A stretch of DNA of 64,000 nucleotides from the NCBI RefSeq assembly GCF_021560015.1, contig NZ_CP073588.1:2418001-2482000 (forward strand). Reading direction: 5' to 3'. Below are positions 1 through 64,000 of this stretch, piece after piece. Below the pieces are notes generated by a model that saw only the letters and a list, made by a program, of their open reading frames with translations, made no database searches and was not told the origin of the DNA. Each line of letters opens with the position of its first letter. Within the stretch, counting starts at the first letter, position 1. Both the position numbers and the translations under genes were made by a program. Origin of the DNA: Shewanella vesiculosa (GTDB taxonomy: Bacteria; Pseudomonadota; Gammaproteobacteria; Enterobacterales; Shewanellaceae).

Positions 1-277
1 CAATAACAACTGACTGAAGTACACGTCTTGCACCTCGGTTGATTTCTAAAATAGTACCACTGGCTAAAGCCGTATATTTAACGCCTAAGTTCTTTTTATC
101 TTCAAAAAGAACTTGGCCTTTTTGTACTTTATCGCCCACTTTGATTTTCATCGTTGGACGTAAGCCAATATACTCTTCACCCAAAGTCGCTACGTGTCTA
201 ATGGCTGGGCCATTATGGATAACTTGCTCTGGTCCGCCTGCTATAGGCAGTTCCAATCCTTTCTTAATTGTAATCAT
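1..277 (-). CDS. nqrA: Na+-translocating NADH:quinone reductase subunit A, N-terminal part (cut by window edge)
   Basis: Reading the minus strand from the ATG at 277 gives an open frame to the window edge. It begins [16 protein letters not shown] and continues through [19 protein letters not shown] and [18 protein letters not shown], which is the characteristic N-terminus of NqrA. About 92 of roughly 445 residues are visible. NqrA is the cytoplasmic subunit of the six-subunit sodium-pumping NADH dehydrogenase (NQR) of marine gammaproteobacteria; it carries the lipoyl/barrel-sandwich-like fold seen here and contributes to quinone handling. As the first gene of the usual nqrABCDEF operon it implies that the rest lies to the left of this window. 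The family call is very secure; nothing can be said about the missing C-terminus. Confidence 0.95.
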
Positions 278-733
278 ATCCACAAGCACTACGTTTGAAG
301 GAAAGACAATGCGCCACGTTCCGCTGCAAAAACAAAGCATTAACAAATGCCTCACGTTTGAGCTAGCGCAGATTTAACTCGAAAATGCGATCGTAATCAC
401 GCTGGTCGCGCGCATTTTACCGCAAATATGAGACTATCGCCACGAAAATTATAGGTGTTTTCATACCAATACATTACTTTGTTAAATGATTTTTAGATCA
501 GACTGAACGAATAAGAACCTGCAAGGTTATGCCGTATACGAAAATCTGATAAAAAAACTATCGCATTAATTTTAAAGAAATAAATTTCAGCTGTTCAACC
601 ACGAGAACAATTGTGACATAAATAATACTCCCCAAATGAGTCATCACTTGAGGAGTATTGGTATTTTGACATCAAAGTCACATCAGTTGTGATCGACTAT
701 GTCTACAGCTTACCTTAGCCTATAAACTATTCT
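278..733. other. Intergenic region upstream of nqrA (no gene seen)
   Basis: This 456-bp stretch must hold the nqr promoter, reading left, and the 3' end of the receptor transcript, also reading left. No convincing coding frame is visible. An inverted repeat AAAATGCG (382-389) and CGCATTTT (411-418) separated by about 21 bases is present but has no assigned role. A separate hairpin at 624-659 is listed on its own. Confidence 0.5.
624..659 (-). terminator. Possible terminator after the receptor gene
   Basis: AATACTCC (624-631) pairs with GGAGTATT (652-659), extended by CAA/TTG after one mismatch. On the minus strand it is followed by a weakly T-rich stretch. It lies about 75 bp beyond the stop of the receptor gene. 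The missing clean T-tract makes this tentative. Confidence 0.35.
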
Positions 734-2809
734 CTAGAAATGGCCTTGATAACCAAAGTAAGTCGTCATTTCAGACTGTCCTTGGAATCCCATTACAGTG
801 CGATTTGCCACTAACTCTTCGTCTAACAAATTCTCTACACGAACATACAGCTCGTGCTGCTCAGTCAAACGGTAAGTTGCGGCGATATCAACTTTCCATT
901 GACTATCGATAGCACGCTCATTTGTGAAGCCACCTTGATAACCTAATTCAGATTGATACAAGGCTTGAGCCATAATAGAAAAGTCGCCATAAACAATACC
1001 TGAGCTTAAGGTCAGTTGTTGTTCAGGTACCCAAGGTAATTGACTATTAGCAGCAAAACATCCCATCAACTCATTGCAATTAGCATTATCTGTTTCAGCT
1101 TGGGCATATTGATATTTGGCTTTAAGAGGAATTGAAAAATTATCAAAACTAACGCCATAGGCTATGCTCAAATCTGCGCCGACAACTGAGACATCTTTAA
1201 TATTCTCTTGTAATGATATTTGCTCATAATCACATACCATGCCCGGCAAACAGCTTACATGCTGGCTATCGTAATCATGCATATAAGCCGTCATGGCAAT
1301 CGATAAAGCATCTTGTTGATAGCTTAACGCTAATTGATATTGCAGTGCTTCTTGCGCCGTTTGCTCAATATTGCCAGCTGATGCGGCGGTCCAAGCTTGT
1401 TTGGCTTGTAACGCGGCTAACCACGGCCCACTCTGATAAGCCACTTCAATAGATGGCGACCAGCCATCATCAGAAAAATCAGCAGCGTTAAGACTCGTAT
1501 TTACATCACCAAGCTCGCGCGAAACACTGACATGCTCATAACCTAAACCAAGGTTAACAGACCACTGACCATAATTTAATTTGGTATCTACCGCAGATGA
1601 AAAAGCTGAAGCATCGTCAGTATAAGTCAGAGCATATTCATTGTCTGTGGTGGGTAAAAGTACTAAATCATTGCCCCATAACCAATCTCGTTGACCTAAA
1701 CGCATTTCAGCTTTGTCGGTGTGATAACGTGCACTATAAGTCACTTGATGTTGACCATACATAGTGACACCTTTGGTTTGCACACCAAAGCCAGCAAAGT
1801 CGTTGTTTTGCGTTAACGCGCCTAAGTTCATGCCATCGACAGTGGGTGATGTTTCAAACGTCGCAATGTCAGTTAGTGAGTCATTATCAATCTGCACACC
1901 ATCAACAAAACGCATTTCTTGAGATTGTTGCGAATAGGTTTGATAGTAAAAATCAGTATCCATGGTTGACGTCGCTGACAATATTACCTTATGAGCGAGT
2001 ACATAACGTTGACGTTCACCATCAGTGTTATCTGTGCTGGATGCAGAATATAAGGCAGTCGGGTTTAAGGCGAAATCTGCAGAGGTTAGCCCTAAGTTTC
2101 CGCGATCACTGTCTTGCGATGAATACTGGTAACTGAATTCGGTAGTCTGTTGGTTGCGCGCACCAGGTAAACTTTTGGCTGCTATTTTAAATAAAATATC
2201 TTTTTGGGTGGTATCGGCCTCTTGCGAAATACGATAACCGACATCGTCTGACGCTGATTGATAATCAACCGCCAGTAACATACCAGATTCTTTTGAAGTG
2301 CCACTCACTATGACACCACCATTGATGGCGCTATTATCACTGCCTTCAAGGTTAACATCAGTTGCAGCTTTTTTAGGGCTAATTTGTACAGACTGATAAT
2401 CCAATTTACCAAAAGCGGCTTCAGAGCTTTCGGTGACACTGGTCATCCCCGTAAAGGATACTTGTTGTTGATGCAACAAATTAGGTTGCAATACTAGATG
2501 TTTTCCTGAATACGGCGCCGGAGAAAAGAAGATTCCATCTTGTAAAATAGCAACACCGTCTGTGGCACCCGCATGAGTGAACATCACATTTTGATGCGGT
2601 GTAGCAGGTAATACTGTTGCGCCCACCAAACCGAGCACAATATCACTCTGACGATAATGATATTGGCTTATTGATGACTGCTGCAACTCAAGTTGATTAT
2701 TAATCTTATCAATAGACTCTGTTACCGTTTCGGCAACAGCATTGGTTGAATAGCAAACATAAAGCACTGCGGTGGCTATCACTGACAGGCTAAATGGGTG
2801 GTTAGACAT
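734..2809 (-). CDS. TonB-dependent receptor-like outer-membrane protein with a short plug
   Basis: This 691-aa protein starts with a probable signal peptide (hydrophobic residues about 8-24, ending STNAVAE). A short, poorly conserved plug-like region follows (VLGLVGATVLPATP, then GVAILQDGIFFSPAP) and then a long series of alternating aromatic/polar beta strands. The C-terminal part (YRLTEQHELYVRVENLLDEE, then a final aromatic strand ending in Phe) is typical of TonB-dependent receptors, in which a 22-strand barrel imports siderophores, cobalamin or other large ligands. The start is fixed by GGAGAT about 7 bases before the ATG. No TonB box or clear carboxy-plug motif is obvious and no transport genes are adjacent, so the substrate is unknown. 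It seems to be monocistronic. Confidence 0.75.
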   Translation of the reverse strand: MSNHPFSLSVIATAVLYVCYSTNAVAETVTESIDKINNQLELQQSSISQYHYRQSDIVLGLVGATVLPATPHQNVMFTHAGATDGVAILQDGIFFSPAPYSGKHLVLQPNLLHQQQVSFTGMTSVTESSEAAFGKLDYQSVQISPKKAATDVNLEGSDNSAINGGVIVSGTSKESGMLLAVDYQSASDDVGYRISQEADTTQKDILFKIAAKSLPGARNQQTTEFSYQYSSQDSDRGNLGLTSADFALNPTALYSASSTDNTDGERQRYVLAHKVILSATSTMDTDFYYQTYSQQSQEMRFVDGVQIDNDSLTDIATFETSPTVDGMNLGALTQNNDFAGFGVQTKGVTMYGQHQVTYSARYHTDKAEMRLGQRDWLWGNDLVLLPTTDNEYALTYTDDASAFSSAVDTKLNYGQWSVNLGLGYEHVSVSRELGDVNTSLNAADFSDDGWSPSIEVAYQSGPWLAALQAKQAWTAASAGNIEQTAQEALQYQLALSYQQDALSIAMTAYMHDYDSQHVSCLPGMVCDYEQISLQENIKDVSVVGADLSIAYGVSFDNFSIPLKAKYQYAQAETDNANCNELMGCFAANSQLPWVPEQQLTLSSGIVYGDFSIMAQALYQSELGYQGGFTNERAIDSQWKVDIAATYRLTEQHELYVRVENLLDEELVANRTVMGFQGQSEMTTYFGYQGHF

Positions 2810-2955
2810 ATTAATCTCCGTATATGTGTCTGTTCACGCAAAAATCGCTTAATTTGACAAGTTACTAACTAAAACATAAGCATCACAATAACGGTTTTTT
2901 TCACATAAAAATAGCGTACTTTTAACGTTTACTCGACATTGAGATGTGCTATTTT

Positions 2956-2980
2956 CAAAAAAAGCGGCTAAAGCCGCTTT
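2956..2980 (-). terminator. Rho-independent terminator of luxS
   Basis: AAAGCGGC (2961-2968), loop TAAA and GCCGCTTT (2973-2980) form a strong hairpin. On the minus strand it is followed by a run of Ts (complement of the A-run at 2957-2963), 25-50 bp past the luxS stop. Confidence 0.85.
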
Positions 2981-3005
2981 ATGATTACCGAGTTAATCAA
3001 TTGAA

Positions 3006-3515
3006 TTATAATTTACCTAAAATTTCATCACTCAGTTTGAGATCATCATTTTGGTTAACGCTTACGCCAGCAGCAATAATCATCCGCGCAATATCTTGAG
3101 CTTGTTCTAATGAGTGCATCTCGTATGTGCCACATTGATACTCATTTAATTCAGGGATATCTTTTTGATCAATCACATTTGTGACGTCAATCATGGCTGC
3201 TAACCAAGCATCAGCAACGTTACTTTCTGTCGGTTGACCAATTAAGCTCATGTAAAAACCTGTGCGACATCCCATAGGTGAAATGTCAATAATCTCAATA
3301 CCATCACCATTCAAATGATCACGCATAAAGCCAGCGAATAAATGCTCAAGCGTATGAATACCACGCTCGCTGAGGATATCTTTATTGGGTGCACAAAAAC
3401 GCAAATCGAATACAGTAATAGCATCGCCACTTGGCGTGCTCATATGCTTAGCAACACGAACCGCTGGCGCATTCATACGTGTATGGTCTACGGTAAAACT
3501 GTCTAATAAAGGCAT
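3006..3515 (-). CDS. luxS: S-ribosylhomocysteine lyase (autoinducer-2 synthase)
   Basis: LuxS cleaves S-ribosylhomocysteine to homocysteine and DPD, the precursor of the quorum signal AI-2, in the activated methyl cycle. The 169-aa product has the metal-binding HTLEH motif (His54, Glu57, His58), the catalytic Cys83 in PMGCRTGFY and the third metal ligand Cys128 in [11 protein letters not shown]. Length is normal for the family. The ATG at 3515 is chosen because GGAGAAAGC precedes it; the frame can be extended four codons to a TTG but that overlaps the ribosome-binding site. It stands alone, with its own terminator at 2956-2980. No methyl-cycle genes are adjacent. Confidence 0.97.
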
Positions 3516-3604
3516 TGCTTTCTCCAAAATAAATTTAAAAATCTGACAATATAAAGCCTAATAACCAGATACTATCACTATTCCAGCATTGTCACAGTCA
3601 GAGT

Positions 3605-4729
3605 TTACTGCGGATGTTGTTCATCTATTTCAAACTGACTTAACGCATCTTCGGTATAACTAAAATAACGTTTCACAGACTTCTCATTAGCGATATATGA
3701 CTCTAATACTTTATTAAATAGCGGATCTTTAGCCGCTTCATGATTAAGGACATCATCTCGGGCATTTTTTAATGCTCGCATAACACTATAGGGAAAAGCT
3801 TTCACTTGGACATTGTGTTCGTTAAGCAATACGTCCATGGCAGCAATATGGCCTTGAGTATAATCATCTAACATATCTTGGTTAATGGCACTTGCCGCAA
3901 CTTTAACCATCATTTGTAAATCTTCAGGCAAGGCAGAGAAAGCCTGCTTGTTAATGAGAAATTCCATGGTCGATCCAGGCTCGTGCCAGCCTGGATAATA
4001 GTAGTACTTAGCCACCTGATACAAACCTAGCGGTAAATCATTATAAGGGCCGACCCACTCAGCAGCATCAATAGCCCCGGTTTGGAGCGCGCTATATAAT
4101 TCCCTGCCAGCTAGCGCATCAACAGGAACACCACCGAGTTTCTTAAGCACCTCGCCCCCAATGCCGGGTAGGCGCATTTTAAGACCTTTAAAATCTTCAG
4201 GTGTTGCAATGACTTTATTAAACCAGCCGCCCATTTGCATGCCGGTATTTCCTCCTGCTAACGGTAACACGCCAAAAGGCTGATAAACTTCCTCCCACAA
4301 TGCCATCCCACCACCATAATGAAGCCATGCATTCATCTGTTGTGCGGTTAAACCAAAAGGAATTGATGAAAAAAACTGCGCGGCGGGAGCTTTGCCTTTC
4401 CAATAATATGAAGCGCTATGTGCCATTTCAATGGTGCCTTTACTTACACCATCAAAAACCGATAATGCAGGCATCAACTCTCCGGCGCCATAAACCGTAA
4501 TCACTAAACGTCCGTTTGACATTTGTTTGACTAACTGCGCAAATCGTTCTGGGGCCATGCCTAAACCGGGCAAGTTTTTCGGCCATGAGGTTGCCAAACG
4601 CCATTTAATGACTTGATGAGGGAGTAAATCAGTTTGAGAAACAGAGTTTACCTTTGCAGGCGCCTCTTGTTGACAGCCAAATAGTAATATAAGAACCATT
4701 AACCAGCAGATTAGTACCACCTTGCCCAT
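3605..4729 (-). CDS. TRAP-type periplasmic substrate-binding lipoprotein (DctP family)
   Basis: The protein has a lipoprotein signal (LILLFGC lipobox near residue 19) followed by a DctP-family fold. Visible family elements are WRLATSWPKNLPGLG, FGVLPLAGGNTGMQMGGWF, GLKMRLPGIGGEVLKKLGG and GAIDAAEWVGPYND. The last pattern, with an Arg in KMRLPG and Trp/Glu in AAEWVGP, is typical of the TRAP receptors that bind 2-oxoacids or related carboxylates in the periplasm and deliver them to DctQM membrane proteins. Start at ATG 4729 is preferred over the upstream TTG because AAAGGA lies 8 bases before it. No dctQ or dctM gene is adjacent, so it is either an orphan receptor or works with a distant transporter. 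The ligand cannot be stated. Confidence 0.88.
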   Translation of the reverse strand: MGKVVLICWLMVLILLFGCQQEAPAKVNSVSQTDLLPHQVIKWRLATSWPKNLPGLGMAPERFAQLVKQMSNGRLVITVYGAGELMPALSVFDGVSKGTIEMAHSASYYWKGKAPAAQFFSSIPFGLTAQQMNAWLHYGGGMALWEEVYQPFGVLPLAGGNTGMQMGGWFNKVIATPEDFKGLKMRLPGIGGEVLKKLGGVPVDALAGRELYSALQTGAIDAAEWVGPYNDLPLGLYQVAKYYYYPGWHEPGSTMEFLINKQAFSALPEDLQMMVKVAASAINQDMLDDYTQGHIAAMDVLLNEHNVQVKAFPYSVMRALKNARDDVLNHEAAKDPLFNKVLESYIANEKSVKRYFSYTEDALSQFEIDEQHPQ

Positions 4730-4820
4730 GTCTATATCCTTTATCAATCAGGCTCTTCTACTCCATGACTGTAACATATTCATAACGAGTGACAAATACA
4801 ACTGATTTACGACAAAAACA

Positions 4821-4851
4821 AAAAACCTCACGTCATCGGTGAGGTTTTTTT
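4821..4851 (-). terminator. Terminator of bolA (hairpin with T-runs on both strands)
   Basis: AAAAACCTCAC (4821-4831) pairs with GTGAGGTTTTT (4839-4849) around a 7-nt loop. The symmetrical A and T runs would allow termination in either direction. It lies 25 bp after the bolA stop on the minus strand. Confidence 0.85.
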
Positions 4852-4875
4852 ATACACTAGACAAAGTGAGAAACA

Positions 4876-5175
4876 TTAGCCTTTACAGTTAGGCGTTTTA
4901 GGTACTTCATCTAAAGCTTGCCATTCTGGCTGGCTGTAAGCATTGATAGATAAAGCATGTACACCGTTGGCTAATTCGTCTGCAAGTGCTTGGTTAACCA
5001 AACGGTGACGAGCAAGTAAACGCTGTTCGCTAAATTGATCGCTAACTACAACCACTTTAAAATGGGTTTCTGAATTAGGCGGCACATGATGGCGGTTACT
5101 TTCATTAATCACCTCTAGATGCAATGGCGCAAAGGCGTGATTCAATTTATCGGTAATGATTTGTTCGACAGACAT
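4876..5175 (-). CDS. bolA: BolA family protein
   Basis: This 99-aa protein begins MSVEQIITDKLNHAF and has the BolA core: HLEVINESNRHH, then THFKVVVVSDQFSEQRLLARHRLVNQAL, ending in a helix with ALSINAYSQPEWQ. BolA proteins act with monothiol glutaredoxins in Fe-S/iron homeostasis and, in E. coli, influence cell morphology and stress responses. The open frame extends 23 codons further upstream, but the ATG at 5175 gives the normal family length and N-terminus. It is followed by a strong terminator and preceded, 119 bp away, by the cryptochrome gene on the same strand. Confidence 0.92.
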   Translation of the reverse strand: MSVEQIITDKLNHAFAPLHLEVINESNRHHVPPNSETHFKVVVVSDQFSEQRLLARHRLVNQALADELANGVHALSINAYSQPEWQALDEVPKTPNCKG

Positions 5176-5294
5176 AGTGATACTCTTATTAATCCATATC
5201 GATGAAATCGCAGGGTACTGGTTTGCCGAATAAAGGTCAAACAAGCAGGGTAAAAGTTAACGTTTGAGCACAGCTTTCTCAAGTCGAACTGACA

Positions 5295-6716
5295 TTAACT
5301 CCTTGGCCAATCGGTTATATCGACACTATCGATACAATATAACGCATGGCTCTCATCATGTTGCTGTAATGCCTCACGTCCCAACCATGCATTAATAAAT
5401 AATCCTTGTGGATCGTATGTCTGCTGCTGTTTTTGCAGATTAAAATGTCTCGAACCGCGTGGGTCGGCGCCAACACCGGCTAGATACTGCCAATTGCCCC
5501 AATTCACTGCTGGATCATAATCAATTAATTGCTGTTGAAAATACGCCGCCCCATAACGCCAATCACATTGCAGTTCATTGACCAAGCAACTTGCTACAAT
5601 TTGCCTGCCGCGGTTTGACATATAGCCAGTGTCATTTAACTGCTTCATCAATGCATTCACAAACGGATAAGGTGTAGTGGCGGTTTTCCAAGCTTGAATG
5701 CGTTGGGCGTAAAAACTGGTTAATGGTTTACGCCCATTAATGCCTGAAAATCTAAACACCAGCGTATTGAATTTATGCGCGTAAAAATGGAAATACTCAC
5801 GCCAAAGCAGCTCATACAAAATACACTCGGTCGATTCGTTAGCTCCTTGTTGCAACTCAAATTGCTTTAATGCTACCACGACTTGTCTTGCCGATAAGCA
5901 ACCATTGGCTAACCAAGGCGAAAACTTTGTTGAGCATTCCCAGCCATCAAGTTCGTTGCGTACCGCTTTATAGTTATGGGCTAAATTTGACGAAAAGTAA
6001 CTGTCTAATTGCAATTTCCCTTGTGCTTCACCACCGCAAAAGACATTGTTCATCGTGTGAGTTTGTGGCAACCAACTAGGATAAGCCAGCCAAGACTGAA
6101 GTTGTTTGTCTTGTTGCTTAAGTGCAACCATAGGCGGGAGCCAAGATACTGCATCAGTGGCTGGGCTGATATTAACGTTGTCGACCTTTTTACGAAACTG
6201 GCTGAATGTCGCAGCCAGATCGGCTAATTCAAAAGGCAGTTGCTGCAGCTCAAACAGCGTTTGCGTAGTAATAGTCGAATATTCAACATTGGAGCATTGC
6301 TGCTGAATCACTTGCCAAGCCGTTTGCTCATCGGCACCACTATGGTTACTACGGTATACCCTTGAAATATTATGAGTTTGAATTATATAGGGTAACGATT
6401 TTTGCGCTGAGGCATAAACAATATGCACCTGTTGACCATATTGATTCAACGTTTCGTCTAAAGCCCGTAATGACTCCAGTAAAAACCGCAGTCGGTACTT
6501 ACCAACATAATCAGCCTGATATTGAGCTTGGCGAAACCAGCTAGGGTCGATGCAGTACACCACCATCAACTGTTGTGCATGCTGGGCGATATCTGCAAAA
6601 ATGGCATTATCTGCTACCCGCAGATCATCACCTAACCAATAAAGTACATTGACAGTAGATTGTGACGTCGATTGTAGGTTCGAGTCTTCGAAAGTTTGCC
6701 CACCAGCATTATTCAT
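5295..6716 (-). CDS. Cryptochrome DASH (photolyase/cryptochrome family)
   Basis: This 473-aa flavoprotein begins, after a short 22-residue extension, with VNVLYWLGDDLRVADN, the photolyase-type antenna domain. The FAD-binding helical domain follows: ELLWREYFHFYA, GYMSNRGRQIVASCLVNEL, CDWRYGAAYFQQQLID and WGNWQYLAGVGADPR. The ASCLVNEL and GNWQYLAG sequences and the DYDPAVNWGNW string are typical of the DASH clade, which repairs UV cyclobutane dimers in single-stranded DNA and may act in light sensing. The spacing to bolA is about 120 bp. A longer N-terminus is possible only through this ATG; an internal start near residue 22 cannot be excluded. Photolyase partners are not adjacent. Confidence 0.92.
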   Translation of the reverse strand: MNNAGGQTFEDSNLQSTSQSTVNVLYWLGDDLRVADNAIFADIAQHAQQLMVVYCIDPSWFRQAQYQADYVGKYRLRFLLESLRALDETLNQYGQQVHIVYASAQKSLPYIIQTHNISRVYRSNHSGADEQTAWQVIQQQCSNVEYSTITTQTLFELQQLPFELADLAATFSQFRKKVDNVNISPATDAVSWLPPMVALKQQDKQLQSWLAYPSWLPQTHTMNNVFCGGEAQGKLQLDSYFSSNLAHNYKAVRNELDGWECSTKFSPWLANGCLSARQVVVALKQFELQQGANESTECILYELLWREYFHFYAHKFNTLVFRFSGINGRKPLTSFYAQRIQAWKTATTPYPFVNALMKQLNDTGYMSNRGRQIVASCLVNELQCDWRYGAAYFQQQLIDYDPAVNWGNWQYLAGVGADPRGSRHFNLQKQQQTYDPQGLFINAWLGREALQQHDESHALYCIDSVDITDWPRS

Positions 6717-7012
6717 CTATTCATTACCACAGTTTGTACCAATGGTAATGAGTACGTATACATAGCGGTTAACGGTTCAATAATGATCCATTTTAGCGAT
6801 GTTCTCAAACTAGCTCGACCTTCGGTCTTCGAGGTTCTAGAGTCGCTTTGCTGCTAGTTCGCTACGCGGATACAGCACTTCAATTTTACTCGATATCGCT
6901 TGTCATCTCTGGGATAGAGACTGCTTAGCTGCTGAGATTCTATAGCATCTAGCCGCGCAGCGTCCTAGCCTCTAGGCATTTCGCTTTTAGCTATGGCCAT
7001 TAACGATATCTG
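6717..7012. other. Intergenic region rich in short TCTAG/CTAG and GCTGC-type motifs
   Basis: No coding frame is visible. The sequence from about 6810 to 6995 is unusually repetitive, with near-palindromic pieces such as ACCTTCGGT and repeated CTAG, TCGC and GCTGCT words. It resembles an interspersed intergenic element rather than unique sequence, but one copy alone is seen here. Confidence 0.35.
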
Positions 7013-7711
7013 TTAACCATAGTAATTAGGGATAATTTGTCGAAAAGTAAAATTAATACGCGGTTCAACCACCTTAAGGCGTTTAGGCAAAGCATGTTGC
7101 CAGTGTTGCTGCATACTGGGATGCATAATGAGTAAATCACCAGATCCAAGTGCAAAATTCACTTTTATTTTAGTGTTTTTGTGACGCACAACAAAGTCTC
7201 TACAGGCGCCTAAAGTAACGGAAGCGATAGCAGAACCGCTGACAATCTCAGGTTCATCATCACTGTGCCAGCCCATACAATCATGGCCATCAGCATAACG
7301 ATTAACCAATACTGAATTAGTGTCTATTTGATGATCATTAAGTAATTTGGCACGTAATCGGCTCAGGACTCTGGGCCAAGGTAATGCGGTAATGTGTAAT
7401 TTAGAATAATGATAATCGCATCCAGGATCACCAAACCACACTTGGGTTCGAGGAGTCAGATGCTGTTTACCGTATACCTCAATTGAAACCCGCTCTAATG
7501 GATATTGATTCACTTCATTGAGCAATAACTGCTGTTGCTTGGGCGATAGAAAACCTTTAATCCAAGTAACTGGGGGGCTAATTGGATTTTTAGCCGATGG
7601 CTCGACAACATAATCTTGGGTTAAGCCGTCTTGGGGCCCACCGAAATCTAACCCATGTTGAAATCCTGCCACCTCAATTACCCTCTTATCGCCCAGCCTA
7701 GTTAATACCAA
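7013..7711 (-). CDS. AlkB-like 2-oxoglutarate/Fe(II) dioxygenase (alkylated nucleic-acid repair)
   Basis: This 232-aa protein has the AlkB-family catalytic core: iron ligands in WHSDDE (His149, Asp151) and His206 in HWQHALPK, and 2-oxoglutarate-binding arginines in PRINFTFR (Arg218, Arg224). NRYADGHDCMGWHSDDE and SGDLLIMHPSMQQHW are classic for the ALKBH2/3-like bacterial AlkB group, which oxidatively removes methyl groups from 1-methyladenine and 3-methylcytosine in DNA or RNA. The first 40 residues look poorly conserved and are an N-terminal extension. The start codon overlaps the end of the CorA-like gene by 10 bp, so the two are probably cotranscribed and translationally coupled. The gene is not associated with an ada-type regulator here. 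Confidence 0.9.
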   Translation of the reverse strand: MVLTRLGDKRVIEVAGFQHGLDFGGPQDGLTQDYVVEPSAKNPISPPVTWIKGFLSPKQQQLLLNEVNQYPLERVSIEVYGKQHLTPRTQVWFGDPGCDYHYSKLHITALPWPRVLSRLRAKLLNDHQIDTNSVLVNRYADGHDCMGWHSDDEPEIVSGSAIASVTLGACRDFVVRHKNTKIKVNFALGSGDLLIMHPSMQQHWQHALPKRLKVVEPRINFTFRQIIPNYYG

Positions 7712-8670
7712 CGCTTAATCTTGGCAATCCATAAACCTGATACCGCAATAACAGCCATTAGGATCAATACCGCAAAATAGCCAAAGCGCCATTTTAATTC
7801 AGGCATATTATCAAAATTCATTCCGTAAATACCCGCCACTAAGGTTAACGGTAAAAAAACGGCGGTAACTAGGGTTAATGTCATCATGACCCGATTGGTT
7901 TTATGAGCACTCACCGAAATAAAGCCATTAATGAGGCTATCCACTAAGCCTTGATAAAGACTGGCACGACTGGATAATCGCTCAAACTGATTATATAAAT
8001 AGCTTAGCTGTTGATAATCCATCTTAATATGTTGATGGCTGTCATCGCGAAGCAATTGTTGCAATATCTCTTCGAGATAACTGAATGAACGTTTTGCTTT
8101 TTGTAATTTACTGCTATAACCGATTAACTCTGCCAGTAAATCATCAGATGACACCTCAAAAATCTCATCTTCTATGTCACTTAAACGCTCTTCTAACGCT
8201 AACATCACAGCTAAATAATCAACCACAATTTGGCGCATGAGATCAAAGCACACTTGACTCATATCAGCATTATCAAGCTGACCATGCTCAGAGATCCGTT
8301 GGGTAACCTTACTGACACTGACTGACGGTTTAATATGTTGAGTGACTAAAAAGTGATCATTTACATGCAGTAGTAACTGGCTGCGTTCAAGCAGAAGATA
8401 CTCTTCTCGGTCCATAAGCTCATGGGTGAGCAAGTATGAATGTGTCTCATATTCTTCAAACTGCGGAGGATGACGTTCACGTTGCGCGTCTTCAAAATCG
8501 AGATGATCGATACCAAAGTAAGGATATTGCTTAAAAAATGCTTGGCTATGTTGACTGGTAATATCGACCCATATTAAGTGCTGTTGTGGGTCATATTCAG
8601 CCATAAGGGCCTCATCTCCTTGAGATAATAATAGACCTTGTGCATTGAATAACATTATCTTTATTGCCAT
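7702..8670 (-). CDS. CorA-family divalent-cation transporter (CorA/ZntB-like)
   Basis: The 322-aa protein has a long cytoplasmic, acidic and helical N-terminal domain, then two C-terminal membrane segments. The first ends in the CorA signature YGMN (LVAGIYGMNFDNMPEL) and the second (FAVLILMAVIAVSGLWIAKI) is followed by a basic tail (KIKRWY), the standard CorA topology. CorA forms pentameric channels for Mg2+ or Co2+; ZntB members move Zn2+. Which ion is carried cannot be read from the sequence. The ATG at 8670 is chosen because AAAGGG lies about 7 bases before it; the frame extends to a TTG six codons earlier. It overlaps the downstream alkB-like gene. Confidence 0.9.
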   Translation of the reverse strand: MAIKIMLFNAQGLLLSQGDEALMAEYDPQQHLIWVDITSQHSQAFFKQYPYFGIDHLDFEDAQRERHPPQFEEYETHSYLLTHELMDREEYLLLERSQLLLHVNDHFLVTQHIKPSVSVSKVTQRISEHGQLDNADMSQVCFDLMRQIVVDYLAVMLALEERLSDIEDEIFEVSSDDLLAELIGYSSKLQKAKRSFSYLEEILQQLLRDDSHQHIKMDYQQLSYLYNQFERLSSRASLYQGLVDSLINGFISVSAHKTNRVMMTLTLVTAVFLPLTLVAGIYGMNFDNMPELKWRFGYFAVLILMAVIAVSGLWIAKIKRWY

Positions 8671-8711
8671 GAATAGCCCTTTTAACAACTCATTATTGCA
8701 GTAAAAATAGC

Positions 8712-9038
8712 CTAGTTTACCCTTTCAAGCTCAGCAATCGTCTCAATATGTTGTTTAATCTGCTCAAAATGACTATTAACCCAAGCACTGCTAATTGGTC
8801 CCCAGGTCGATATGCGATAATAACCATCATTATGACGTTGGCCTTGTTGCACAAAGTCCACTTCAATCCCAATATCGACAAATGCCGCTATTGCATCTTG
8901 CAATGTTCTTCTGGGCATCAGAGTCAGTTTTTGCAGGCTTAATAAGTTGTGCTGTTCTTCATCAAGCAAATGCGCTAAATATAATTTCCGTAAAAATGCT
9001 TTTTGCGATTTATTGATCACGTAATTATTTGAAAACAT
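8712..9038 (-). CDS. Small winged helix-turn-helix protein
   Basis: This 108-aa protein is predicted to be all helical at the N-terminus (KAFLRKLYLAHLLDEEQHNLLSLQKLTLMPRRTLQDAIAAFVDIGI), followed by a short beta wing (VDFVQQGQRHNDGYYRIS) and a C-terminal helix. The spacing resembles the PF09904-type winged-helix family known from Shewanella and Vibrio. TLMPRRTLQDAI would be the recognition-helix region. It is probably a DNA-binding regulator, but its target is unknown. It sits 41 bp upstream of the CorA-like gene on the same strand and may be in the same transcript. Confidence 0.65.
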   Translation of the reverse strand: MFSNNYVINKSQKAFLRKLYLAHLLDEEQHNLLSLQKLTLMPRRTLQDAIAAFVDIGIEVDFVQQGQRHNDGYYRISTWGPISSAWVNSHFEQIKQHIETIAELERVN

Positions 9039-9266
9039 CTTTTACACGCCCTATTGTCTCTATATCACTCAGTTGAAATTACTGTATCAATAGCCCGTCA
9101 CGCAAGCACTATTACTGGAGTGGCTTTATTACTGCATAATTAATTACTGATTGTTAAGCCACGGCATTGATTTATCGATACCTAAGATGATTAACACTAC
9201 CTAAGTTACGACAATCTAGTTATAGTTTTTAATCATAGAAATAGCAGACATGGATAGCGAACAAAC

Positions 9267-10010
9267 ATGGATACTCCGCCGCACGTGAAGAGCCCATTAG
9301 AGCAACCACCAATCAATGAGCCTGCAATAATAAGCGATACCGCTATATTATCCGCAGAAAAATTGTCAGCAGAAAAAGAATCATCAACAAATATTTATGA
9401 TCATGGTCGACGTTTATCTCAAGCCGATTACATTCAGCTGGCCGACTTACCACTGAGCAATATTGATGCTAACTATCCTAAGTTATTGCTCATCATTAGT
9501 ACGCTTATAGCAGTGGTTGCCTTATCGCTATTAAGTGTATTTCAATTAATCGCTCAACCACTGCCATTAATGATAGCCCTAGTAGGGCTAGTTTCAGTAA
9601 CCTTGTTGGCCGCTATAATCATTAAACTTATCCACCTCAAAGCCAGCAAAATTGCTTATGGATTGTTTAAACATGAAATGGTGCTGCGTGAAGGATTATT
9701 TTGGATATCGACAACAGCGCTGCCCTATACTCGGCTGCAACATGTTAATTTGTCTCAGGGACCTCTTGAGCGAAAATACAACTTGGTCACCTTAAAATGC
9801 TTTAGTGCTGGCAGTGGATTAGCTGAAATAGATTTACCAGGCCTCAATGCTGATTTAGCTGAACATTTACGCCAACACTTATTAAGCCAAGCGGCAGCGA
9901 GTCACCCGTCAGGCATCGCCAAAGATGATATGGTTGAAACAAGGGCTCCTAACCAAGAAACTGATACTTTATCCATTTATCCTGCGCAACAGGATAACCA
10001 TAATGGATAA
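9267..10010 (+). CDS. bPH2-domain membrane protein (YdbS-like)
   Basis: This 247-aa protein has an N-terminal hydrophilic stretch, two membrane helices (about residues 70-110: LLLIISTLIAVVALSLLSVF and LIALVGLVSVTLLAAIII-like) and a bacterial PH domain (GLFKHEMVLREGLFWISTTALPYTRLQHVNLSQGPLERKYNLVTLKCFSAGS). The PH-domain pattern (R-x-G-x-x-x-x-x-x-x-x-P-Y-x-R-x-Q-H-V-x-x-x-x-G-P-x-E-R) is that of YdbS-type proteins. These occur in pairs with a larger multi-PH partner, as here. Function is not established beyond membrane association. Its last codons overlap the start of the next gene by 8 bp (ATGGATAA), implying translational coupling. Confidence 0.8.
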   Translation: MDTPPHVKSPLEQPPINEPAIISDTAILSAEKLSAEKESSTNIYDHGRRLSQADYIQLADLPLSNIDANYPKLLLIISTLIAVVALSLLSVFQLIAQPLPLMIALVGLVSVTLLAAIIIKLIHLKASKIAYGLFKHEMVLREGLFWISTTALPYTRLQHVNLSQGPLERKYNLVTLKCFSAGSGLAEIDLPGLNADLAEHLRQHLLSQAAASHPSGIAKDDMVETRAPNQETDTLSIYPAQQDNHNG

Positions 10011-11646
10011 GCCATCAACAGCAGATAACCATCAGCCGCATGGAACGGAAGCCGTTGTCACTGTTCAACCAGTTGATGCAGCCAGCAGCGATATTAATCA
10101 TACGCTAACCGATAACATCAATATCGCAAGTGATTTACAGCAATGGCAAGCACTGTCAGCGTGGTCTATCGTCAGTAATATTTTCAGTACCTTAAAAAGC
10201 ATCCTTAGCAATGGCTTTGCTATTGTGCCCATTGTTTACACTGGATGGAAACAAGGTTTTGACATGCAATGGGGCATATTGGCGTCTGGCATACTATTAT
10301 TGCTGGTGACATTATTGGCGATAATAGAATGGCGTAAATTTCGCTTTCGTCTTAATAACCATCAACTTGAAGTAAAACGCGGCTTATTGTTTACTAAAAA
10401 AGATGAAATACCCCTTAGCCGTATTCAAAATATTCGTTATGAACAACCCTTTTATTTTAAGCCACTGTCACTTGGAACCTTAGTGATTGAAACTGCAGGA
10501 TCTAAGAATGATGAGGCTCACTTAGCGGCTTTAGATACCCAACAAGCGCAAACCCTAAAACGTTTGCTGCTAAATTTACCCCACGCAAAAACACTATCAA
10601 CAAGTGAACATTCACAGGTTAACGAACAAGAGAGCGCAGATACCTCCCAGACTGTCGTGCGTAAAAGTTTATGGGACTTAGTGTTATTTGGCTTTTATCA
10701 AAACAACTTTATTTGGTTTGCAGTCATTGCCGGCCCCATAGCAGGCCAAGTCAATTGGGATAACATATTCGACTCACCAGTGGCGCAGCAATTTTGGCTA
10801 TGGGCCCAACAACAAACCCATCAAAATATTGCCCTACAAACCATCATGGTCATAGTGGTGTTGTTTGGGGTTTACAGCTTGTTTTCGTTAATTTCAATTA
10901 TCGCGGCAATCTTAAAATATCATCCATATCAGCTCGACAAACATGATGATACTTTGCAGCGCAGTGGCGGTGTGATTTCACATCAACAAGATGCCTTGGC
11001 TATAAGGCGTATTCAATTAGTACATGTTCAACAACCTATCATTGCACGTTTATTTAACCGCTGGACCTTATACTTCAAACAAGTCAAAGGCCATGAGGTT
11101 GAACATAAGACCAAGCAACACATGTTAGTTCCAAGCGTTAAGTCAGCTGAAATAGAATCTCTTTTGGCAAAAATACCTCACCTCAGCGGTGGAGCAAGCG
11201 CACTGCCCAACAGTTACTCGCCTATTCATGTTAATTGGCTAACCAGAAGAATCGCGCTGCCACTGACCCTAGCCAGTGTAATCAGTATCGTGGGGTATTA
11301 TGGCCATCAAAGCCTTGGTTTTTTTGAAGTGATTTGGTTTGCCGCCATCATGGTAATAGTCGCACTGTTTATCCGCTATAAACAGTGGGGTTATGTCGTA
11401 GCAGATCAGGTGATTTGGCAACACAGTGGCTTTTTAGGTCAACAATGGAAACGAGTCACATTTGAAAAAGTTCAACACGTTTCTATTACTCAAACTCAAA
11501 GCCAAAAACAGGCTAAACTAGCATATGTTGAAGTTGGGTTAGCCAGTGGCAGTGTGGTGTTCCCATATATACCAATACAAGTGGCCGAACTGATTATTAC
11601 ACGATCACTTAATGCAACGAGTCACGATAACCGCAATTGGATTTAG
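10003..11646 (+). CDS. Multi bPH2-domain membrane protein (YdbT-like)
   Basis: This 547-aa protein has repeated units of two membrane helices plus a bacterial PH domain. The first PH copy contains RLNNHQLEVKRGLLFTKKDEIPLSRIQNIRYEQPF, the second YQLDKHDDTLQRSGGVISHQQDALAIRRIQLVHVQQPI and the third ADQVIWQHSGFLGQQWKRVTFEKVQHVSITQTQSQ. Three PH domains alternate with membrane pairs, as in YdbT. Paired YdbS/YdbT proteins are widespread, and their role is unclear (envelope or membrane homeostasis has been suggested). Start at 10003 is preferred over the longer frame beginning at 9925 because it overlaps the upstream stop in the ATGGATAA arrangement with AGGATAA before it. Confidence 0.82.
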   Translation: MDKPSTADNHQPHGTEAVVTVQPVDAASSDINHTLTDNINIASDLQQWQALSAWSIVSNIFSTLKSILSNGFAIVPIVYTGWKQGFDMQWGILASGILLLLVTLLAIIEWRKFRFRLNNHQLEVKRGLLFTKKDEIPLSRIQNIRYEQPFYFKPLSLGTLVIETAGSKNDEAHLAALDTQQAQTLKRLLLNLPHAKTLSTSEHSQVNEQESADTSQTVVRKSLWDLVLFGFYQNNFIWFAVIAGPIAGQVNWDNIFDSPVAQQFWLWAQQQTHQNIALQTIMVIVVLFGVYSLFSLISIIAAILKYHPYQLDKHDDTLQRSGGVISHQQDALAIRRIQLVHVQQPIIARLFNRWTLYFKQVKGHEVEHKTKQHMLVPSVKSAEIESLLAKIPHLSGGASALPNSYSPIHVNWLTRRIALPLTLASVISIVGYYGHQSLGFFEVIWFAAIMVIVALFIRYKQWGYVVADQVIWQHSGFLGQQWKRVTFEKVQHVSITQTQSQKQAKLAYVEVGLASGSVVFPYIPIQVAELIITRSLNATSHDNRNWI

Positions 11647-11650
11647 CAAA

Positions 11651-12208
11651 ATGAATCAAATAATAACAAGTGTTACCCCAGACCATGTAATTGATTTTTG
11701 GTTTGTGCAACTATCCTCTAAGCAATGGTGGATAAAGGATTTAGCGCTTGATTTGCAGATAAAACAAGCTTTTAGCACCACGCTTGATGCAGCCGTAAAA
11801 GGTGAATTACAACATTGGCGTACTAATGCTCAAGGCCGATTAGCTGAAATTATCGTGCTAGACCAATTTTCACGAAATATTCATCGCGATACCCCAGCGG
11901 CATTTGCCGCTGACAATATCGCATTAGTACTTGCACAAGAAGCTGTAACATTAGGCTGTTTAGCTCAGTTACCAACACAACAAGCGGGCTTTTTAATCAT
12001 GCCCTACATGCATAGTGAATCAATGATAATCCACCAACAAGGCTTGCCATTATTTGAGCAATATGCGCCCAATAATCTGCCCAGCCAACAGCAACATCAA
12101 GCTATTATCGCGCAATTTAATCGTTATCCACATCGAAATAAAATATTAGGGCGCGACTCTACAACTGCCGAAATCGAATTTTTAACTCAACCCGGCTCTA
12201 GCTTTTAA
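11651..12208 (+). CDS. DUF924 family protein
   Basis: The protein reads MNQIITSVTPDHVIDFWFVQLSSKQWWIKD and has the DUF924 hallmarks: DFWF near the N-terminus, LAEIIVLDQFSRNIHRDTPAAFAAD in the middle, and FLIMPYMHSESMIIHQQGLPLF followed by RYPHRNKILGRDSTTAEIEFL at the C-terminus. At 185 aa it is the normal family length. These are TPR-like helical proteins of unknown biochemical function. The ATG at 11651 begins 5 bases after the stop of the PH-domain gene, so it is most likely the third gene of that operon; the frame can be read further upstream but this start gives the family N-terminus. It converges with the stress-protein gene. Confidence 0.88.
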   Translation: MNQIITSVTPDHVIDFWFVQLSSKQWWIKDLALDLQIKQAFSTTLDAAVKGELQHWRTNAQGRLAEIIVLDQFSRNIHRDTPAAFAADNIALVLAQEAVTLGCLAQLPTQQAGFLIMPYMHSESMIIHQQGLPLFEQYAPNNLPSQQQHQAIIAQFNRYPHRNKILGRDSTTAEIEFLTQPGSSF

Positions 12209-12260
12209 GCAGATTAAAAGCATCGTTTGGTAATACCCTAGCCAGCTTCAACAAGCCATG

Positions 12261-12692
12261 CTATTTAACCACTAATACCGGGCAATCAGCTTTATTGGCA
12301 ATGGCTTCGGCTACATTATCATGTAAAAAATGAGCCAACCCGCTTCTGCCATGACTGGCAATTACTACCATACCAATATCACCTTTATTGGCTTCGGCTA
12401 AAATTTCGGTAATCGCATCGCCACGGCGGATAACCGTTTCAATTTTTAAATTAGTATTTAGCTGCCCAAGCAGTTCATGCATTCGACTCGCAGCCGCTTC
12501 TTCCATACTTTTAGCTAACTCTTCGGGAGTAATCGCAAGTACCATATAATTTTCATCACCAAAAGGCTGATCAACTACGTGCACAATACGAATCCCAACT
12601 TGGTATAAATTTGCCATTTCAATGGCATAACGTAATGCATGTGACGCCGTATCAGAAAAATCGGTAGGCCATAAAATATTACGAGTACGCAT
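12261..12692 (-). CDS. Universal stress protein (UspA family)
   Basis: This 143-aa protein begins MRTRNILWPTDFSDTASHAL, with the Usp N-terminal strand and TDFS segment. It ends with the ATP-binding-type motif GMVVIASHGRSGLAHFLHDNVAEAIANKADCPVLVVK. The G-x2-G-x9-G-S/N pattern of ATP-binding Usps is partly represented by SHGRSG...GN-like residues, where DNVAE replaces the usual GSVAE. Such proteins respond to starvation, oxidative or energy stress. The ATG at 12692 is chosen because GGAGGAAG precedes it by 5-8 bases; a longer frame reaches 12707. No partner genes. Confidence 0.9.
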   Translation of the reverse strand: MRTRNILWPTDFSDTASHALRYAIEMANLYQVGIRIVHVVDQPFGDENYMVLAITPEELAKSMEEAAASRMHELLGQLNTNLKIETVIRRGDAITEILAEANKGDIGMVVIASHGRSGLAHFLHDNVAEAIANKADCPVLVVK

Positions 12693-12913
12693 ATTATCTT
12701 CCTCCATATCATTTGCTAAAACATTACATACCAGATAAACACACTCTGTTTCGTTTCACCAATATAAGTTTCATCAACGCTGAATAACACCCCACGTTTA
12801 AAGATATGTTCAGCATTGAAGTTAAGTATAGTCAATATTAAAGAGTCACTTAGTGATCAAAGTCAAATCAAAACCGAAAACTTGCTTTAGATCAAAAAAC
12901 AACCTAACATTAG

Positions 12914-12931
12914 ACCGACTAATCAGTCGGT
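12914..12931. promoter_or_regulatory. Palindromic operator, likely TetR-family site
   Basis: ACCGACT (12914-12920), AATC, AGTCGGT (12925-12931) is a perfect 7-bp inverted repeat 64 bp before the dehydrogenase ATG. TetR regulators recognise just this type of short GACCGACTNNTCAGTCGGTC palindrome, and a TetR gene lies directly downstream of the dehydrogenase. That it is the site for this regulator is an inference. Confidence 0.65.
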
Positions 12932-12994
12932 TTATTGAGTTGTTCAATATGACACTCAGCAAATCAACATCGTTATTTTTGTTGGAGACAAAAT

Positions 12995-14416
12995 ATGAAT
13001 ATGGCCGTTGATAATATTGAAACACAACTACAACAATCACTAGCCGATCAACGCGCGCGTTTCCAGTCTAATCCAGCACCTGATTATCAATCACGAGTCG
13101 ATAAATTAACTCGTCTAAAACAAGCATTACTCGATAACCAGCAAGCTATTATCGATGCCTTAATCAATGATTACGGTCATAGATCGCCAAATGACACTAT
13201 CATTTCCGATATTATGCCTTGTGTAAATAACATCAATTACACCGTCAAACAGCTTAAATCATGGATGAAACCCAGCCGACGCCATGCCGGTTTATTACTG
13301 TCGCCGTCTAAAGTTTCGGTGCAATATCAGCCATTAGGCGTGATAGGCATCATAGTGCCGTGGAACTTCCCGGTCATGTTATCAATGGGTCCGTTAATCA
13401 CCGCCATTGCCGCCGGTAATGGCGCAATGCTCAAAATGTCTGAGTTCACTCCGGCAACGAATGCGGTATTAAGTCAGATGTTGGCAACAATATTTGACCC
13501 TACAGAAGTTGCAGTAGTTGAAGGTGAAGCCGATGTGGCCGCGGTGTTTTCAGGATTACCGTTTGACCATATTCTGTTTACCGGTTCTAGCGTTGTTGGC
13601 CGCCATGTTATGCGCGCCGCAGCGAATAACTTAACCCCAGTCACCTTAGAGCTAGGGGGCAAATCGCCAGCGATCATTGCTCCAGATATGCCAATAGACA
13701 CAGCAGTAGAGCGACTTATTTTTGGTAAGTGCTTAAATGCGGGGCAAATATGTGTCGCCCCTGACTATGTCTTATGCCCAGCAGAAAAAGTTGAGGCATT
13801 TATTGCCGCTTACCAACGTCGATTTAATAAAATGTACCCTAACTTCGACACCAACCCAGACTACGGTAATATCATTAATGATCGTCAGTACCATCGCCTA
13901 ATCAAAGTGTTAGACGATGCAAAAGCCAAAGGTGCAAGCATCACTTCCGCCATTACAGGCCCAATATCAACAACACAGCGGAAAATAGCCACTCAACTAG
14001 TGACTAATACCACTGATGATATGCTGATTATGCAAGACGAGATCTTTGGACCTTTATTACCGATTATTAGCTACCAGTCGATTGATGAAGCGATGGCTTA
14101 CATCAATAAAAACGATCGTCCATTAGCCTTATATGTGATGAGTTTTGAGCCACAAACTCAACAAAAAATATTAGCTCACACTCATTCTGGTGGTGTATGC
14201 ATTAACGATACGGTATTTCATGTTGCCGCCGATGATGCGCCCTTTGGTGGCATTGGTCCATCAGGTATGGGGCACTACCACGGCAAAGAAGGTTTTTTAA
14301 CCTTTAGCCACGCTAAAACCATTCTACACAGCGGTAAAATAAATAGTGGTATCTTGGTTCACCCGCCTTATGGCGGTATTATCCAACGGTTATTAATGAA
14401 GTTTTTCTTGCGTTAA
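12995..14416 (+). CDS. calB: Aldehyde dehydrogenase, coniferyl-aldehyde-dehydrogenase-like
   Basis: This 473-aa NAD(P)-dependent aldehyde dehydrogenase has catalytic Cys253 in AGQICVAPDY, general base Glu219 in TLELGGKSP, Asn124 in VPWNFP, and the FTGSSVVGRHV cofactor-binding loop. C-V-A-P-D-Y and YQPLGVIGIIVPWNFP are characteristic of the coniferyl aldehyde dehydrogenase / class-3-like group, which oxidise aromatic or fatty aldehydes to acids. The hydrophobic-plus-basic C-terminal tail (GIIQRLLMKFFLR) is like that of membrane-associated fatty aldehyde dehydrogenases. GGAG lies 9 bases before the ATG. A TetR gene follows 137 bp downstream and a matching palindrome is in the promoter, so aldehyde-inducible expression is likely. 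The symbol is by family resemblance. Confidence 0.85.
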   Translation: MNMAVDNIETQLQQSLADQRARFQSNPAPDYQSRVDKLTRLKQALLDNQQAIIDALINDYGHRSPNDTIISDIMPCVNNINYTVKQLKSWMKPSRRHAGLLLSPSKVSVQYQPLGVIGIIVPWNFPVMLSMGPLITAIAAGNGAMLKMSEFTPATNAVLSQMLATIFDPTEVAVVEGEADVAAVFSGLPFDHILFTGSSVVGRHVMRAAANNLTPVTLELGGKSPAIIAPDMPIDTAVERLIFGKCLNAGQICVAPDYVLCPAEKVEAFIAAYQRRFNKMYPNFDTNPDYGNIINDRQYHRLIKVLDDAKAKGASITSAITGPISTTQRKIATQLVTNTTDDMLIMQDEIFGPLLPIISYQSIDEAMAYINKNDRPLALYVMSFEPQTQQKILAHTHSGGVCINDTVFHVAADDAPFGGIGPSGMGHYHGKEGFLTFSHAKTILHSGKINSGILVHPPYGGIIQRLLMKFFLR

Positions 14417-14434
14417 CACCGGTTTATCGCCACT

Positions 14435-14463
14435 GCAATTATTGTGTGACAAGCAATAATTGC
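14435..14463. repeat. Perfect 10-bp inverted repeat between dehydrogenase and TetR genes
   Basis: GCAATTATTG (14435-14444) and CAATAATTGC (14454-14463) are separated by 9 bases. No T-tract follows, so a classic terminator is unlikely; it could be a regulator site or transcript hairpin. Confidence 0.45.
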
Positions 14464-14553
14464 TCAGCGTAATGAAGAGTCAAACTGATTTAACAGATAA
14501 TCATCAACTCTCTCCTTATAAACAGACTTTAGATCAACAGGTATCTTGATTCG

Positions 14554-15141
14554 ATGAGCCGTAAAGCAGTGATGACGACAGATAAGAAACAAGCCATTTT
14601 AGATTCAGCTTTACAGCTGTTTGTGAAGAAAGGCTTTAATGCTACATCGACCGCCTCAATAGCCAAAGCGGCTGGCGTAGCAACGGGCACCTTGTTTCAT
14701 CATTTTCCAACCAAAAAAGACATCATGAGCCAGCTGTTTTTATCCATTAAACAAGAATTTGCGACCAATATGATCAGCAATACTGATTTTAGTGGAGATA
14801 TTGAACAAGATGCTAACACCCTATGGCAAAAAGCCATCGATTGGGCGATTGCACAACCGTTAAAGCAACTGTTTTTTTTGCAATATTCGATGTCAGCAGA
14901 CATTGATGCTGACGTCAGAAAGCAAACGATGAATAGCATTTTAGGATTTGTGGTCGAGTTGATTGAGCAAGGTAAACAACAGCAGATTATTGCAGACTTT
15001 CCCAATGCCTTATTACTCGAAAACTGCCATGGGCAGTACTTAGCGGCGATTCGATTCTTTACCGACAACCCCAATTTAGGCGACGATGATGCGCACAGGA
15101 ACGCTAGTTTTAGATTATTTTGGCAAGCAATGAAAGCGTAG
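14554..15141 (+). CDS. TetR/AcrR family transcriptional regulator
   Basis: The protein has the TetR helix-turn-helix at residues about 10-56: KKQAILDSALQLFVKKGFNATSTASIAKAAGVATGTLFHHFPTKKDI, followed by a helical ligand-binding domain (195 aa in total). The HTH is strongly conserved, with GVATGTLFHHFPTKKD as the recognition helix. The gene follows the aldehyde dehydrogenase on the same strand, and a perfect inverted repeat in the dehydrogenase promoter fits a TetR operator. The most economical reading is that it represses the dehydrogenase and itself until an aldehyde or related compound binds. The effector is unknown. The start could also be the ATG at residue 7. Confidence 0.9.
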   Translation: MSRKAVMTTDKKQAILDSALQLFVKKGFNATSTASIAKAAGVATGTLFHHFPTKKDIMSQLFLSIKQEFATNMISNTDFSGDIEQDANTLWQKAIDWAIAQPLKQLFFLQYSMSADIDADVRKQTMNSILGFVVELIEQGKQQQIIADFPNALLLENCHGQYLAAIRFFTDNPNLGDDDAHRNASFRLFWQAMKA

Positions 15142-15157
15142 CGTACTGAACACTGTA

Positions 15158-15478
15158 TTATTCATCTACACTAAAACCGCTTAAATCAATTTCTTCATTG
15201 TCTGCTGTTATCTGGGTATCAAAATCTAATTGAGGTGTATGCGCGGTTTGCAGGGTTTGAAGCTCAAGCTGTTTCGCTTTATGAATGGCATACTGGCGAC
15301 GTCGTTTACGCTGTAAACACAAACGGATCACATCTTGCTTTTGTAACTCGCTAAACGTCATCCAGTTAAAACGTTCATCGCGACTACGATGGCAGCCCAT
15401 ACAGTAGCCGCGACTGTCTGACTGACAAACGCCGATACAAGGGCTTGGCACCGCAAAAAAACTTAACTGTTCCATCAT
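15158..15478 (-). CDS. DUF1289 family Cys-rich protein
   Basis: This 106-aa protein has the DUF1289 motif SPCIGVCQSDSRGYCMGCHRSRDE near the N-terminus: four cysteines (C-x3-C-x7-C-x2-C), likely a metal- or Fe-S-binding site, then W-x-x-F/M (RFNWMTFSELQKQDVI). The rest is a basic helix (CLQRKRRRQYAIHKAKQLELQTL) and an acidic tail. Members are small proteins of unknown role. ATGATG gives two possible starts 3 bases apart. It converges with the TetR gene, 16 bp between the stops. Confidence 0.88.
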   Translation of the reverse strand: MMEQLSFFAVPSPCIGVCQSDSRGYCMGCHRSRDERFNWMTFSELQKQDVIRLCLQRKRRRQYAIHKAKQLELQTLQTAHTPQLDFDTQITADNEEIDLSGFSVDE

Positions 15479-15650
15479 TAGAATGCTTAACCTCAGCGAA
15501 TATTGTTAAATGCCAAATATACGATATAGTCATTAATAGTTTGCTTTGATAACGGCTCAGAACCGACTAACGTCGTTATCGAACACCTTGATATTAAGGT
15601 TATACTAATTGAGTTAATTTTGTACATTATTGCACGTTAAAGGAAGTCTT

Positions 15651-16232
15651 ATGACAACACCACAGCGTTCAGGTAAGTTTTTTACTCAAAAAATAGCGCA
15701 TTATCAATTCATTACCCTAATCTGTAGCCTGCTATTACTGACATCTTGCACGGTAAAACCCAAGCAAGATTATGATGTTAATTACGATTTTTCTGTACTC
15801 AAAACATTCAGTCAGCTCACCGTAAAACAAACCGATGATCCGTTAACCGCTGATCGTATTAATGCCGAAATTAAACAAACCTTACTTAATCAAGGTTATG
15901 TCTTTACTAAAGACAATGCTGACTTTTTAGTGAGTTACGCATTTTTCACTGAAGACGAAGAGCAAGATTCTGGGTTATCTTTTGGTTTAGGCTCTGGAAC
16001 GTGGGGCGCTAATGGTGGGTTAATCGTTGGAACAAGTATGGGGATCCCTCTAGGCAGTGACACGGCTAAAATTCAAACGATTCAAATTGATATTATCGAC
16101 CCTGCCAGTAAACGCTTAATTTGGCGTGGCACTAGTCAGTATCGCTATGATCAAGGTGGCGAATATAAAGTGAAAAGTATCCAGCAAACTATCATCGCTA
16201 TTTTGGGGCAATTTCCACCCAAAAAAGAATAA
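15651..16232 (+). CDS. DUF4136 family lipoprotein
   Basis: The N-terminus has a hydrophobic segment ending in a lipobox (LICSLLLLTSC). After it comes a DUF4136-type domain: YDVNYDFSVLKTFSQL, then ITADRINAEIKQTLLNQGYVF-like sequence, NADFLVSYAFFTEDEEQ, and IQIDIIDPASKRLIWRGTSQYRYD. These are small outer-membrane-associated lipoproteins of unknown function. ATG 15651 is chosen over the TTG at 15630 because AAAGGAAG lies 5-10 bases before it. A glycine-rich loop (SFGLGSGTWGANGGLIVGTS) lies mid-protein. There is no obvious partner. Confidence 0.85.
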   Translation: MTTPQRSGKFFTQKIAHYQFITLICSLLLLTSCTVKPKQDYDVNYDFSVLKTFSQLTVKQTDDPLTADRINAEIKQTLLNQGYVFTKDNADFLVSYAFFTEDEEQDSGLSFGLGSGTWGANGGLIVGTSMGIPLGSDTAKIQTIQIDIIDPASKRLIWRGTSQYRYDQGGEYKVKSIQQTIIAILGQFPPKKE

Positions 16233-16349
16233 TAGCCTTAATTTTACTCTCGGTAATAATCGATGCACAGTGGCTGATCAAATATCTATTTAGCAATGAG
16301 TCACTTCACGGTAAACTAAGCGCCACATTACTTTATTGACCCAGTTGAA

Positions 16350-16994
16350 ATGACGACAGAAACATACAACCAAGCTTTATTAACACTTGCGCTAGCTGGA
16401 ATAGAAGCCATAAATACTTCGGCATCAAAACACAAATCCGTCAGAACACCAGCACAAGAAAGCCATTTTTTATGTAACTGGATGGTTGAGTCGTTAAAAA
16501 CAAAACGCTTTTCAAAGCTCATGGCAGACGACTTAACAACTTGGATCAGTCAAGCACGAAGTCAAGGTGCGGGAGCTCAACTGAAACGTTTGTTAACCTG
16601 TATTGCAGATCAATATCAACAAGCTAACAACAGTACTATTGCGACCGGTGCAGGACTTAAAGGCCTTTTAGCCGCCTTGACGGAACAAAAGTGGGTGGTG
16701 ATCACCGATACCGATATAGATGTAAAATTAAAACTCGGCAGCGATGGTCAATCCAGCATAGTCATCTCAGCAAAACAATTTAATCAGCATATTGTTGACG
16801 ATAAAATTGTTAAACCCATCTCAATGTACATTCGCGGCGACGAAAAACTGGTCGCTCGCTTAGCACTAGAACAAGGTTTATTACTCAGTCAAGCCAATAA
16901 AAAGACTTCTCTGATCAAACATCATAAAACTTACATGCTAATGCCAAGTAATTTACATCCAAGTTTATGCTTGCTGTGTCTTGACCTTTATTAG
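16350..16994 (+). CDS. DUF2913 family protein
   Basis: This 214-aa cytoplasmic protein resembles DUF2913 proteins found in Vibrio, Photobacterium and Shewanella: an N-terminal YNQALLTLALAGIEAI helix, TPAQESHFLCNWMVESLKTKRFSKLMADDLTTWISQAR, and a C-terminal Cys-containing tail. Function unknown. The best-conserved part is the HFLCNWMVESLK string. The gene is alone, with no clear ribosome-binding site before its ATG. I recognise the family from memory; a profile search would settle it. Confidence 0.65.
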   Translation: MTTETYNQALLTLALAGIEAINTSASKHKSVRTPAQESHFLCNWMVESLKTKRFSKLMADDLTTWISQARSQGAGAQLKRLLTCIADQYQQANNSTIATGAGLKGLLAALTEQKWVVITDTDIDVKLKLGSDGQSSIVISAKQFNQHIVDDKIVKPISMYIRGDEKLVARLALEQGLLLSQANKKTSLIKHHKTYMLMPSNLHPSLCLLCLDLY

Positions 16995-17045
16995 CTATCA
17001 ATAGTTGATATAGTCTTGATACAAAAATAAAACTAAGGAATCACC

Positions 17046-17789
17046 ATGAAAAAACGTTTTATAGCACTGTCTTGCTTTGTGATGTTTTTTTGTGGTTCGA
17101 CAGCTCAAGCCAGTACAGTTCTTAAGTACAACGTCAACGCCTCAAGCAGTTGGGTACCTTATTATATTGCTGACTCAGCAGAAGAACCTGGAATACTAGG
17201 AGAGCTGGTACCTTTACTGCTGGCAAAAGCCAATATTGACATTGAAAAACATAACTTCCCGCCAAAAAGAACCAATTATGCCCTCGATAACGGCTTATTA
17301 GATTTCGACTTTGTTAGCCCCGATTGGTTTCCTAATAAGGATTTAGGCACGCTTTTTGTACAATCTGATCCCATAATAGCTATCCAAGAAAATATTATTA
17401 CTTTGGAGGAAAATGCTAAAAACTGGCAAAATATCAATAATATTAAAGGCAAAGAAATAGGCACGGTACGTGGTTATTTGTACCATGATGATGCGCAATA
17501 TACTCGGGTCGATTTTGTTTCAGAACGCGATCTCATCAAAGCCCTGTATAAAAACAGAATTGATGTGGCTATCTGCGGCGATTTACCCGCCTTATATTGG
17601 GCTAAAAAACTCAACAGTCCTATCAGCCTTGCGGCAATTCATACACAAGGCGAGTTAGTGATGCGTCTTCGTAAAGAGCACCTAGCCTTGTTACCACAAA
17701 TCAACGCCGCTATTGCAGAATTTAATCAAAATGGCACTACTCAAAGTATTATCGATAAATACACCAAGCAAGATGTATTTAATCGGTAA
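17046..17789 (+). CDS. Periplasmic amino-acid-type substrate-binding protein (SBP_bac_3)
   Basis: The 247-aa protein has a signal peptide (MKKRFIALSCFVMFFCGSTAQAS) and a bilobal extracellular solute-binding family 3 fold, with motifs such as GILGELVPLLLAKANIDIE, NGLLDFDFVSPDWF and IKGKEIGTVRGYLYHDD. The C-terminus LLPQINAAIAEFNQNGTTQSIIDKY is standard for the family. It lacks adjacent permease or ATPase genes and is of the short, stand-alone kind that is common in Shewanella and sometimes acts as a sensor rather than a transporter component. AAGGAATC precedes the ATG. Ligand unknown. Confidence 0.82.
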   Translation: MKKRFIALSCFVMFFCGSTAQASTVLKYNVNASSSWVPYYIADSAEEPGILGELVPLLLAKANIDIEKHNFPPKRTNYALDNGLLDFDFVSPDWFPNKDLGTLFVQSDPIIAIQENIITLEENAKNWQNINNIKGKEIGTVRGYLYHDDAQYTRVDFVSERDLIKALYKNRIDVAICGDLPALYWAKKLNSPISLAAIHTQGELVMRLRKEHLALLPQINAAIAEFNQNGTTQSIIDKYTKQDVFNR

Positions 17790-17829
17790 TGCTATTGCCT
17801 ACTACTACTGCCAACATTCTACAGGCAAA

Positions 17830-18402
17830 TTAAAACGGATTTACACTGTAGCCATCATGAGCCAACACGGCATGGGCAGTTAACGCCGATAATGCCATCT
17901 CAACGCCTGGCAATAAATCGTCAGTGGTAATGCCATAATATGCCGCGGTTTGACCACATACATAGAACTTTGCGCCATGCTTAACTAGCTGAGCAATTAA
18001 GTCTTTATTGACATTTTTTTGTCCCGCATTGAGCGGCTGGTAAACACTATCCTTGGTCATATCATTCGCAGCTTTACCATGCACCACCATAGCAACAGAA
18101 ATATCTTCAAGCTTAACCCCGGCTGCCACATGCATGTTGATAAAACGCGCTAAGGTATCAATACTACGATTTAATTCTGCAGGTTTTGCTGCACTACTTA
18201 AATCAAAAGCGACTTTGAACTTCATTCCAGCAGGTATCACTAAGCTACTATTTACTTCAGCTATTTTGCCATAATCCTTAATTATCGGCCCTGATTTAAA
18301 TGCCTCAGTCCCAGCTGAAGCGGTAAATGATAAAGAGGTCATTAAGGTAAATATCGCCGCTGCCAAAACACATTTACGGGCTGAATGTAAACTGACTGTC
18401 AT
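17830..18402 (-). CDS. Exported DsrE-family protein
   Basis: This 190-aa protein has a signal peptide (about 30 residues, ending TASAGTEAF) and a DsrE/DsrF-like domain: MKFKVAFDLSSAAKPAELNRSIDTLARFINMHVAAG, ISVAMVVHGKAANDM, then HGAKFYVCGQTAAYYGITTDDLLPGVEMALSALTAHAVL. The conserved cysteine in YVCGQ is at the sulfur-relay position of DsrE proteins. A periplasmic DsrE-like protein may handle sulfur or serve in redox chemistry, but no substrate can be given. It is convergent with the binding-protein gene. Confidence 0.85.
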   Translation of the reverse strand: MTVSLHSARKCVLAAAIFTLMTSLSFTASAGTEAFKSGPIIKDYGKIAEVNSSLVIPAGMKFKVAFDLSSAAKPAELNRSIDTLARFINMHVAAGVKLEDISVAMVVHGKAANDMTKDSVYQPLNAGQKNVNKDLIAQLVKHGAKFYVCGQTAAYYGITTDDLLPGVEMALSALTAHAVLAHDGYSVNPF

Positions 18403-18516
18403 TATATTGATATTCCTTATAGCTATTATTATGGTTACTCTAGCACTGATTTATACTTATGATTCATGCCGTTTCTGAGTATAATTACGCCCTCAAAACT
18501 ACCACGAAAGAATGAT

Positions 18517-19009
18517 ATGTCAATTCGTCCAATTACCGCTAATGATTGGCCCGCTATTATGGCGATCCAAGCGCAATGTTATGTTGAACTAACACCAGAA
18601 TCGCTTGAGGTTATGCAAAGTAAATGGCAAACCTCCCCCTGCTAGCTGTGTGGTATTTGAACGACAAGGTAATGTGCTAGCTTATGCTCTTGTTCACCCG
18701 TGGCAAAGAGGCGATGCCCCGTCACTGAACCGTGAATTAAAAGGGCCTATTGAGAGCAACAGCTGGTATTTACATGACATGGCTATCTCACCCAATGCAC
18801 AAGGTATGGGTGTTGGTAAGCAGCTATTTACCTACCTAATTAATCAGGCTAAAACATTAATGCTCAATGGTATTGGATTAGTTGCAGTTCAAGGCGCACA
18901 AACATATTGGCAACAGCAAGGGTTTAAACCTGAGCCCACCTCAGCAAAGCTAGCACAATCATTAGACAGCTACCCTACTGGGGCATGTTATTTATATTTA
19001 CCCTTATGA
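18517..19009 (+). pseudogene. GNAT acetyltransferase gene split by one extra base
   Basis: Frame 1 from the ATG at 18517 reads MSIRPITANDWPAIMAIQAQ, a GNAT N-terminus, but ends at a TAG just after a C5 run (18635-18639). Frame 2 continues perfectly with PASCVVFERQGNVLAYALVH, WYLHDMAISPNAQGMGVGKQLF (acetyl-CoA-binding Q/R-x-x-G-x-G/A), and ends at 19009. Deleting one C restores a 163-aa protein. It could be a real frameshift, phase variation, or a sequencing error in the run of Cs; see the finding on four such lesions. The substrate is unknown. Confidence 0.85.
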
Positions 19010-19643
19010 TAAAAGCTCGCGCCATGTTGCTATCAGTTTATAACCACTGTGCGTTTAACACTCTATGACATTACTAATCAACTTAAGCAGTAACGTTGCG
19101 GCTTTATTAGGGGATCTCGCCGATTGAGATATCCTAGGATATGTTGATGTTTCAAGGTTATTTTTGCAGTGAATGTTTGCTCTATAACTGCAACAGTAAA
19201 CAATAAGGCTAAGGCTTTGGAATATGGTTATGCAGCATAAAAGCCGATAACGCAGGAGCGATGGCCAGTAAACACTGCCCGAAGGGCCAGCTAAAATCGT
19301 GTTGCTGTTTGTTGAGCGAATCTTGCTTAACTTGCTAGGCGGCTATCCACTCGCCTCGATTAATACACGTTTACATTGAACAAAATGCAACCAACAAAGT
19401 TCAATTGTTTCTAGTGGTGAAAAATTTATTGCCAGTTACAGCAAATCGGCTTGGTTATAACGAGATGAACGTGGGACAATTAACCGCTATGCAAGAGGCC
19501 GCTAACTTTACTGTATTTGCCCTTTTGTAGTTTGGTATCTCAAAGCCCCACGAATAGCTTAACGACTTGCAGGCAGAATCTGCATTTATAGGTACCATAT
19601 TGTTTATTTTTTACAGTGAATTACATTAATTTCAGGAGTTTAC
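19010..19643. other. 634-bp intergenic region without a visible gene
   Basis: Neither strand has a plausible coding frame. The stretch from about 19200 to 19500 is dense with motifs such as GGCCAGTAAACACTGCCCGAAGGGCC and GCTAGGCGGCTATCCACTCGCC, suggesting an interspersed non-coding repeat or remnant of a mobile element, but only one copy is seen here. Confidence 0.4.
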
Positions 19644-19898
19644 ATGGCGCGCCAAGTGATTTACACCTTTAAAGGTCAAACCAAAACCATCGCTTTTAGC
19701 TACGACATACATCGCGATCTTTATGAAGCAGCCGCTGAAGCTGAAGGGATTGACTTAAAGAAATTTTTGGCCATGGAACAACAAGTTGCCTTAACGTCAA
19801 AAAAAGGCGCTAAAGCAGAAAAAGAATTTCGCAAGACCGAGTTTGCACGTTTTGGTTTTAGTAGCATTAAATTTGTTCGTGAAGATGATGATATTTAA
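19644..19898 (+). CDS. DUF2960 family protein
   Basis: This 84-aa protein starts MARQVIYTFKGQTKTIAFSYDIHRDLYEAAAEAEGIDLKKFLAM and ends with FRKTEFARFGFSSIKFVREDDD, which I recognise as the small DUF2960 family of Shewanella and Vibrio. Cytoplasmic, highly charged, function unknown. A consensus-like CAGGAGTT lies 9 bases before the ATG, so the gene is well expressed in principle. It is followed 27 bp later by the RDD gene, so the two may be cotranscribed. Confidence 0.8.
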   Translation: MARQVIYTFKGQTKTIAFSYDIHRDLYEAAAEAEGIDLKKFLAMEQQVALTSKKGAKAEKEFRKTEFARFGFSSIKFVREDDDI

Positions 19899-19925
19899 TC
19901 ATTTTGATATCAATAAGGACTGTCT

Positions 19926-20436
19926 ATGTTGAATTCAGATCATGCTAATTTCCCTCGTGCGAGTTTTATTCGACGTTTAGGTGCTATGGCGTATGACTCA
20001 ATGCTCGCAGTAGCCGTTTATATGTGTGCTGGTGCCTTGGGCTTTGGGGTGTTCTTTGCTTTACAAAGCAGTGGCCTTATCGCGATGAATGGTCATGAAC
20101 ACGTGTCAGATCTTCTTAATAACACCCCCCATTTACCATGGATTTTACCAACTCTGGATAGCGCTTTGTGTTGGCGGATTTTATGCCATATTTTGGAGTA
20201 AAGGCGGGCAAACCTTAGGTATGCGCGCTTGGCGACTCAAAGTGCAACATCCTAACGGTCAAAACCTGAGTTTTATTACCGCATGTGCTCGAATCGTGTG
20301 GTCTTTACTGGGTATTGGTAATCTATGGATTATCATCAATGATGACAAATTAGCATTACAAGACAAGATGACTCGTTCAGAAGTGGTAGTGCTGTCTGTA
20401 GAAGCCAATCAAATGCGAAATTGGCGCGGCGCATAG
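19926..20436 (+). pseudogene. RDD-family membrane protein gene split by one extra base
   Basis: The N-terminal frame from 19926 reads FPRASFIRRLGAMAYDSMLAVAVYMCAG (RDD motif and first helix) and loses homology after NNTP. The next frame supplies YQLWIALCVGGFYAIFWSKGGQTLGMRAWRLKVQ, the classic RDD C-terminal half, to the stop at 20436. Removing one base between the C6 run (20125-20130) and the T4 run (20143-20146) joins them into a 169-aa protein. RDD proteins are multi-spanning, some being Na+/H+ antiporters. TAAGGACTGTCT precedes the ATG. Confidence 0.85.
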
Positions 20437-20470
20437 CACATTCACCCACGGCTAATGGGAAGTGTTAAAG

Positions 20471-20505
20471 CAAAAAAATGGCAACCAGAAGGTTGCCATT
20501 TTTTT
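20471..20505. terminator. Bidirectional terminator between RDD gene and lptG
   Basis: AAAAAAATGGCAACC (20472-20486), AGAA, GGTTGCCATTTTTTT (20491-20505) is a perfect 15-bp hairpin with A- and T-runs, placed between the convergent RDD and lptG genes. Confidence 0.9.
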
Positions 20506-20531
20506 ACAGATTATCGATTAAATGTTCAGTG

Positions 20532-21591
20532 TTATTTGCGAATATAATACAAAGCTAATCCGGTAAATAGCATGCTAGGAGCAATTGCACCGACTACAGC
20601 AGGCAATTCGTACACTATGCTCATAGGCCCAAATATCTCATTGCTAATATAAAAACTAAAACCAGCGACCACACCCAACAACACGCGAGCCCCCCATGGT
20701 TACGGTACGTAATGGTCCAAACACAAACGATAACGCGACTAACATCATTACAGCGACGGTGACGGGTTGCATAATCTTGCGCCATAATGCCAGCTCATAA
20801 CGACTCGGATCTTGTTGGTTAACTTTTAAATAATCTAAATAATCAATTAAGCCACTTATGGATAATGCCTCGGGCTTAATCGACACAACACTCAACTTAT
20901 CTGGGGTTAATGTAGATTGCCACACATCGGAGTCAAGAAAATCTCGCACCACTCTATCATCGACCACAGTGGTGTTCTCAACCACAGATAATTGCCAAGC
21001 ATCATCCCTAAATTGAGCGCTTTTAGCATGTGTCACTCTGGTTAATTCTTGTTGGTCATTAAACTCATATAAACTAATATTATTCAGAGTATTAACGTCT
21101 TGAACCTCACCGATATTGACGAATAAATCACCATCTTTCGCCCAAATACCTCGATGAGATTTAATTAAACTCCCGCCAGATATTTTAGTCGCTTGAAGCT
21201 CTTTAGCACTTTTCTCAGCAATAGGTGCACCCCATTCCCCCAGAGCCATAACCAGAATCATCAATGGAATCGCTGTTTTCATCGCCGACTGGGTGATTTG
21301 TAAGCGCGACATACCTGAAACTTGCATCACCACTAATTCAGAGTTAGAAGCCAGCATACCCATACCAATTAGCGCACCAAGCAGCACTGCCATTGGGAAA
21401 AACATTTCAATATCTCGAGGGATCAAAAACAATACATAGATAGCAGCATCGAGCATGGTATAAGCACCCCGCCCAACCAAACGTAATTGATCAACCCACT
21501 TGATGATGCCTGATAAACCGGTCAAAATAAGTAAACATAAGCCAGATGTACTAACGATCATCCGCGCAATATACAGGTCTAATATTTTCAT
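20532..21591 (-). CDS. lptG: LPS export ABC permease LptG, reading frame interrupted by one extra base
   Basis: LptG with LptF forms the inner-membrane permease of the LptBFG machine that extracts LPS for transport to the outer membrane. The N-terminal 300 residues (MKILDLYIARMIVSTSGL, GMLASNSELVVMQVSGMSRLQI) are intact up to SFVFGPLRTVTMG. Here a run of six Gs (plus-strand C6, 20690-20695) shifts the frame to an early stop at 20656. With five Gs the frame continues as ARVLLGVVAGFSFYISNEIF to the natural stop at 20532-20534, giving 352 aa as in the family. LptG is normally essential, so a sequencing error or efficient slippage is likely. It overlaps lptF by 4 bp. Confidence 0.9.
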
Positions 21592-22700
21592 AGCGTCACC
21601 TGCTTACGTTTAAATAAGCCCAAGAACTTCATCCCTGTTGGTCGCTCTTTAATTAATAACAATAATCCTAACATCAGTGCTAATGCATGGATCCACCACA
21701 TGCCTAAGAACTGCGGCACCACCTCATCTTGCAGTGCTTTTCGCCCTGCAATCATTAATCCGAAATAACCTAAATACAGTAAAATAGCGGGGAACATTTT
21801 GGCAAACTTCCCTTGGCGAACATTCACTCGCGCTAATGGCACGGCAATTAAGGTCAACAATGGAATTGAGATAGGGATCGCCAGTCGCCATTGAAATTCA
21901 GCCGCCGCTTCCGACCCTGGGGTATCCAATAGTTCATTGACTGGCAGCGCAGAAAGTTTACGTCGGCGCTCATCGACTTCTTGTTCTTTGATTTCCATTT
22001 TATAGCCGCCAAACTCAATTACTTGTAATTCGAGTGATTTAGGGCTGCCTTGATAACGAAAACCATTGTCGAGTTGTAATTGTTGACTGCCGATATTATC
22101 TTCAACCACCCGACCTTTTTTGGCCACAACAATATTAGTTAAGCCATTCTCATCTTCTGGGTCTGGCAGCTGCGCGACAAAAACTTTATCTAACGTATTG
22201 TCTTTATTTATTTTTTCAACAAACAATACCGCGCGGCCATTTGGACTTGCTTGAAATCGGCCTTGAGTTAGTGCTGCAAGACCAGCTTCAGACTGAGCCT
22301 TTTCTAGTACTTGATTTTGGCGTTCTTCTGCCCAAGGTCCGACGTAAACAGACAAATAGGCCGTGAACAATAAATTAGCAAATGCGACTAATAACGTTAC
22401 TCGAGTGACATACCACTCACTGACACCAACACCATGCAAAACGACCATTTCATTTTCAGAATACATGCGCCCGTGAGCCAACAATATCCCTAAAAAGAAA
22501 CTTAGCGGTAACACCAATACGGTTAATTGAGGCAAGTTTAAGCCCAATAATGTCATCACTAAAGAAGCCGGAAATTCACCATCTGAGGCATCTGCCAACA
22601 CGCGCACAAACTGTTGGCTAATAAAAATAGTTAGCAGTACCAAAAGTACCGCAAATTGCGCTTTTAAAACTTCACTAATAAGATATCTAAATACAATCAC
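21588..22700 (-). CDS. lptF: LPS export ABC permease LptF
   Basis: This 370-aa protein begins MIVFRYLISEVLKAQFAVLLVLLTIF, with three N-terminal membrane helices, a periplasmic beta-jellyroll domain in the middle (GRFQASPNGRAVLFVEKINKDNTLDKVFVAQ) and three C-terminal helices (WRLAIPISIPLLTLIAVPLARVNVRQGKF). This is the LptF/LptG topology. LptF and LptG bind LptB on the cytoplasmic side and LptC/LptA on the other. The start is a GTG at 22700. Its stop overlaps the lptG ATG by 4 bp, so the pair is translationally coupled. It is divergent from pepA, as commonly seen in gammaproteobacteria. Confidence 0.93.
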   Translation of the reverse strand: MIVFRYLISEVLKAQFAVLLVLLTIFISQQFVRVLADASDGEFPASLVMTLLGLNLPQLTVLVLPLSFFLGILLAHGRMYSENEMVVLHGVGVSEWYVTRVTLLVAFANLLFTAYLSVYVGPWAEERQNQVLEKAQSEAGLAALTQGRFQASPNGRAVLFVEKINKDNTLDKVFVAQLPDPEDENGLTNIVVAKKGRVVEDNIGSQQLQLDNGFRYQGSPKSLELQVIEFGGYKMEIKEQEVDERRRKLSALPVNELLDTPGSEAAAEFQWRLAIPISIPLLTLIAVPLARVNVRQGKFAKMFPAILLYLGYFGLMIAGRKALQDEVVPQFLGMWWIHALALMLGLLLLIKERPTGMKFLGLFKRKQVTL

Positions 22701-22973
22701 AAGTATGATCCGGTGGCTAAACTTATCTTTTTACTGGTATCAGAGCAACTTTCATGTAAACTGACTACTTTCAGCAGTTTTGCTAGTTTTCTGACCAGCG
22801 CGGAAGGTGCTTTGGGGTCAAGGTTAACATCTATTTGGGCTGCCAATTTGCGCCTCTTTTTCGTTAATAATCCCAAACAGTTATCACCTTTTCGTTGATT
22901 ATATGCCAGATGGCCTAATGCAAACATTATCTAATAAATATAAAAATTTGTCTTTAAGAATCTAGGAGTGCTC

Positions 22974-24482
22974 ATGGAGTTTAGCGTAAAGAGCGGTAGC
23001 CCCGAAAAGCAACGTTCAGCCTGTATCGTTGTTGGCGTTTACGAACCTCGCCGTCTGTCTGGTATCGCAGAGCAATTGGATAAAATCAGTGAAGGTTACA
23101 TTAGTAACCTCCTTCGTCGTGGTGACCTTGAAGGTAAACCAGGACAAATGTTGCTATTGCATCATGTACCAAACGTATTGAGTGAACGTGTTTTACTGGT
23201 TGGTTGTGGCAAAGAGCGTGAGCTAGACGAGCGCCAATACAAACAAATTATCACAAAAACCATCAGTACCCTAAATGAAACCGGTTCAATGGAAGCTGTT
23301 TGCTTCTTAACTGAACTGCATGTCAAAGGCCGCGACACCTACTGGAAAGTTCGTCAAGCCATTGAAAGCACGCAAAATAGCTTATATTCATTTGATGCAT
23401 TAAAAACCCGTAAAGGCGAAACTCGTCGTCCATTACGTAAAATGGTATTTAACGTACCAACACGTCGTGAATTAACTATTGGTGAGCGTGCCATTGAACA
23501 CGGCACCGCAGTATCTGCAGGAATGCATTTGTGTCGTGATGTCGCAAACATGCCACCGAATATTTGCAATCCAGCTTACTTGGCTTCACAAGCCCGCCAA
23601 ATGTCTGAAGTTTACGAAAGCTTGAAAGTGACCACCATAGGTGAAGAGCAAATGGCCAAGTTAGGCATGAACTCTTATTTAGCCGTAGGCCGTGCAAGCA
23701 GTAACGAATCAATCATGACCGTGATGGAATATCAGGGCGCGGTTGATAGCACCGAAAAACCTATTGTGCTTGTCGGTAAAGGATTAACCTTCGATTCTGG
23801 CGGAATTTCATTAAAACCTGGCGAAGCCATGGATGAAATGAAATACGACATGGGCGGCGCTGCTGGTGTGATTGGCACCATGAAAGCACTATGCGAAATG
23901 AAGTTGCCTATCAACGTCATTGGTATTTTAGCCGGTTGTGAAAACATGCCTGCGGGTAATGCTTACCGTCCTGGTGATATTTTAACGACTATGTCAGGTC
24001 AAACAGTTGAAGTGCTTAATACCGATGCTGAAGGCCGCTTAGTATTGTGTGATGTATTAACTTACGTTGAACGCTATGATCCTGAATTAGTGATTGATAC
24101 AGCGACCTTAACCGGTGCCTGTGTTATTGCACTCGGTAAACATGCGTCTGGCTTATTCAGTTCACACAACCCATTAGCCCATGAGCTATTAAATGCTGGT
24201 GAGCAAAGCGGTGACCGCGCGTGGCGCATGCCGTTATGGGATGAATATCAGGACATGCTAGACAGCCCATTTGCTGACATGACAAACTTAGGTGGTCGCC
24301 CAGCTGGGTCGATTACTGCGGCGTGTTTCTTGTCTCGCTTCACCAAAAAGTACAACTGGGCGCATTTAGATGTCGCAGGTACAGCTTGGAACAGCGGCGC
24401 GAATAAAGGCTCTACTGGTCGTCCGGTACCGATTTTAAGCCAATTCTTAATTAATCGTGCTGGAGTTGAAATCAACGAGTAA
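22974..24482 (+). CDS. pepA: Cytosol (leucyl) aminopeptidase
   Basis: This 502-aa M17-family metallopeptidase has the signature [10 protein letters not shown] and the metal ligands in [28 protein letters not shown] (lysine, aspartates and glutamate of the two-metal site). It removes N-terminal leucine and other residues and, in E. coli, also binds DNA as PepA/XerA/CarP in plasmid resolution and carAB regulation. The ATG at 22974 is chosen because TAGGAG lies 7-10 bases before it; the frame can be read from a GTG two codons earlier. It is divergent from lptFG, the normal arrangement, but its usual neighbour holC lies 4.8 kb downstream rather than next to it. Confidence 0.96.
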
Positions 24483-24509
24483 TCGTTTGGTTTATTTAAG
24501 TACATATTG

Positions 24510-24541
24510 AAAGGGTAAAGCCTAGTGCTTTACCCTTTTTT
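24510..24541 (+). terminator. Terminator of pepA
   Basis: AAGGGTAAAGC (24511-24521), CTAGT, GCTTTACCCTT (24527-24537) followed by Ts, 28 bp after the pepA stop. Confidence 0.9.
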
Positions 24542-24596
24542 GTTATCAATCAGGTAAATTAAAATACAAGCTCACCCACATGATTGATGTCATCGA

Positions 24597-25499
24597 TTAG
24601 GCTAACCATTGACGATGTAATTGCTCACTATCACCTAGGTAATCTAATACCCAAGCCAATGCAGGTGACATTTGATCGTCATTCCAAGCTAAACAACAAG
24701 CACTAGGCTGTTTCACTTTATGCAGTTTTTTACACACTAATTGACCAGATTTAATCAAAGGTGCAGCCAAATGTTCTGGCATGTACCCAATCCCCAGTCC
24801 TTCAACAAAACAGTTAATTGCGCTGTGCCAGTCAGGCACCACTAACCGTCGCTGATTCGTTAACAACCAAGTGATCCGCTTGGGGATCTCACGGGAAGTA
24901 TCTTCAAGACAAATAGATGGAAAACCTCGTAACTCATCATCACTTAGTGGACGCATTATCTTGGCTAATGGATGCCCTGCACTGACCACAAACAGCCAAT
25001 CAATATTACCCATGTTAGTGTATTTGAATGTCCCGCCAACCGGATTTGCAGTTGTCGCACCAATGGCGATGTCACTTAAGCCTTTGGCAAGCGCTTCCCA
25101 AACACCGTTAAAAACTTCGATACGAATAATCAGTTCAACATCATGAAACTGTCTGTAAAAATCTGCGATTAATGCATGCATGCTGTCAGTTCTGGCAATA
25201 TTATCTAGCGCAATAGATAACATAGGTTTCCACCCATTAGCGACTCTAAGGGTATCTCGTTTCATCAATTCCATCTCGCTAAGAAACTGACGTGCTTTGG
25301 CTGCAAAATGTTTTCCCGCAGGAGTAAGGCTAACGCTTCTATGGTGGCGAATAAATAGTTCAACCCCGAGTTCTGTTTCAATTTGCTTAACTGAGTAGCT
25401 TATAGCAGACGGTACTTTATGCAGTTTTTTTGCTGCAGTAGTAAAACTGCCAGTTTGAGCAACAACATCAATTAGCTCAAATATTTGTTGTGAAAGCAT
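24597..25499 (-). CDS. punR: LysR-type regulator, PunR-like (purine transporter regulator)
   Basis: This 300-aa LysR regulator has its winged HTH at residues 1-60 (FELIDVVAQTGSFTTAAKKLHKVPSAISYSVKQIETELGVELF) and a C-terminal effector-binding domain. Its divergent neighbour is a MFS protein that matches PunC (formerly YdhC) closely, so the pair corresponds to punR-punC of E. coli, in which PunR activates the purine-nucleoside importer. The KVPSAISYSVKQIETELGVELF string agrees with PunR. Symbol and function rest on this gene-pair context and on family resemblance. A TTTTTGA-N9-TCAAAAA repeat (25614-25636) in the shared 203-bp promoter is a candidate binding site. Confidence 0.75.
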   Translation of the reverse strand: MLSQQIFELIDVVAQTGSFTTAAKKLHKVPSAISYSVKQIETELGVELFIRHHRSVSLTPAGKHFAAKARQFLSEMELMKRDTLRVANGWKPMLSIALDNIARTDSMHALIADFYRQFHDVELIIRIEVFNGVWEALAKGLSDIAIGATTANPVGGTFKYTNMGNIDWLFVVSAGHPLAKIMRPLSDDELRGFPSICLEDTSREIPKRITWLLTNQRRLVVPDWHSAINCFVEGLGIGYMPEHLAAPLIKSGQLVCKKLHKVKQPSACCLAWNDDQMSPALAWVLDYLGDSEQLHRQWLA

Positions 25500-25613
25500 A
25501 TCTATTTAACTCATTTAATGGCGGTATTCATGGGATATAACAGGACAAAATGAATCATGTGCTAAGGGCATAATCGGATTCAATTATGCTTTACAACAAG
25601 CATCCAATCAAAT

Positions 25614-25636
25614 TTTTTGATGACAGAATTCAAAAA
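25614..25636. promoter_or_regulatory. Candidate LysR-type binding site between punR and punC
   Basis: TTTTTGA (25614-25620) and TCAAAAA (25630-25636) form an inverted repeat with a 9-nt spacer in the divergent promoter region. LysR regulators bind partly palindromic T-N11-A boxes in just such places. Assignment is inferred from position and symmetry only. Confidence 0.4.
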
Positions 25637-25702
25637 TAAACGTTTTAAGCTAATTAAGTAAACCATTAAGCTAACAGGCTTTATTGAAACAACGAAAAAG
25701 AC

Positions 25703-26986
25703 ATGTTTAAAATGAGTAACAACGACCTAATAATTAACAAAAAAAACACTAACATTACATTTTACCTCTTCCTGTTTTATTTAGCCTTAATGAGTATGTT
25801 AGGTTTCATTGCTACCGACATGTACCTGCCATCATTCAAATCTATTGAAGGGACTTTTAATGCCAGCACTTCTGAAGTGGCCATATCGTTAACCAGCTTT
25901 TTGGCAGGACTTGCAATTGGACAGTTATTATATGGACCATTAGTCCATAAAATAGGTAAACGTAATTCACTGTTTATTGGCTTAAGCGTATTTATGTTGG
26001 CAAGTGCACTGATTGCACTCAGTGACAGTATGATGGCGATGAATATTGCCCGCTTCTTCCAAGCGATTGGCGCTTGCAGTGCTGCAGTCATTTGGCAAGC
26101 GATTGTGATTGAACAATACCCAGCCGATAAAGCTCAAAATATTTTCTCTAATATTATGCCTTTAGTGGCATTATCTCCGGCATTGGCGCCCATTGCTGGC
26201 GCAATGATACTGAATAGTTTTGGCTGGCGCGCGGTGTTTATTAGTTTGTGTATTATAGCTGTACTGTTGATTGTCATGACCTCTATTTTTGTCCCCAAAG
26301 AAACTGTGAGCCTGCATAAAAGTAAGCCTAATATTGGCTATCAACAATTACTGGCTAATACACGATACTTAGGTAATGTGATAATTTTTGGCGCCTGTTC
26401 TGGTGCTTTCTTTGCTTACCTAACGCTTTGGCCTGCGGTGATGGAACAGTATGGTTATGCTGCGACTGAAATTGGCTTAAGTTTTATACCTCAGACCATT
26501 ATGTTTATTGTTGGTGGCTACTCGAGTAAGTTGCTGATTAAAAAGTGGGGAACTCAAGTCAGCTTGAACTGTTTACTTATTTTCTTTGGTTGTTGTGTTA
26601 CAGCCATTTTTGTATCCAGCGTGATCCTCGATACTGAAACGATCTTACCACTGCTAGTTGCATTTTCATTACTCGCAGGAAGCAATGGCGGTATTTACCC
26701 GATTGTGGTTAATAATGCCCTGCAACAATTCAGCAATAACGCATCCAAAGCTGCTGGTTTACAAAACTTTCTTCAAATCACCATCGCTTTTGGGGCATCA
26801 AGCTTGGTTGCCGTGTGGGCGAGTGCTGGCGATAATGCCATTGGTTGGGGAATTCTAGCCTGCTCCATTCTGGTTGTGGTAGGCCACTGTATTAAAAGTC
26901 ATGATTCTTGGGCGAGCATTCGCGAGAATTTTACCTTTCCCGACCCGGCAAGACTATCTCAAGCCTTCACTAAACATGATCAATAA
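25703..26986 (+). CDS. punC: Purine nucleoside MFS transporter, PunC-like
   Basis: This major-facilitator-superfamily protein of 12 predicted helices carries GFIATDMYLPSFKSI in helix 1, LTSFLAGLAIGQLLYGPLVHKIGKRNSLFIGL (MFS motif A), FFQAIGACSAAVIWQAIVIEQYPADKAQNIFSNIMPLVALSPALAPIAGAMIL, and GSNGGIYPIVVNNAL. These strings match the E. coli PunC (YdhC) pattern, for example CAAAVIWQA and IMPLVGLSPALAPL. PunC imports purine nucleosides and is turned on by PunR. The gene is divergent from the LysR gene. The start could also be the second ATG at 25712. 427 aa is about 20 aa longer than E. coli PunC. Confidence 0.78.
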   Translation: MFKMSNNDLIINKKNTNITFYLFLFYLALMSMLGFIATDMYLPSFKSIEGTFNASTSEVAISLTSFLAGLAIGQLLYGPLVHKIGKRNSLFIGLSVFMLASALIALSDSMMAMNIARFFQAIGACSAAVIWQAIVIEQYPADKAQNIFSNIMPLVALSPALAPIAGAMILNSFGWRAVFISLCIIAVLLIVMTSIFVPKETVSLHKSKPNIGYQQLLANTRYLGNVIIFGACSGAFFAYLTLWPAVMEQYGYAATEIGLSFIPQTIMFIVGGYSSKLLIKKWGTQVSLNCLLIFFGCCVTAIFVSSVILDTETILPLLVAFSLLAGSNGGIYPIVVNNALQQFSNNASKAAGLQNFLQITIAFGASSLVAVWASAGDNAIGWGILACSILVVVGHCIKSHDSWASIRENFTFPDPARLSQAFTKHDQ

Positions 26987-27084
26987 CTGTGATGTGGCGA
27001 TAAAATAATCATCATATTTTAGGTTGTTTATCGAACAATTTAACGCTAACGCTCATAGTCAAATTAACAATCACAAGGAAGTGA

Positions 27085-27850
27085 TTGAATGATGTGAATC
27101 AACCACTTGATAATGTCATTAGCAGTGGCATACAAATAAAGAAGCGGTTACTTTGCATATACGCCAACCAACGAGCTCTTTGCAAAAGACCATCCGCAAG
27201 TTCATTTCATCCCCCATCCTTTACCCTATTTAGTTACCTAGACGATGACCGTTTAAACGGTTTTTCAATCGATATTATTCAAGCGATGATGGAATATACC
27301 CAGCCAACATTGAAATGCCTCCCCTTAATAGAGCTTTTCAGTTATTAAAGTCGCAACCAAACACGGCGTTATTTGTCATTGCTAAAAGGCCGGAAAGAGA
27401 AGTAAACATGAAATGGGCAGGCCCCATGATTAGTAGCGGAGTGTATTTTTACCAAAAGCGTAATTACGGACTATCACTAGCAGATTTAGAAGACTTAAAA
27501 CGTGTCCGAAATGTTGGTGTAGTGCTTGGTAATGCTGAGCACCGACTTAGATTCCCAAGGCTTCACCAACCTCAGTACTGACAAATCCCAATTGCAATCG
27601 CTCAAAATGCGCAGTTACGGCAGAGTTGATGTTGCACCTATGAGCGAGCTAGTGATGCCTTTTGGCAAAAGCAGCCGATATCGATATCAACTCAATAGAG
27701 CGTACTCCTATTAAGTTGTACGACTCTATCTTATATATCGCATTTTCAAACGACACTTCTGATGAGGTTATTGCACTATGGCAGTAAGTATTTGATGAGT
27801 TAACATCATCAGGGATGTACCAAACCATTTAGCAAGATTATTTTCCAACT
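27085..27850 (+). pseudogene. Decayed periplasmic substrate-binding protein gene
   Basis: Pieces of a type-3 solute-binding protein occur in successive reading frames: YLDDDRLNGFSIDIIQAMME, then LNRAFQLLKSQPNTALFVIAKRPEREVNMKWAGPM with GVYFYQKRN, then LSTDLDSQGFTNLSTDK, SYGRVDVAPMSELVMPF, and finally LYDSILYIAFSNDTSDEVI. At least four frameshifts and an in-frame stop separate them, and the signal peptide is unrecognisable. It is therefore a genuine relic, distinct from the single-base lesions elsewhere. It lies in the segment separating pepA from holC. Confidence 0.8.
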
Positions 27851-28108
27851 GATACCGATTTTGCTAAACGATAACGGATCATTAATTTCCAATACATAAC
27901 AACTGCAATAGATAGTTTTTACTATTGAATTTTCGTTACCCGCTAAATATGCTTAATGTAATCTCCCCAAAAGATCCTCTCTAAACCAAACTGACTAAGA
28001 ATAAACAATGATTAACTTGTTACATCTAAGTAACAAATTTAATATAAAACCCAAAATAGCTTAAATGTATAATTTAATGAAATAAAACTCACTGAAAGGA
28101 ATGTTCAG
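27851..28108. other. Intergenic region after the pseudogene
   Basis: AT-rich, no coding frame; probably includes the promoter of the downstream exported protein. Nothing else supported. Confidence 0.4.
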
Positions 28109-28801
28109 ATGAAGGCGATGAAAGTCATACTCATTTCAATAGTCAGCGCGTTGGCGCTTTTTGGGTTAATGGCTATTTTATTGGGCTGGCTACTCAGTTC
28201 CATGTGCGGTAATAACGTTTACACCGAATCACTTTCATTAGATAAAATGTACAAGGCTGTTATCTTTGAAAGAAGTTGCGGCGGCGCTTCTGGCCATTCA
28301 ACCCAAGTATCAATCATAAAAGCTGACGAGCAACTGTGTGACAATTGCGCTGGCGACGTGCTCGTTGCCAATGGCCATCCTAACAACAATAAACTCAAAT
28401 TAGTATGGCTGGCTCAACATGATTCACAAGGTCAACAACTGCAAATTCATATTCCAGCTGATATCGCAATTGAGACTCAAGAAACTACTTGGTCCTCTTG
28501 GTTTGACAGTATCGATATTTCCTACCCTGTATTTGACCATTACCCATTAGCCTGTGAACAAACGCCGCAACCTAAAGCGTGTCAGTTTGTGACAAATGAT
28601 CAGAAACTTATTGATGTGTTAATCAAGTATGAAGGCTTTAAAAACCATAAAGCACTGGCTGTATCGGTTAACGATATTGGTAATGTTAGATATGGATACG
28701 GTTTTGGTTATGACTCAATGTTAAAAGCACAACGCAGAGCTTTAAAAGAGTGCACCAAAGGGACTAGTCCTACTCATGTAAAGTGTGAGTTAATCCGCTA
28801 A
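28109..28801 (+). CDS. Membrane-anchored protein with a DUF4189-like C-terminal region
   Basis: This 230-aa protein starts with one hydrophobic segment (KVILISIVSALALFGLMAILLGWLLSSM). A Cys-rich region follows (FERSCGGASGHSTQVSIIK and EQLCDNCAGDVLVANG), resembling DUF5412-like domains. The C-terminus (KALAVSVNDIGNVRYGYGFGYDSMLKAQRRALKEC) looks like the DUF4189 repeat, an A-x-A-x-S...YGYG-x-x-x-x-S...A-x-x-x-A-L-x-x-C pattern. The combination is unusual and I do not recognise a named family. AAAGGAATG precedes the ATG. It lies between the pseudogene and holC in a stretch that separates a usually compact pepA-holC-valS block. Confidence 0.7.
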   Translation: MKAMKVILISIVSALALFGLMAILLGWLLSSMCGNNVYTESLSLDKMYKAVIFERSCGGASGHSTQVSIIKADEQLCDNCAGDVLVANGHPNNNKLKLVWLAQHDSQGQQLQIHIPADIAIETQETTWSSWFDSIDISYPVFDHYPLACEQTPQPKACQFVTNDQKLIDVLIKYEGFKNHKALAVSVNDIGNVRYGYGFGYDSMLKAQRRALKECTKGTSPTHVKCELIR

Positions 28802-28970
28802 GGAGACCGAATGCGATTTGACTCGTCAGCTACACAAAGTACATTGAATTGATAATCAAAAAATAGCTGCCTGTTACGACCGCTTCAGCACTCGTTTTAG
28901 CTTATCAGTCAATCAGCAACAAGTTTATAGTCGACTACTACTGTGAGGCCCATGGCGTAAACAGCTAATA

Positions 28971-29183
28971 ATGATTAATAACATCCCCTATAATTTAACC
29001 ATTAGGTGGTTTGTACTGTGGCGTTCAAGCTTAACGCCAGATCAACCATCTCCTCAACGTCCATCCATCACAGAGCTATTACCGCAACGGCGTAGAAAAT
29101 CCATTATGATAGCGATATATGCCGGATTAATAAGCGCGATTAAACTCACGTTAGTGATATTGAGCTATTCTAACTTCATATAA
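28971..29183 (+). CDS. Small protein with one predicted membrane segment (uncertain)
   Basis: A 70-aa frame ends in a basic stretch and a helix (LPQRRRKSIMIAIYAGLISAIKLTLVILSYSNFI), plausible for a small membrane protein. The ATG lacks a clear ribosome-binding site and no family is recognised. It fills the gap before holC but could be chance. Confidence 0.3.
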   Translation: MINNIPYNLTIRWFVLWRSSLTPDQPSPQRPSITELLPQRRRKSIMIAIYAGLISAIKLTLVILSYSNFI

Positions 29184-29268
29184 ATATCGCACCTCACAGC
29201 CATTAACCCACGGCCTATTTTAGTGTAAACTCGAGCTCATCTCTTTAACCTGTTAAAAGCATCACTAC

Positions 29269-29718
29269 ATGACTCAAGCCTTGTTTTACCTTATGCCTGA
29301 TAATCATAATCAAATGAGTGCATTAGATGCGCTGTATTTAGCTGCGTGCAGGTTAGCTGAGCAACAATATCGCCAACAAAAAACCGTCTACATTCACTGC
29401 AAAGACAAACAGCAAGCGTATGCAATTGACGAATTACTGTGGCAATTTGAGCCCAACGCTTTTGTACCACACAACTTAAAAGGTGAAGGCCCGATGACGG
29501 GCGCACCTGTGGAAATTGGTTTTGATACCTTAGGGCCAAATAAAAGTCGCCAAGTTCTGATTAATCTTGCAGACCAAATGCCCAGTTTTGCGGTAAACTT
29601 GCCCCATATTATCGATTTTGTCGCTAATGATGACGAACTCAAGCGCATTGCTCGCAATCGCTACCGTCAATATCAGAATGTAGGCATTACGCCCAGCACT
29701 CAAACATTAGCTGAATAA
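29269..29718 (+). CDS. holC: DNA polymerase III chi subunit
   Basis: HolC (chi) links the clamp-loader complex to single-stranded DNA-binding protein. The protein begins MTQALFYLMPDN and contains LDALYLAACRLAEQQYRQQKTVYIHCKDKQQAYAIDELLWQFEPNAFVPHNLKGEGP, the P-loop-free Rossmann-like chi fold with its FVPHNL string. At 149 aa it matches the family. It precedes valS by 33 bp, the conserved holC-valS arrangement, and would be cotranscribed with it. Confidence 0.93.
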   Translation: MTQALFYLMPDNHNQMSALDALYLAACRLAEQQYRQQKTVYIHCKDKQQAYAIDELLWQFEPNAFVPHNLKGEGPMTGAPVEIGFDTLGPNKSRQVLINLADQMPSFAVNLPHIIDFVANDDELKRIARNRYRQYQNVGITPSTQTLAE

Positions 29719-29751
29719 ACACTTAATTTAGATAGAGAACATAACGCTCCT

Positions 29752-32658
29752 ATGGAAAAAACATACAACCCAAAGTCTATCGAACAAGCCCTTTACCAAA
29801 ACTGGGAAGAGCAAGGTTACTTCAAGCCGCATGGTGATGAATCAAAAGGCAATTACTGCATCATGATCCCGCCACCGAATGTAACCGGTAGCTTGCACAT
29901 GGGTCATGCCTTCCAAGATACCATCATGGATACCCTTACCCGCTTTGAGCGCATGAAAGGTAAAAATACCTTATGGCAAGTCGGCACCGACCACGCGGGT
30001 ATCGCGACGCAAATGTTAGTTGAGCGTAAGCTTGAAGCCGAAGAAGGTAAAACTCGCCATGATTTAGGCCGTGACGCCTTTATTGATAAAGTGTGGGACT
30101 GGAAAGAACAGTCTGGTGGCACTATTACCAAACAGCTTCGCCGCATGGGCGCATCAGTTGACTGGGATCGCGAACGTTTCACTATGGATGAAGGCTTATC
30201 AAAAGCCGTTCAAGAAGTGTTTGTTCGCCTGTACGATGATGAATTGATTTATCGTGGTAAGCGCCTAGTTAACTGGGATCCAAAGCTACACACCGCCATT
30301 TCAGATCTGGAAGTTGAAAACAAAGAGAAGCAAGGCCACATGTGGCATTTTCGCTATCCTTTGGCCCAAGGCGCATTAACTAGCGATGGTAAAGATTACC
30401 TAGAAGTCGCCACGACTCGCCCAGAAACCATGCTAGGTGACAGCGCAGTAGCCGTGCATCCAGATGATGAACGTTATCAGTCATTAATTGGTAAATTCAT
30501 TCTATTGCCTGTCGTAAACCGTTTAGTACCGATTGTTGCCGACGATTATGTCGACATGGAATTTGGTACTGGTTGTGTAAAAATCACTCCAGCCCATGAC
30601 TTTAACGACTATGAAGTCGGTAAACGTCATCAACTGCCTATGTACAACATCTTCACCTTAGATGCCACCGTACGTAGTTTTGTTGAAGTGATTAACACTG
30701 ATGGCACCCCAAACAAAGACATCGAAATGGCCTTACCAGAGCGTTATGCTGGCCTGGATCGTTTTAAAGCCCGTGATGCTATCGTGGCTGAATTTGACAG
30801 CTTAGGTCTACTTGAGAAAGTCGCTCCGCACGGCTTAAAAGTGCCTTATGGCGATCGCTCAGGTGTGGTGATTGAACCATTATTAACCGACCAGTGGTAC
30901 GTGGCCGTGCAGTCAATGGCCAAAACGGCGATTGAAGCAGTTGAAAATGGCGACATCAAATTTGTACCGCAACAATACGAAAACATGTACTTCTCGTGGA
31001 TGCGCGATATTAAAGACTGGTGTATTTCACGTCAACTTTGGTGGGGACACCGAATTCCAGCTTGGTACGATGAAAACGGTAAAGTCTACGTTGGCCGTAA
31101 CGAAGCTGAAGTCCGCGCTAAACACAAATTTGCCGACTCAGTAATATTACGTCAAGACGATGACGTATTAGACACTTGGTTTAGCTCGGCATTATGGACT
31201 TTCTCAACCTTAGGTTGGCCTGACAACTTAGAAGACTTAAAAACCTTCCACCCAACCGACGTGTTGGTCACAGGTTTTGACATCATCTTCTTCTGGGTTG
31301 CGCGGATGATCATGATGACCATGCACTTCATTAAAGATGAAGATGGCAAGCCACAAGTACCATTTAAAACCGTTTACGTTACCGGTCTTATCCGTGACGA
31401 AGTCGGCAATAAAATGTCAAAGTCTAAAGGTAACGTACTTGATCCATTAGACATGATTGACGGTATCGAGCTTGAAACCTTAGTTGAAAAGCGTACTGGC
31501 AATATGATGCAGCCGCAACTGGCGGCAAAAATTGAGAAAAGTACCCGTAAAGAGTTTGCCGACGGCATTGAAGCTCATGGTACCGATGCACTGCGCTTTA
31601 CTTTAGCAGCAATGGCTTCAACCGGCCGCGACATCAACTGGGACATGAAACGTCTTGATGGTTACCGCAGTTTCTGTAACAAGTTATGGAATGCGTCACG
31701 TTACGTGTTAATGAACACTGAAGTGCAGACCGATCCAGATAGCGATGAAGCTGGCGAGCCTTTAGATTGCGGTCAACTATTAGTTGATGGCAAACCAGGT
31801 GCGATGGAATTGTCGCTAGCCGATCGTTGGATCATTGGTTTATTTAACCAAACCGTGAAAACCGTTGAAGACCATATGGCAGCTTACCGTTTCGACTTAG
31901 CCGCTAACACCTTATACGAGTTCACTTGGAATCAATTCTGTGACTGGTATTTAGAATTAACCAAGCCTGTTATGCAAAATGGCACTGAAGCGCAAATGCG
32001 CGGCACTCGCCACACTTTGGTCAATGTGCTTGAAAAAATGCAGCGTTTAATGCATCCATTTATGCCGTACATTACCGAAACGATTTGGCAACGCGTTAAA
32101 CCGTTAGCTGGCGTCACTGGTGACACCATCATGCTAGCATCGTTCCCAACTTATCAAGCAGATCAAGTTGATGCGACCGCGATGGCCGATCTTGAATGGG
32201 TTAAGCAAGTGATTGTAGCGGTACGTAATATTCGTGCAGAGCTTAATATAGCCCCATCAAAGCCGCTTAATGCGTTACTGCGTGGTGTCAGCTACGAAGA
32301 TCGTATACGTCTTGAAGCAAACCAAACATTCTTTGCTAGTTTGGCTAAACTTGAGACGATGACTATTTTAGCAGAAGGTGAAACAGCGCCAATGTCGAGT
32401 ACTCAGTTAGTCGGCAATATGGAGCTATTAATCCCAATGGCAGGTTTGATCGATGTTGGCGCCGAAATGGCCCGTATCGATAAACAGCTAGAAAAGCTTG
32501 CTCAAGAAATTGCCCGTATTGAAGGTAAATTATCTAATCAAGGTTTTGTGGCTAAAGCCCCTGCGGCAGTTATAGATAAAGAACGCGCTAAGATGGCAGA
32601 TTTAACTCGTGACATTGAAAAATTAAACGAACAAAAAGTCGAATTAGCTAAGATTTAA
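29752..32658 (+). CDS. valS: Valyl-tRNA synthetase
   Basis: ValRS charges tRNA-Val in the cytoplasm. The 968-aa protein has the class I HIGH-type motif HMGH at about residue 49 (in [16 protein letters not shown]), the editing domain ([22 protein letters not shown]), the KMSKS motif in [15 protein letters not shown] near residue 556, an anticodon-binding helical domain, and a C-terminal coiled coil rich in Lys/Glu/Leu ([22 protein letters not shown]). It is full-length. The gene is preceded by holC and followed by a strong terminator. Confidence 0.98.
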
Positions 32659-32711
32659 CTGAAAGCCTCTATTTACCTTGAGGTTTACTCAGTTTACACA
32701 AAGCCTTCTAT

Positions 32712-32742
32712 AAAAAACCAGCGAGTAATTCGCTGGTTTTTT
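32712..32742 (+). terminator. Terminator of holC-valS
   Basis: CCAGCG (32718-32723), 7-nt loop, CGCTGG (32731-32736), flanked by A6 and T6 runs, about 55 bp after the valS stop. Confidence 0.9.
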
Positions 32743-32873
32743 ATCTTTGTTGATGTGATTCATGGCAATAATTAACGCTTTATTTTGTTCAAAATTGAAA
32801 CTTTGATATCTCACTTTACATTTTTGGTGTATAAGCTTCGGCCAATATCATCATTCTATTATGGGCTAAAACC

Positions 32874-33213
32874 ATGTCTGATAAATTCTTTTTTTAAAGG
32901 TCGTCAAACCCCTAAGCCGGCTTATGGCGAAAGTGGTTATAACACCAAGCGCACAGCTAAACCTGGTACAGAAGCATTACCGCTTAAGTTGTCTGTGCAA
33001 ACCGAGGCGCGTAAAACGGAAGTTGCCGCAATGGTTGCTGAAAAACAACTCTTTGCCAATATCACTATTGATGCTGACAAGCCTGAAAACATTATCGAAT
33101 TAAGTGGTTTATTGAATAAACCTAAAACGGTAAAGTCTGAAGCTAAGCCTAATCGCAATGATGCTTGTCCTTGTGGCAGTGGTAAAAAGTACAAAAAGTG
33201 TTGTGGTGCCTAA
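32874..33213 (+). pseudogene. SEC-C metal-binding protein gene (PBPRA1643-type) with one extra T
   Basis: The ATG at 32874 starts MSDKFF, the usual N-terminus of this SEC-C family, but the T-run at 32889-32895 has seven Ts where six are needed, leading to an immediate TAA. Removing one T continues [19 protein letters not shown] to the C-terminal zinc motif [13 protein letters not shown] and stop at 33213 (112 aa). A continuous frame from 32785 exists but its N-terminal part is not family-like. SEC-C motifs bind zinc and occur on SecA and diverse proteins; this protein's role is unknown. Confidence 0.85.
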
Positions 33214-33324
33214 ACCATAACAACAAGCTTAGTCCTGAGTATTTGCATTTCTATCTCAACATCCAAATGAGAATGGCCGTTAAGCAGTTATAGACTTTTA
33301 AGCTGTTACGAGCCAATGATTAAA

Positions 33325-33356
33325 TAAAAAAGCGGATCATTTGATCCGCTTTTTTA
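33325..33356 (+). terminator. Terminator after the SEC-C gene
   Basis: AGCGGATCA (33331-33339), loop TT, TGATCCGCT (33342-33350), with A- and T-runs on either side. Also usable in reverse. Confidence 0.85.
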
Positions 33357-33443
33357 TTGGTTTTGGATATTTCTGCAGAACTTAGGTAAAGTGTCAGCCT
33401 TTGTTATAAAAATGATATAGAACATAAAATAAAAGGGTGACTT

Positions 33444-34979
33444 ATGAGCACTAATTCACACTCAGGCAACGATCTGAGTGAAGTAAAACAATTGGGAATG
33501 TGGGCCTCTATCACCAGTCTTGGCTATATATTTTGGCTCGTTGGCGGCATGGAGCTGGTTGAACGTATCGCCTATTATGGCGTCAAAGCCAGTGCAGGCT
33601 TATACGCTAAATCTCCGGTGTCACAAGGCGGTTTAGGCATCGACTTGCACGACTACGGTATTATTCTTGCTGTTTGGGCAATGCTACAAACCTTTATTCC
33701 TGTTATCACTGGCGGAATTTCTGATCGAGTCGGATATAAAGAGACTATCTTTGTGTCCACGATTATAAAAATTTCGGGTTATCTCACCATGGCTTTACTG
33801 CCCAATTTTTGGGGTTTCCTTATTGGTGCGATGTTACTAGCTGCAGGTACAGGGGTCTTTAAACCCGGTATTCAAGGCACTTTAGTGCTGTCGACAAAAC
33901 GCGAGAACACCTCTATGGCTTGGGGGATTTTCTACCAGGTCGTTAACATTGGTGGCTTTCTCGGCCCATTGGTGGCGGTGCACATGCGTCAGCTATCTTG
34001 GGACAACGTCTTTTATGCTTGCGCCGCGATAATCTCATTTAACTTCTTATTTTTACTGGCTTATAAAGAGCCGGGTAAAGCTGATCGCATAGAGCGTGCA
34101 CGCCAAGTAAAGTCAGGAGAACGGCAACAAGAAGCCCTGTGGAAAGATGCCTTAAGAGAACTTAAAAAACCGATAGTAATTTACTACATGCTGGTGTTTG
34201 CTGGTTTTTGGTTTTTATATAATTCACTGTTTGACGTATTACCGATCCACATTGCCGAGTGGGTTGATACTAGCGTTATTGTCACCTCGCTATTTGGCCC
34301 TGAAGGCACCAGTAACGGCATATTACAGTTCTGGTTGGGATTAAATAATGACGGAACTAAGGTTATGCCAGAAGGCATGCTAAACCTGAACGCCGGTATG
34401 ATCATGACCACCTGTTTTTTAGTGGCCGCGTTTACCGCAAAATACCGGATCACCACCACTATGCTATTTGGCTGCATCTTAAGTATTGCCGCGATTATGT
34501 TAGTGGGCGTATTTAATGCGGCATGGATGATTGTGCTGGCAATTGTGATGTTTTCTTTCGGTGAAATGATGATTAGCCCAAAGAAAAACGAGTTTATGGG
34601 TAATATTGCCCCTGAAGGCAAAAAAGCCATGTACTTAGGCTTTGTCATGTTGCCGCAAGGGATTGGTTGGACATTAGAAGGCTACTTTGCCCCTAAGCTT
34701 TACCAAATTTACGCCTCTAAAGAGATCATCTCTCGAAATGAACTGGTTAGCCGTGGCATGAGCCAAGTAGATGTTGATAGCATTCCGCAAGGTGAAGCCT
34801 TTATGCGCTTAGTCGACTTTACTGGCATTGAAGCACAACCCCTAACTCATATGCTTTATGAAGCCAATAATATCGGCATGGCTTGGTATATTATCGGTGC
34901 GATTGGGATTATTTCTGCGGTGGGTATTTTTATCTATGGAAAATGGTTATTGACCATGCAACGCCAACAAGCAGCGTAA
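33444..34979 (+). CDS. POT/PTR2-like MFS transporter
   Basis: This 511-aa, roughly 14-helix protein carries an ExxER-like sequence MELVERIAYYGVKASAGLY in helix 1, as in proton-coupled oligopeptide transporters. FYQVVNIGGFLGPL corresponds to the POT motif F-Y-x-x-I-N-x-G. A DRVGYKETIF loop resembles MFS motif A. A large periplasmic insertion (SLFGPEGTSNGILQFWLGLNNDG) lies between later helices. Such distant POT-family proteins occur in Shewanella next to various genes; the substrate (peptides or other) is unknown. The gene is bounded by terminators on both sides and appears monocistronic. AAAGGGTG precedes the ATG. Confidence 0.8.
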   Translation: MSTNSHSGNDLSEVKQLGMWASITSLGYIFWLVGGMELVERIAYYGVKASAGLYAKSPVSQGGLGIDLHDYGIILAVWAMLQTFIPVITGGISDRVGYKETIFVSTIIKISGYLTMALLPNFWGFLIGAMLLAAGTGVFKPGIQGTLVLSTKRENTSMAWGIFYQVVNIGGFLGPLVAVHMRQLSWDNVFYACAAIISFNFLFLLAYKEPGKADRIERARQVKSGERQQEALWKDALRELKKPIVIYYMLVFAGFWFLYNSLFDVLPIHIAEWVDTSVIVTSLFGPEGTSNGILQFWLGLNNDGTKVMPEGMLNLNAGMIMTTCFLVAAFTAKYRITTTMLFGCILSIAAIMLVGVFNAAWMIVLAIVMFSFGEMMISPKKNEFMGNIAPEGKKAMYLGFVMLPQGIGWTLEGYFAPKLYQIYASKEIISRNELVSRGMSQVDVDSIPQGEAFMRLVDFTGIEAQPLTHMLYEANNIGMAWYIIGAIGIISAVGIFIYGKWLLTMQRQQAA

Positions 34980-35027
34980 TTAAACAGATGGCATACACTT
35001 ACCAGTAGGTTTATGTTGATGAATAAA

Positions 35028-35058
35028 AAGGGAAGCAGCAATGCTTCCCTTTTGTTTT
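35028..35058 (+). terminator. Terminator after the POT-like gene
   Basis: AAGGGAAGCA (35028-35037), GCAA loop, TGCTTCCCTT (35042-35051), then TTGTTTT. Confidence 0.88.
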
Positions 35059-35383
35059 CTTGTCCTAAATACATTGGTCGTTTTTAATCAACACCTAAGA
35101 AAACGACCCTGTAGTTAACGTCAATCTTATTAACCCTGTTCTCATTAGCGACTCTGTTTATTGCCTATTTGTCGCTACTGTACCTCAAATGGCATCCGCA
35201 AAATAACAGACGAGAGCCTGCAACCTCAATAACTTACAGATTTATGTATCCAGCTAATGAAGCCATCGTCTGTTGTAGGTAAACACCGCCACGCTTCATG
35301 ATGCAATTAAGGTCAATACGGCATTAACCTCAATTCAGTGGCCAATTAAATAGCGATAACTCAAGCTGCTAGCTTTCAGAATT
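35059..35383. other. Intergenic region between two terminators
   Basis: No coding frame is seen on either strand. It lies between the convergent POT-like and cytochrome genes and leads into the tandem repeat at 35384-35480. Confidence 0.4.
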
Positions 35384-35480
35384 GATTGAGTTGATTAGAT
35401 TGAGTTGGTTAGATTGAGTTGGTTAGATTGAATTGGATTGAGTCGAATTGGATTGAGTCGAATTGGATTGAGTCGAATTG
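35384..35480. repeat. GATTGAGT-based minisatellite (14- and 15-bp units)
   Basis: Three near-identical 14-mers, GATTGAGTTG(A/G)TTA at 35384, 35398 and 35412, are followed by GATTGAATTG and three perfect 15-mers GATTGAGTCGAATTG at 35436, 35451 and 35466. The pattern indicates slipped-strand expansion, with a shift from one unit type to a longer one. No coding function; it lies between the POT-like gene and the cytochrome. Confidence 0.85.
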
Positions 35481-35587
35481 AACTGGGCTGGATTAAATCT
35501 AATCAGCTTGGATAGCTAATTTTTCGAGTAGTTATACTGATCACGGATGAGCATTAAGTGCTTATACCCTGATAGATAAAATGAATA

Positions 35588-35612
35588 AAAAAGGAGGCAT
35601 TGCTGCCTCCTT
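35588..35612 (-). terminator. Terminator of the decaheme cytochrome gene
   Basis: AAGGAGGCA (35591-35599), TTGC, TGCCTCCTT (35604-35612). On the minus strand a T-run follows (complement of A-run 35586-35592). Confidence 0.88.
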
Positions 35613-35655
35613 CTTACTTACTTTCTTAAGTGATGATTAAGAAGTTATTTTATAA

Positions 35656-38052
35656 CTAGTGCGCTGCACCTGAGTGAACTTTATCAAGACCATAAGTTTT
35701 ACCTTCAGCATGACAAGTCGCACAAGACTCAATTGGTACACCGGCAGCAGACATTACGTTATCACCAGTAACTGTCGCACCATTACTCTTGAAGTGAGCT
35801 AGAGCAGCAGGACCAGAGTGAGCGTGACAACTACGACATGCTTCAGCGACAGGAGAAATAAATTCGCCACCACTGATTGCAATTGCAGTTCTACCAGATG
35901 TTAACGTACCAGTACCAGAGAAGAATGGCATAGCATCTCCCGCAGCATTGGCATCTTTATGACAAGCTTGGCAATTTGTTTTAGTTGCAGGATAGTTAAC
36001 CCAAGTTTCACCATCTGTACCTAAGTAAATGCCAGCACCTGTGCTACCTGCAAACAAACCACTGTGGAAACGGTGAGCAACAGTAACTAAGTCACGATTG
36101 GTATAAGTTAATCCTTCAACCACTTCAAACGTAGGTTCGCCATCAGCATCTACACCAGCTTGCTTGTAAACATCAGCATGATATGAACCTGCATAGTTGT
36201 TGTTATGACAATCAGCACATTGTGTAAAGTTAGTCACACCATGGTTAGGTGATTTAATGTGAGATAAGTTGCCATGACAAGCATTACATTTAGCTTCATC
36301 AGCCGTTGTACGGTCGTTACCAGCCTGTGTAGGTGAGGTATAAGCTGTCAACTCAGGACTAACGAAACGTAGATTGTCCTCAGTTAATACGCCTTTAGCC
36401 GCAACTGCATCAAACATAAAGAACTTAGTCACTATGTTTGCTGGAACAGGTACATCACAAGCACCAGTATCGGTACCTGCACCTTCAGCTAGTTTGGTAT
36501 TAACAACAACCATATCGGTCGTTGTATTGCCACACATGTTCATTTCAGAAGAAACTGAAAGTATTTTGCCGTCTAACTGGTTAGGGTTAAGTGCTTTAGT
36601 TAAGGTTAACTTGCCACTTTGAACCACGAACATTTCAGGATTAGAAGCAGTATTGATACTTAAGCCACGCACATAATCGCCATTGCTATCAAGTGTACCG
36701 ATTAAAATATCATCGCCTGCTTTAGCTTTGTTTAAGTACTGGGTTAAATCAGTACCATCAGCCGCAACCGCACCATTTAATTTAACATCAATGATGACAG
36801 TTAATACGTCTGATGCGACTTCAGCTGAAGCGACTTCTAGTACCAAACCATTTTCAAAGGCTGCACGGCGGTCAACGCTGTGAGCTTGCATTGGGCTTAA
36901 ACTACCAGCACCATGACAACCTGAACAATTCGCGTCACTTGCTGGCACAATACCTCTGTGATTTTCACCAGTCTTTAAGTTCACATTGACGTGACATGAC
37001 AAACAGGCTTCTGCATAGATATTGTCGTTCCACTGGGTGCCACTATCATGACAAACAGTACATTCGTTTAACTCAGCAGGAAATCCGATTCCACCAAACA
37101 TATCTTTGGCGTCACCAGTTAGAGAGTCAGCAATATGATGACCCGCATGAATGGTATGGATCATGGCATTGAAGTTGACGTTAAAACCAACTGCAGGGTC
37201 GTCTTGTCCACCAGCATAAGCAGGATTATGACAAGCTACACAATTTTCAACTTTTTGGTAATTATGATGAGCACCAATGTTGCTAATGCGCATATCAGTA
37301 TCAGCGTAACCTTCCATTGGGCTATGACATTTAATACATGCAGCATTAGACACTGAGTCTTTTGCAGAAATAGCCAGTTCGCCAGTAGCAGGAATAAAAT
37401 CAACCGGAGTTGATAAAATCTTATCACTTACTGCTGTACCATCAGCCATAGTAACGTCATAAACACGGATCATCACCCGCACTAAATCGTTTGCATCACC
37501 ACTTGCTAGTACCACAGGCGCATTACCATCATGTGCCCAAGAACCAGTATAAGTACCTGGGTTAGCAGGATCTTCAACTAATGTACATGCATCAACGACA
37601 GACCCATCACGTGCTGTCGTACTACCCTCTAAATTACAATACATGCTGCTACCAAAATCATTAGCAAGTGCATGGTTTGTCCATAACATTGGCGCACCAG
37701 TGTCAGTAGTATTCGCTGATTGACTGGTCACATATAACGCAACTCTCTCGAGTCCTGAATATGGAACGTCCGCTCCGCCACTTCCTTTACCTGTTGCAGT
37801 AAATTTGAGGCTAAAAGGATCTGTACCTACTACTACAATATCTGTAGGAGCCAGTGTTAAGGTAAAGTCATAGGCATTTTCAACTGTTGTAACGACCGAA
37901 CCAGCTGGTGTGCCCGGAGTTCCATCAGCACCCGGTGCTCCAGGAGTACCTGCTTCACCTTGGGCACCATCACTGCCATCAGATCCACAACCTGTCACAC
38001 CTAATGCAGCAATAAACGCTGCAGCAAGTAAGGTTCTATTATATTTTTTCAT
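35656..38052 (-). CDS. OmcA/MtrC-family decaheme c-type cytochrome (outer-surface lipoprotein)
   Basis: This 798-aa lipoprotein has lipobox LGVTGC (Cys22) and a collagen-like G-x-y linker (GSDGSDGAQGEAGTPGAPG, residues about 23-50). Ten CxxCH haem motifs lie in two pentahaem groups: CIKCH (239-243), CVACH, CTVCH, CLSCH and CSGCH (to about 380), then CNACH, CADCH, CQACH, CRSCH and CATCH. Beta-rich domains surround them, as in the MtrC/OmcA/UndA fold, which presents haems at the cell surface for reduction of metal oxides or other extracellular acceptors. No mtrA/mtrB-type partner is nearby, so it either uses a distant porin-cytochrome or is a paralogue. GGGGGATT precedes the ATG. A LysR gene follows upstream on the same strand. 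Which paralogue it is cannot be settled here. Confidence 0.95.
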   Translation of the reverse strand: MKKYNRTLLAAAFIAALGVTGCGSDGSDGAQGEAGTPGAPGADGTPGTPAGSVVTTVENAYDFTLTLAPTDIVVVGTDPFSLKFTATGKGSGGADVPYSGLERVALYVTSQSANTTDTGAPMLWTNHALANDFGSSMYCNLEGSTTARDGSVVDACTLVEDPANPGTYTGSWAHDGNAPVVLASGDANDLVRVMIRVYDVTMADGTAVSDKILSTPVDFIPATGELAISAKDSVSNAACIKCHSPMEGYADTDMRISNIGAHHNYQKVENCVACHNPAYAGGQDDPAVGFNVNFNAMIHTIHAGHHIADSLTGDAKDMFGGIGFPAELNECTVCHDSGTQWNDNIYAEACLSCHVNVNLKTGENHRGIVPASDANCSGCHGAGSLSPMQAHSVDRRAAFENGLVLEVASAEVASDVLTVIIDVKLNGAVAADGTDLTQYLNKAKAGDDILIGTLDSNGDYVRGLSINTASNPEMFVVQSGKLTLTKALNPNQLDGKILSVSSEMNMCGNTTTDMVVVNTKLAEGAGTDTGACDVPVPANIVTKFFMFDAVAAKGVLTEDNLRFVSPELTAYTSPTQAGNDRTTADEAKCNACHGNLSHIKSPNHGVTNFTQCADCHNNNYAGSYHADVYKQAGVDADGEPTFEVVEGLTYTNRDLVTVAHRFHSGLFAGSTGAGIYLGTDGETWVNYPATKTNCQACHKDANAAGDAMPFFSGTGTLTSGRTAIAISGGEFISPVAEACRSCHAHSGPAALAHFKSNGATVTGDNVMSAAGVPIESCATCHAEGKTYGLDKVHSGAAH

Positions 38053-38382
38053 TTTAAATCCCCCGATTTAAATTTGTAGGTTTTACACTTATAAAGTATA
38101 GGGAAATAGAACAAAACACCCGCGCGCTGTAACAAACCTGTGAAGCTTGGTTGCAAATTCGTTAACAGGAATCGATAATTTTAGTTTTGAGTATCCATAA
38201 AAACGAAACTGCCAATTACAGATTATGTAACCATAAAGAGGTAGTTGAGGGTGAGTAAAATACAAATGAAGATAAGAGGATAAATAAAAAACCGTAACAC
38301 ATTGAATTTACGCGTTAATATAAAAAAAGATCCAGATCACACGTTAATCATGCTGGATCTTATTTCATAAAATGATAAATAC
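38053..38382. other. 330-bp region upstream of the decaheme cytochrome
   Basis: Expected to hold the cytochrome promoter (minus strand). No gene seen. The hairpin terminating the LysR gene lies at its right end (38327-38361). A TGTGAAGCTTGGTTGCA segment (about 38140) is only weakly like a CRP site and is not called. Confidence 0.4.
38321..38361 (-). terminator. Terminator of the LysR gene
   Basis: AAGATCCAG (38327-38335) pairs with CTGGATCTT (38353-38361) around a 17-nt loop; on the minus strand it is followed by a T7 run. Confidence 0.7.
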
Positions 38383-39339
38383 TTATATCAACAATGACTT
38401 AGTGATATCAATTATCATTTGCTTGGTCTCTAACGAGTAACGACGATAATGCTCTGCACGCTCAATTAAACAATAACTTGGCATCGCCATAACGCTGTTA
38501 AGCTTATTAAATTCACTGTCGGGTAGTTTCTCTACTCGCAGTTGTGGAATTTGCTGTGCAAACGAACCTTCATTGCAAATCGTTATCGCCAAACTGTCCA
38601 TGGTGAGCATGTGCCAATACCAATCCTCTAGCTTAGCAACGCACTCTATATCTTCGATGAACAACCCGTTGGTTTGACAATAAAGCTCTAAAGGATCAAT
38701 ACGGCAGTTAAAACCTTTGCAACTTAAATACACAATTGAATGTTGAATGATATTTTCCAATTTAATCTCGTCAACACTAGTCCAAAATTCATGGTTAACG
38801 TTACCCACTACACAAAAAGACTTCACATTGGCAATTGGGGAAGCCTCTAGACCATGAGCATTCTGAGTATCAAAGCCAATGCCAAAATCGAGCTCACCAT
38901 TATAAATCAACTCTTCGGTGTCAACTTGCCAGCTATGAAGGCTCACCTTACCGATAACATTACGAGGCAATTTACTGAGTGCTATGGCAACGCTGGTAAT
39001 AATACTGGGCGAGACAGCGATATGTAGAATGGGCATTTGATGGTGATTTTGACTTTCATCTGCCACACGCTCAATTTTACTTACCATGTCACACAATTGA
39101 CATACTGGCTGATACAAGCGCTCAGCTAATGGCGTTGGTTTTAATCCCTGTTGGCGACGAAAAAACAACTCATCATTAAAAATCACTCTTAACGATGTTA
39201 AACATCGACTAATTTTAGGTGCAGATACCGCAAGCTCTTTGGCGGCAAAGTTAGCAAAGCCAGTCTCGTAAATAAGCTTAAACACCAACAAACTAAATAC
39301 GTCTAATTCGCTGACTTTTTTTAATGCTTGAATATCCAC
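38383..39339 (-). CDS. LysR-type transcriptional regulator
   Basis: This 318-aa protein has an N-terminal winged HTH: LVFKLIYETGFANFAAKELAVSAPKISRCLTSLRVIFNDELFFRRQQGLKPTPLA, with the typical LysR spacing. The effector domain is about 200 residues. It lies upstream of the decaheme cytochrome, same orientation, separated by 330 bp and a terminator, so it might control the cytochrome, but position is the only reason to say so. The HTH recognition helix (SAPKISRCLTSLR) is less canonical than in PunR. Ligand unknown. Confidence 0.88.
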   Translation of the reverse strand: MDIQALKKVSELDVFSLLVFKLIYETGFANFAAKELAVSAPKISRCLTSLRVIFNDELFFRRQQGLKPTPLAERLYQPVCQLCDMVSKIERVADESQNHHQMPILHIAVSPSIITSVAIALSKLPRNVIGKVSLHSWQVDTEELIYNGELDFGIGFDTQNAHGLEASPIANVKSFCVVGNVNHEFWTSVDEIKLENIIQHSIVYLSCKGFNCRIDPLELYCQTNGLFIEDIECVAKLEDWYWHMLTMDSLAITICNEGSFAQQIPQLRVEKLPDSEFNKLNSVMAMPSYCLIERAEHYRRYSLETKQMIIDITKSLLI

Positions 39340-39403
39340 ATATCACCTAATCTGCTGTAATGAGGCGATTAAATTAACATGTATTCAAATAATAAAAATT
39401 GAT

Positions 39404-40117
39404 CTAGTGCTGAAAAATGCTATCAACTTCAGCTTTTGTTAATGCACGAAACTCGCCAGCTAACAAAGTGTGATCCAGCACAATATCGCCAACAGATTCG
39501 CGATGTAGCGCAACTACCGGATTACGAAAACGACCAAACATACGTTTAATTTGATGGTACTTACCTTCACGCAACACTACCCGAGCTTGATGACTAGATA
39601 AAAGCATCAATTGTGCCGGTAACGTAGTGATATTTTCATACTCAAAATACATCCCATTCGCAAAGGCCTCAACATATGCTTGATCCAGCGGATTGGCTAA
39701 GGTGACTAAGTACTTTTTGTCGACTTTATGATCTGGAGCCATCAAAGCCTCCGACCATTTAGCGTCATTGGTGAGCAATAATAACCCAGTAGAATGTAAA
39801 TCTAATCGCCCAGCTATATGCAGCATCTCAGTATTAATGCCCGTCATTAGCCCCAATGCCGTCGGATGCTTATCGTCAATAGTGGCACTGACCACTCCGT
39901 CAGGCTTATTAAGCATATAGTAGCGTTTTTGATAATGACGTAGCACCACACCATTACACTCAATATGAGTAAACTCATCAATTTGTAAATCTAGTGACTT
40001 AGCAAATTGGCCATCAACACGCACTTTATTGTTGATTAATAGTTCACGCACGGCTTTTTTAGGGATCTGTAACGTGCCAGCAATAAATTGATCGAGTCGA
40101 CCTCGTTTAGACACCAT
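39404..40117 (-). CDS. rsuA: 16S rRNA pseudouridine synthase (RsuA-like)
   Basis: The 237-aa enzyme has an N-terminal S4-like RNA-binding domain (GRLDQFIAGTLQIPKKAVRELLINNKVRVDG) and the RsuA/RluB/E/F catalytic core with Asp in GRLDLHSTGLLLLTND. YMLNKPDGVVSA and REGKYHQIKRMFGRF, late in the chain, are characteristic. RsuA modifies U516 of 16S rRNA in the small subunit. The gene is monocistronic, divergent from glnD. 237 aa agrees with E. coli RsuA (231). Confidence 0.92.
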   Translation of the reverse strand: MVSKRGRLDQFIAGTLQIPKKAVRELLINNKVRVDGQFAKSLDLQIDEFTHIECNGVVLRHYQKRYYMLNKPDGVVSATIDDKHPTALGLMTGINTEMLHIAGRLDLHSTGLLLLTNDAKWSEALMAPDHKVDKKYLVTLANPLDQAYVEAFANGMYFEYENITTLPAQLMLLSSHQARVVLREGKYHQIKRMFGRFRNPVVALHRESVGDIVLDHTLLAGEFRALTKAEVDSIFQH

Positions 40118-40198
40118 AAAACTTCACCAATATAGAATGATACCAATTTGTTTAAGAATACCTTATTCTGTTAAAAGGCAAAAACATTAAGGAGTAAC

Positions 40199-42844
40199 AT
40201 GCTTTCGCAACCTGCTAGTACAGTTTTGCGCTCAGATATGACTAGCGCCGAATTAAAACAGGCGATTAAGTCACTGGATCAACATTTACAAGATAACATT
40301 TTTCAGAGTGCCATTAACGACACCTTGAATAAACGATCGCAGTTTTTCGATGCACTATTATGCCAACTCTGGCACCCCTTCGAATTAGACCCTGCGCGTA
40401 TATCGCTTAATGCTGTTGGTGGTTATGGCCGCCAAACCTTACACCCTTTCTCCGATATCGATATCTGTGTTATCCATGATGGCCAATTAACACCTAACGA
40501 AGCGGCCGCTATCAGCCAATTCCTTACCCAACTATGGGATGTAAACCTTGATTTAGGTCACGCAGTTCGCAGCTTAGACGACACATATCAAGCCTGTAAA
40601 GACGACGTAACCATTGCAACCAGTTTACTGGAAATCCGCCATTTATCCGGTAACCATCACCATCAGCAACAAGTTCTCAATGCCCTTTACGGCCAAGAGT
40701 TATGGCAAAGCCAAACGTTTTTCAATGCCAAACTCAGTGAACAGCAAGAGCGTCATGCCAAAGCACAAGGTACCTCATACAGCATTGAGCCCAACCTTAA
40801 AACCAGCCCTGGGGGAATGCGCGATATTCAAACCCTTACCTGGGTTGCTCGCAAGCATTTCGGCGTATCCAGCATGCAATCACTTCGACGCTTTGGTTTT
40901 TTAACCAATGATGAATATGCTGAATTAATGGAATGCCAACACTTTTTATTTAGGGTGCGCTTTGCCTTGCATCAATCAGCCCAGCGTGGTGAAAATCGTT
41001 TGTTGTTGCAATACCAAGCTGAAGTGGCAAAATTAATGGGTTTTGGTGATGGTATGCCCATCGGCGAAAGCGGCAATATTGCTATCGAAAAAATGATGCG
41101 CCAGCTGTTTCGCGCCATGAAGCGCATCGGCGAATTAAACAAAATTTTAATGGCCTATTTCCAGCGAGAAATTATTCCAGAGCTCAATCCACACATTATT
41201 GTAATTAACGAGAATTTTGAAATTGTCGATAAATACATTCATGTTCGAGATGAAACCGTATTTATCGATCGCACCCAGATTATGGCGTTATTTGAATTTA
41301 TCGCGATTCATCACGACAAAATTATCGGTATTACCGCAGAAACGCTACGTTCACTGCGTCAAGTGAGACGCCGCTTAATGGGCGACTTACAAGACTTTCA
41401 GCTGTGTCGTGAACAATTTAAAGCGATATTTGTTCACCCTCAAGGCATGGGACTGGCGATTACCTTAATGCATCAGCACGGTATTTTAGCGTCTTATTTG
41501 CCGCAATGGCGTGAGGTCGTTGGCCAGATGCAGTTTGATTTGTTCCATGCCTATACTGTTGATGAACACACCCACAAAGTGCTTAAAAATATTTACACTT
41601 ACGGCCACGACATCAAAACCTTAGATAAAGATCTCACATTAGCAGCTGATATTTATCAAAAAATGTCCAATAAATCGACACTCTTGTTTGCCGCATTATT
41701 CCATGATTTAGCCAAAGGACGCGGCGGAGATCATAGTGAATTAGGCGCTGTCGATGCCAGTTTATTCGCCAAGTTCCATGGTTTAAAAGCCTCACAAGAA
41801 AGACTCATTTGCTGGTTAGTAGAACATCATTTATTAATGTCTATTACCTCACAGCGGATGGACATCTATGATCCTGAAGTGGTCAACGCATTTGCCAAAA
41901 AAGTCGGTACATTAGCCCGTTTAGATGCTCTATATTGCCTTACCATTGCAGATATTCAGGCAACCAATGATGATCTGTGGAATGACTGGAAAGCATCACT
42001 GCTAAAAGACTTATATTTTGTCACCCGCAAAGCACTTCGAAGTGGTTTTGAAAATATTCTGCAACTGCGAACCTTAGTGCGAGAGCACAAACAAGAAGCG
42101 CTCAATTTATTGGTTGATGAAAACAACAGCGAAGAGATTAAAAAATTATGGCGTCGATTGCCTATCGCCTTTTTCAGTAATGCTGAAGCTGATGATATCG
42201 CCCGCTATACCCAAGCAATGATTAATCACGATCTTGCGCCAGCGACAGATAATCAATACAACACCCTTATTTTACTCGACGATGTGGTGGTAAAAGGCTG
42301 CAGTGATGTGTTTGTTTACACCAAAGACCGCCACGGCTTATTTGTAAAATTATTCAATACCTTAGCAACATTACGCATTTCGGTTAAACAAGCACAAATT
42401 GCCCGCACTAAAGATGGCTATGTGGTCGAGTCATTTAAGGTACTCGACTTCGATGAAAAACCCATCACCAGCGAGCAACGCCGCAAACAAGTTATTGATA
42501 AGTTACATCAAGTACTTGATCAGGGCATTACTTTATCGAAAAAGCGTCAGTCCAGACGGCATCAAAGTTTTGATAATCAACCTAACATCGAATTTTTGCA
42601 TTCACGCAAATCGACTCGTAGTTTGGTTAATGTATCCGCACTAGACACCAGTGAATTTATGGAACAAATTGCCAGTGCGTTCAGGGAATTGGATTTAAAT
42701 ATTCATTCGGCCACCATCAGTACGGTCGGCGAACGTGCAGACAATGTGTTTTTATTATCCAATAAAGACGATCAACAATTAACCCCAGAACAACAGCAGC
42801 AATTGTCGGCAACATTAATGCAAGCGATTACCGCCAAACAATAG
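40199..42844 (+). CDS. glnD: [Protein-PII] uridylyltransferase / uridylyl-removing enzyme
   Basis: GlnD uridylylates PII (GlnB/GlnK) when glutamine is low and removes UMP when it is high, thus signalling nitrogen status to glutamine synthetase and NtrBC. The 881-aa protein has the nucleotidyltransferase motif GGYGRQTLHPFSDIDIC (G-G-x12-D-x-D), the HD phosphohydrolase domain (LLFAALFHDLAKGRGGDHSELG), and two ACT domains at the C-terminus (KDRHGLFVKLFNTLATLRISVKQAQI; then a second around residue 810 with AFRELDLNIHSATISTVGERADNVFLL). TAAGGAG precedes the ATG. It is alone on the plus strand. Confidence 0.97.
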   Translation: MLSQPASTVLRSDMTSAELKQAIKSLDQHLQDNIFQSAINDTLNKRSQFFDALLCQLWHPFELDPARISLNAVGGYGRQTLHPFSDIDICVIHDGQLTPNEAAAISQFLTQLWDVNLDLGHAVRSLDDTYQACKDDVTIATSLLEIRHLSGNHHHQQQVLNALYGQELWQSQTFFNAKLSEQQERHAKAQGTSYSIEPNLKTSPGGMRDIQTLTWVARKHFGVSSMQSLRRFGFLTNDEYAELMECQHFLFRVRFALHQSAQRGENRLLLQYQAEVAKLMGFGDGMPIGESGNIAIEKMMRQLFRAMKRIGELNKILMAYFQREIIPELNPHIIVINENFEIVDKYIHVRDETVFIDRTQIMALFEFIAIHHDKIIGITAETLRSLRQVRRRLMGDLQDFQLCREQFKAIFVHPQGMGLAITLMHQHGILASYLPQWREVVGQMQFDLFHAYTVDEHTHKVLKNIYTYGHDIKTLDKDLTLAADIYQKMSNKSTLLFAALFHDLAKGRGGDHSELGAVDASLFAKFHGLKASQERLICWLVEHHLLMSITSQRMDIYDPEVVNAFAKKVGTLARLDALYCLTIADIQATNDDLWNDWKASLLKDLYFVTRKALRSGFENILQLRTLVREHKQEALNLLVDENNSEEIKKLWRRLPIAFFSNAEADDIARYTQAMINHDLAPATDNQYNTLILLDDVVVKGCSDVFVYTKDRHGLFVKLFNTLATLRISVKQAQIARTKDGYVVESFKVLDFDEKPITSEQRRKQVIDKLHQVLDQGITLSKKRQSRRHQSFDNQPNIEFLHSRKSTRSLVNVSALDTSEFMEQIASAFRELDLNIHSATISTVGERADNVFLLSNKDDQQLTPEQQQQLSATLMQAITAKQ

Positions 42845-43014
42845 CAAGGCTGATAAACCAGTAAGTAGATAAGAATATGATTCAATAATGTTGATTTACT
42901 GGGTCATGAGCGTGTTAACCGCCATGGCCCGCCAATTTCACTCTTAAGCATACTTTGAGCAAACAGATGACTATGCGATAATCATGCCCATCAACTGCCG
43001 TTCATTAGGTCATC

Positions 43015-43515
43015 ATGTCACAAGCCTTTCGTTATACTGCTGAATATGTACTCGATAAGTCGTACTTTGAAGAATGCTATCAGCAATCCGTTAATCCCAA
43101 TCCGTCACCAAAACGTTTTATTAAAACCGCTGTGTTTGCACTGATTGGTTTGGCTATTTTAATGCTCGACGCTATCAGTTCTGCGGCCATGAGCACCAAA
43201 GAAACCTACTATTTAGGCTACTTTTTCATTGGTTTAGCGGTTGTTGAATTTTTAAGTATTCGCTTTAATAAAACCTGGTGGTTATGGCGTCAAATGATGA
43301 GTAAAGCGGCAGGTGAACATGTCAGTCTGACCATCGATGATAAAGGCATCAACAGTCAGTCGCTGCATGTAAATCAACAGATTTTATGGACTGATATTTA
43401 TCGGATTACTGAAACGGATAGCGGTTTATTAATAAAGCTCGAAAAAACCACTACTTATTTATCTAAGCGTTGTTTAGATAAAAGCGCCATTGATTTTATC
43501 ATAAATAAACAATAA
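43015..43515 (+). CDS. YcxB-like domain membrane protein
   Basis: This 166-aa protein has an N-terminal cytoplasmic stretch (FRYTAEYVLDKSYFEECYQQ), two membrane segments (residues about 40-85: FIKTAVFALIGLAILMLDA; YYLGYFFIGLAVVEFLSIRF) and a C-terminal beta-rich domain (VSLTIDDKGINSQSLHVNQQILWTDIYRITETDSGLLIKLEKTTTYLSKRC). This matches the YcxB-like family, in which the C-terminal strand set often ends in a conserved basic motif. Function unknown; the gene is alone. Confidence 0.72.
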   Translation: MSQAFRYTAEYVLDKSYFEECYQQSVNPNPSPKRFIKTAVFALIGLAILMLDAISSAAMSTKETYYLGYFFIGLAVVEFLSIRFNKTWWLWRQMMSKAAGEHVSLTIDDKGINSQSLHVNQQILWTDIYRITETDSGLLIKLEKTTTYLSKRCLDKSAIDFIINKQ

Positions 43516-43550
43516 CTTAGGCACCATTCAGACAATAAACAACTTGGCAA

Positions 43551-44147
43551 TTACGCTAGCGCAATCGCCACCCGTTGACGAATATCACGCAGTAACTCAG
43601 CCTCAAACCATGGATTACGGCTCAGCCAAATATTATTACGCGGGCTAGGATGTGGAAGTGGAATGTAACATGGCCCAAAGGTGCGCCATTGCAGTACGGT
43701 TAAGGTTAAGGTTTTCGGTTTATCACTTAAGTAGTACTGCTGTGCATATTGGCCCACCAGCAAGATCAGCTTTACATTTACGAGTTGCGCTAACAACAGA
43801 CTGTGCCATTTAGGCGCGCACTCAGGTCTTGGCGGTAAATCGCCAGACTGGCCCTTACCGCTATAGCTGCCAGGAAAGCAAAAGCCCATCGGCATGATAG
43901 CGATTTGCTTCGCATCGTAAAACACCTCTCGGGTGATGCCTAACCATTGGCGTAATCTGTCGCCACTGGCATCGTCAAATGGGATCCCCGACTGATGTAC
44001 CTTGCGTCCAGGGGCTTGACCAATGATCAATATTCTCGCTTGGGGATCGATTTGCACCACAGGACGCACACCATTAACTAAGCTAGAAGCACAAAGCTGA
44101 CAATTTTTGATTTCAGTCAGTAACCCTGTCATATCAATCCCATACAT
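43551..44147 (-). CDS. Uracil-DNA glycosylase superfamily protein
   Basis: This 198-aa protein has a Cys-containing N-terminus (IKNCQLCASSLVNGVRPVVQ), then the UDG-like catalytic strand ILIIGQAPGRKVHQSGIPFDDASGDRLRQWLGI, a middle segment with GFCFPGSYSGKGQSGDLPPRPECAPKWH, and the terminal motif LPHPSPRNNIWLSRNPWFEAEL. G-Q-A-P-G and P-H-P-S-P-R are the two signatures of the family related to UDG families 4/5. It is probably DNA repair, but the base removed is unproven. Alternative ATGs a few codons downstream are possible. Convergent with the YcxB-like gene. Confidence 0.85.
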   Translation of the reverse strand: MYGIDMTGLLTEIKNCQLCASSLVNGVRPVVQIDPQARILIIGQAPGRKVHQSGIPFDDASGDRLRQWLGITREVFYDAKQIAIMPMGFCFPGSYSGKGQSGDLPPRPECAPKWHSLLLAQLVNVKLILLVGQYAQQYYLSDKPKTLTLTVLQWRTFGPCYIPLPHPSPRNNIWLSRNPWFEAELLRDIRQRVAIALA

Positions 44148-44251
44148 TTTGCATATAAAATCATAAAAAGCCCTTAAATAACCCTATCCAAGGGAACTAA
44201 GCTACAGTAGTATTTGTCGAAATAATAAAGTTCTCCCAAGAAGGAACACCC

Positions 44252-44497
44252 ATGCAAGCATCCCGTATTCCCCTAACCACATTAGCTGCAATATTCATCA
44301 GCAGCATAGCAATCAGTTTTAGTGCAGTTGCCCTTCCTCAAGCACCAATAAAAGATGTGGTATCTTTAAAAGATGCTTGTAAGCAAATTGCAGTTGAAGA
44401 TCAACTACCTGAATCTGAGGTTGGATCGTTTTTATTAGACTGTGTGAACGACCAGTTAACTGAAATGGGCTATGAACGGGTTACTAGCCTAGATTAA
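44252..44497 (+). CDS. Small exported protein
   Basis: This 81-aa protein has an N-terminal signal sequence (LTTLAAIFISSIAISFSAVALPQA) and a short acidic helical domain with two cysteines (LKDACKQIAVEDQLPESEVGSFLLDCVNDQL). AAGGAACACC precedes the ATG. I do not recognise a named family. The two Cys could form a disulphide in the periplasm. It is followed by a terminator. Confidence 0.7.
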   Translation: MQASRIPLTTLAAIFISSIAISFSAVALPQAPIKDVVSLKDACKQIAVEDQLPESEVGSFLLDCVNDQLTEMGYERVTSLD

Positions 44498-44547
44498 ACA
44501 ATATTATCGCTAAATATTATCGCTATCGTGAAAGTATCAACTAACGC

Positions 44548-44580
44548 GATAAAAAAACGCCTTTATGGCGTTTTTTTATC
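44548..44580. terminator. Bidirectional terminator between the small exported gene and the MAPEG gene
   Basis: GATAAAAAAACGCC (44548-44561), TTTAT, GGCGTTTTTTTATC (44567-44580) forms a hairpin with A7 and T7 tracts between convergent genes. Confidence 0.9.
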
Positions 44581-44592
44581 GGTGATTCAAAT

Positions 44593-44976
44593 TTAAAATG
44601 CTTGGCAAAATATGCCAATCGATGCGCCAATCCCAACAAACCAAGTCAATGATCGCATGGTGCCATAATTCAATAAATACATCACATGGTAAACCAACCG
44701 CGCGACCACATGCACAATCGCTAATAACGCAACCATATCAGTCACATTATTAGTGATTAACGCCGTTAACACAGCAATACCAAAAATGATTAACGACTCA
44801 AACGCATTTTGATGCCCAGCAGCCGCTCGTGCACCATATCCTGTTAACTGAGCTTGCTGCGACCGCGGGTGGTTATTGTCATATTTGCCCAATTTAGCCA
44901 TTGCCATTGCTAACGGTACTTTTGCCACATATGGCAATAACATCGCAATCAATAAACATATCAGTATCGTCTGCAT
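44593..44976 (-). CDS. MAPEG family membrane protein
   Basis: This 127-aa protein has four hydrophobic segments and the MAPEG pattern: GARAAAGHQNAFESLIIFGIAVL (with the conserved E-N/F segment), and AIVHVVARLVYHVMYLLNYGTMRSLTWFVG. MAPEG proteins are trimeric membrane enzymes related to microsomal glutathione transferases. Bacterial members usually lack a known substrate. It is alone, bounded by the shared terminator. AAGGAC precedes the ATG. Confidence 0.85.
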   Translation of the reverse strand: MQTILICLLIAMLLPYVAKVPLAMAMAKLGKYDNNHPRSQQAQLTGYGARAAAGHQNAFESLIIFGIAVLTALITNNVTDMVALLAIVHVVARLVYHVMYLLNYGTMRSLTWFVGIGASIGIFCQAF

Positions 44977-45231
44977 AATCTGTCCTTTTTATTAGTTATT
45001 AGTATTATCAAGTCAATGCTATCGATAAAATAGTCAACTTATCTCGTCTTATTACGCCATCGTAAGTTAACACATCCACAAGATTTCACTCACTTGTCTT
45101 GACGGTTACCTGAAACTGTTTTCCAATGAGATCGATTGTTAGGGGCAAACGTTAAGCTTAATGAATCAACGGCTGAGTCATTAGCGTGATGACATAAACA
45201 TCCATCTAAACAGTAAGTCGCTAACGCAGCA

Positions 45232-46566
45232 TTAACTCTGTTGAGCAGGTAACCAGACTTTGACACTTAAGCCCCCTTCTGGGCGACTTTGCAGGCTAAT
45301 TCGGCCACCGTGTGCTTCAATGATTTCTCGGCATAAGGGTAAACCAATGCCAGTACCAGACTGCTTGGTAGAATAAAAGGGCAACAGTGCCTGCGACAAT
45401 ACTTCGCTAGACATCCCCGAACCTTGATCATTCACTTTTATCAATAAACCAGCAACTGGATGGGTAATATCTTCAAAAATCAGCGCAACACTATCGGCAT
45501 CCGCACCTGATTCATGGGCATTTTTAAGTAAGTTAATCAGTACTTGTTCAAGTTGAACCGCATCAAGCTTAATCGGTATTTGCGGCAGAGCCGATAATAC
45601 CTGAAACGGATATTGCTGCGCCAGCTGTTGGGTCATCTTAGACCAATCAATTAGCTGTTTTTGTGGTAAAGGTAACTTAGCAAACTGGGCGTAATGAGAA
45701 ATAAACTGACTTAAATGACTGGTGCGATTTTCAATAGTATCAAAAATCAGTTGCAGCTTAGTGTTGTCTAAATGTTGAGTTAAAAACCTACCTGAGTTAA
45801 CCATAGAAGCGATAGGAGCCACTGAATTATTGAGCTCATGGCTGATAATGCGGATCACCTTTTTCCACACGGCGACTTCTTGGCGATTAAGCTCTTTAGT
45901 GAGTTGTTTAAGTAAAATTAAATGATGTTGCTGATTATTTTGGGTAAAGCGACCGCGGGAAATATGCCAGGTTTCAACATCATTCTCATCGATACTATCG
46001 CCTGAGCTGCTGCCCATCGAAAACAGCCCTTCTTGCTCACTATTTAATGCCGTTTTAAGCGCTTCTGGCAATATCGCAATCAGTTCAGGTAACAACATAC
46101 CTTCAACTTTAACGCCATGATTGAACAAATGTCTTGCCGCGCCATTGGCATAAATAACTCGCTGTGAGTCATCAATTAATAACATCACATTTGGCGAGTT
46201 TTGAATCACTTTATCGAGCATTAACTCGCGCTGATAAATAAATTGTCGTTCGCTGCGCAGTTTTGCCGATGCTTGATTGTATAAACTCACCAAAGCATCA
46301 AGTTGCGGCTCACCATAAGGATGCAGCGACACACTAAAGTCGTTGTCTTTAAAGTTTAATAAGCCGATTTCCAACGCTTGCAGGCTGTCACTTAAGCGCT
46401 TGGTAAGCCACATACTGCAAAAGTAGCACACAGCCAACATTAGTAGCACAGCCAACCATAGCGAGTTATCACCTAATGTCAGCCACACTAAAGCCCCTGC
46501 CATTGCGGCCAAAAGGCAGCTTAACATGTTGCTTAACACGACTTTAGTGCGTAACGATAACATCAT
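45232..46566 (-). CDS. Sensor histidine kinase of the sigma-54 ABC module (PAS-HATPase)
   Basis: This 444-aa kinase has two N-terminal membrane segments (residues about 10-30 and 36-55), a HAMP-like linker, a PAS-like domain (IDDSQRVIYANGAARHLFNHGV), the phospho-acceptor His243 in IISHELNNSVAPI, and an HATPase with NLLKNAHESG (N box), DQGSGMSSEVL (G1) and SGTGIGLPL (G2). H-E-L-N-N is common to NtrB/NtrY-type kinases. Its ATG overlaps the response-regulator stop by 4 bp (ATGA), so the two are a coupled two-component pair. It would phosphorylate the sigma-54 activator encoded upstream. The short loop between its membrane helices suggests signal sensing in the membrane or inside the cell. The signal is unknown. 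Confidence 0.92.
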   Translation of the reverse strand: MMLSLRTKVVLSNMLSCLLAAMAGALVWLTLGDNSLWLAVLLMLAVCYFCSMWLTKRLSDSLQALEIGLLNFKDNDFSVSLHPYGEPQLDALVSLYNQASAKLRSERQFIYQRELMLDKVIQNSPNVMLLIDDSQRVIYANGAARHLFNHGVKVEGMLLPELIAILPEALKTALNSEQEGLFSMGSSSGDSIDENDVETWHISRGRFTQNNQQHHLILLKQLTKELNRQEVAVWKKVIRIISHELNNSVAPIASMVNSGRFLTQHLDNTKLQLIFDTIENRTSHLSQFISHYAQFAKLPLPQKQLIDWSKMTQQLAQQYPFQVLSALPQIPIKLDAVQLEQVLINLLKNAHESGADADSVALIFEDITHPVAGLLIKVNDQGSGMSSEVLSQALLPFYSTKQSGTGIGLPLCREIIEAHGGRISLQSRPEGGLSVKVWLPAQQS

Positions 46567-48002
46567 GGCTTAGTGACTCTAATCGCGTATTTTTCCATCC
46601 GCCGATACAGGGCTTGCCTGCTTAAGCCAAACGATTTAGCTACTCTGGCAATAACGCCATTATATTGGGTTAATGCAGCTTCTATCTGTTGTTTATCAGG
46701 CTCAAAAATAAGACCCGCACTGGCGTCATCTGACTCATTCTGCTCAAGAGCATCATTAACAAAATATTGATTTTTAATAGGTTCACTTGAATGATGTAGC
46801 CTTGAAACCGCAGCCACTTGAGTAGCCGTGTTCGGGTTCAAGCCAAAGTCGTGCAGAGTAAGCTGGGCAGATTTTGCCAGTAATACCGCTCGTTTACAGG
46901 CGTTTTCTAATTCGCGTACATTGCCTGACCAACAATGGTTAAGTAACGCCTGCTGGGTCGTTTTATCAAGACTAAAGTTAGTGCCAATAAAATGTTTCAC
47001 TAAGGGTAAAATATCATCTTGGCGTTGATGTAATGGTGGCACGCTCAGTTCGATCACATTTAAACGGTAAAACAAATCTTCACGAAATCGCCCATTGAGA
47101 ATGTCATCGGCTAAATCGGCGTTGGTGGCACTAATTACCCGTACATTGACTTTACGAGTTTGATGGCTGCCTAAACGTTCAAACTCACCCGTTTGCAGCA
47201 CTCGCAATAACTTCACTTGACCAGACAAAGGCAAATTGCCTATTTCATCTAAAAATAACGTGCCACCATCAGCCGCTTCAAAACGGCCCATACGAGTTTT
47301 ATTGGCGCCCGTAAAGGCGCCGGCTTCTGCGCCAAATAGCTCAGCCTCTAATAAATCTAGCGGCAAAGCGCCAATGTTGACCTTAATAAAAGGTTTATCT
47401 TTTAGTGGCGAATTAGCCTGTAAAATATCGGCGATTTTATCTTTACCCGCGCCATTTGGGCCAGTGATCATTACCGACACATCAGAACGAGCCACTTGTA
47501 ACGCCAAATCAACACAGCGCTGCATCGCGCCACTACCAAATACTAGCCCACATAAATCAGCACCATTAATAGCCGACATCCGCTCGCTGTGTATGCGACT
47601 TAATTGGCTATTTTGTTGTGATAATCGATAAATAGATAATAAGTTGCTAATGCTATTGAGCAGCTTGGCGTCATCCCAAGGTTTGCCCATGTAATCAGCC
47701 GCGCCGGCTTTAACCAGTTCAACAGCAGTTTCAAGTTGAGTCCAAGCGGTCATTAAAATAATCGGTAAATTAGGCTGTAATTTACGTAAACCATAAAACA
47801 ACTGTTTGCCCTCTTCACCCGAAGTGGTATCACGGCTAAAGTTCATGTCTTGGATCACCAAGCAGATCTCTTTATGAGTGACAATCTCAACTGCAGCTTC
47901 TGGCGTGTGACAAAAAATAGCCTGATAGCCATGCAGTTCAATCATCAGCGCAAGGGCTTGGCAAATGGCATGGTTGTCGTCAACAATTAAAATATTATCC
48001 AT
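46563..48002 (-). CDS. Sigma-54-dependent response regulator (NtrC family)
   Basis: This 479-aa protein has a receiver domain (phospho-acceptor Asp52, Thr85, Lys107), an AAA+ domain with Walker A GPNGAGKD (181-188), the sigma-54-contacting loop GAFTGA (228-233) and Walker B LFLDEIG (249-255), and a Fis-type HTH near the C-terminus (VIARVAKSFGLSRQALYRRMEKY). It would activate sigma-54 promoters by remodelling the closed complex. A near-perfect sigma-54 promoter with three palindromes stands upstream of the HlyD gene at the head of the same gene run, so this regulator probably drives its own cluster. It is 116 bp from the upstream permease gene and overlaps its kinase by 4 bp. Confidence 0.95.
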   Translation of the reverse strand: MDNILIVDDNHAICQALALMIELHGYQAIFCHTPEAAVEIVTHKEICLVIQDMNFSRDTTSGEEGKQLFYGLRKLQPNLPIILMTAWTQLETAVELVKAGAADYMGKPWDDAKLLNSISNLLSIYRLSQQNSQLSRIHSERMSAINGADLCGLVFGSGAMQRCVDLALQVARSDVSVMITGPNGAGKDKIADILQANSPLKDKPFIKVNIGALPLDLLEAELFGAEAGAFTGANKTRMGRFEAADGGTLFLDEIGNLPLSGQVKLLRVLQTGEFERLGSHQTRKVNVRVISATNADLADDILNGRFREDLFYRLNVIELSVPPLHQRQDDILPLVKHFIGTNFSLDKTTQQALLNHCWSGNVRELENACKRAVLLAKSAQLTLHDFGLNPNTATQVAAVSRLHHSSEPIKNQYFVNDALEQNESDDASAGLIFEPDKQQIEAALTQYNGVIARVAKSFGLSRQALYRRMEKYAIRVTKP

Positions 48003-48118
48003 TACTTTGATGTAATTCTCATTGGTTAAACTCTAAAACGCGATGTCGATTGAGCACCTTTGCTAGCCTAGCACGCTAGCGCAAAGCTAACTAGATTGCG
48101 AATAAAATCAGCAAGACT

Positions 48119-49327
48119 CTAGACACTGCGCGTCGCCATCGCCGGTGAAATATTGGCCGCTTTAGCCGCGGGGATAATAACCGCTAGCGTGGTAACTATC
48201 AGTAAGCCAACCACAGATGCTATCGGATAAACTACCGGCACCATTGGTAAGCTGTACAGTTTCATTAATTGCTGTCCCAATACAAGTGATAACATGCCGC
48301 CAATAACACCACCGACAATACAAATCAGATAGTTTTCAACCATAAAATATTCAATGATGTCACGCTTACGAGCTCCCAATGCACGGCGAGTGCCGATTTG
48401 TTTGGTGCGACGTTGAATATTAAACATCACCATACCCGTTAATCCTAGCGCAGTAATGAGTAGCAATAACACCACCATAATACTTAATACGGTCGCCATT
48501 AAACGGTGGTTACTGTAAGTCAGGTTTCTGATTTCACTCAGAGTTTGAAAGTTATCAAAAACCCGATTGGGATTTTCAGCATGGAGGGCTTTTCGGATAG
48601 CGTTTTCTAACGCGGGGATGTGTTCAGGTAATGCCCGTACCATATAAGATTTATTACTGCTGTTGCCGCCAAAATCAATATTTTGGATCACGCTGTATTC
48701 AAAGTTCTTGTTATCAACCCAAGCCCCTTGCAGTTTATCAACCACGCCAATAATGGTAACACTTTGCTCTCCTTGATACATGGTTTTACCCAGCGGCGAT
48801 TCATCCCCCCAAAAGGCTTTAGCTAGAGGTTGCGACACTAGCGCCAGCATGCCGCTATCACTCAAGCTGGTATTAATTTCATCTGCCGTAAAGTTGCGTC
48901 CGGCAATTAACTTAGCGCCCATCACATTGAGCAAATGCTCGTTACCCAAGTAAAATGCAAAACCTGGAGTGCTTTTGGCCGTATCTTCATTTGGGCTGTC
49001 AACATAGCGATCCATCCAACCACTGTCACTTAAGGGCAACATATTGCTAGAACTGGCATCGATAACATTAGGAAGTGAACGTAAAATCTGTTGATCTACC
49101 TCATTTTGCTTAAGATTATCAACGGCTGGGTCGAAGTTATAAACACTGAATGTGAGTATTTGATCTTCTGCATAGCCCGACTCACGCTGCATTAACGACA
49201 AACGCTCGTTAATAATAAAGCTAGCATTGGCGACAATCGCAACAGACAAAATGATTTGTAATAGCAATAAAACCGGCGCGCTTTTACTGCGCAGTAAACT
49301 GGATAAAATCGGTTTGATATGTAGCAT
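48119..49327 (-). CDS. MacB/FtsX-like ABC transporter permease, second
   Basis: This 402-aa protein is built as one N-terminal helix, a large periplasmic domain (SYAEDQILTF-type; ending near residue 270) and three C-terminal helices (MATVLSIMVVLLLLITALGLTGMV..., ENYLICIVGGVIGGMLSLVLGQ..., VVGLLIVTTLAVIIPAAKAANISPAMATRSV). FtsX-like hallmarks are RRTKQIGTRRALGARKRDII. Works as one half of a heterodimeric MacB-type ABC transporter that uses mechanical energy on substrates or adaptor rather than a classical channel. It follows the first permease by 24 bp. The pair shares an operon with the ATPase and the HlyD-like protein. Confidence 0.92.
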   Translation of the reverse strand: MLHIKPILSSLLRSKSAPVLLLLQIILSVAIVANASFIINERLSLMQRESGYAEDQILTFSVYNFDPAVDNLKQNEVDQQILRSLPNVIDASSSNMLPLSDSGWMDRYVDSPNEDTAKSTPGFAFYLGNEHLLNVMGAKLIAGRNFTADEINTSLSDSGMLALVSQPLAKAFWGDESPLGKTMYQGEQSVTIIGVVDKLQGAWVDNKNFEYSVIQNIDFGGNSSNKSYMVRALPEHIPALENAIRKALHAENPNRVFDNFQTLSEIRNLTYSNHRLMATVLSIMVVLLLLITALGLTGMVMFNIQRRTKQIGTRRALGARKRDIIEYFMVENYLICIVGGVIGGMLSLVLGQQLMKLYSLPMVPVVYPIASVVGLLIVTTLAVIIPAAKAANISPAMATRSV

Positions 49328-49351
49328 GGTGATGTCCTTGTTTATAATCCG

Positions 49352-50665
49352 TTATTGGGCTTTTAAATACACGCTGGGTTTAGTGCGGCACACTACCCAT
49401 GCAGGATAAACCCCGGCCAATATCGCCGTTGAAATAGCGATAATTGGGGTGATAAACCACATACTGAGATCAAGCCCTGTGACACTTTGGTCCACTGAAA
49501 AATAGCTGTGTAGCGCCGTTAACGAACCCCATGCCCATAACAACCCGACTACCCCACCAATAAAGCCAATCATGCCCACTTCGACCATGTACTGGCTAAA
49601 AATCTGTCCACGGCTAGCGCCAATAGCACGACGGACCCCCACCTCAGGCGCACGCTTTAAAAATTTAGTCAGCAATAAACCGAGAATATTGACTAAGCAA
49701 ACGCTTAAAAACAGTAAGCTTAAACCGACTAATATTTTGTTATCTTTTGGCACCACTTCATTATCTTCAAGCCATTTGCTGATATCGCTAATTTGCACTG
49801 ATTCGCCAGCGGTTTTAGCCGTATCAGTAAAGCGGCCAATGGCTCTTTGTTGCTCGACATAACGGATTAACCACGCTAAATAACTTTGTTTTTGCTCATC
49901 AGTTTTGAGTTCGGTCCAAAATTGAATCCACACTTTTTCTGACGTTAATCGATCCTTGTAAGTGAGCATGGGTTCAAATCTCCAACCACTGGTATTGCCC
50001 CACACATCAAACTCTTCTTGTTCGGTTAACGAAAAAGGAATAAATATTTCTTCAGCATCATTAAATGCGCCATTAGTTGGATCGTAATATTTAGGCTGTG
50101 GATTCCAATCTTCAATCACCCCCACAATCTGATAAGGCTTACGATCTAAAAACACCGTTTTACCCACACTGTTTTTGCCTTCAAAAAAGCGTAAATTTAA
50201 CTTTTGGCTAATGACAACTTGATAGGCTGGGCGTAAATCAACGCTGGCATCCCAGTAACTGCCATATAAAAATGGTACCGAGAAAATCCTAAAAAAGTCT
50301 CTGTCGGTAACTCGCACACTTTGCAATACTGGTTCAATCTTTGGATTATCAGACTGCAAAGCTAACCCAGTACGATAACTGGCAGCTTTAAGGCTTAACT
50401 CATCGTTATTACGCAAATTCATCGCATCGATATAAGTAATATTGGCAATAAACTCATCCCACGTATCCAATCCTTGGCTCCACAACTGTACCGAGTTAAT
50501 CACTTCACTGCGATCACCTGCCGGATTATAAGACATGGTTTTATAGACATTTAACGTGGTAATGGTAATACCAATCCCAATCGAGATGGCTAACACCATT
50601 AACATCGATAACATCGGCGTTTTACGTATGCTTCGCCATGCTAAATCGCAATAGTAAAAAAACAT
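49352..50665 (-). CDS. MacB/FtsX-like ABC transporter permease, first
   Basis: This 437-aa protein has the same architecture: N-terminal helix (TPMLSMLMVLAISIGIGITI), periplasmic MacB_PCD domain (residues about 45-300, QVVISQKLNLRFFEGKNSVGKTVFLDRKPYQIVGVIEDW), and a three-helix FtsX domain with KRAPEVGVRRAIGASRGQIFSQYMVEV. The two permeases differ substantially, so the transporter is a heterodimer. It lies 18 bp from the ATPase gene. Such HlyD-ATPase-permease-permease sets export peptides, or take part in membrane stress and antimicrobial-peptide resistance; no particular substrate is indicated here. Confidence 0.92.
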   Translation of the reverse strand: MFFYYCDLAWRSIRKTPMLSMLMVLAISIGIGITITTLNVYKTMSYNPAGDRSEVINSVQLWSQGLDTWDEFIANITYIDAMNLRNNDELSLKAASYRTGLALQSDNPKIEPVLQSVRVTDRDFFRIFSVPFLYGSYWDASVDLRPAYQVVISQKLNLRFFEGKNSVGKTVFLDRKPYQIVGVIEDWNPQPKYYDPTNGAFNDAEEIFIPFSLTEQEEFDVWGNTSGWRFEPMLTYKDRLTSEKVWIQFWTELKTDEQKQSYLAWLIRYVEQQRAIGRFTDTAKTAGESVQISDISKWLEDNEVVPKDNKILVGLSLLFLSVCLVNILGLLLTKFLKRAPEVGVRRAIGASRGQIFSQYMVEVGMIGFIGGVVGLLWAWGSLTALHSYFSVDQSVTGLDLSMWFITPIIAISTAILAGVYPAWVVCRTKPSVYLKAQ

Positions 50666-50683
50666 AATATTCCCCTTATGCGA

Positions 50684-51382
50684 TTATCGCGTGCCAGTAG
50701 CAGCTTGTTGATACATGGAAAAGTCACATACTTGGCCATCGACAATTTGAATATTGCGCTGCGCGCGACGTGCGAGTTCGGAGTCGTGAGTCACCATAAT
50801 AATGGTGGTGCCTTGTTGATTAATATTCTCAAGCAGCTCCATCACCTGACGCGCCATTAAGCTGTCTAAATTACCGGTAGGTTCATCGGCTAATAAAAAT
50901 CGAGGTTCGCCCGCTAATGCTCGCGCAATCGCTACGCGTTGCTGTTGTCCACCCGATAATTGTGTCGGTAAGTGCTTCATTCGCGCACCTAAACCCACTT
51001 GCTCTAATGCTGACTCGACTCGACGCTTACGCTCACTGGCATTCATACCGCGATAGCGTAATGGTACTTCGACGTTTTCGGCTAAATTGAGATCAGGAAT
51101 TAAATTAAACCCCTGAAATATAAAGCCAATTTTTTCATTGCGCACTTTGGCACTTTTGTTATCGCTTAAATTCGATACATTGACGCCATCAAGACTGTAT
51201 TGCCCAGATGAAAACCCTTCAAGTAAACCGGCAATATTCAAAAAAGTGGTTTTACCTGAGCCCGATGGGCCCGTCACTGCCACAAACTCGCCTTCATTCA
51301 CTTCCAGATTAAAGTCACGTAGCGCATGGGTTTCAACTAAATCGGTTTTGAATACTTTACTGATGTTTTTCATGGATAACAT
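50684..51382 (-). CDS. ABC transporter ATPase (MacB/LolD type)
   Basis: This 232-aa ATPase has Walker A GPSGSGKT, the Q-loop region [12 protein letters not shown], signature LSGGQQQR, Walker [14 protein letters not shown] and switch His in MVTHD. It is of the LolD/MacB group that energises FtsX-like permeases. TTGGTAACCAAGGAAGCC before the ATG provides AAGGA. It precedes the two permeases by 18 bp, so all three are cotranscribed. The upstream 190 bp contain only the space after the small ORF. Confidence 0.95.
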
Positions 51383-51572
51383 AATGGCTTCCTTGGTTAA
51401 TTCGGTTGTCGCATCCCAGCGCTTATGGCTGATAATGTGAATCTTACTAATCTGAATACTGTTGTTTTAATGCTTTTTTTAATGCTATGAGTGTTGTTAT
51501 TATCGGTTTAGGTGATATGTCGTGGTCGCTGATTTGATTAGTGCTGTCAGCGACAGTACCCGCTAGCCGAGG

Positions 51573-51794
51573 CTAAAACAGCAGCTTAATGTTGACCATG
51601 TCGCTAATATCAATATGCAAGCGAACGGCCGGATTGACCTCCGTTAGCCGAGTTGAAACCTGGCTGCTCATGTCAATTAACTGCAAACTCACCGATAACC
51701 AATCGGTATGATTATCAATGCGATAACTCACTGCTATTGCGAGAACAAATAAAGCAGCGAGTGCGATAAGCTGTCTACGTTGAATAAAAGTCAT
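51573..51794 (-). CDS. Small (73-aa) membrane or exported protein in the ABC operon
   Basis: The ORF begins with a basic N-terminus and one hydrophobic segment (MTFIQRRQLIALAALFVLAIAVSYRI), then an amphipathic polar tail (residues 25-73). TAAGGACATTCA gives a good ribosome-binding site. It lies 66 bp after the HlyD gene and 190 bp before the ATPase, on the same strand. I recognise no family. It could be an accessory subunit, a regulator of the kinase or, less likely, a substrate or its leader. That it is translated is inferred from the RBS and position. Confidence 0.55.
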   Translation of the reverse strand: MTFIQRRQLIALAALFVLAIAVSYRIDNHTDWLSVSLQLIDMSSQVSTRLTEVNPAVRLHIDISDMVNIKLLF

Positions 51795-51860
51795 TGAATG
51801 TCCTTACTCAGTTGAGTGTTTCGTTATTTGCTTAAGTCATTAACTTAGTTGCAGACTTGC

Positions 51861-53120
51861 TTAGCGGATCTGAATATTAGGTTCATTTTTAAAGCTTTCG
51901 GTACCTGATATCACCCAAACATCTCCTTCGTCACCGCCTTCAATCACTTCAACTTGGCTCATACTGCGTGCCCCCAGTTTGACGGTTTTCTTATGAGCAA
52001 CCGCATCATTCACTTGATAGGCCACTTCACCGCCAAGATTGAGAAAATCACCGCGTTTTACTATCAACACATTGGGTCTGTTTTCCAGTAATACTCGGGC
52101 AGATAAACGCTGGTTTTGACGTAATGATAAGGTGTTGCTGTCTGCAAAACGCACTCGGGCAGTCACTTCGCGGTTACGCACCTCAGGTGAAATTGACGAC
52201 AATTGGCCAACCACATTAACGCTACCAAAACTCAACTCAACATCCATTCCCAAGCCCAACTCATCGGCATAAGATTCTGGCACCGCAAGCTCTGCTTCAA
52301 AGGCGGTTAAGTCGACCACTGTTAGCATTGGCTGACTCGGACCGATACGGGCTTTTTGCTCCACCAGCCAGTTACCAATAATGCCGCTAACCGGAGCAAT
52401 AATATTCAGAGCATTGGCTTGACGAGTTAACTCTCTCACCACTAAATCTTGACGTTGTACTTCAAGAGTACGGTTTTTAATTTCAAAACTCAGGGTATCG
52501 CGCATTAACTCAACTTCTTGCTGGGCATGCTTATGCAGTAATTTAGCTTTGTGTAAATCATCTTTGCTTTTTTCAAAATCGATTTTGCTGATCAAACTCG
52601 ACTCAATCAATTGATCACCACGACGGCTTTCACGATCCGCAGCTTCTAAATCCACTGTCGCCATGTCTAAAATCTGACTGACACGAAGTTGCTCACGGCG
52701 GGCGTCTAACTTGGCACGTTCTAAACTGCCCTGCATCCCTTCAAGCATCGACTGCTGTTGTTGTAATTCACTTTGCAAACGTGGGCTCTCAATTTTAGCG
52801 ACTACCTGTCCTTGCTCAACTTCATCACCTGGTTGGCTCAGTAAAGTCACCACACCTTCTTCGGTGCTATATAAAATCGGCGCATTAGCAGCCACTATTT
52901 TACCGGTAGTGGCTATATCACGAACTAAGGTTCCACGAGTGATCGTTGCTAAGCGTAATTCAGCGCCATCAACTGAACGCACCGAACTGTCATGGCCCAA
53001 ACTCGCCCACACCAATGCACTCATCAATATTGCACCGCCACCTATAATTAAGGGTAAGCGCAACTTACGACCTAACTTAGGCGCAATAACAGTATCTTGG
53101 CTACTTGTGTCTTTAATCAT
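51861..53120 (-). CDS. HlyD/MacA-like periplasmic adaptor subunit
   Basis: This 419-aa protein has one N-terminal membrane helix (LPLIIGGGAILMSALVWASL), a beta-barrel/lipoyl section (IATTGKIVAANAPILYSTEEGVVTLLSQPGDEVEQGQVVAKIES), a long coiled-coil hairpin (residues about 110-230, Leu/Gln/Glu/Arg rich), and a second lipoyl half (LNIIAPVSGIIGNWLVEQKARIGPSQPMLTVVDL). It is the first gene behind the sigma-54 promoter and would connect the ABC permeases to an outer-membrane channel such as TolC, which is not in this cluster. AAGGACCTGAG stands before the ATG. Confidence 0.93.
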   Translation of the reverse strand: MIKDTSSQDTVIAPKLGRKLRLPLIIGGGAILMSALVWASLGHDSSVRSVDGAELRLATITRGTLVRDIATTGKIVAANAPILYSTEEGVVTLLSQPGDEVEQGQVVAKIESPRLQSELQQQQSMLEGMQGSLERAKLDARREQLRVSQILDMATVDLEAADRESRRGDQLIESSLISKIDFEKSKDDLHKAKLLHKHAQQEVELMRDTLSFEIKNRTLEVQRQDLVVRELTRQANALNIIAPVSGIIGNWLVEQKARIGPSQPMLTVVDLTAFEAELAVPESYADELGLGMDVELSFGSVNVVGQLSSISPEVRNREVTARVRFADSNTLSLRQNQRLSARVLLENRPNVLIVKRGDFLNLGGEVAYQVNDAVAHKKTVKLGARSMSQVEVIEGGDEGDVWVISGTESFKNEPNIQIR

Positions 53121-53178
53121 CTCAGGTCCTTAGGTACGCACAAACCGCACCCACAACTTCACATTTATACCAAGATAA

Positions 53179-53194
53179 AGCACAAGCCATGCCA
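53179..53194 (-). promoter_or_regulatory. Sigma-54 (-24/-12) promoter of the HlyD-ABC-two-component operon
   Basis: On the minus strand the sequence reads TGGCATGGCTTGTGCT. It has GG and GC exactly 10 bases apart and agrees with the TGGCAYGRNNNTTGCW consensus at all but one of the specified positions. The transcription start would be near 53168, about 49 bases before the HlyD start codon. The last genes of the operon encode a sigma-54 activator and its kinase. Confidence 0.85.
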
Positions 53195-53259
53195 ATAGCT
53201 ATTTATTGTTATTTTTCATAATGATAAGTATTTAAAAAGATAACCGAACACTCTAAAAG

Positions 53260-53316
53260 TGTCCGCGGACAGATGTATAAACTGTCCGGTCATTGAGAAA
53301 GTGTCCGAGCGGACAC
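53260..53316. promoter_or_regulatory. Three palindromic sites upstream of the sigma-54 promoter (likely enhancer)
   Basis: Site 1 is TGTCCGCGGACA (53260-53271, perfect). Site 2 is TGTCCGGTCA (53283-53292, one mismatch). Site 3 is GTGTCCGAGCGGACAC (53301-53316). The centres lie 22 and 21 bp apart, two helical turns, and about 97-140 bp before the predicted start, as expected for an NtrC-family activator. Binding by the regulator encoded in this operon is an inference from symmetry and location. Confidence 0.75.
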
Positions 53317-53358
53317 TTTGTTTTATGTATAGCGGGGGATTATCTTATTAACAGTTTT

Positions 53359-53396
53359 CTCGTCGTCCCGGTAGTGCTTTTGAGCCGGGATCCAGG
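53359..53396. repeat. REP-like repeat, left copy
   Basis: CTCGTCGTCCCGGTAGTGC ... GAGCCGGGATCCAGG is an inverted copy of the element at 58326-58362. CCCGG...CCGGG arms can form a hairpin. Elements of this kind are widespread intergenic repeats; here the pair brackets the island. Confidence 0.7.
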
Positions 53397-53424
53397 TGTT
53401 TGTTTTGCTTTGTACTTTTGTACT

Positions 53425-53745
53425 TTTGTACTTATGGCCTGCGGCCACTAACGTCGTGGCGCTTCGCCCACACCAGACCAAGAGGAAACTAACGGCTGTT
53501 CCCTCTTGGAACTCCCAGCCGCCCCGCAACATTTTCAAACAGCGAAAAGGTCGCCATGGGGTTAGCTTTAGCTTTGACCTGCATTTGTAGACCGCCTCGG
53601 CCTTATTCGAAAATGCTAACGCTTCCGATGGGGCGTCCCTTCCCCTCGAAAGCTAGCTGGCCGTCCATGGCCAGCTCACGTCATTTTCTTCAACGGCCTC
53701 AAGTTCAGAGTTGAATTTGCAGATTTTCAAGTAAGGCTAACTCGT
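53425..53745 (-). repeat. 300-bp island repeat, copy A (inverted)
   Basis: Reverse complement of the units at 57021-57374 and 57375-57792. Shared landmarks include CCATGGCGACCTTTTCGC, GTTGCGGGGCGGCTGGGAG, CTCTTGGTCTGGTGTGGGC, GAAGCGTTAGCATTTTCG and TTCAACTCTGAACTTGAGG. Any short frames inside it are not credible genes. It is preceded by three TACTTTTG tandem copies (about 53404-53428). Confidence 0.85.
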
Positions 53746-53908
53746 TGTTGGAAAAAAAACAATTTAGAGCTAATACACAAAATTCTCTTATTCATATTAG
53801 GATATATAGGGCTAAATTCTAAAATAGTTGAAGTCAGGATTTGAGTCAATGGCCAAACTAACTAGGCCACTACAAACGTCGTAATTTGATTTATTAAGCT
53901 GTGAATTC

Positions 53909-54640
53909 TCACAACTGACTCGTGAATTTATCATGAAGCTTATGCTCTGGCAGGCAACTGATAACATCATTTTTACTAATTAAAAGAACTCTTGTGTTGT
54001 ACTTGTCTTCAACCCCAACTCGAAATATCTCTGAGTTAGACGAAAATTTTCCAGCAAAGATAGCGATCTTAGTTGGCGGATTTTCTAAGCTACTAATGGT
54101 ACGTATAATTTTGTCTATTTCTCGATCGCTTACTTGCCCATTTTTTACTTGGGCATATATTGTTGTTTCCCCCTTACGTGCAACAACATCGACTTTTTCA
54201 TGATCTAATTCTGAGCCAGCCCTAGAAGAATCAAAGCCTAAATACTTAAAGTAATCTACTACAATATATTCAGTGAGCTTTCCGGATAAACTCTTCACTT
54301 TCCCTTTTAGTTTTTGTAGGTCGCCTTTCGTAGCTGGAGCTTCAGACTCTTCACTAGGTTTTCCCAGCGAATGGAATACTGTGTCACCTCTCGCGATTAC
54401 CAGACGAAGATCGTCATCCAGCCCAATCGGTAAAAGCTCTTCACTTATTTGGTTTTGAATAGAAGATAACTCTTTAAGTCCTATATCCATTTTGTCGTAG
54501 AATTCACTTTCGAGCAGCAACATACCTCTAATAAGAACACCAAAATGCAATGATAAATGGCCTACATATTCGTCACTAAAAATTACTGTATATTCCTCAC
54601 TTGAAGCCGTACGTGATTCTCTTAAATATTTTAGGTTCAT
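53909..54640 (-). CDS. Mrr-like restriction endonuclease-fold protein
   Basis: This 243-aa protein has a helical N-terminal part and a C-terminal PD-(D/E)xK nuclease domain: KLTEYIVVDYFKYLGFDSSRAGSELDHEKVDVVARKGETTIYAQVKNGQ. In it D (VDVVA) and Q-V-K form the D...QxK active site of Mrr/type IV-like nucleases, with E in the preceding helix. The C-terminus includes NPPTKIAIFAGKFSS and TRVLLISKNDV. Mrr-type enzymes cut modified or foreign DNA. It has no adjacent methyltransferase. It lies in the repeat-bounded island between copy A and the group II intron, suggesting horizontal acquisition. The N-terminal part is of unknown family. The substrate and true role are unproven. Confidence 0.75.
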   Translation of the reverse strand: MNLKYLRESRTASSEEYTVIFSDEYVGHLSLHFGVLIRGMLLLESEFYDKMDIGLKELSSIQNQISEELLPIGLDDDLRLVIARGDTVFHSLGKPSEESEAPATKGDLQKLKGKVKSLSGKLTEYIVVDYFKYLGFDSSRAGSELDHEKVDVVARKGETTIYAQVKNGQVSDREIDKIIRTISSLENPPTKIAIFAGKFSSNSEIFRVGVEDKYNTRVLLISKNDVISCLPEHKLHDKFTSQL

Positions 54641-55435
54641 CTATTACCTTTGCTTTTCGGTTAGGAGCTTAACGTCTTAGTTATTTATGCTTTATGCTTC
54701 GAGCTGTTTGCAAGGAATAAATGTGATGCACATTTATTGAACTTAAGCTCCAAGACTCACTTTAACGAAAGTAATCTGTAAGTGCCATTGTGGATTAGTT
54801 AAAGTAGGTCAATTGGCTGGCTATCTGTCTTTGTTGCTAATCGCCTTCAACTCACAATGGGGCGTGCGACGTGAGGTCGTATGAAGCGCTGTTCACCGCT
54901 TTTGAGTGAACCATCTGTATCACCAGATGAACCTAGGGCTCTGAATAAAGTAGCGAGCCTGACAATGTAACGAAGATTGGTCATGGACTAATTGGGATCT
55001 AAATCGTGAGAGGACGATCCTCCTGATAACCACAAATTGGGTGAGTGCTAGGTAGTCAGTATGATGAACATAAGTGAATCCGCGCAAGGTGCGTTATGTG
55101 ATGAAACAGCGGAAGTGGTTAATACGCTGTAGCCAAAAGGCATGAGAGTTGGAAAGAGATTGCCCCATGCTCTTTCGTGATCAATACGCTCTCCGCACTA
55201 TAGCGGGCATCTAACCTGACATTGCGCGACATACGGAACACGGTAAGCCTATATCGCTCCCTTTGGGAAAGCTGATTTGGCCGATAGTGATGTAGGTATA
55301 GGAGGTTGGAAAAAGCAAAGGCTGCATTGTAACGATGCAGATACAGACTTGTGTCTGGTCACGAAAGTGAGCCCACTTCCGACTGGTCTCCCGTTGCAAG
55401 ATAATGTGAAGAACTTTATTCAAGGAGAAACGCAA

Positions 55436-56909
55436 ATGATGATTTCAACAGAGATTAGTGCCTCTCCTGACAGCGAACAATGGCAGTCCATAGACTGGAA
55501 ATCTGTTGAACCGCCTGTATTAAAGCTTCAGATGCGTATTGCAAAGGCAACACGAGAAGGGAAACACGGTAAAGCGAAAGCGTTGCAGTGGATACTGACT
55601 CACTCGCGTTCAGCAAAACTTCTTGCTGTTAAGCGTGTATCACAAAATAAAGGCAGTAAAACGCCTGGAATAGGTGGTGTTATCTGGAATACAGATACCC
55701 GCCGCATGAAAGCAGTAAATCAATTGAGCAGGAAGGCATATCAAGCCAAACCACTCAAGCGTATCTATATCCCCAAAAAGAATGGCAAACTCAGACCTCT
55801 TGGTATCCCATGCATGATAGACAGAGCACAACAAGCGCTCCACCTTCTTGCATTAGAGCCTATATCGGAGACGCTTGCCGACCCTAACAGCTATGGATTT
55901 AGACCAAATCGTAGCACTGCTGACGCAGTCGATCAGTGCTTCAAATGTTTGGCTCTAAAGAAATCAGCACAATGGGTTCTTGAGGGAGATATCAAATCCT
56001 GCTTCGACAAAATCGGGCATCAATGGCTAATAGATAACATCGCCATCGATAAACGTATGCTGGAACAATGGTTAAAGTCTGGTTTTATGGACAAAGGGCT
56101 GTTTTATCGTACTGATGAGGGCACGCCACAAGGGGGGGTTATATCCCCAACCTTGATGCTAATGACTCTTGCTGGACTTGAGCAGCGCATAAAGTCTACA
56201 GCACTCAAAAAGGGTGCTAGAGCCAACTTTATTGGATACGCCGACGATTTCGTCGTCACCTGCGCTTCAAAGGAAGTGCTCGAGAACGATATCAAACCGT
56301 TGATCGCTGATTTCTTAGCGGAAAGAGGCTTAACACTCTCCGAAGAGAAAACGCATATTACCCACATCAGCAATGGTTTTGACTTCTTAGGTTCAATCAT
56401 AGGAAGTACAAAAAGGAAAATTGCTCATTAAACCGAGTAAATCCAACACGCTGTTGTTCTTGAGTAACCTGCGCGAACTCATCAAAAAGCACGCAACCAT
56501 CCCTGTTAACGACCTTATCAAACTGATAAATCCGAAACTAAGGGGGTGGGCGAATTATTATCGTCATTGTGTTGCTAAACAAGTATTCGGGTATGTTGGG
56601 CACAAACTATTCTATTCGTTATGGCACTGGGCAGTAAGGCGTCACCCAACAAAGTCTAAGACTTGGGTAGCCCTTAAATACTTCATCAACCGAAAAGGCC
56701 AATGGCAATTTCACGGTTGGCAGAAGGTCAAGGATATGGATTGCCAATTCAATCTATTCCAAATAGCCAAAGTGCCTATTGAGAGGCATGTGAAAATTCG
56801 AAGTGCGGCTATACCATTCGATCCTCAATACCAAGAATACTTGGCTAGGAGAAAATCGAAAAGGCAAGCTCGTAACGCTTGGAATGAACCTGCTCTCACT
56901 GCTTTATAA
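55436..56909 (+). pseudogene. ltrA: Group II intron reverse transcriptase/maturase, frameshifted
   Basis: The first frame from ATG 55436 (with CAAGGAGAAACGC before it) contains RT domains including PLGIPCMIDRAQQALHLLALEP, YGFRPNRSTADAVDQCF, GTPQGGVISPTLM and the catalytic GYADDFVV. After GFDFLGS the frame degenerates. Restoring one T (GGTTTC) and one A (A6 before GGAAAA, around 56414) yields FNHRKYKKGKLLIKPSK and enters the second frame, which holds the maturase (X) domain LRGWANYYRH and ends at 56909. The result is 491 aa. The C-terminal HNH endonuclease domain is absent: it stops after FDPQYQEYLARRKSKRQ. The two 1-bp deletions are inferred from family patterns. Confidence 0.85.
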
Positions 56910-56945
56910 GTTGCTGGGTATCAAACGATACCTTTGTGGAGGCTT

Positions 56946-56980
56946 GAGCCTAGTGCAGTGAAAGTTGCACGCTGGGTTCT
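56946..56980 (+). ncRNA. Group II intron domain V
   Basis: GAGCCTAGTGCAGTGAAAGTTGCACGCTGGGTTCT folds as a stem with a GAAA tetraloop, the catalytic core of a group II ribozyme (the strand in positions 56946-56980 matches GAGCCNNNNGCNNUGAAAGUNGCACGNNNGGUUC). Confidence 0.85.
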
Positions 56981-57020
56981 TAGGAGGGCGGCACTTGGTA
57001 ACAAGTGTCGTCTATCCGAC

Positions 57021-57374
57021 ATAAATGATTTGCATTCCTTGCTTGCAATTGGCGTGATTCAACTCTGAACTTGAGGACGTTGAAGAAAATAGCGTGAGCC
57101 TGACAGGACGTCAGGCTAGCTTTCGTTGGCCAGGGATGGCCTATCGGAAGCGTTAGCATTTTCGAATAAGTCCGAAGACGGTTACAAATGAAGTTAAAAG
57201 CTGGATAAATCCCCATGGCGACCTTTTCGCAGCTGTTGTTTTGTAAATAGCGAAAATGTTGCGGGGCGGCTGGGAGTTCCAAGAGGGAACAGCCGTTGGT
57301 TTCCTCTTGGTCTGGTGTGGGCGAAGCACCACGACGTTAGTGGCCGCAGGTCATAGCCTAACCAACTTTGGGGC
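57021..57374 (+). repeat. Island repeat copy B
   Basis: Starts with ATAAATGATTTGCATTCC and ends CCAACTTTGGGGC. It is a 354-bp unit tandem to copy C and inverted to copy A. The intron is inserted exactly in front of it. Frames inside are not credible as genes. Confidence 0.85.
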
Positions 57375-57792
57375 ATAAATGATTTGCATACCTTACTTGT
57401 AATTGGTGTGATTCAACTCTGAACTTGAGGCCGTTGAAGACTATTTACCAAAGAATGCGTGAGCTGTTCCATAGCTTCAGGCTCAATAAAAATTGAGGCC
57501 GTTGAAGAAAATAGCGTGAGTCCTGACAGGACGTCAGGCTAGCTTTCGTTGGCCAGGGATGGCCTATCGGAAGCGTTAGCATTTTCGAATAAGTCCGAAG
57601 ACGGTTACAAATGAAGTTAAAAGCAGGATAAATCCCCATGGCGACCTTTTCGCTGCTGTTGTTTAGTAAATAGCGAAAATGTTGCGGGGCGGCTGGGCTA
57701 ATTCATTTATAAAGAGTAAAGAGGGAATAGCCGTTGATTTCCTCTTGGTCTGGTGTGGGCGAAGCGCCACGACGTTAGTAACCATAAGCCAT
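57375..57792 (+). repeat. Island repeat copy C
   Basis: Starts with ATAAATGATTTGCATACC and repeats copy B with a 70-nt internal insertion near 57440-57500 that also duplicates the GTTGAAGA segment, and a short substitution around 57690-57715. The B/C junction (57374/57375) is the uninterrupted version of the intron insertion site. Confidence 0.82.
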
Positions 57793-57830
57793 AAAAACTA
57801 ACTCAGCCATTCTTAACGCGCTTACTATTT

Positions 57831-58082
57831 TTAAGTTTCTTCTTTGATTTTGTTAGCATATTTACCAAAGACTTTACCCGTTGTAGCCCACACCATAACA
57901 CCACCCCAAGCGATAAAAGAAAGACCTGCTGGGATACAAGCTAACAAAATATATTTAAAATGTTTTCTATTAAAGATTAACGAAAGAAGTGCTGGGAGAA
58001 ACCAAAGAATAAGTCCTCCTATAACTAACGCCGCCATAAACATAGAATTGTCACTAGCCAATATTTTATCAATAAAATCCAT
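57831..58082 (-). CDS. Superinfection-immunity-like small membrane protein
   Basis: This 83-aa protein has two hydrophobic segments: SMFMAALVIGGLILWFLPALLSLIF and FKYILLACIPAGLSFIAWGGVMVWATTG. The W-F-L-P-A-L-L...R...I-L-L-A-C...W-x-x-x-x-V-W-A pattern matches the Imm_superinfect family (PF14373-like), which includes phage T4 Imm, a membrane protein that blocks DNA entry of superinfecting phage. AAGGATTAAGTA stands before the ATG. The family is widespread in bacteria outside phages and may have other roles. Located just inside the right edge of the island. Confidence 0.7.
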   Translation of the reverse strand: MDFIDKILASDNSMFMAALVIGGLILWFLPALLSLIFNRKHFKYILLACIPAGLSFIAWGGVMVWATTGKVFGKYANKIKEET

Positions 58083-58401
58083 TTACTTAATCCTTTTTAA
58101 ATCGATAAGTGTTACTCGTGTTTAAACATAACGCAGCGTAGAAAAATCGTCCTATGCCAGTTTTATTAGATCTTTTTCCATGCCCCATTTACACTGAACT
58201 CACATCAGCGCAAACAATAACAATTTAGCAACATTATATTAATCATTGCAGAATATGCAACTAAAACAGCAACAAGACCTTATTAGCCGCGGGCCATAGA
58301 AAGAACAGTAAATCAAACAAAAAAGCTGGATCCCGGCTCACAATCATTACTGGGATGACGAGATAAGAAATCGACTATGCCGCCACAACGGAATAAAAGC
58401 C
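58083..58401. other. Intergenic region with right REP-like repeat
   Basis: No gene visible. Its only recognisable element is the REP-like copy at 58326-58362. Confidence 0.4.
58326..58362. repeat. REP-like repeat, right copy
   Basis: CTGGATCCCGGCTCACAATC ... ACTGGGATGACGAG is the inverted counterpart of 53359-53396. The pair spans 53.36-58.36 kb and brackets the island. Confidence 0.7.
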
Positions 58402-59268
58402 TTATCTCCTTACTTTATCCAACGCACCGCAAACTGCATTAATGCCTAAAATAGCCCTTGGGGTGGCCCGATGAAGTAAATCGGCATCAAACTGATATAT
58501 ATGGTGATTTTTTACTGCGGGTAACTCAGGCCAATCCGACCAGTTAATACCTAAAATATTGCCTTCATCCTGGCTTTGTAAGATAACTTCAGCGTCGGTT
58601 AGTAACACATTTTCAATACTGATTTGTGGGTATTCACTTGCTGCGTCAAAAAACACATTATCACCATGGCAGACCTCAATCAGGTTTTGGATCCAACTGC
58701 CTTTAGCAACTGTCATCAGCGGCGTTGACCATAATTGATAGAACACTTTAACGGTCGGCTTAGTTTGATTTTGCAGGGTAATATCAGCTAATTGCTGACG
58801 ATAATCATCTGCCACTTGTTTGGCTTTAGCGCTATGGCCGGTTAACTTGCCGAGCAGCTCAAGATCTGTCGCGATGTCGGCTAAGTGTTTAGGGTCGCTA
58901 TTAAACAGGGTAAAACCTAAATCGCGTAACTGTTTAATGTCCTCCATTTTGTTGCCACTTTGCCACACCACAATTAAATCAGGATTGAGCTCAATCACTC
59001 GCTCGATTTGAATACCATAATAGCCGCCAATACTGGGGATATCTTTAGCCGCTTCAGGGAAATCAGCATAATCTGTGGTCGCCACAATCGACTCACCAGC
59101 GCCAATAGCAAACAGCATTTCAACCCCATGGGGCGACAAAGCAATAATCCGCTTAGCCGGCGGTTTATCTTGTAAATCATCTGTGGCCGTCGATGCTGCC
59201 GCGGGTAAAACAGGTGATACAGACGATAGTCCTATCACTGTGATGAGCAATAACAATACACGTAGCAA
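58402..59268 (-). CDS. btuF: Cobalamin/haem-type periplasmic binding protein (BtuF-like)
   Basis: The 288-aa protein has a signal peptide (LLLLITVIGLSSVSPVLPAAAS) and the class III (helical backbone) periplasmic-binding fold: RIIALSPHGVEMLFAIGAGESIVATTDYADFPEAAKDIPSIGGYYGIQIERVIELNPDLIVVWQSGN, followed by a long helix and STPLMTVAKGSWIQNLIEVCHGDNVFFD. This agrees closely with BtuF, which delivers vitamin B12 to BtuCD. The symbol is a best match; haem or siderophore binding cannot be excluded. No btuC or btuD adjacent. AAGGAAAGT stands before the ATG. Confidence 0.8.
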   Translation of the reverse strand: MLRVLLLLITVIGLSSVSPVLPAAASTATDDLQDKPPAKRIIALSPHGVEMLFAIGAGESIVATTDYADFPEAAKDIPSIGGYYGIQIERVIELNPDLIVVWQSGNKMEDIKQLRDLGFTLFNSDPKHLADIATDLELLGKLTGHSAKAKQVADDYRQQLADITLQNQTKPTVKVFYQLWSTPLMTVAKGSWIQNLIEVCHGDNVFFDAASEYPQISIENVLLTDAEVILQSQDEGNILGINWSDWPELPAVKNHHIYQFDADLLHRATPRAILGINAVCGALDKVRR

Positions 59269-59340
59269 AATACTTTCCTTAATCGAAATGGTTTTTAATG
59301 GTGATGATTAACACGAGCAATTGAATGATGTTTTTACCGT

Positions 59341-60378
59341 TTATTGCGCCAGCTTGTCGGGCCAACCATGCTTATCGATGTAATCGACTAAATTTTTCGG
59401 CCGATAATCGCTGTCATTCAACCAGCGTGTTTTAACCGACTGATGTAATAATATTGGTACTAACTCTGGGTCTAGCGCTCGTATAAAGCGTTTTTTAACT
59501 CGATAAAAGCTACGATATGAATCTTGAATATCCGCCATTGGATTAGGCAATAACGCATCGGCTAAATGTAACTCCACCGTCAAACTAGCCGCTCGCGCTT
59601 GGCTTATCATCCACTGTAACGCAATATCAGATAAGGTACTGCCGTCGTCATTAGGTGCAACACTACCACCAATATTACTATGGGCGCCGATAAACCAAAC
59701 CTGTTGTATGTCTATGCTGGTTCGAGGGGCCCAAATGGTTGGCTCAAAATCGCTGCGATGTTCATCTAGTGCAAGTGCATGACGAGCCACTTTGACATTA
59801 CGGCCTAATTTGGCATCATAAAACTCATCTTTGTCTTCAAACAAACCGAGAAACGACAGCGGGATCCCCATAGCACCAACAGTATCCCACACGCCAACAA
59901 AGGCCACTTCACGTGACGGATGTGAATGTTGCTGACGAAACTGCACCGAGCGCTCACCATCTGGGGAAAAAGGTTGAGTTTTCATTTTATAGTGGTCAAA
60001 CGCTTGTTGAATAAGCTTTGCATCTGGGCGAGTAACAATACCGCAATTATTAATCAGGCCACATAAACAGCGAACGGTATAAGCGCCACGGCTAAAACCG
60101 AATAGATAAATGTCATCACCAGGCGAGTAGTTTTGTACAATATAGCGATAAGCATCCATAATATTTTTATGCAGCCCACGTCCAGTTGCGCCGCCGATAA
60201 CAGAATCATAATACGAGCCGATTCCCCAATCGTAAAACACCTGCTGTGGCACACCGTCATCCGCAATGGGTTTGATAGCCCTAGCAAGCTTAAGCACATT
60301 AGTGGCGTGATCTTTTTCAAGATCCTTTTCTGGCCGATTCCAGGTACCATCGGCACAAATAACAATACGTTTTTTCAT
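59341..60378 (-). CDS. DUF2235 alpha/beta-hydrolase-like protein
   Basis: The 345-aa protein begins MKKRIVICADGTWNRPEKD and has DUF2235 features: the nucleophile motif GFSRGAYTVRCL (G-x-S-x-G, about residue 95), Asp in VAFVGVWDTVGA, and His in WFIGAHSNIGGSV. Proteins with this domain include type VI secretion phospholipase effectors (Tle1 group), but many are stand-alone enzymes of unknown substrate. No vgrG, PAAR or immunity gene is adjacent. The ATG at 60378 with AAGGATTGAT before it is preferred to a GTG at 60393. Confidence 0.88.
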   Translation of the reverse strand: MKKRIVICADGTWNRPEKDLEKDHATNVLKLARAIKPIADDGVPQQVFYDWGIGSYYDSVIGGATGRGLHKNIMDAYRYIVQNYSPGDDIYLFGFSRGAYTVRCLCGLINNCGIVTRPDAKLIQQAFDHYKMKTQPFSPDGERSVQFRQQHSHPSREVAFVGVWDTVGAMGIPLSFLGLFEDKDEFYDAKLGRNVKVARHALALDEHRSDFEPTIWAPRTSIDIQQVWFIGAHSNIGGSVAPNDDGSTLSDIALQWMISQARAASLTVELHLADALLPNPMADIQDSYRSFYRVKKRFIRALDPELVPILLHQSVKTRWLNDSDYRPKNLVDYIDKHGWPDKLAQ

Positions 60379-60499
60379 ATCAATCCTTGACACCCAGCAT
60401 GAACAATAGATGAAGCATAATAGACTAAATGCCTATTTTCACCATCGGAAAAATAACCAATACTCGAAAGTTCACTTAAGTCGATTCGAGTAACTGACC

Positions 60500-61042
60500 A
60501 TGATAACAGCAGAACAAAGTGTATTAATGATTGTAGACGTACAAGGCAAACTAGCCCAAGTTATGCAGCAATCAGCTCAACTACACCAAAAACTTGCAGT
60601 ATTAATTAAAGGTGCGCAACTATTTGATATTCCGATTATTTGGTTAGAACAATTACCCGATAAATTAGGTCCCACCAGCGAAGAGATCGCACAATTATTA
60701 ACAAAAACAAGCAAACCCATCGCTAAAGAGCACTTTAGTGCTTGGCATTGTGACGAAGTAAAACAACAACTCAAAAGATTAAACCGTAATAAGGTTATCC
60801 TTGCGGGTATTGAAACCCACGTGTGCGTTTATCAAACCTGTAAAGACTTACTGGACAACGGCTATCAAGTGCACCTTGTTGCCGATGCGGTTTCTTCAAG
60901 GGGGACAGACAATAAAGTGCTTGGAGTACAAATGATGCTTAATGATGGCGCCCAACTGACCAATGTTGAATCATTACTGTTTGAACTTCAGCATGTCGCC
61001 CAAGGTGAACGCTTTAAGGCATTACTTAAATTGATAAAGTAG
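60500..61042 (+). CDS. Isochorismatase-family cysteine hydrolase
   Basis: This 180-aa protein has the isochorismatase-like triad: Asp13 in MIVDVQGKLAQ, a Lys in SKPIAKEHFSAW, and Cys in AGIETHVCVYQTCKDLL. It resembles the YcaC-type group, hydrolases of unknown substrate. The protein is of normal length and ends with a Lys/Leu-rich helix. It is in the same direction as the sulfotransferase, 60 bp away, and may be cotranscribed with it. Confidence 0.85.
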   Translation: MITAEQSVLMIVDVQGKLAQVMQQSAQLHQKLAVLIKGAQLFDIPIIWLEQLPDKLGPTSEEIAQLLTKTSKPIAKEHFSAWHCDEVKQQLKRLNRNKVILAGIETHVCVYQTCKDLLDNGYQVHLVADAVSSRGTDNKVLGVQMMLNDGAQLTNVESLLFELQHVAQGERFKALLKLIK

Positions 61043-61102
61043 CCATAAGTTATCAGTATGGGTATGATGTTAAAATAATTATAACAATAACATCATACCG
61101 CT

Positions 61103-62134
61103 ATGCACCTATTTGATCGGCCCATCATTATTTTATCTGCGCCCCGCTCAGGCAGCACTTTGTTGTTCGAGGTGTTATCAAAAAGCCAGTCAATATTCAC
61201 TATTGGTGGTGAAAGCCATGCGCTGATAGAAACTATCCCCAAGTTGAATATTGCCTACCGTAAATTTAGTTCTAATGCCTTAAGTGAGCAGGATATTGAT
61301 GATGATTTACGACAGTTGTTATTACAACGCTTTAGCGATGCACTTCAAGATAGCCAGGGCAATAAGCTCGAAAGTGATAGCGATAAGAGTATTCGTTTTT
61401 TAGAAAAAACCCCCAAGAATAGTTTGCGGGTAGATTTTTTTAATGCGCTATTTCCTGATGCGTTATTTATCTATCTCGTCAGAGAACCCAAAGAAAATAT
61501 CAGCAGTATTATGCAAGCTTGGCGCTCGAATAAGTTTGTCACTTATCCTAATTTACCGGGGTGGGATAAACGTAACTGGTCGCTACTGCTTCCTGAAAAA
61601 TGGCAACAGCTTAATCGCCAGTCGTTAGCGCCCATTGCCGCGTTTCAATGGCAAGCCGCTAATGAAGCGATTATGGATTCATTGCAAAAGATCGACAGCA
61701 ATCGCTGGTGCATGGTGTCTTACGATCAATTAATTGCAGACCCTGCGAAAACCGTTAAGCAACTCTGTCAATTTACAGCTACAGATTTCGACCCAGCCTT
61801 AGCGCAATTATGCAGCAAGCCATTAGCGCATTCTCGCTACACTATATCGACCCCAAAACCAGATAAGTGGCTCGAAAATTACCATGATATTGCCAAAATT
61901 TGGTCAAGTACTTGTACAACACTGAACAAAATCAATCATCATTTACGCCAGCGCGGCCATCCAATATATGACACTCAATGGCAGCAACACGACATTGCTA
62001 AGCCTGTAGCACAGGCTCCGGAACCCACAAAGAAAGTGTTAGCTCAGCCAAACGATCAAAATGTGTCTCGCAACAGTCCCTGCCCTTGTGGTTCGGGCAA
62101 ACGATTTAAGCAATGTCATGGTCAATTACATTAG
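61103..62134 (+). CDS. Sulfotransferase with C-terminal SEC-C motif
   Basis: The 343-aa protein begins MHLFDRPIIILSAPRSGSTLLFEVLSKS, in which APRSGST is the 5'-phosphosulfate-binding loop of PAPS sulfotransferases. The 3'-phosphate-binding region appears as FPDALFIYLVREPKENISS. The catalytic domain occupies residues 1-270. A linker (APEPTKKVLAQPND) leads to a zinc-type SEC-C motif NSPCPCGSGKRFKQCHG at the extreme C-terminus. SEC-C tails are usually seen on SecA or protein-binding enzymes, so this fusion suggests docking on a ribosome- or SecB-like partner. It is followed by a beta-hydroxylase-like gene with the same tail, 99 bp away. Confidence 0.88.
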   Translation: MHLFDRPIIILSAPRSGSTLLFEVLSKSQSIFTIGGESHALIETIPKLNIAYRKFSSNALSEQDIDDDLRQLLLQRFSDALQDSQGNKLESDSDKSIRFLEKTPKNSLRVDFFNALFPDALFIYLVREPKENISSIMQAWRSNKFVTYPNLPGWDKRNWSLLLPEKWQQLNRQSLAPIAAFQWQAANEAIMDSLQKIDSNRWCMVSYDQLIADPAKTVKQLCQFTATDFDPALAQLCSKPLAHSRYTISTPKPDKWLENYHDIAKIWSSTCTTLNKINHHLRQRGHPIYDTQWQQHDIAKPVAQAPEPTKKVLAQPNDQNVSRNSPCPCGSGKRFKQCHGQLH

Positions 62135-62232
62135 CCAAAAAGCGCCAGCATTTGTAAATAGCCAGCAGAACGGGTAAAAATACCTGTGTAGAAAATCATA
62201 ACGGTAAGCGCCGCATTACAGAGAGCCAAATA

Positions 62233-63387
62233 ATGAAGTTACCTCATGAGTTTTATCAATTACCTTTTAGCTTTGATGTCGGTCAATTAACCAAAGAAAT
62301 CGAGCAATTTACCGGATCAGACTGGGTCACTCATCATGAAGGTTTTCAGGGTAATTCGGCCATTCCGTTAATCTCGGTCAATGGCGAGTTTAACAATGAC
62401 TTTAAAGGGCCAATGCAGCCCACTGCGGCGTTAGAAAAAAGCCCTTACATCAAACAAATACTCGCTTCATTTGGTGAGGTACTCAGTCGTTCAAGATTAA
62501 TGCGCTTAGCACCCGGTGCACAAGTGCCACTGCATTCAGACATTAACTACCATTGGTATAAACGCGTTCGAGTGCATATTCCGATTACCACCACCGAACA
62601 AGTGCAGTTTTTTTGTCATGATAAACAAGTGCATATGGGAGCCGGCGAGTGTTGGATTTTCGACTCGTGGAAGCTTCACAAAGTAGAGAACAACAGCGAC
62701 CAATATCGCGTTCATTTGGTAGTTGATTTGGCAGGGTCAAGTCAATTTTGGCGAACGGTATTTAAGCACTCACGTTCAATCGCAGATAATCAATCAACAG
62801 CATTAAACAGTCAATTCGTCGGTTTTAACCCAGACTTGGCAGCAAGCTTGATCACAGAGCAATTTAATGCCCCCATTATCATGCCTGTGGCAGAGGTTGA
62901 ATACTTAACCAATGAGTTGTTAGCTGAGGTCAAACACAATCCTGATAATAGGCTTGCAGAAGTGAATGCATTTTCGTTATTGATAGCTGAGTATGTTGCC
63001 GATTGGCGCATGTTGTGGCTGCAATATGAGTGCACTAAAGCCGGTTGGCCGCATTATCATGCGCTACGTGAACAAACCATGATAAAAGCACTACAATGCG
63101 CTAAATCACTGCAACTGACCCATTCTGGTTCAGCGGTTAAAGCGTTCGAACAATTGGTTATCGTGGCGTGTATGAATGTTGAACTTAGTGAGCCATTGGC
63201 AACGCGTAAACAAGCTATTGCTTCACCAAAAACCTCTCAAGTAAGAGCTAATTCAGCGCCAAAAACAGCGGTAACCAAATCCAGCGATCCGATGATTGAA
63301 TCTATGATTGCACCGCCATCACGCAATAGCCCTTGCCCTTGCGGCAGTGGCGAGCGCTATAAAGCATGTCACGGTAAGATGAGTTAA
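62233..63387 (+). CDS. Aspartyl/asparaginyl beta-hydroxylase-like dioxygenase with SEC-C tail
   Basis: The 384-aa protein has the Fe(II)/2-oxoglutarate fold of the Asp/Asn beta-hydroxylase family: H-x-D in VPLHSDINYHWYKRVRVHIPI, second His in WKLHKVENNSDQYRVHLVVD, and R for the cosubstrate. A second domain of about 150 residues follows, then an SEC-C motif NSPCPCGSGERYKACHG, like the upstream sulfotransferase. The family oxidises Asp/Asn side-chain beta-carbons in proteins or peptides. With two sulfotransferases next to it, a joint hydroxylation-sulfation route on some protein or small molecule is possible, but this is inference. Confidence 0.88.
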   Translation: MKLPHEFYQLPFSFDVGQLTKEIEQFTGSDWVTHHEGFQGNSAIPLISVNGEFNNDFKGPMQPTAALEKSPYIKQILASFGEVLSRSRLMRLAPGAQVPLHSDINYHWYKRVRVHIPITTTEQVQFFCHDKQVHMGAGECWIFDSWKLHKVENNSDQYRVHLVVDLAGSSQFWRTVFKHSRSIADNQSTALNSQFVGFNPDLAASLITEQFNAPIIMPVAEVEYLTNELLAEVKHNPDNRLAEVNAFSLLIAEYVADWRMLWLQYECTKAGWPHYHALREQTMIKALQCAKSLQLTHSGSAVKAFEQLVIVACMNVELSEPLATRKQAIASPKTSQVRANSAPKTAVTKSSDPMIESMIAPPSRNSPCPCGSGERYKACHGKMS

Positions 63388-63423
63388 TAAGACGAAGATC
63401 TGCTTAGGTTTGTCTGAAAAGTT

Positions 63424-63455
63424 ACAGAAATGGCGCCCTTAGGCGCCATTTCTGT
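63424..63455. terminator. Bidirectional terminator-like hairpin
   Basis: ACAGAAATGGCGCC (63424-63437), CTTA, GGCGCCATTTCTGT (63442-63455): a perfect 14-bp stem between the hydroxylase and the convergent sulfotransferase. Confidence 0.8.
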
Positions 63456-63512
63456 AGCATCAACCAAACGATGGTGTTTTAGCTTGTGGCAATGCCTTAC
63501 CCCAAGTTCAGA

Positions 63513-64000
63513 TTAACCAAAAAATTGCTGTGCGGCTTTTTTCGCAATGGCATCCAACTCGGCGATGGGCTCAGGTATAAAAGCTTGATACTTGTCTGCC
63601 TGACCAATTGCCTTAGGATTCATAGGCTGCCTAACTTGGCTGGCGCTGGGCGTTAACACCGCACGCTCAGACTCATAAAAGGTAAAACATTGCGCTTGAG
63701 TCGTTAACTCACAGTAATCCAATATGCGTTGAATTTGTGACTCTGGCTCACGCACTAATTGCTCAAAACAAACATGTAAAATCTCATTAGGGTACAACCT
63801 ATCCCAATGTTGCATGATGTCTAAATAATGTTGCCAGTAACTTGAAATACCCGCAAACGAATACGAATAGTCATGGCCAAAACTGAAAAACTGCTTAAAT
63901 ACACTCAAGCCATTGTCGACTGTATTACGTACCACATTGATTATTTTTGCTTGAGGAAATAAGGTTTTAATTAGCCCTATGTGTAAAAAGTTATTTGGGT
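63513..64000 (-). CDS. Sulfotransferase, C-terminal part (cut by window edge)
   Basis: On the minus strand the frame is open to the window edge, reading PNNFLHIGLIKTLFPQAKIINVVRNTVDNGLSVFKQFFSFGHDYSYS, the 3'-phosphate-binding region of sulfotransferases that often carry N-terminal TPR repeats. The visible 162 residues include PNEILHVCFEQLVREPESQIQRILDYCEL and the C-terminal PSASQVRQPMNPKAIGQADKYQAFIPEP. The N-terminal half lies beyond 64000. It converges with the hydroxylase-like gene, so it belongs to a different transcript but to the same locus. Confidence 0.88.
   Translation of the reverse strand, partial: PNNFLHIGLIKTLFPQAKIINVVRNTVDNGLSVFKQFFSFGHDYSYSFAGISSYWQHYLDIMQHWDRLYPNEILHVCFEQLVREPESQIQRILDYCELTTQAQCFTFYESERAVLTPSASQVRQPMNPKAIGQADKYQAFIPEPIAELDAIAKKAAQQFFG

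Follow-up and report, generated by a model that had tools for sequence, protein, structure and literature searches.

What drives expression of an operon that encodes a MacAB-like exporter together with its own two-component system? The question is raised by a locus of Shewanella vesiculosa located in a stretch of 64,000 nucleotides (the window), where a putative sigma-54 promoter and three palindromes precede seven genes. The features of this locus, in the direction of transcription, are as follows.

53302..53315, minus strand: distal operator TGTCCGCTCGGACA, at the outer edge of a block conserved in 12 clade members
53283..53292, minus strand: middle, imperfect operator TGACCGGACA, whose CGGACA half-site recurs in relatives
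53260..53271, minus strand: proximal operator TGTCCGCGGACA, centre 73 bp from the GG of the -24 element
53179..53195, minus strand: candidate -24/-12 (sigma-54) promoter TTGGCATGGCTTGTGCT, conserved 5' of orthologues
51861..53120, minus strand: HlyD/MacA-type periplasmic adaptor, 419 aa (PF13437, PF16576; TIGR01730 above cut-off)
51573..51794, minus strand: small single-helix membrane protein, 73 aa, of a family almost confined to Shewanella
50684..51382, minus strand: ABC ATPase of MacB/LolD/DarD type, 232 aa (Pfam, NCBIfam)
49352..50665, minus strand: FtsX/MacB_PCD permease 1, 437 aa (Pfam, NCBIfam, solved-structure matches)
48119..49327, minus strand: FtsX/MacB_PCD permease 2, 402 aa (Pfam, NCBIfam)
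46563..48002, minus strand: NtrC-type response regulator with a receiver (QDMNF), an AAA+ domain with GAFTGA and a Fis-type helix SRQALYRR (ORF translation, Pfam)
45232..46566, minus strand: histidine kinase with two membrane helices joined by a short loop, PAS and HATPase domains (ORF translation, Pfam, hydrophobicity)

The first-pass annotation had proposed seven co-directional genes, and the ORF list places all seven on the minus strand in the order hlyD, small ORF, ABC ATPase, permease 1, permease 2, regulator and kinase. Pfam agrees with the gene types assigned to six of them, the small ORF being without Pfam confirmation. The intergenic gaps from hlyD to the kinase gene are 66, 190, 18, 24, 116 and -4 bp; thus, the overlap of 4 bp described for the last two genes is present, whereas the spacings, which had been called short, are so at 66, 18 and 24 bp and hardly at 190 and 116 bp. 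A MacA-like adaptor, an ATPase and a MacB_PCD/FtsX permease make up the parts of a MacAB-type tripartite exporter, and no outer-membrane channel gene is found among the seven ORFs. In comparisons made by sequence only, and for permease 1 only, the best solved-structure matches are MacB chains (E 8.5e-12). The presence of two adjacent half-size permeases suggests that the exporter would be heterodimeric.

The regulator combines a receiver with a phospho-acceptor, an AAA+ domain and a Fis-type helix-turn-helix, which are the features of a Group I enhancer-binding protein, and it carries the GAFTGA loop that contacts sigma-54. The pattern GA[F/Y]TG[A/L/I] occurs in 67 of 74 regulators, this one included, and the other seven gave no GA.TG match. 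NtrC, GlrR, ZraR and other response-regulator enhancer-binding proteins have the same receiver, AAA+ and Fis-type domains. In contrast to these proteins, the regulator described here has an operator of its own, TGTCCG(N)CGGACA, and scores below the curated cut-offs of the NtrC, AtoC, ZraR and GlrR equivalogs (344.9 versus 558.6 bits for NtrC), as it does for every NCBIfam model among the 25 listed. The GlrR motif is TGTC-N10-GACA.

The near-perfect -24/-12 box reported earlier, TGGCATGGCTTGTGCT at 53179-53194 (minus strand), is indeed located there, with correct GG-N10-GC spacing (GG at -24, GC at -12) and in a single copy genome-wide. Taken alone, its type is not unusual, since four sites in the window have at most one mismatch to TGGCAYNNNNNTTGCW. 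The genome encodes one sigma-54 gene (rpoN), and the position of the box predicts a transcript start at about 53168. A conserved IHF site was rejected, as its consensus was found 5' of the box at only 6 of 74 loci. Further upstream, the sequence agrees with the claim of three TGTCC-type palindromes whose centres are 22 and 21 bp apart. TGTCCG is present in six copies in the 64 kb, against 16.3 expected, and five of the six fall within the 56 bp that span the palindromes. Among 12 close relatives, identity amounts to 0.95 over the 20 bp inward from the distal palindrome and to 0.47 over the 20 bp outside it. The 12-mer TGTCCGCGGACA is the only perfect operator copy in its own genome; counting that genome, 26 of 60 have it. 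Of the 27 places concerned, 26 precede this hlyD, or the homologous gene in the case of G048; with the reversed pattern as control, there were 11 places in 9 genomes.

The comparison covered 93 homologous exporter loci, defined as stretches longer than 7 kb with an hlyD match, in which identical hlyD genes were counted once and close relatives are still included; of the Shewanella homologue places, a subset was read at length. A regulator was scored as present when its gene lay in the stretch read, which gave 75 loci with and 18 without it. L153 was placed with the former, as L189 reveals the regulator further downstream, and L128, whose stretch holds no upstream DNA, was counted from L190. 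The earlier proposal to look for the box and the palindromes 5' of orthologous hlyD genes gave a clear outcome: a box (score of at least 12, within 250 bp) precedes hlyD at 73 of the 75 regulator-bearing loci and at none of the 18 others, and operator half-sites (at least two of TGTCCG or TGTTCG type in the 500 bp upstream) at 74 of 75 and again at none of 18. The exceptions are L137, with a single TGTCCG half-site, and, for the box threshold, L126, which scores 11.8, and L185, which scores 10.7 within 250 bp but 13.2 at -359. Twenty-one loci added later were counted separately under the same criteria; they comprise skipped homologue places, other Shewanella loci earlier read in short form, and L191. 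All 20 regulator-bearing ones have both box and half-sites, and L284, with only 2.2 kb of downstream sequence, is too short to judge.

On a tree of 91 loci (L125 and L168 omitted), absence of the regulator occupies three positions, and one clade takes in 14 of the 18 loci that lack it; certain deep nodes are weakly supported. Four genomes, G085, G272, G356 and G734, contain a regulator-less copy of the locus and a separate regulator-bearing one (pairs L118/L131, L125/L126, L127/L121 and L154/L151, respectively), and operators occur in the regulator-bearing copy only. Of the genomes that lack the regulator at this locus, only G040 was searched directly for one at another place, and none was found at E 1e-120.

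The operators follow not only the presence of the regulator gene but also its recognition helix. TGTCCG prevails over TGTTCG at 69 of 69 loci with the helix SRQ, while the reverse is true of all four loci with SRS; these four form one clade, so their helix and operator change counts as one event. Among the later-added loci, both SRS cases (L280, L282) and 15 of 16 SRQ cases fit this pairing, the remaining one, L281, having an SRQ helix and two sites of each type. Distant modules with an SRS helix carry other operators (TCCCG..CGGGA in L231, a GTCCCA type in L277), which is why this helix residue cannot by itself determine the operator, and a single-residue code was rejected as too simple. The spacing between operators and promoter tends to match the turns of the DNA helix: the phasing of the nearest operators was equalled in 18 of 5000 random sets and, more weakly, in 78 of 5000 over all 10 distance classes, of which those at 97, 110.5, 130 and 136 bp have a single member (the distance list omits L128 and L153).

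Because of the conservation, the unique operator, the phasing and the pairing of helix with operator, it is very probable that, as had been proposed, the operon is activated by the regulator it encodes, and we assign a probability of roughly 0.87 to a self-contained, self-activating export circuit built around this operon. In such a circuit, the kinase would phosphorylate the NtrC-type regulator, which would bind the TGTCCG palindromes about two helical turns apart, and its AAA+ domain would open sigma-54 RNA polymerase at the -24/-12 promoter 5' of hlyD. If the genes are read as one transcript, activation would raise exporter, kinase and regulator together and close a positive loop. Like MacAB, the adaptor, the two half permeases and the ATPase would move something outward from the periplasm, probably via a TolC-type channel.

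The exporter itself has relatives among described systems. MacAB-TolC shares the adaptor, the ATPase and the FtsX/MacB_PCD permease, but here the ATPase is separate and the two half permeases are different; the cut-off of 966 bits for the MacB equivalog, a fused ATPase-permease, was not reached (ATPase 224.6, permeases 66.2 and 48.9 bits). DarD of the darobactin exporter DarBCD is the top NCBIfam match of the ATPase, and the adaptor and permease 2 weakly resemble DarC and DarB, yet every match lies below its curated cut-off (DarD 271.8 of 375, DarC 76.3 of 450, DarB 44 of 700). Bce/Gra-type peptide-sensing modules of Firmicutes likewise link an FtsX-type exporter to a response regulator and to a kinase with two helices and a short loop; they differ in that the present operon has a sigma-54 activator with enhancer sites, a periplasmic adaptor and a PAS domain in the kinase. 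The regulator of Bce-type modules belongs to the OmpR family, whereas Pfam assigns this one to the NtrC type. Sigma-54 has in general been linked to the permease family before: a 2025 survey (PMC12316311) found sigma-54 enriched for COG0577 permeases, the same family, in gammaproteobacteria and called this the first evidence. Its available passages name no activator, operator or autoregulation, and MacB and HlyD are absent from its main text. Among the literature matches listed, no title or abstract opening describes this operon or operator, and the single match of the 12-mer operator is a paper on the CD164 gene.

A feature that the earlier reading had left aside is the layout of the kinase, which by hydrophobicity resembles that of the exporter-reading kinases of Firmicutes, with two helices, a short loop and apparently no periplasmic domain. 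Across 74 kinases, a gap of 1-19 residues separates the two N-terminal segments of highest hydrophobicity, and the part preceding the HAMP-like anchor has a median length of 73 residues, which leaves little room for a periplasmic domain. It is therefore possible, although we hold it only tentatively, that within the same circuit the kinase reads the working exporter rather than a periplasmic ligand, by flux sensing of the kind seen in Bce-type modules, so that challenge with a substrate would induce the exporter's own synthesis and the small protein may aid coupling in Shewanella. In line with this, no kinase match of at least 80 bits lies in the stretches of the 18 regulator-less loci (L125 has a weak match of 27%), and two papers offer parallels: the loop of the permease VraG interacts with GraS for peptide sensing (PMC7951975), and GraRS is placed in the intramembrane-sensing kinase family (PMC10581149). 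On the other hand, the PAS domain, found in the window kinase by Pfam, could sense an intracellular signal, and 3 of the 74 kinases show one clear helix only, given the start chosen. The small protein also weighs against a general version of this idea. The 73-aa ORF is newly recognized here as a member of a conserved single-helix family (the set compared omits L168, L153 and L122). Among the loci read, only those of Shewanella showed it, so it cannot serve as a general coupler.

Improbable, in our estimation, is negative or mixed autoregulation, in which the regulator, besides activating, would limit its own promoter through a half-site downstream of the start. A TGTCCG/CGGACA half-site does lie 34-75 bp downstream of the -24 GG at 22 of 73 loci, but neither the window nor any of its 11 close relatives has it. 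It is very improbable that a different regulator binds the palindromes, or that they terminate upstream transcription, while the operon's regulator acts elsewhere: two terminator-like stems overlap them (8 stems found versus 9.0 expected by chance), and G006, in which no match to the regulator appears at E 1e-120, retains a CGGACA half-site at another gene's sigma-54-type promoter, but the operators track the presence or absence of the regulator gene, which led us to reject the terminator, and also its recognition helix, their spacing from -24 tends to be in phase, and TGTCCGCGGACA has no hairpin loop.

The half-site-plus-box pattern has one match in the own genome (G000), at this operon, with none for the control; across 60 genomes, it has 68 matches against 28 for the control, and certain of them stand before other genes, so in some genomes the regulator may have targets besides this operon. 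The 12 places examined were hand-picked, in part from these 68 (recurrent matches, matches beside hlyD-like genes and matches whose half-site is extended) and in part from the 12-mer places, and thus are not an unbiased sample. Two candidates in the own genome were discarded: G000:C1:2716271-2716876, an orthologue of a sigma-54-type lipoprotein gene, has a box-like sequence and no CGGACA, and at the HlyD paralogue G000:C1:3287996 no strong box or palindrome was found. This paralogue is followed by a response regulator and a kinase that are OmpR/EnvZ-like by eye.

With this operon, a specific operator, a promoter and a regulator can be named for exporters of a family whose sigma-54 control we found reported only in a genome-wide survey (PMC12316311). 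A speculative extension, which we regard as rather unlikely, would make it a Gram-negative, sigma-54-driven counterpart of Bce modules, in which the tripartite exporter would be the sensor, the kinase itself would lack a sensor domain, an enhancer circuit dedicated to the operon would give a steep, self-amplifying response, and the small Shewanella protein would serve as an accessory or coupling subunit. The operon draws attention to this conserved, unnamed membrane protein, and the joint change in recognition helix and operator offers a ready system for studying insulation between such circuits. Whether MacB-type exporters act as sensors of their own regulation in Gram-negative bacteria is now testable.

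In the 4.78-Mb genome of Shewanella vesiculosa, all seven genes of the exporter operon lie on the minus strand, as the first-pass annotation gave them, in the order adaptor (hlyD), small ORF, ABC ATPase, two half permeases, NtrC-type regulator and histidine kinase. The 4-bp overlap between the regulator and kinase genes was confirmed, as were three operator-like sites upstream of hlyD, with centre-to-centre spacings of 21 and 22 bp.

45232-53316, minus strand: the seven-gene operon with its upstream promoter and operator region
51573-51794, minus strand: small single-helix ORF, between hlyD and the ATPase gene
53179-53195: TTGGCATGGCTTGTGCT, the predicted -24/-12 (sigma-54-type) box upstream of hlyD

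The -24/-12 box is unremarkable by itself; what is remarkable is its conservation. The window has fewer copies of the hexamer TGTCCG than expected (6 observed versus 16.3), yet five of the six fall within the 56 bp of the operator-like sites. The nearest named relatives of permease 1 are from Shewanella, including S. frigidimarina. A MAPEG gene (44593-44976 here) is also the operon's neighbour in several closely related Shewanella, pointing to vertical inheritance of the locus. The neighbourhood upstream of the operon (53320-56909) appears young, holding a reverse-transcriptase gene and a gene for an Mrr-type nuclease, which the other loci under comparison did not match.

Upstream DNA was read at 30 loci with a clear hlyD orthologue, the own locus included, and the best box-like match scored at least 12.2 in 29 of them. 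At the single exception, L025, the promoter lies farther off: the extended sequence of this locus, L185, places the box at -359, with the operator beyond it at -433. The perfect 12-mer TGTCCGCGGACA occurs at 27 places in 26 of 60 genomes, own genome counted, versus 11 places in 9 genomes for the reversed-pattern control; 26 of the 27 lie upstream of an hlyD orthologue or, in G048, an hlyD homologue, and the remaining one, in G007, precedes a different gene that has its own box-like sequence. The block conserved among 12 close relatives starts at the distal palindrome, where ungapped identity is 0.95 inward versus 0.47 outward over 20 bp, and 0.81 versus 0.35 over 60 bp.

Long stretches around homologous exporters were collected from relatives, from the order and class, and from genome contigs, giving 93 loci after removal of duplicates, 75 with the regulator gene in the stretch and 18 without. 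The expectation that box and palindromes recur upstream of orthologues was borne out. Two or more half-sites (TGTCCG or TGTTCG) within 500 bp were present at 74/75 loci with the regulator and 0/18 without, and a box scoring at least 12 within 250 bp at 73/75 and 0/18; these counts do not represent independent trials. On a tree of 91 loci, some of whose deep nodes are weak, three changes are needed, with regulator absence placed at L154, L119 and a single 14-member clade; these absences may be losses. In four genomes carrying both kinds of copy, operators accompany the regulator-bearing copy only. Among 21 extra loci scored once the criteria were fixed, all 20 with the regulator have both box and half-sites; the other, L284, has neither and is too short to judge.

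The operator sequence and the regulator's Fis-type recognition helix vary in concert. TGTTCG/CGAACA replaces TGTCCG/CGGACA at four loci (L123, L128/L190, L130 and L140), and at exactly these the helix residues SRQ are replaced by SRS; TGTCCG is favoured at 69/69 SRQ loci and TGTTCG at 4/4 SRS loci, with no helix found in two. The four belong to one clade, so the change may be a single event. Among the extra loci, both SRS regulators (L280, L282) have more TGTTCG (3 versus 1), and 15 of 16 SRQ loci favour TGTCCG, L281 having two of each; again no helix was found in two. Three distant paralogous exporter-regulator-kinase modules (L231, L232, L277) carry a box-like sequence and differing palindromes. 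L232 combines SRS with a CGTTCG..CGAACG operator; L231 and L277 pair SRS with other operators, and the correspondence is thus no one-letter code.

Sigma-54 polymerase requires an activator of the NtrC type, and the own genome has one rpoN gene. Because the gene for the activator that goes with these operators sits inside the operon, autogenous activation, as the first-pass annotation proposed, is the economical reading; the loop would be positive in sign. Within the own genome, one form of the half-site-plus-box pattern (gap 35-65) matches at the operon only, as do palindromes with full TGTCCG/CGGACA arms, which make up 2 of 9 TGTCC..GGACA places (reversed control, 18 places). Over 60 genomes, the pattern gave 68 matches versus 28 in the control, so single matches may be chance. 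Twelve places were hand-picked for inspection, some of which lie ahead of secreted-protein genes. In some Shewanella, a lipoprotein-like protein gene follows the pattern (L223, L225, L227, L228) or, at L224, a version with one half-site. Most of 28 loci examined for its orthologues have a box-like sequence, only 3 have CGGACA close upstream, and another activator therefore probably controls the gene there. The pattern also precedes a gene for a 205-aa secreted protein (L234; relative in L226) and a 138-aa ORF (L229); these secreted or small proteins, with CGGACA and a box-like sequence, belong to genomes G007 and G015. In G534 (L153, L189), the exporter operon has additional permease genes between the ATPase and regulator genes.

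Measured to the GG of -24, operator centres lie mainly about 62 (21 sites), 73 (29), 83.5 (10), 106.5 (5) and 116 bp (13) away; distances of 52, 97, 110.5, 130 and 136 occur once each. Among the periods tried, 11.1 bp fitted the nearest operators best (six classes: 52, 62, 73, 84, 87 and 106.5; R 0.82; 18/5000 random sets equally good), and 11.0 bp all ten classes (R 0.56; 78/5000). An earlier test on unmerged distances (0/20000) was overstated because orthologues repeat one another. A TGTCCG/CGGACA half-site also lies downstream of the promoter, 34-75 bp below the -24 GG, in 22 of 73 listed loci (e.g., L172-L183); it is absent from the window's clade.

Among 34 loci considered that have an hlyD-ATPase gap of at least 150 bp, all except L184 have a short ORF coding for a single hydrophobic stretch. 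A [DNS]W motif follows this stretch in 31 of the 33, the other two being shorter versions with 40 (L141) and 36 residues (L167). At loci outside this set, where the gap is 9-129 bp except at L122, L153 and L168, no such ORF was seen. Twelve ORFs of 73 codons have 30, 21 and 52 variable sites by codon position, fitting the expectation for a protein-coding gene. A profile search, with the best 7993 candidates scored, gave at least 112 family proteins (P0001-P0112), whose organism-named members are from Shewanella, bar one gammaproteobacterium-only and one Vibrio-named entry; no Pfam or NCBIfam model matched the window ORF at E 0.001. By the positive-inside rule, the protein's tail would be periplasmic.

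In 74 kinases, with starts picked by alignment, a median of 73 residues (at most 109) precede the HAMP-like anchor, and the two most hydrophobic N-terminal segments lie 1-19 residues apart, with two clear helices in 71, so that a sensor domain in the periplasm would have little room. Such scant room is a hallmark of intramembrane-sensing kinases, some of which, like Bce, read an exporter. Gra is another example in the available parts of PMC7951975 and PMC10581149. Given the PAS domain, a cytoplasmic signal is also possible.

A 2025 survey (PMC12316311), in its available part, describes the COG0577 permeases of gammaproteobacteria as enriched for sigma-54 control and terms this first evidence. 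No description of the operon or operator was found among the literature matches listed, a set with few subscription journals and no bioRxiv preprints. As read from sequence comparison, the predicted circuit is of an ordinary type with unusually strong comparative support, and the exporter-regulator-kinase arrangement may represent a general cassette whose operators have diversified.
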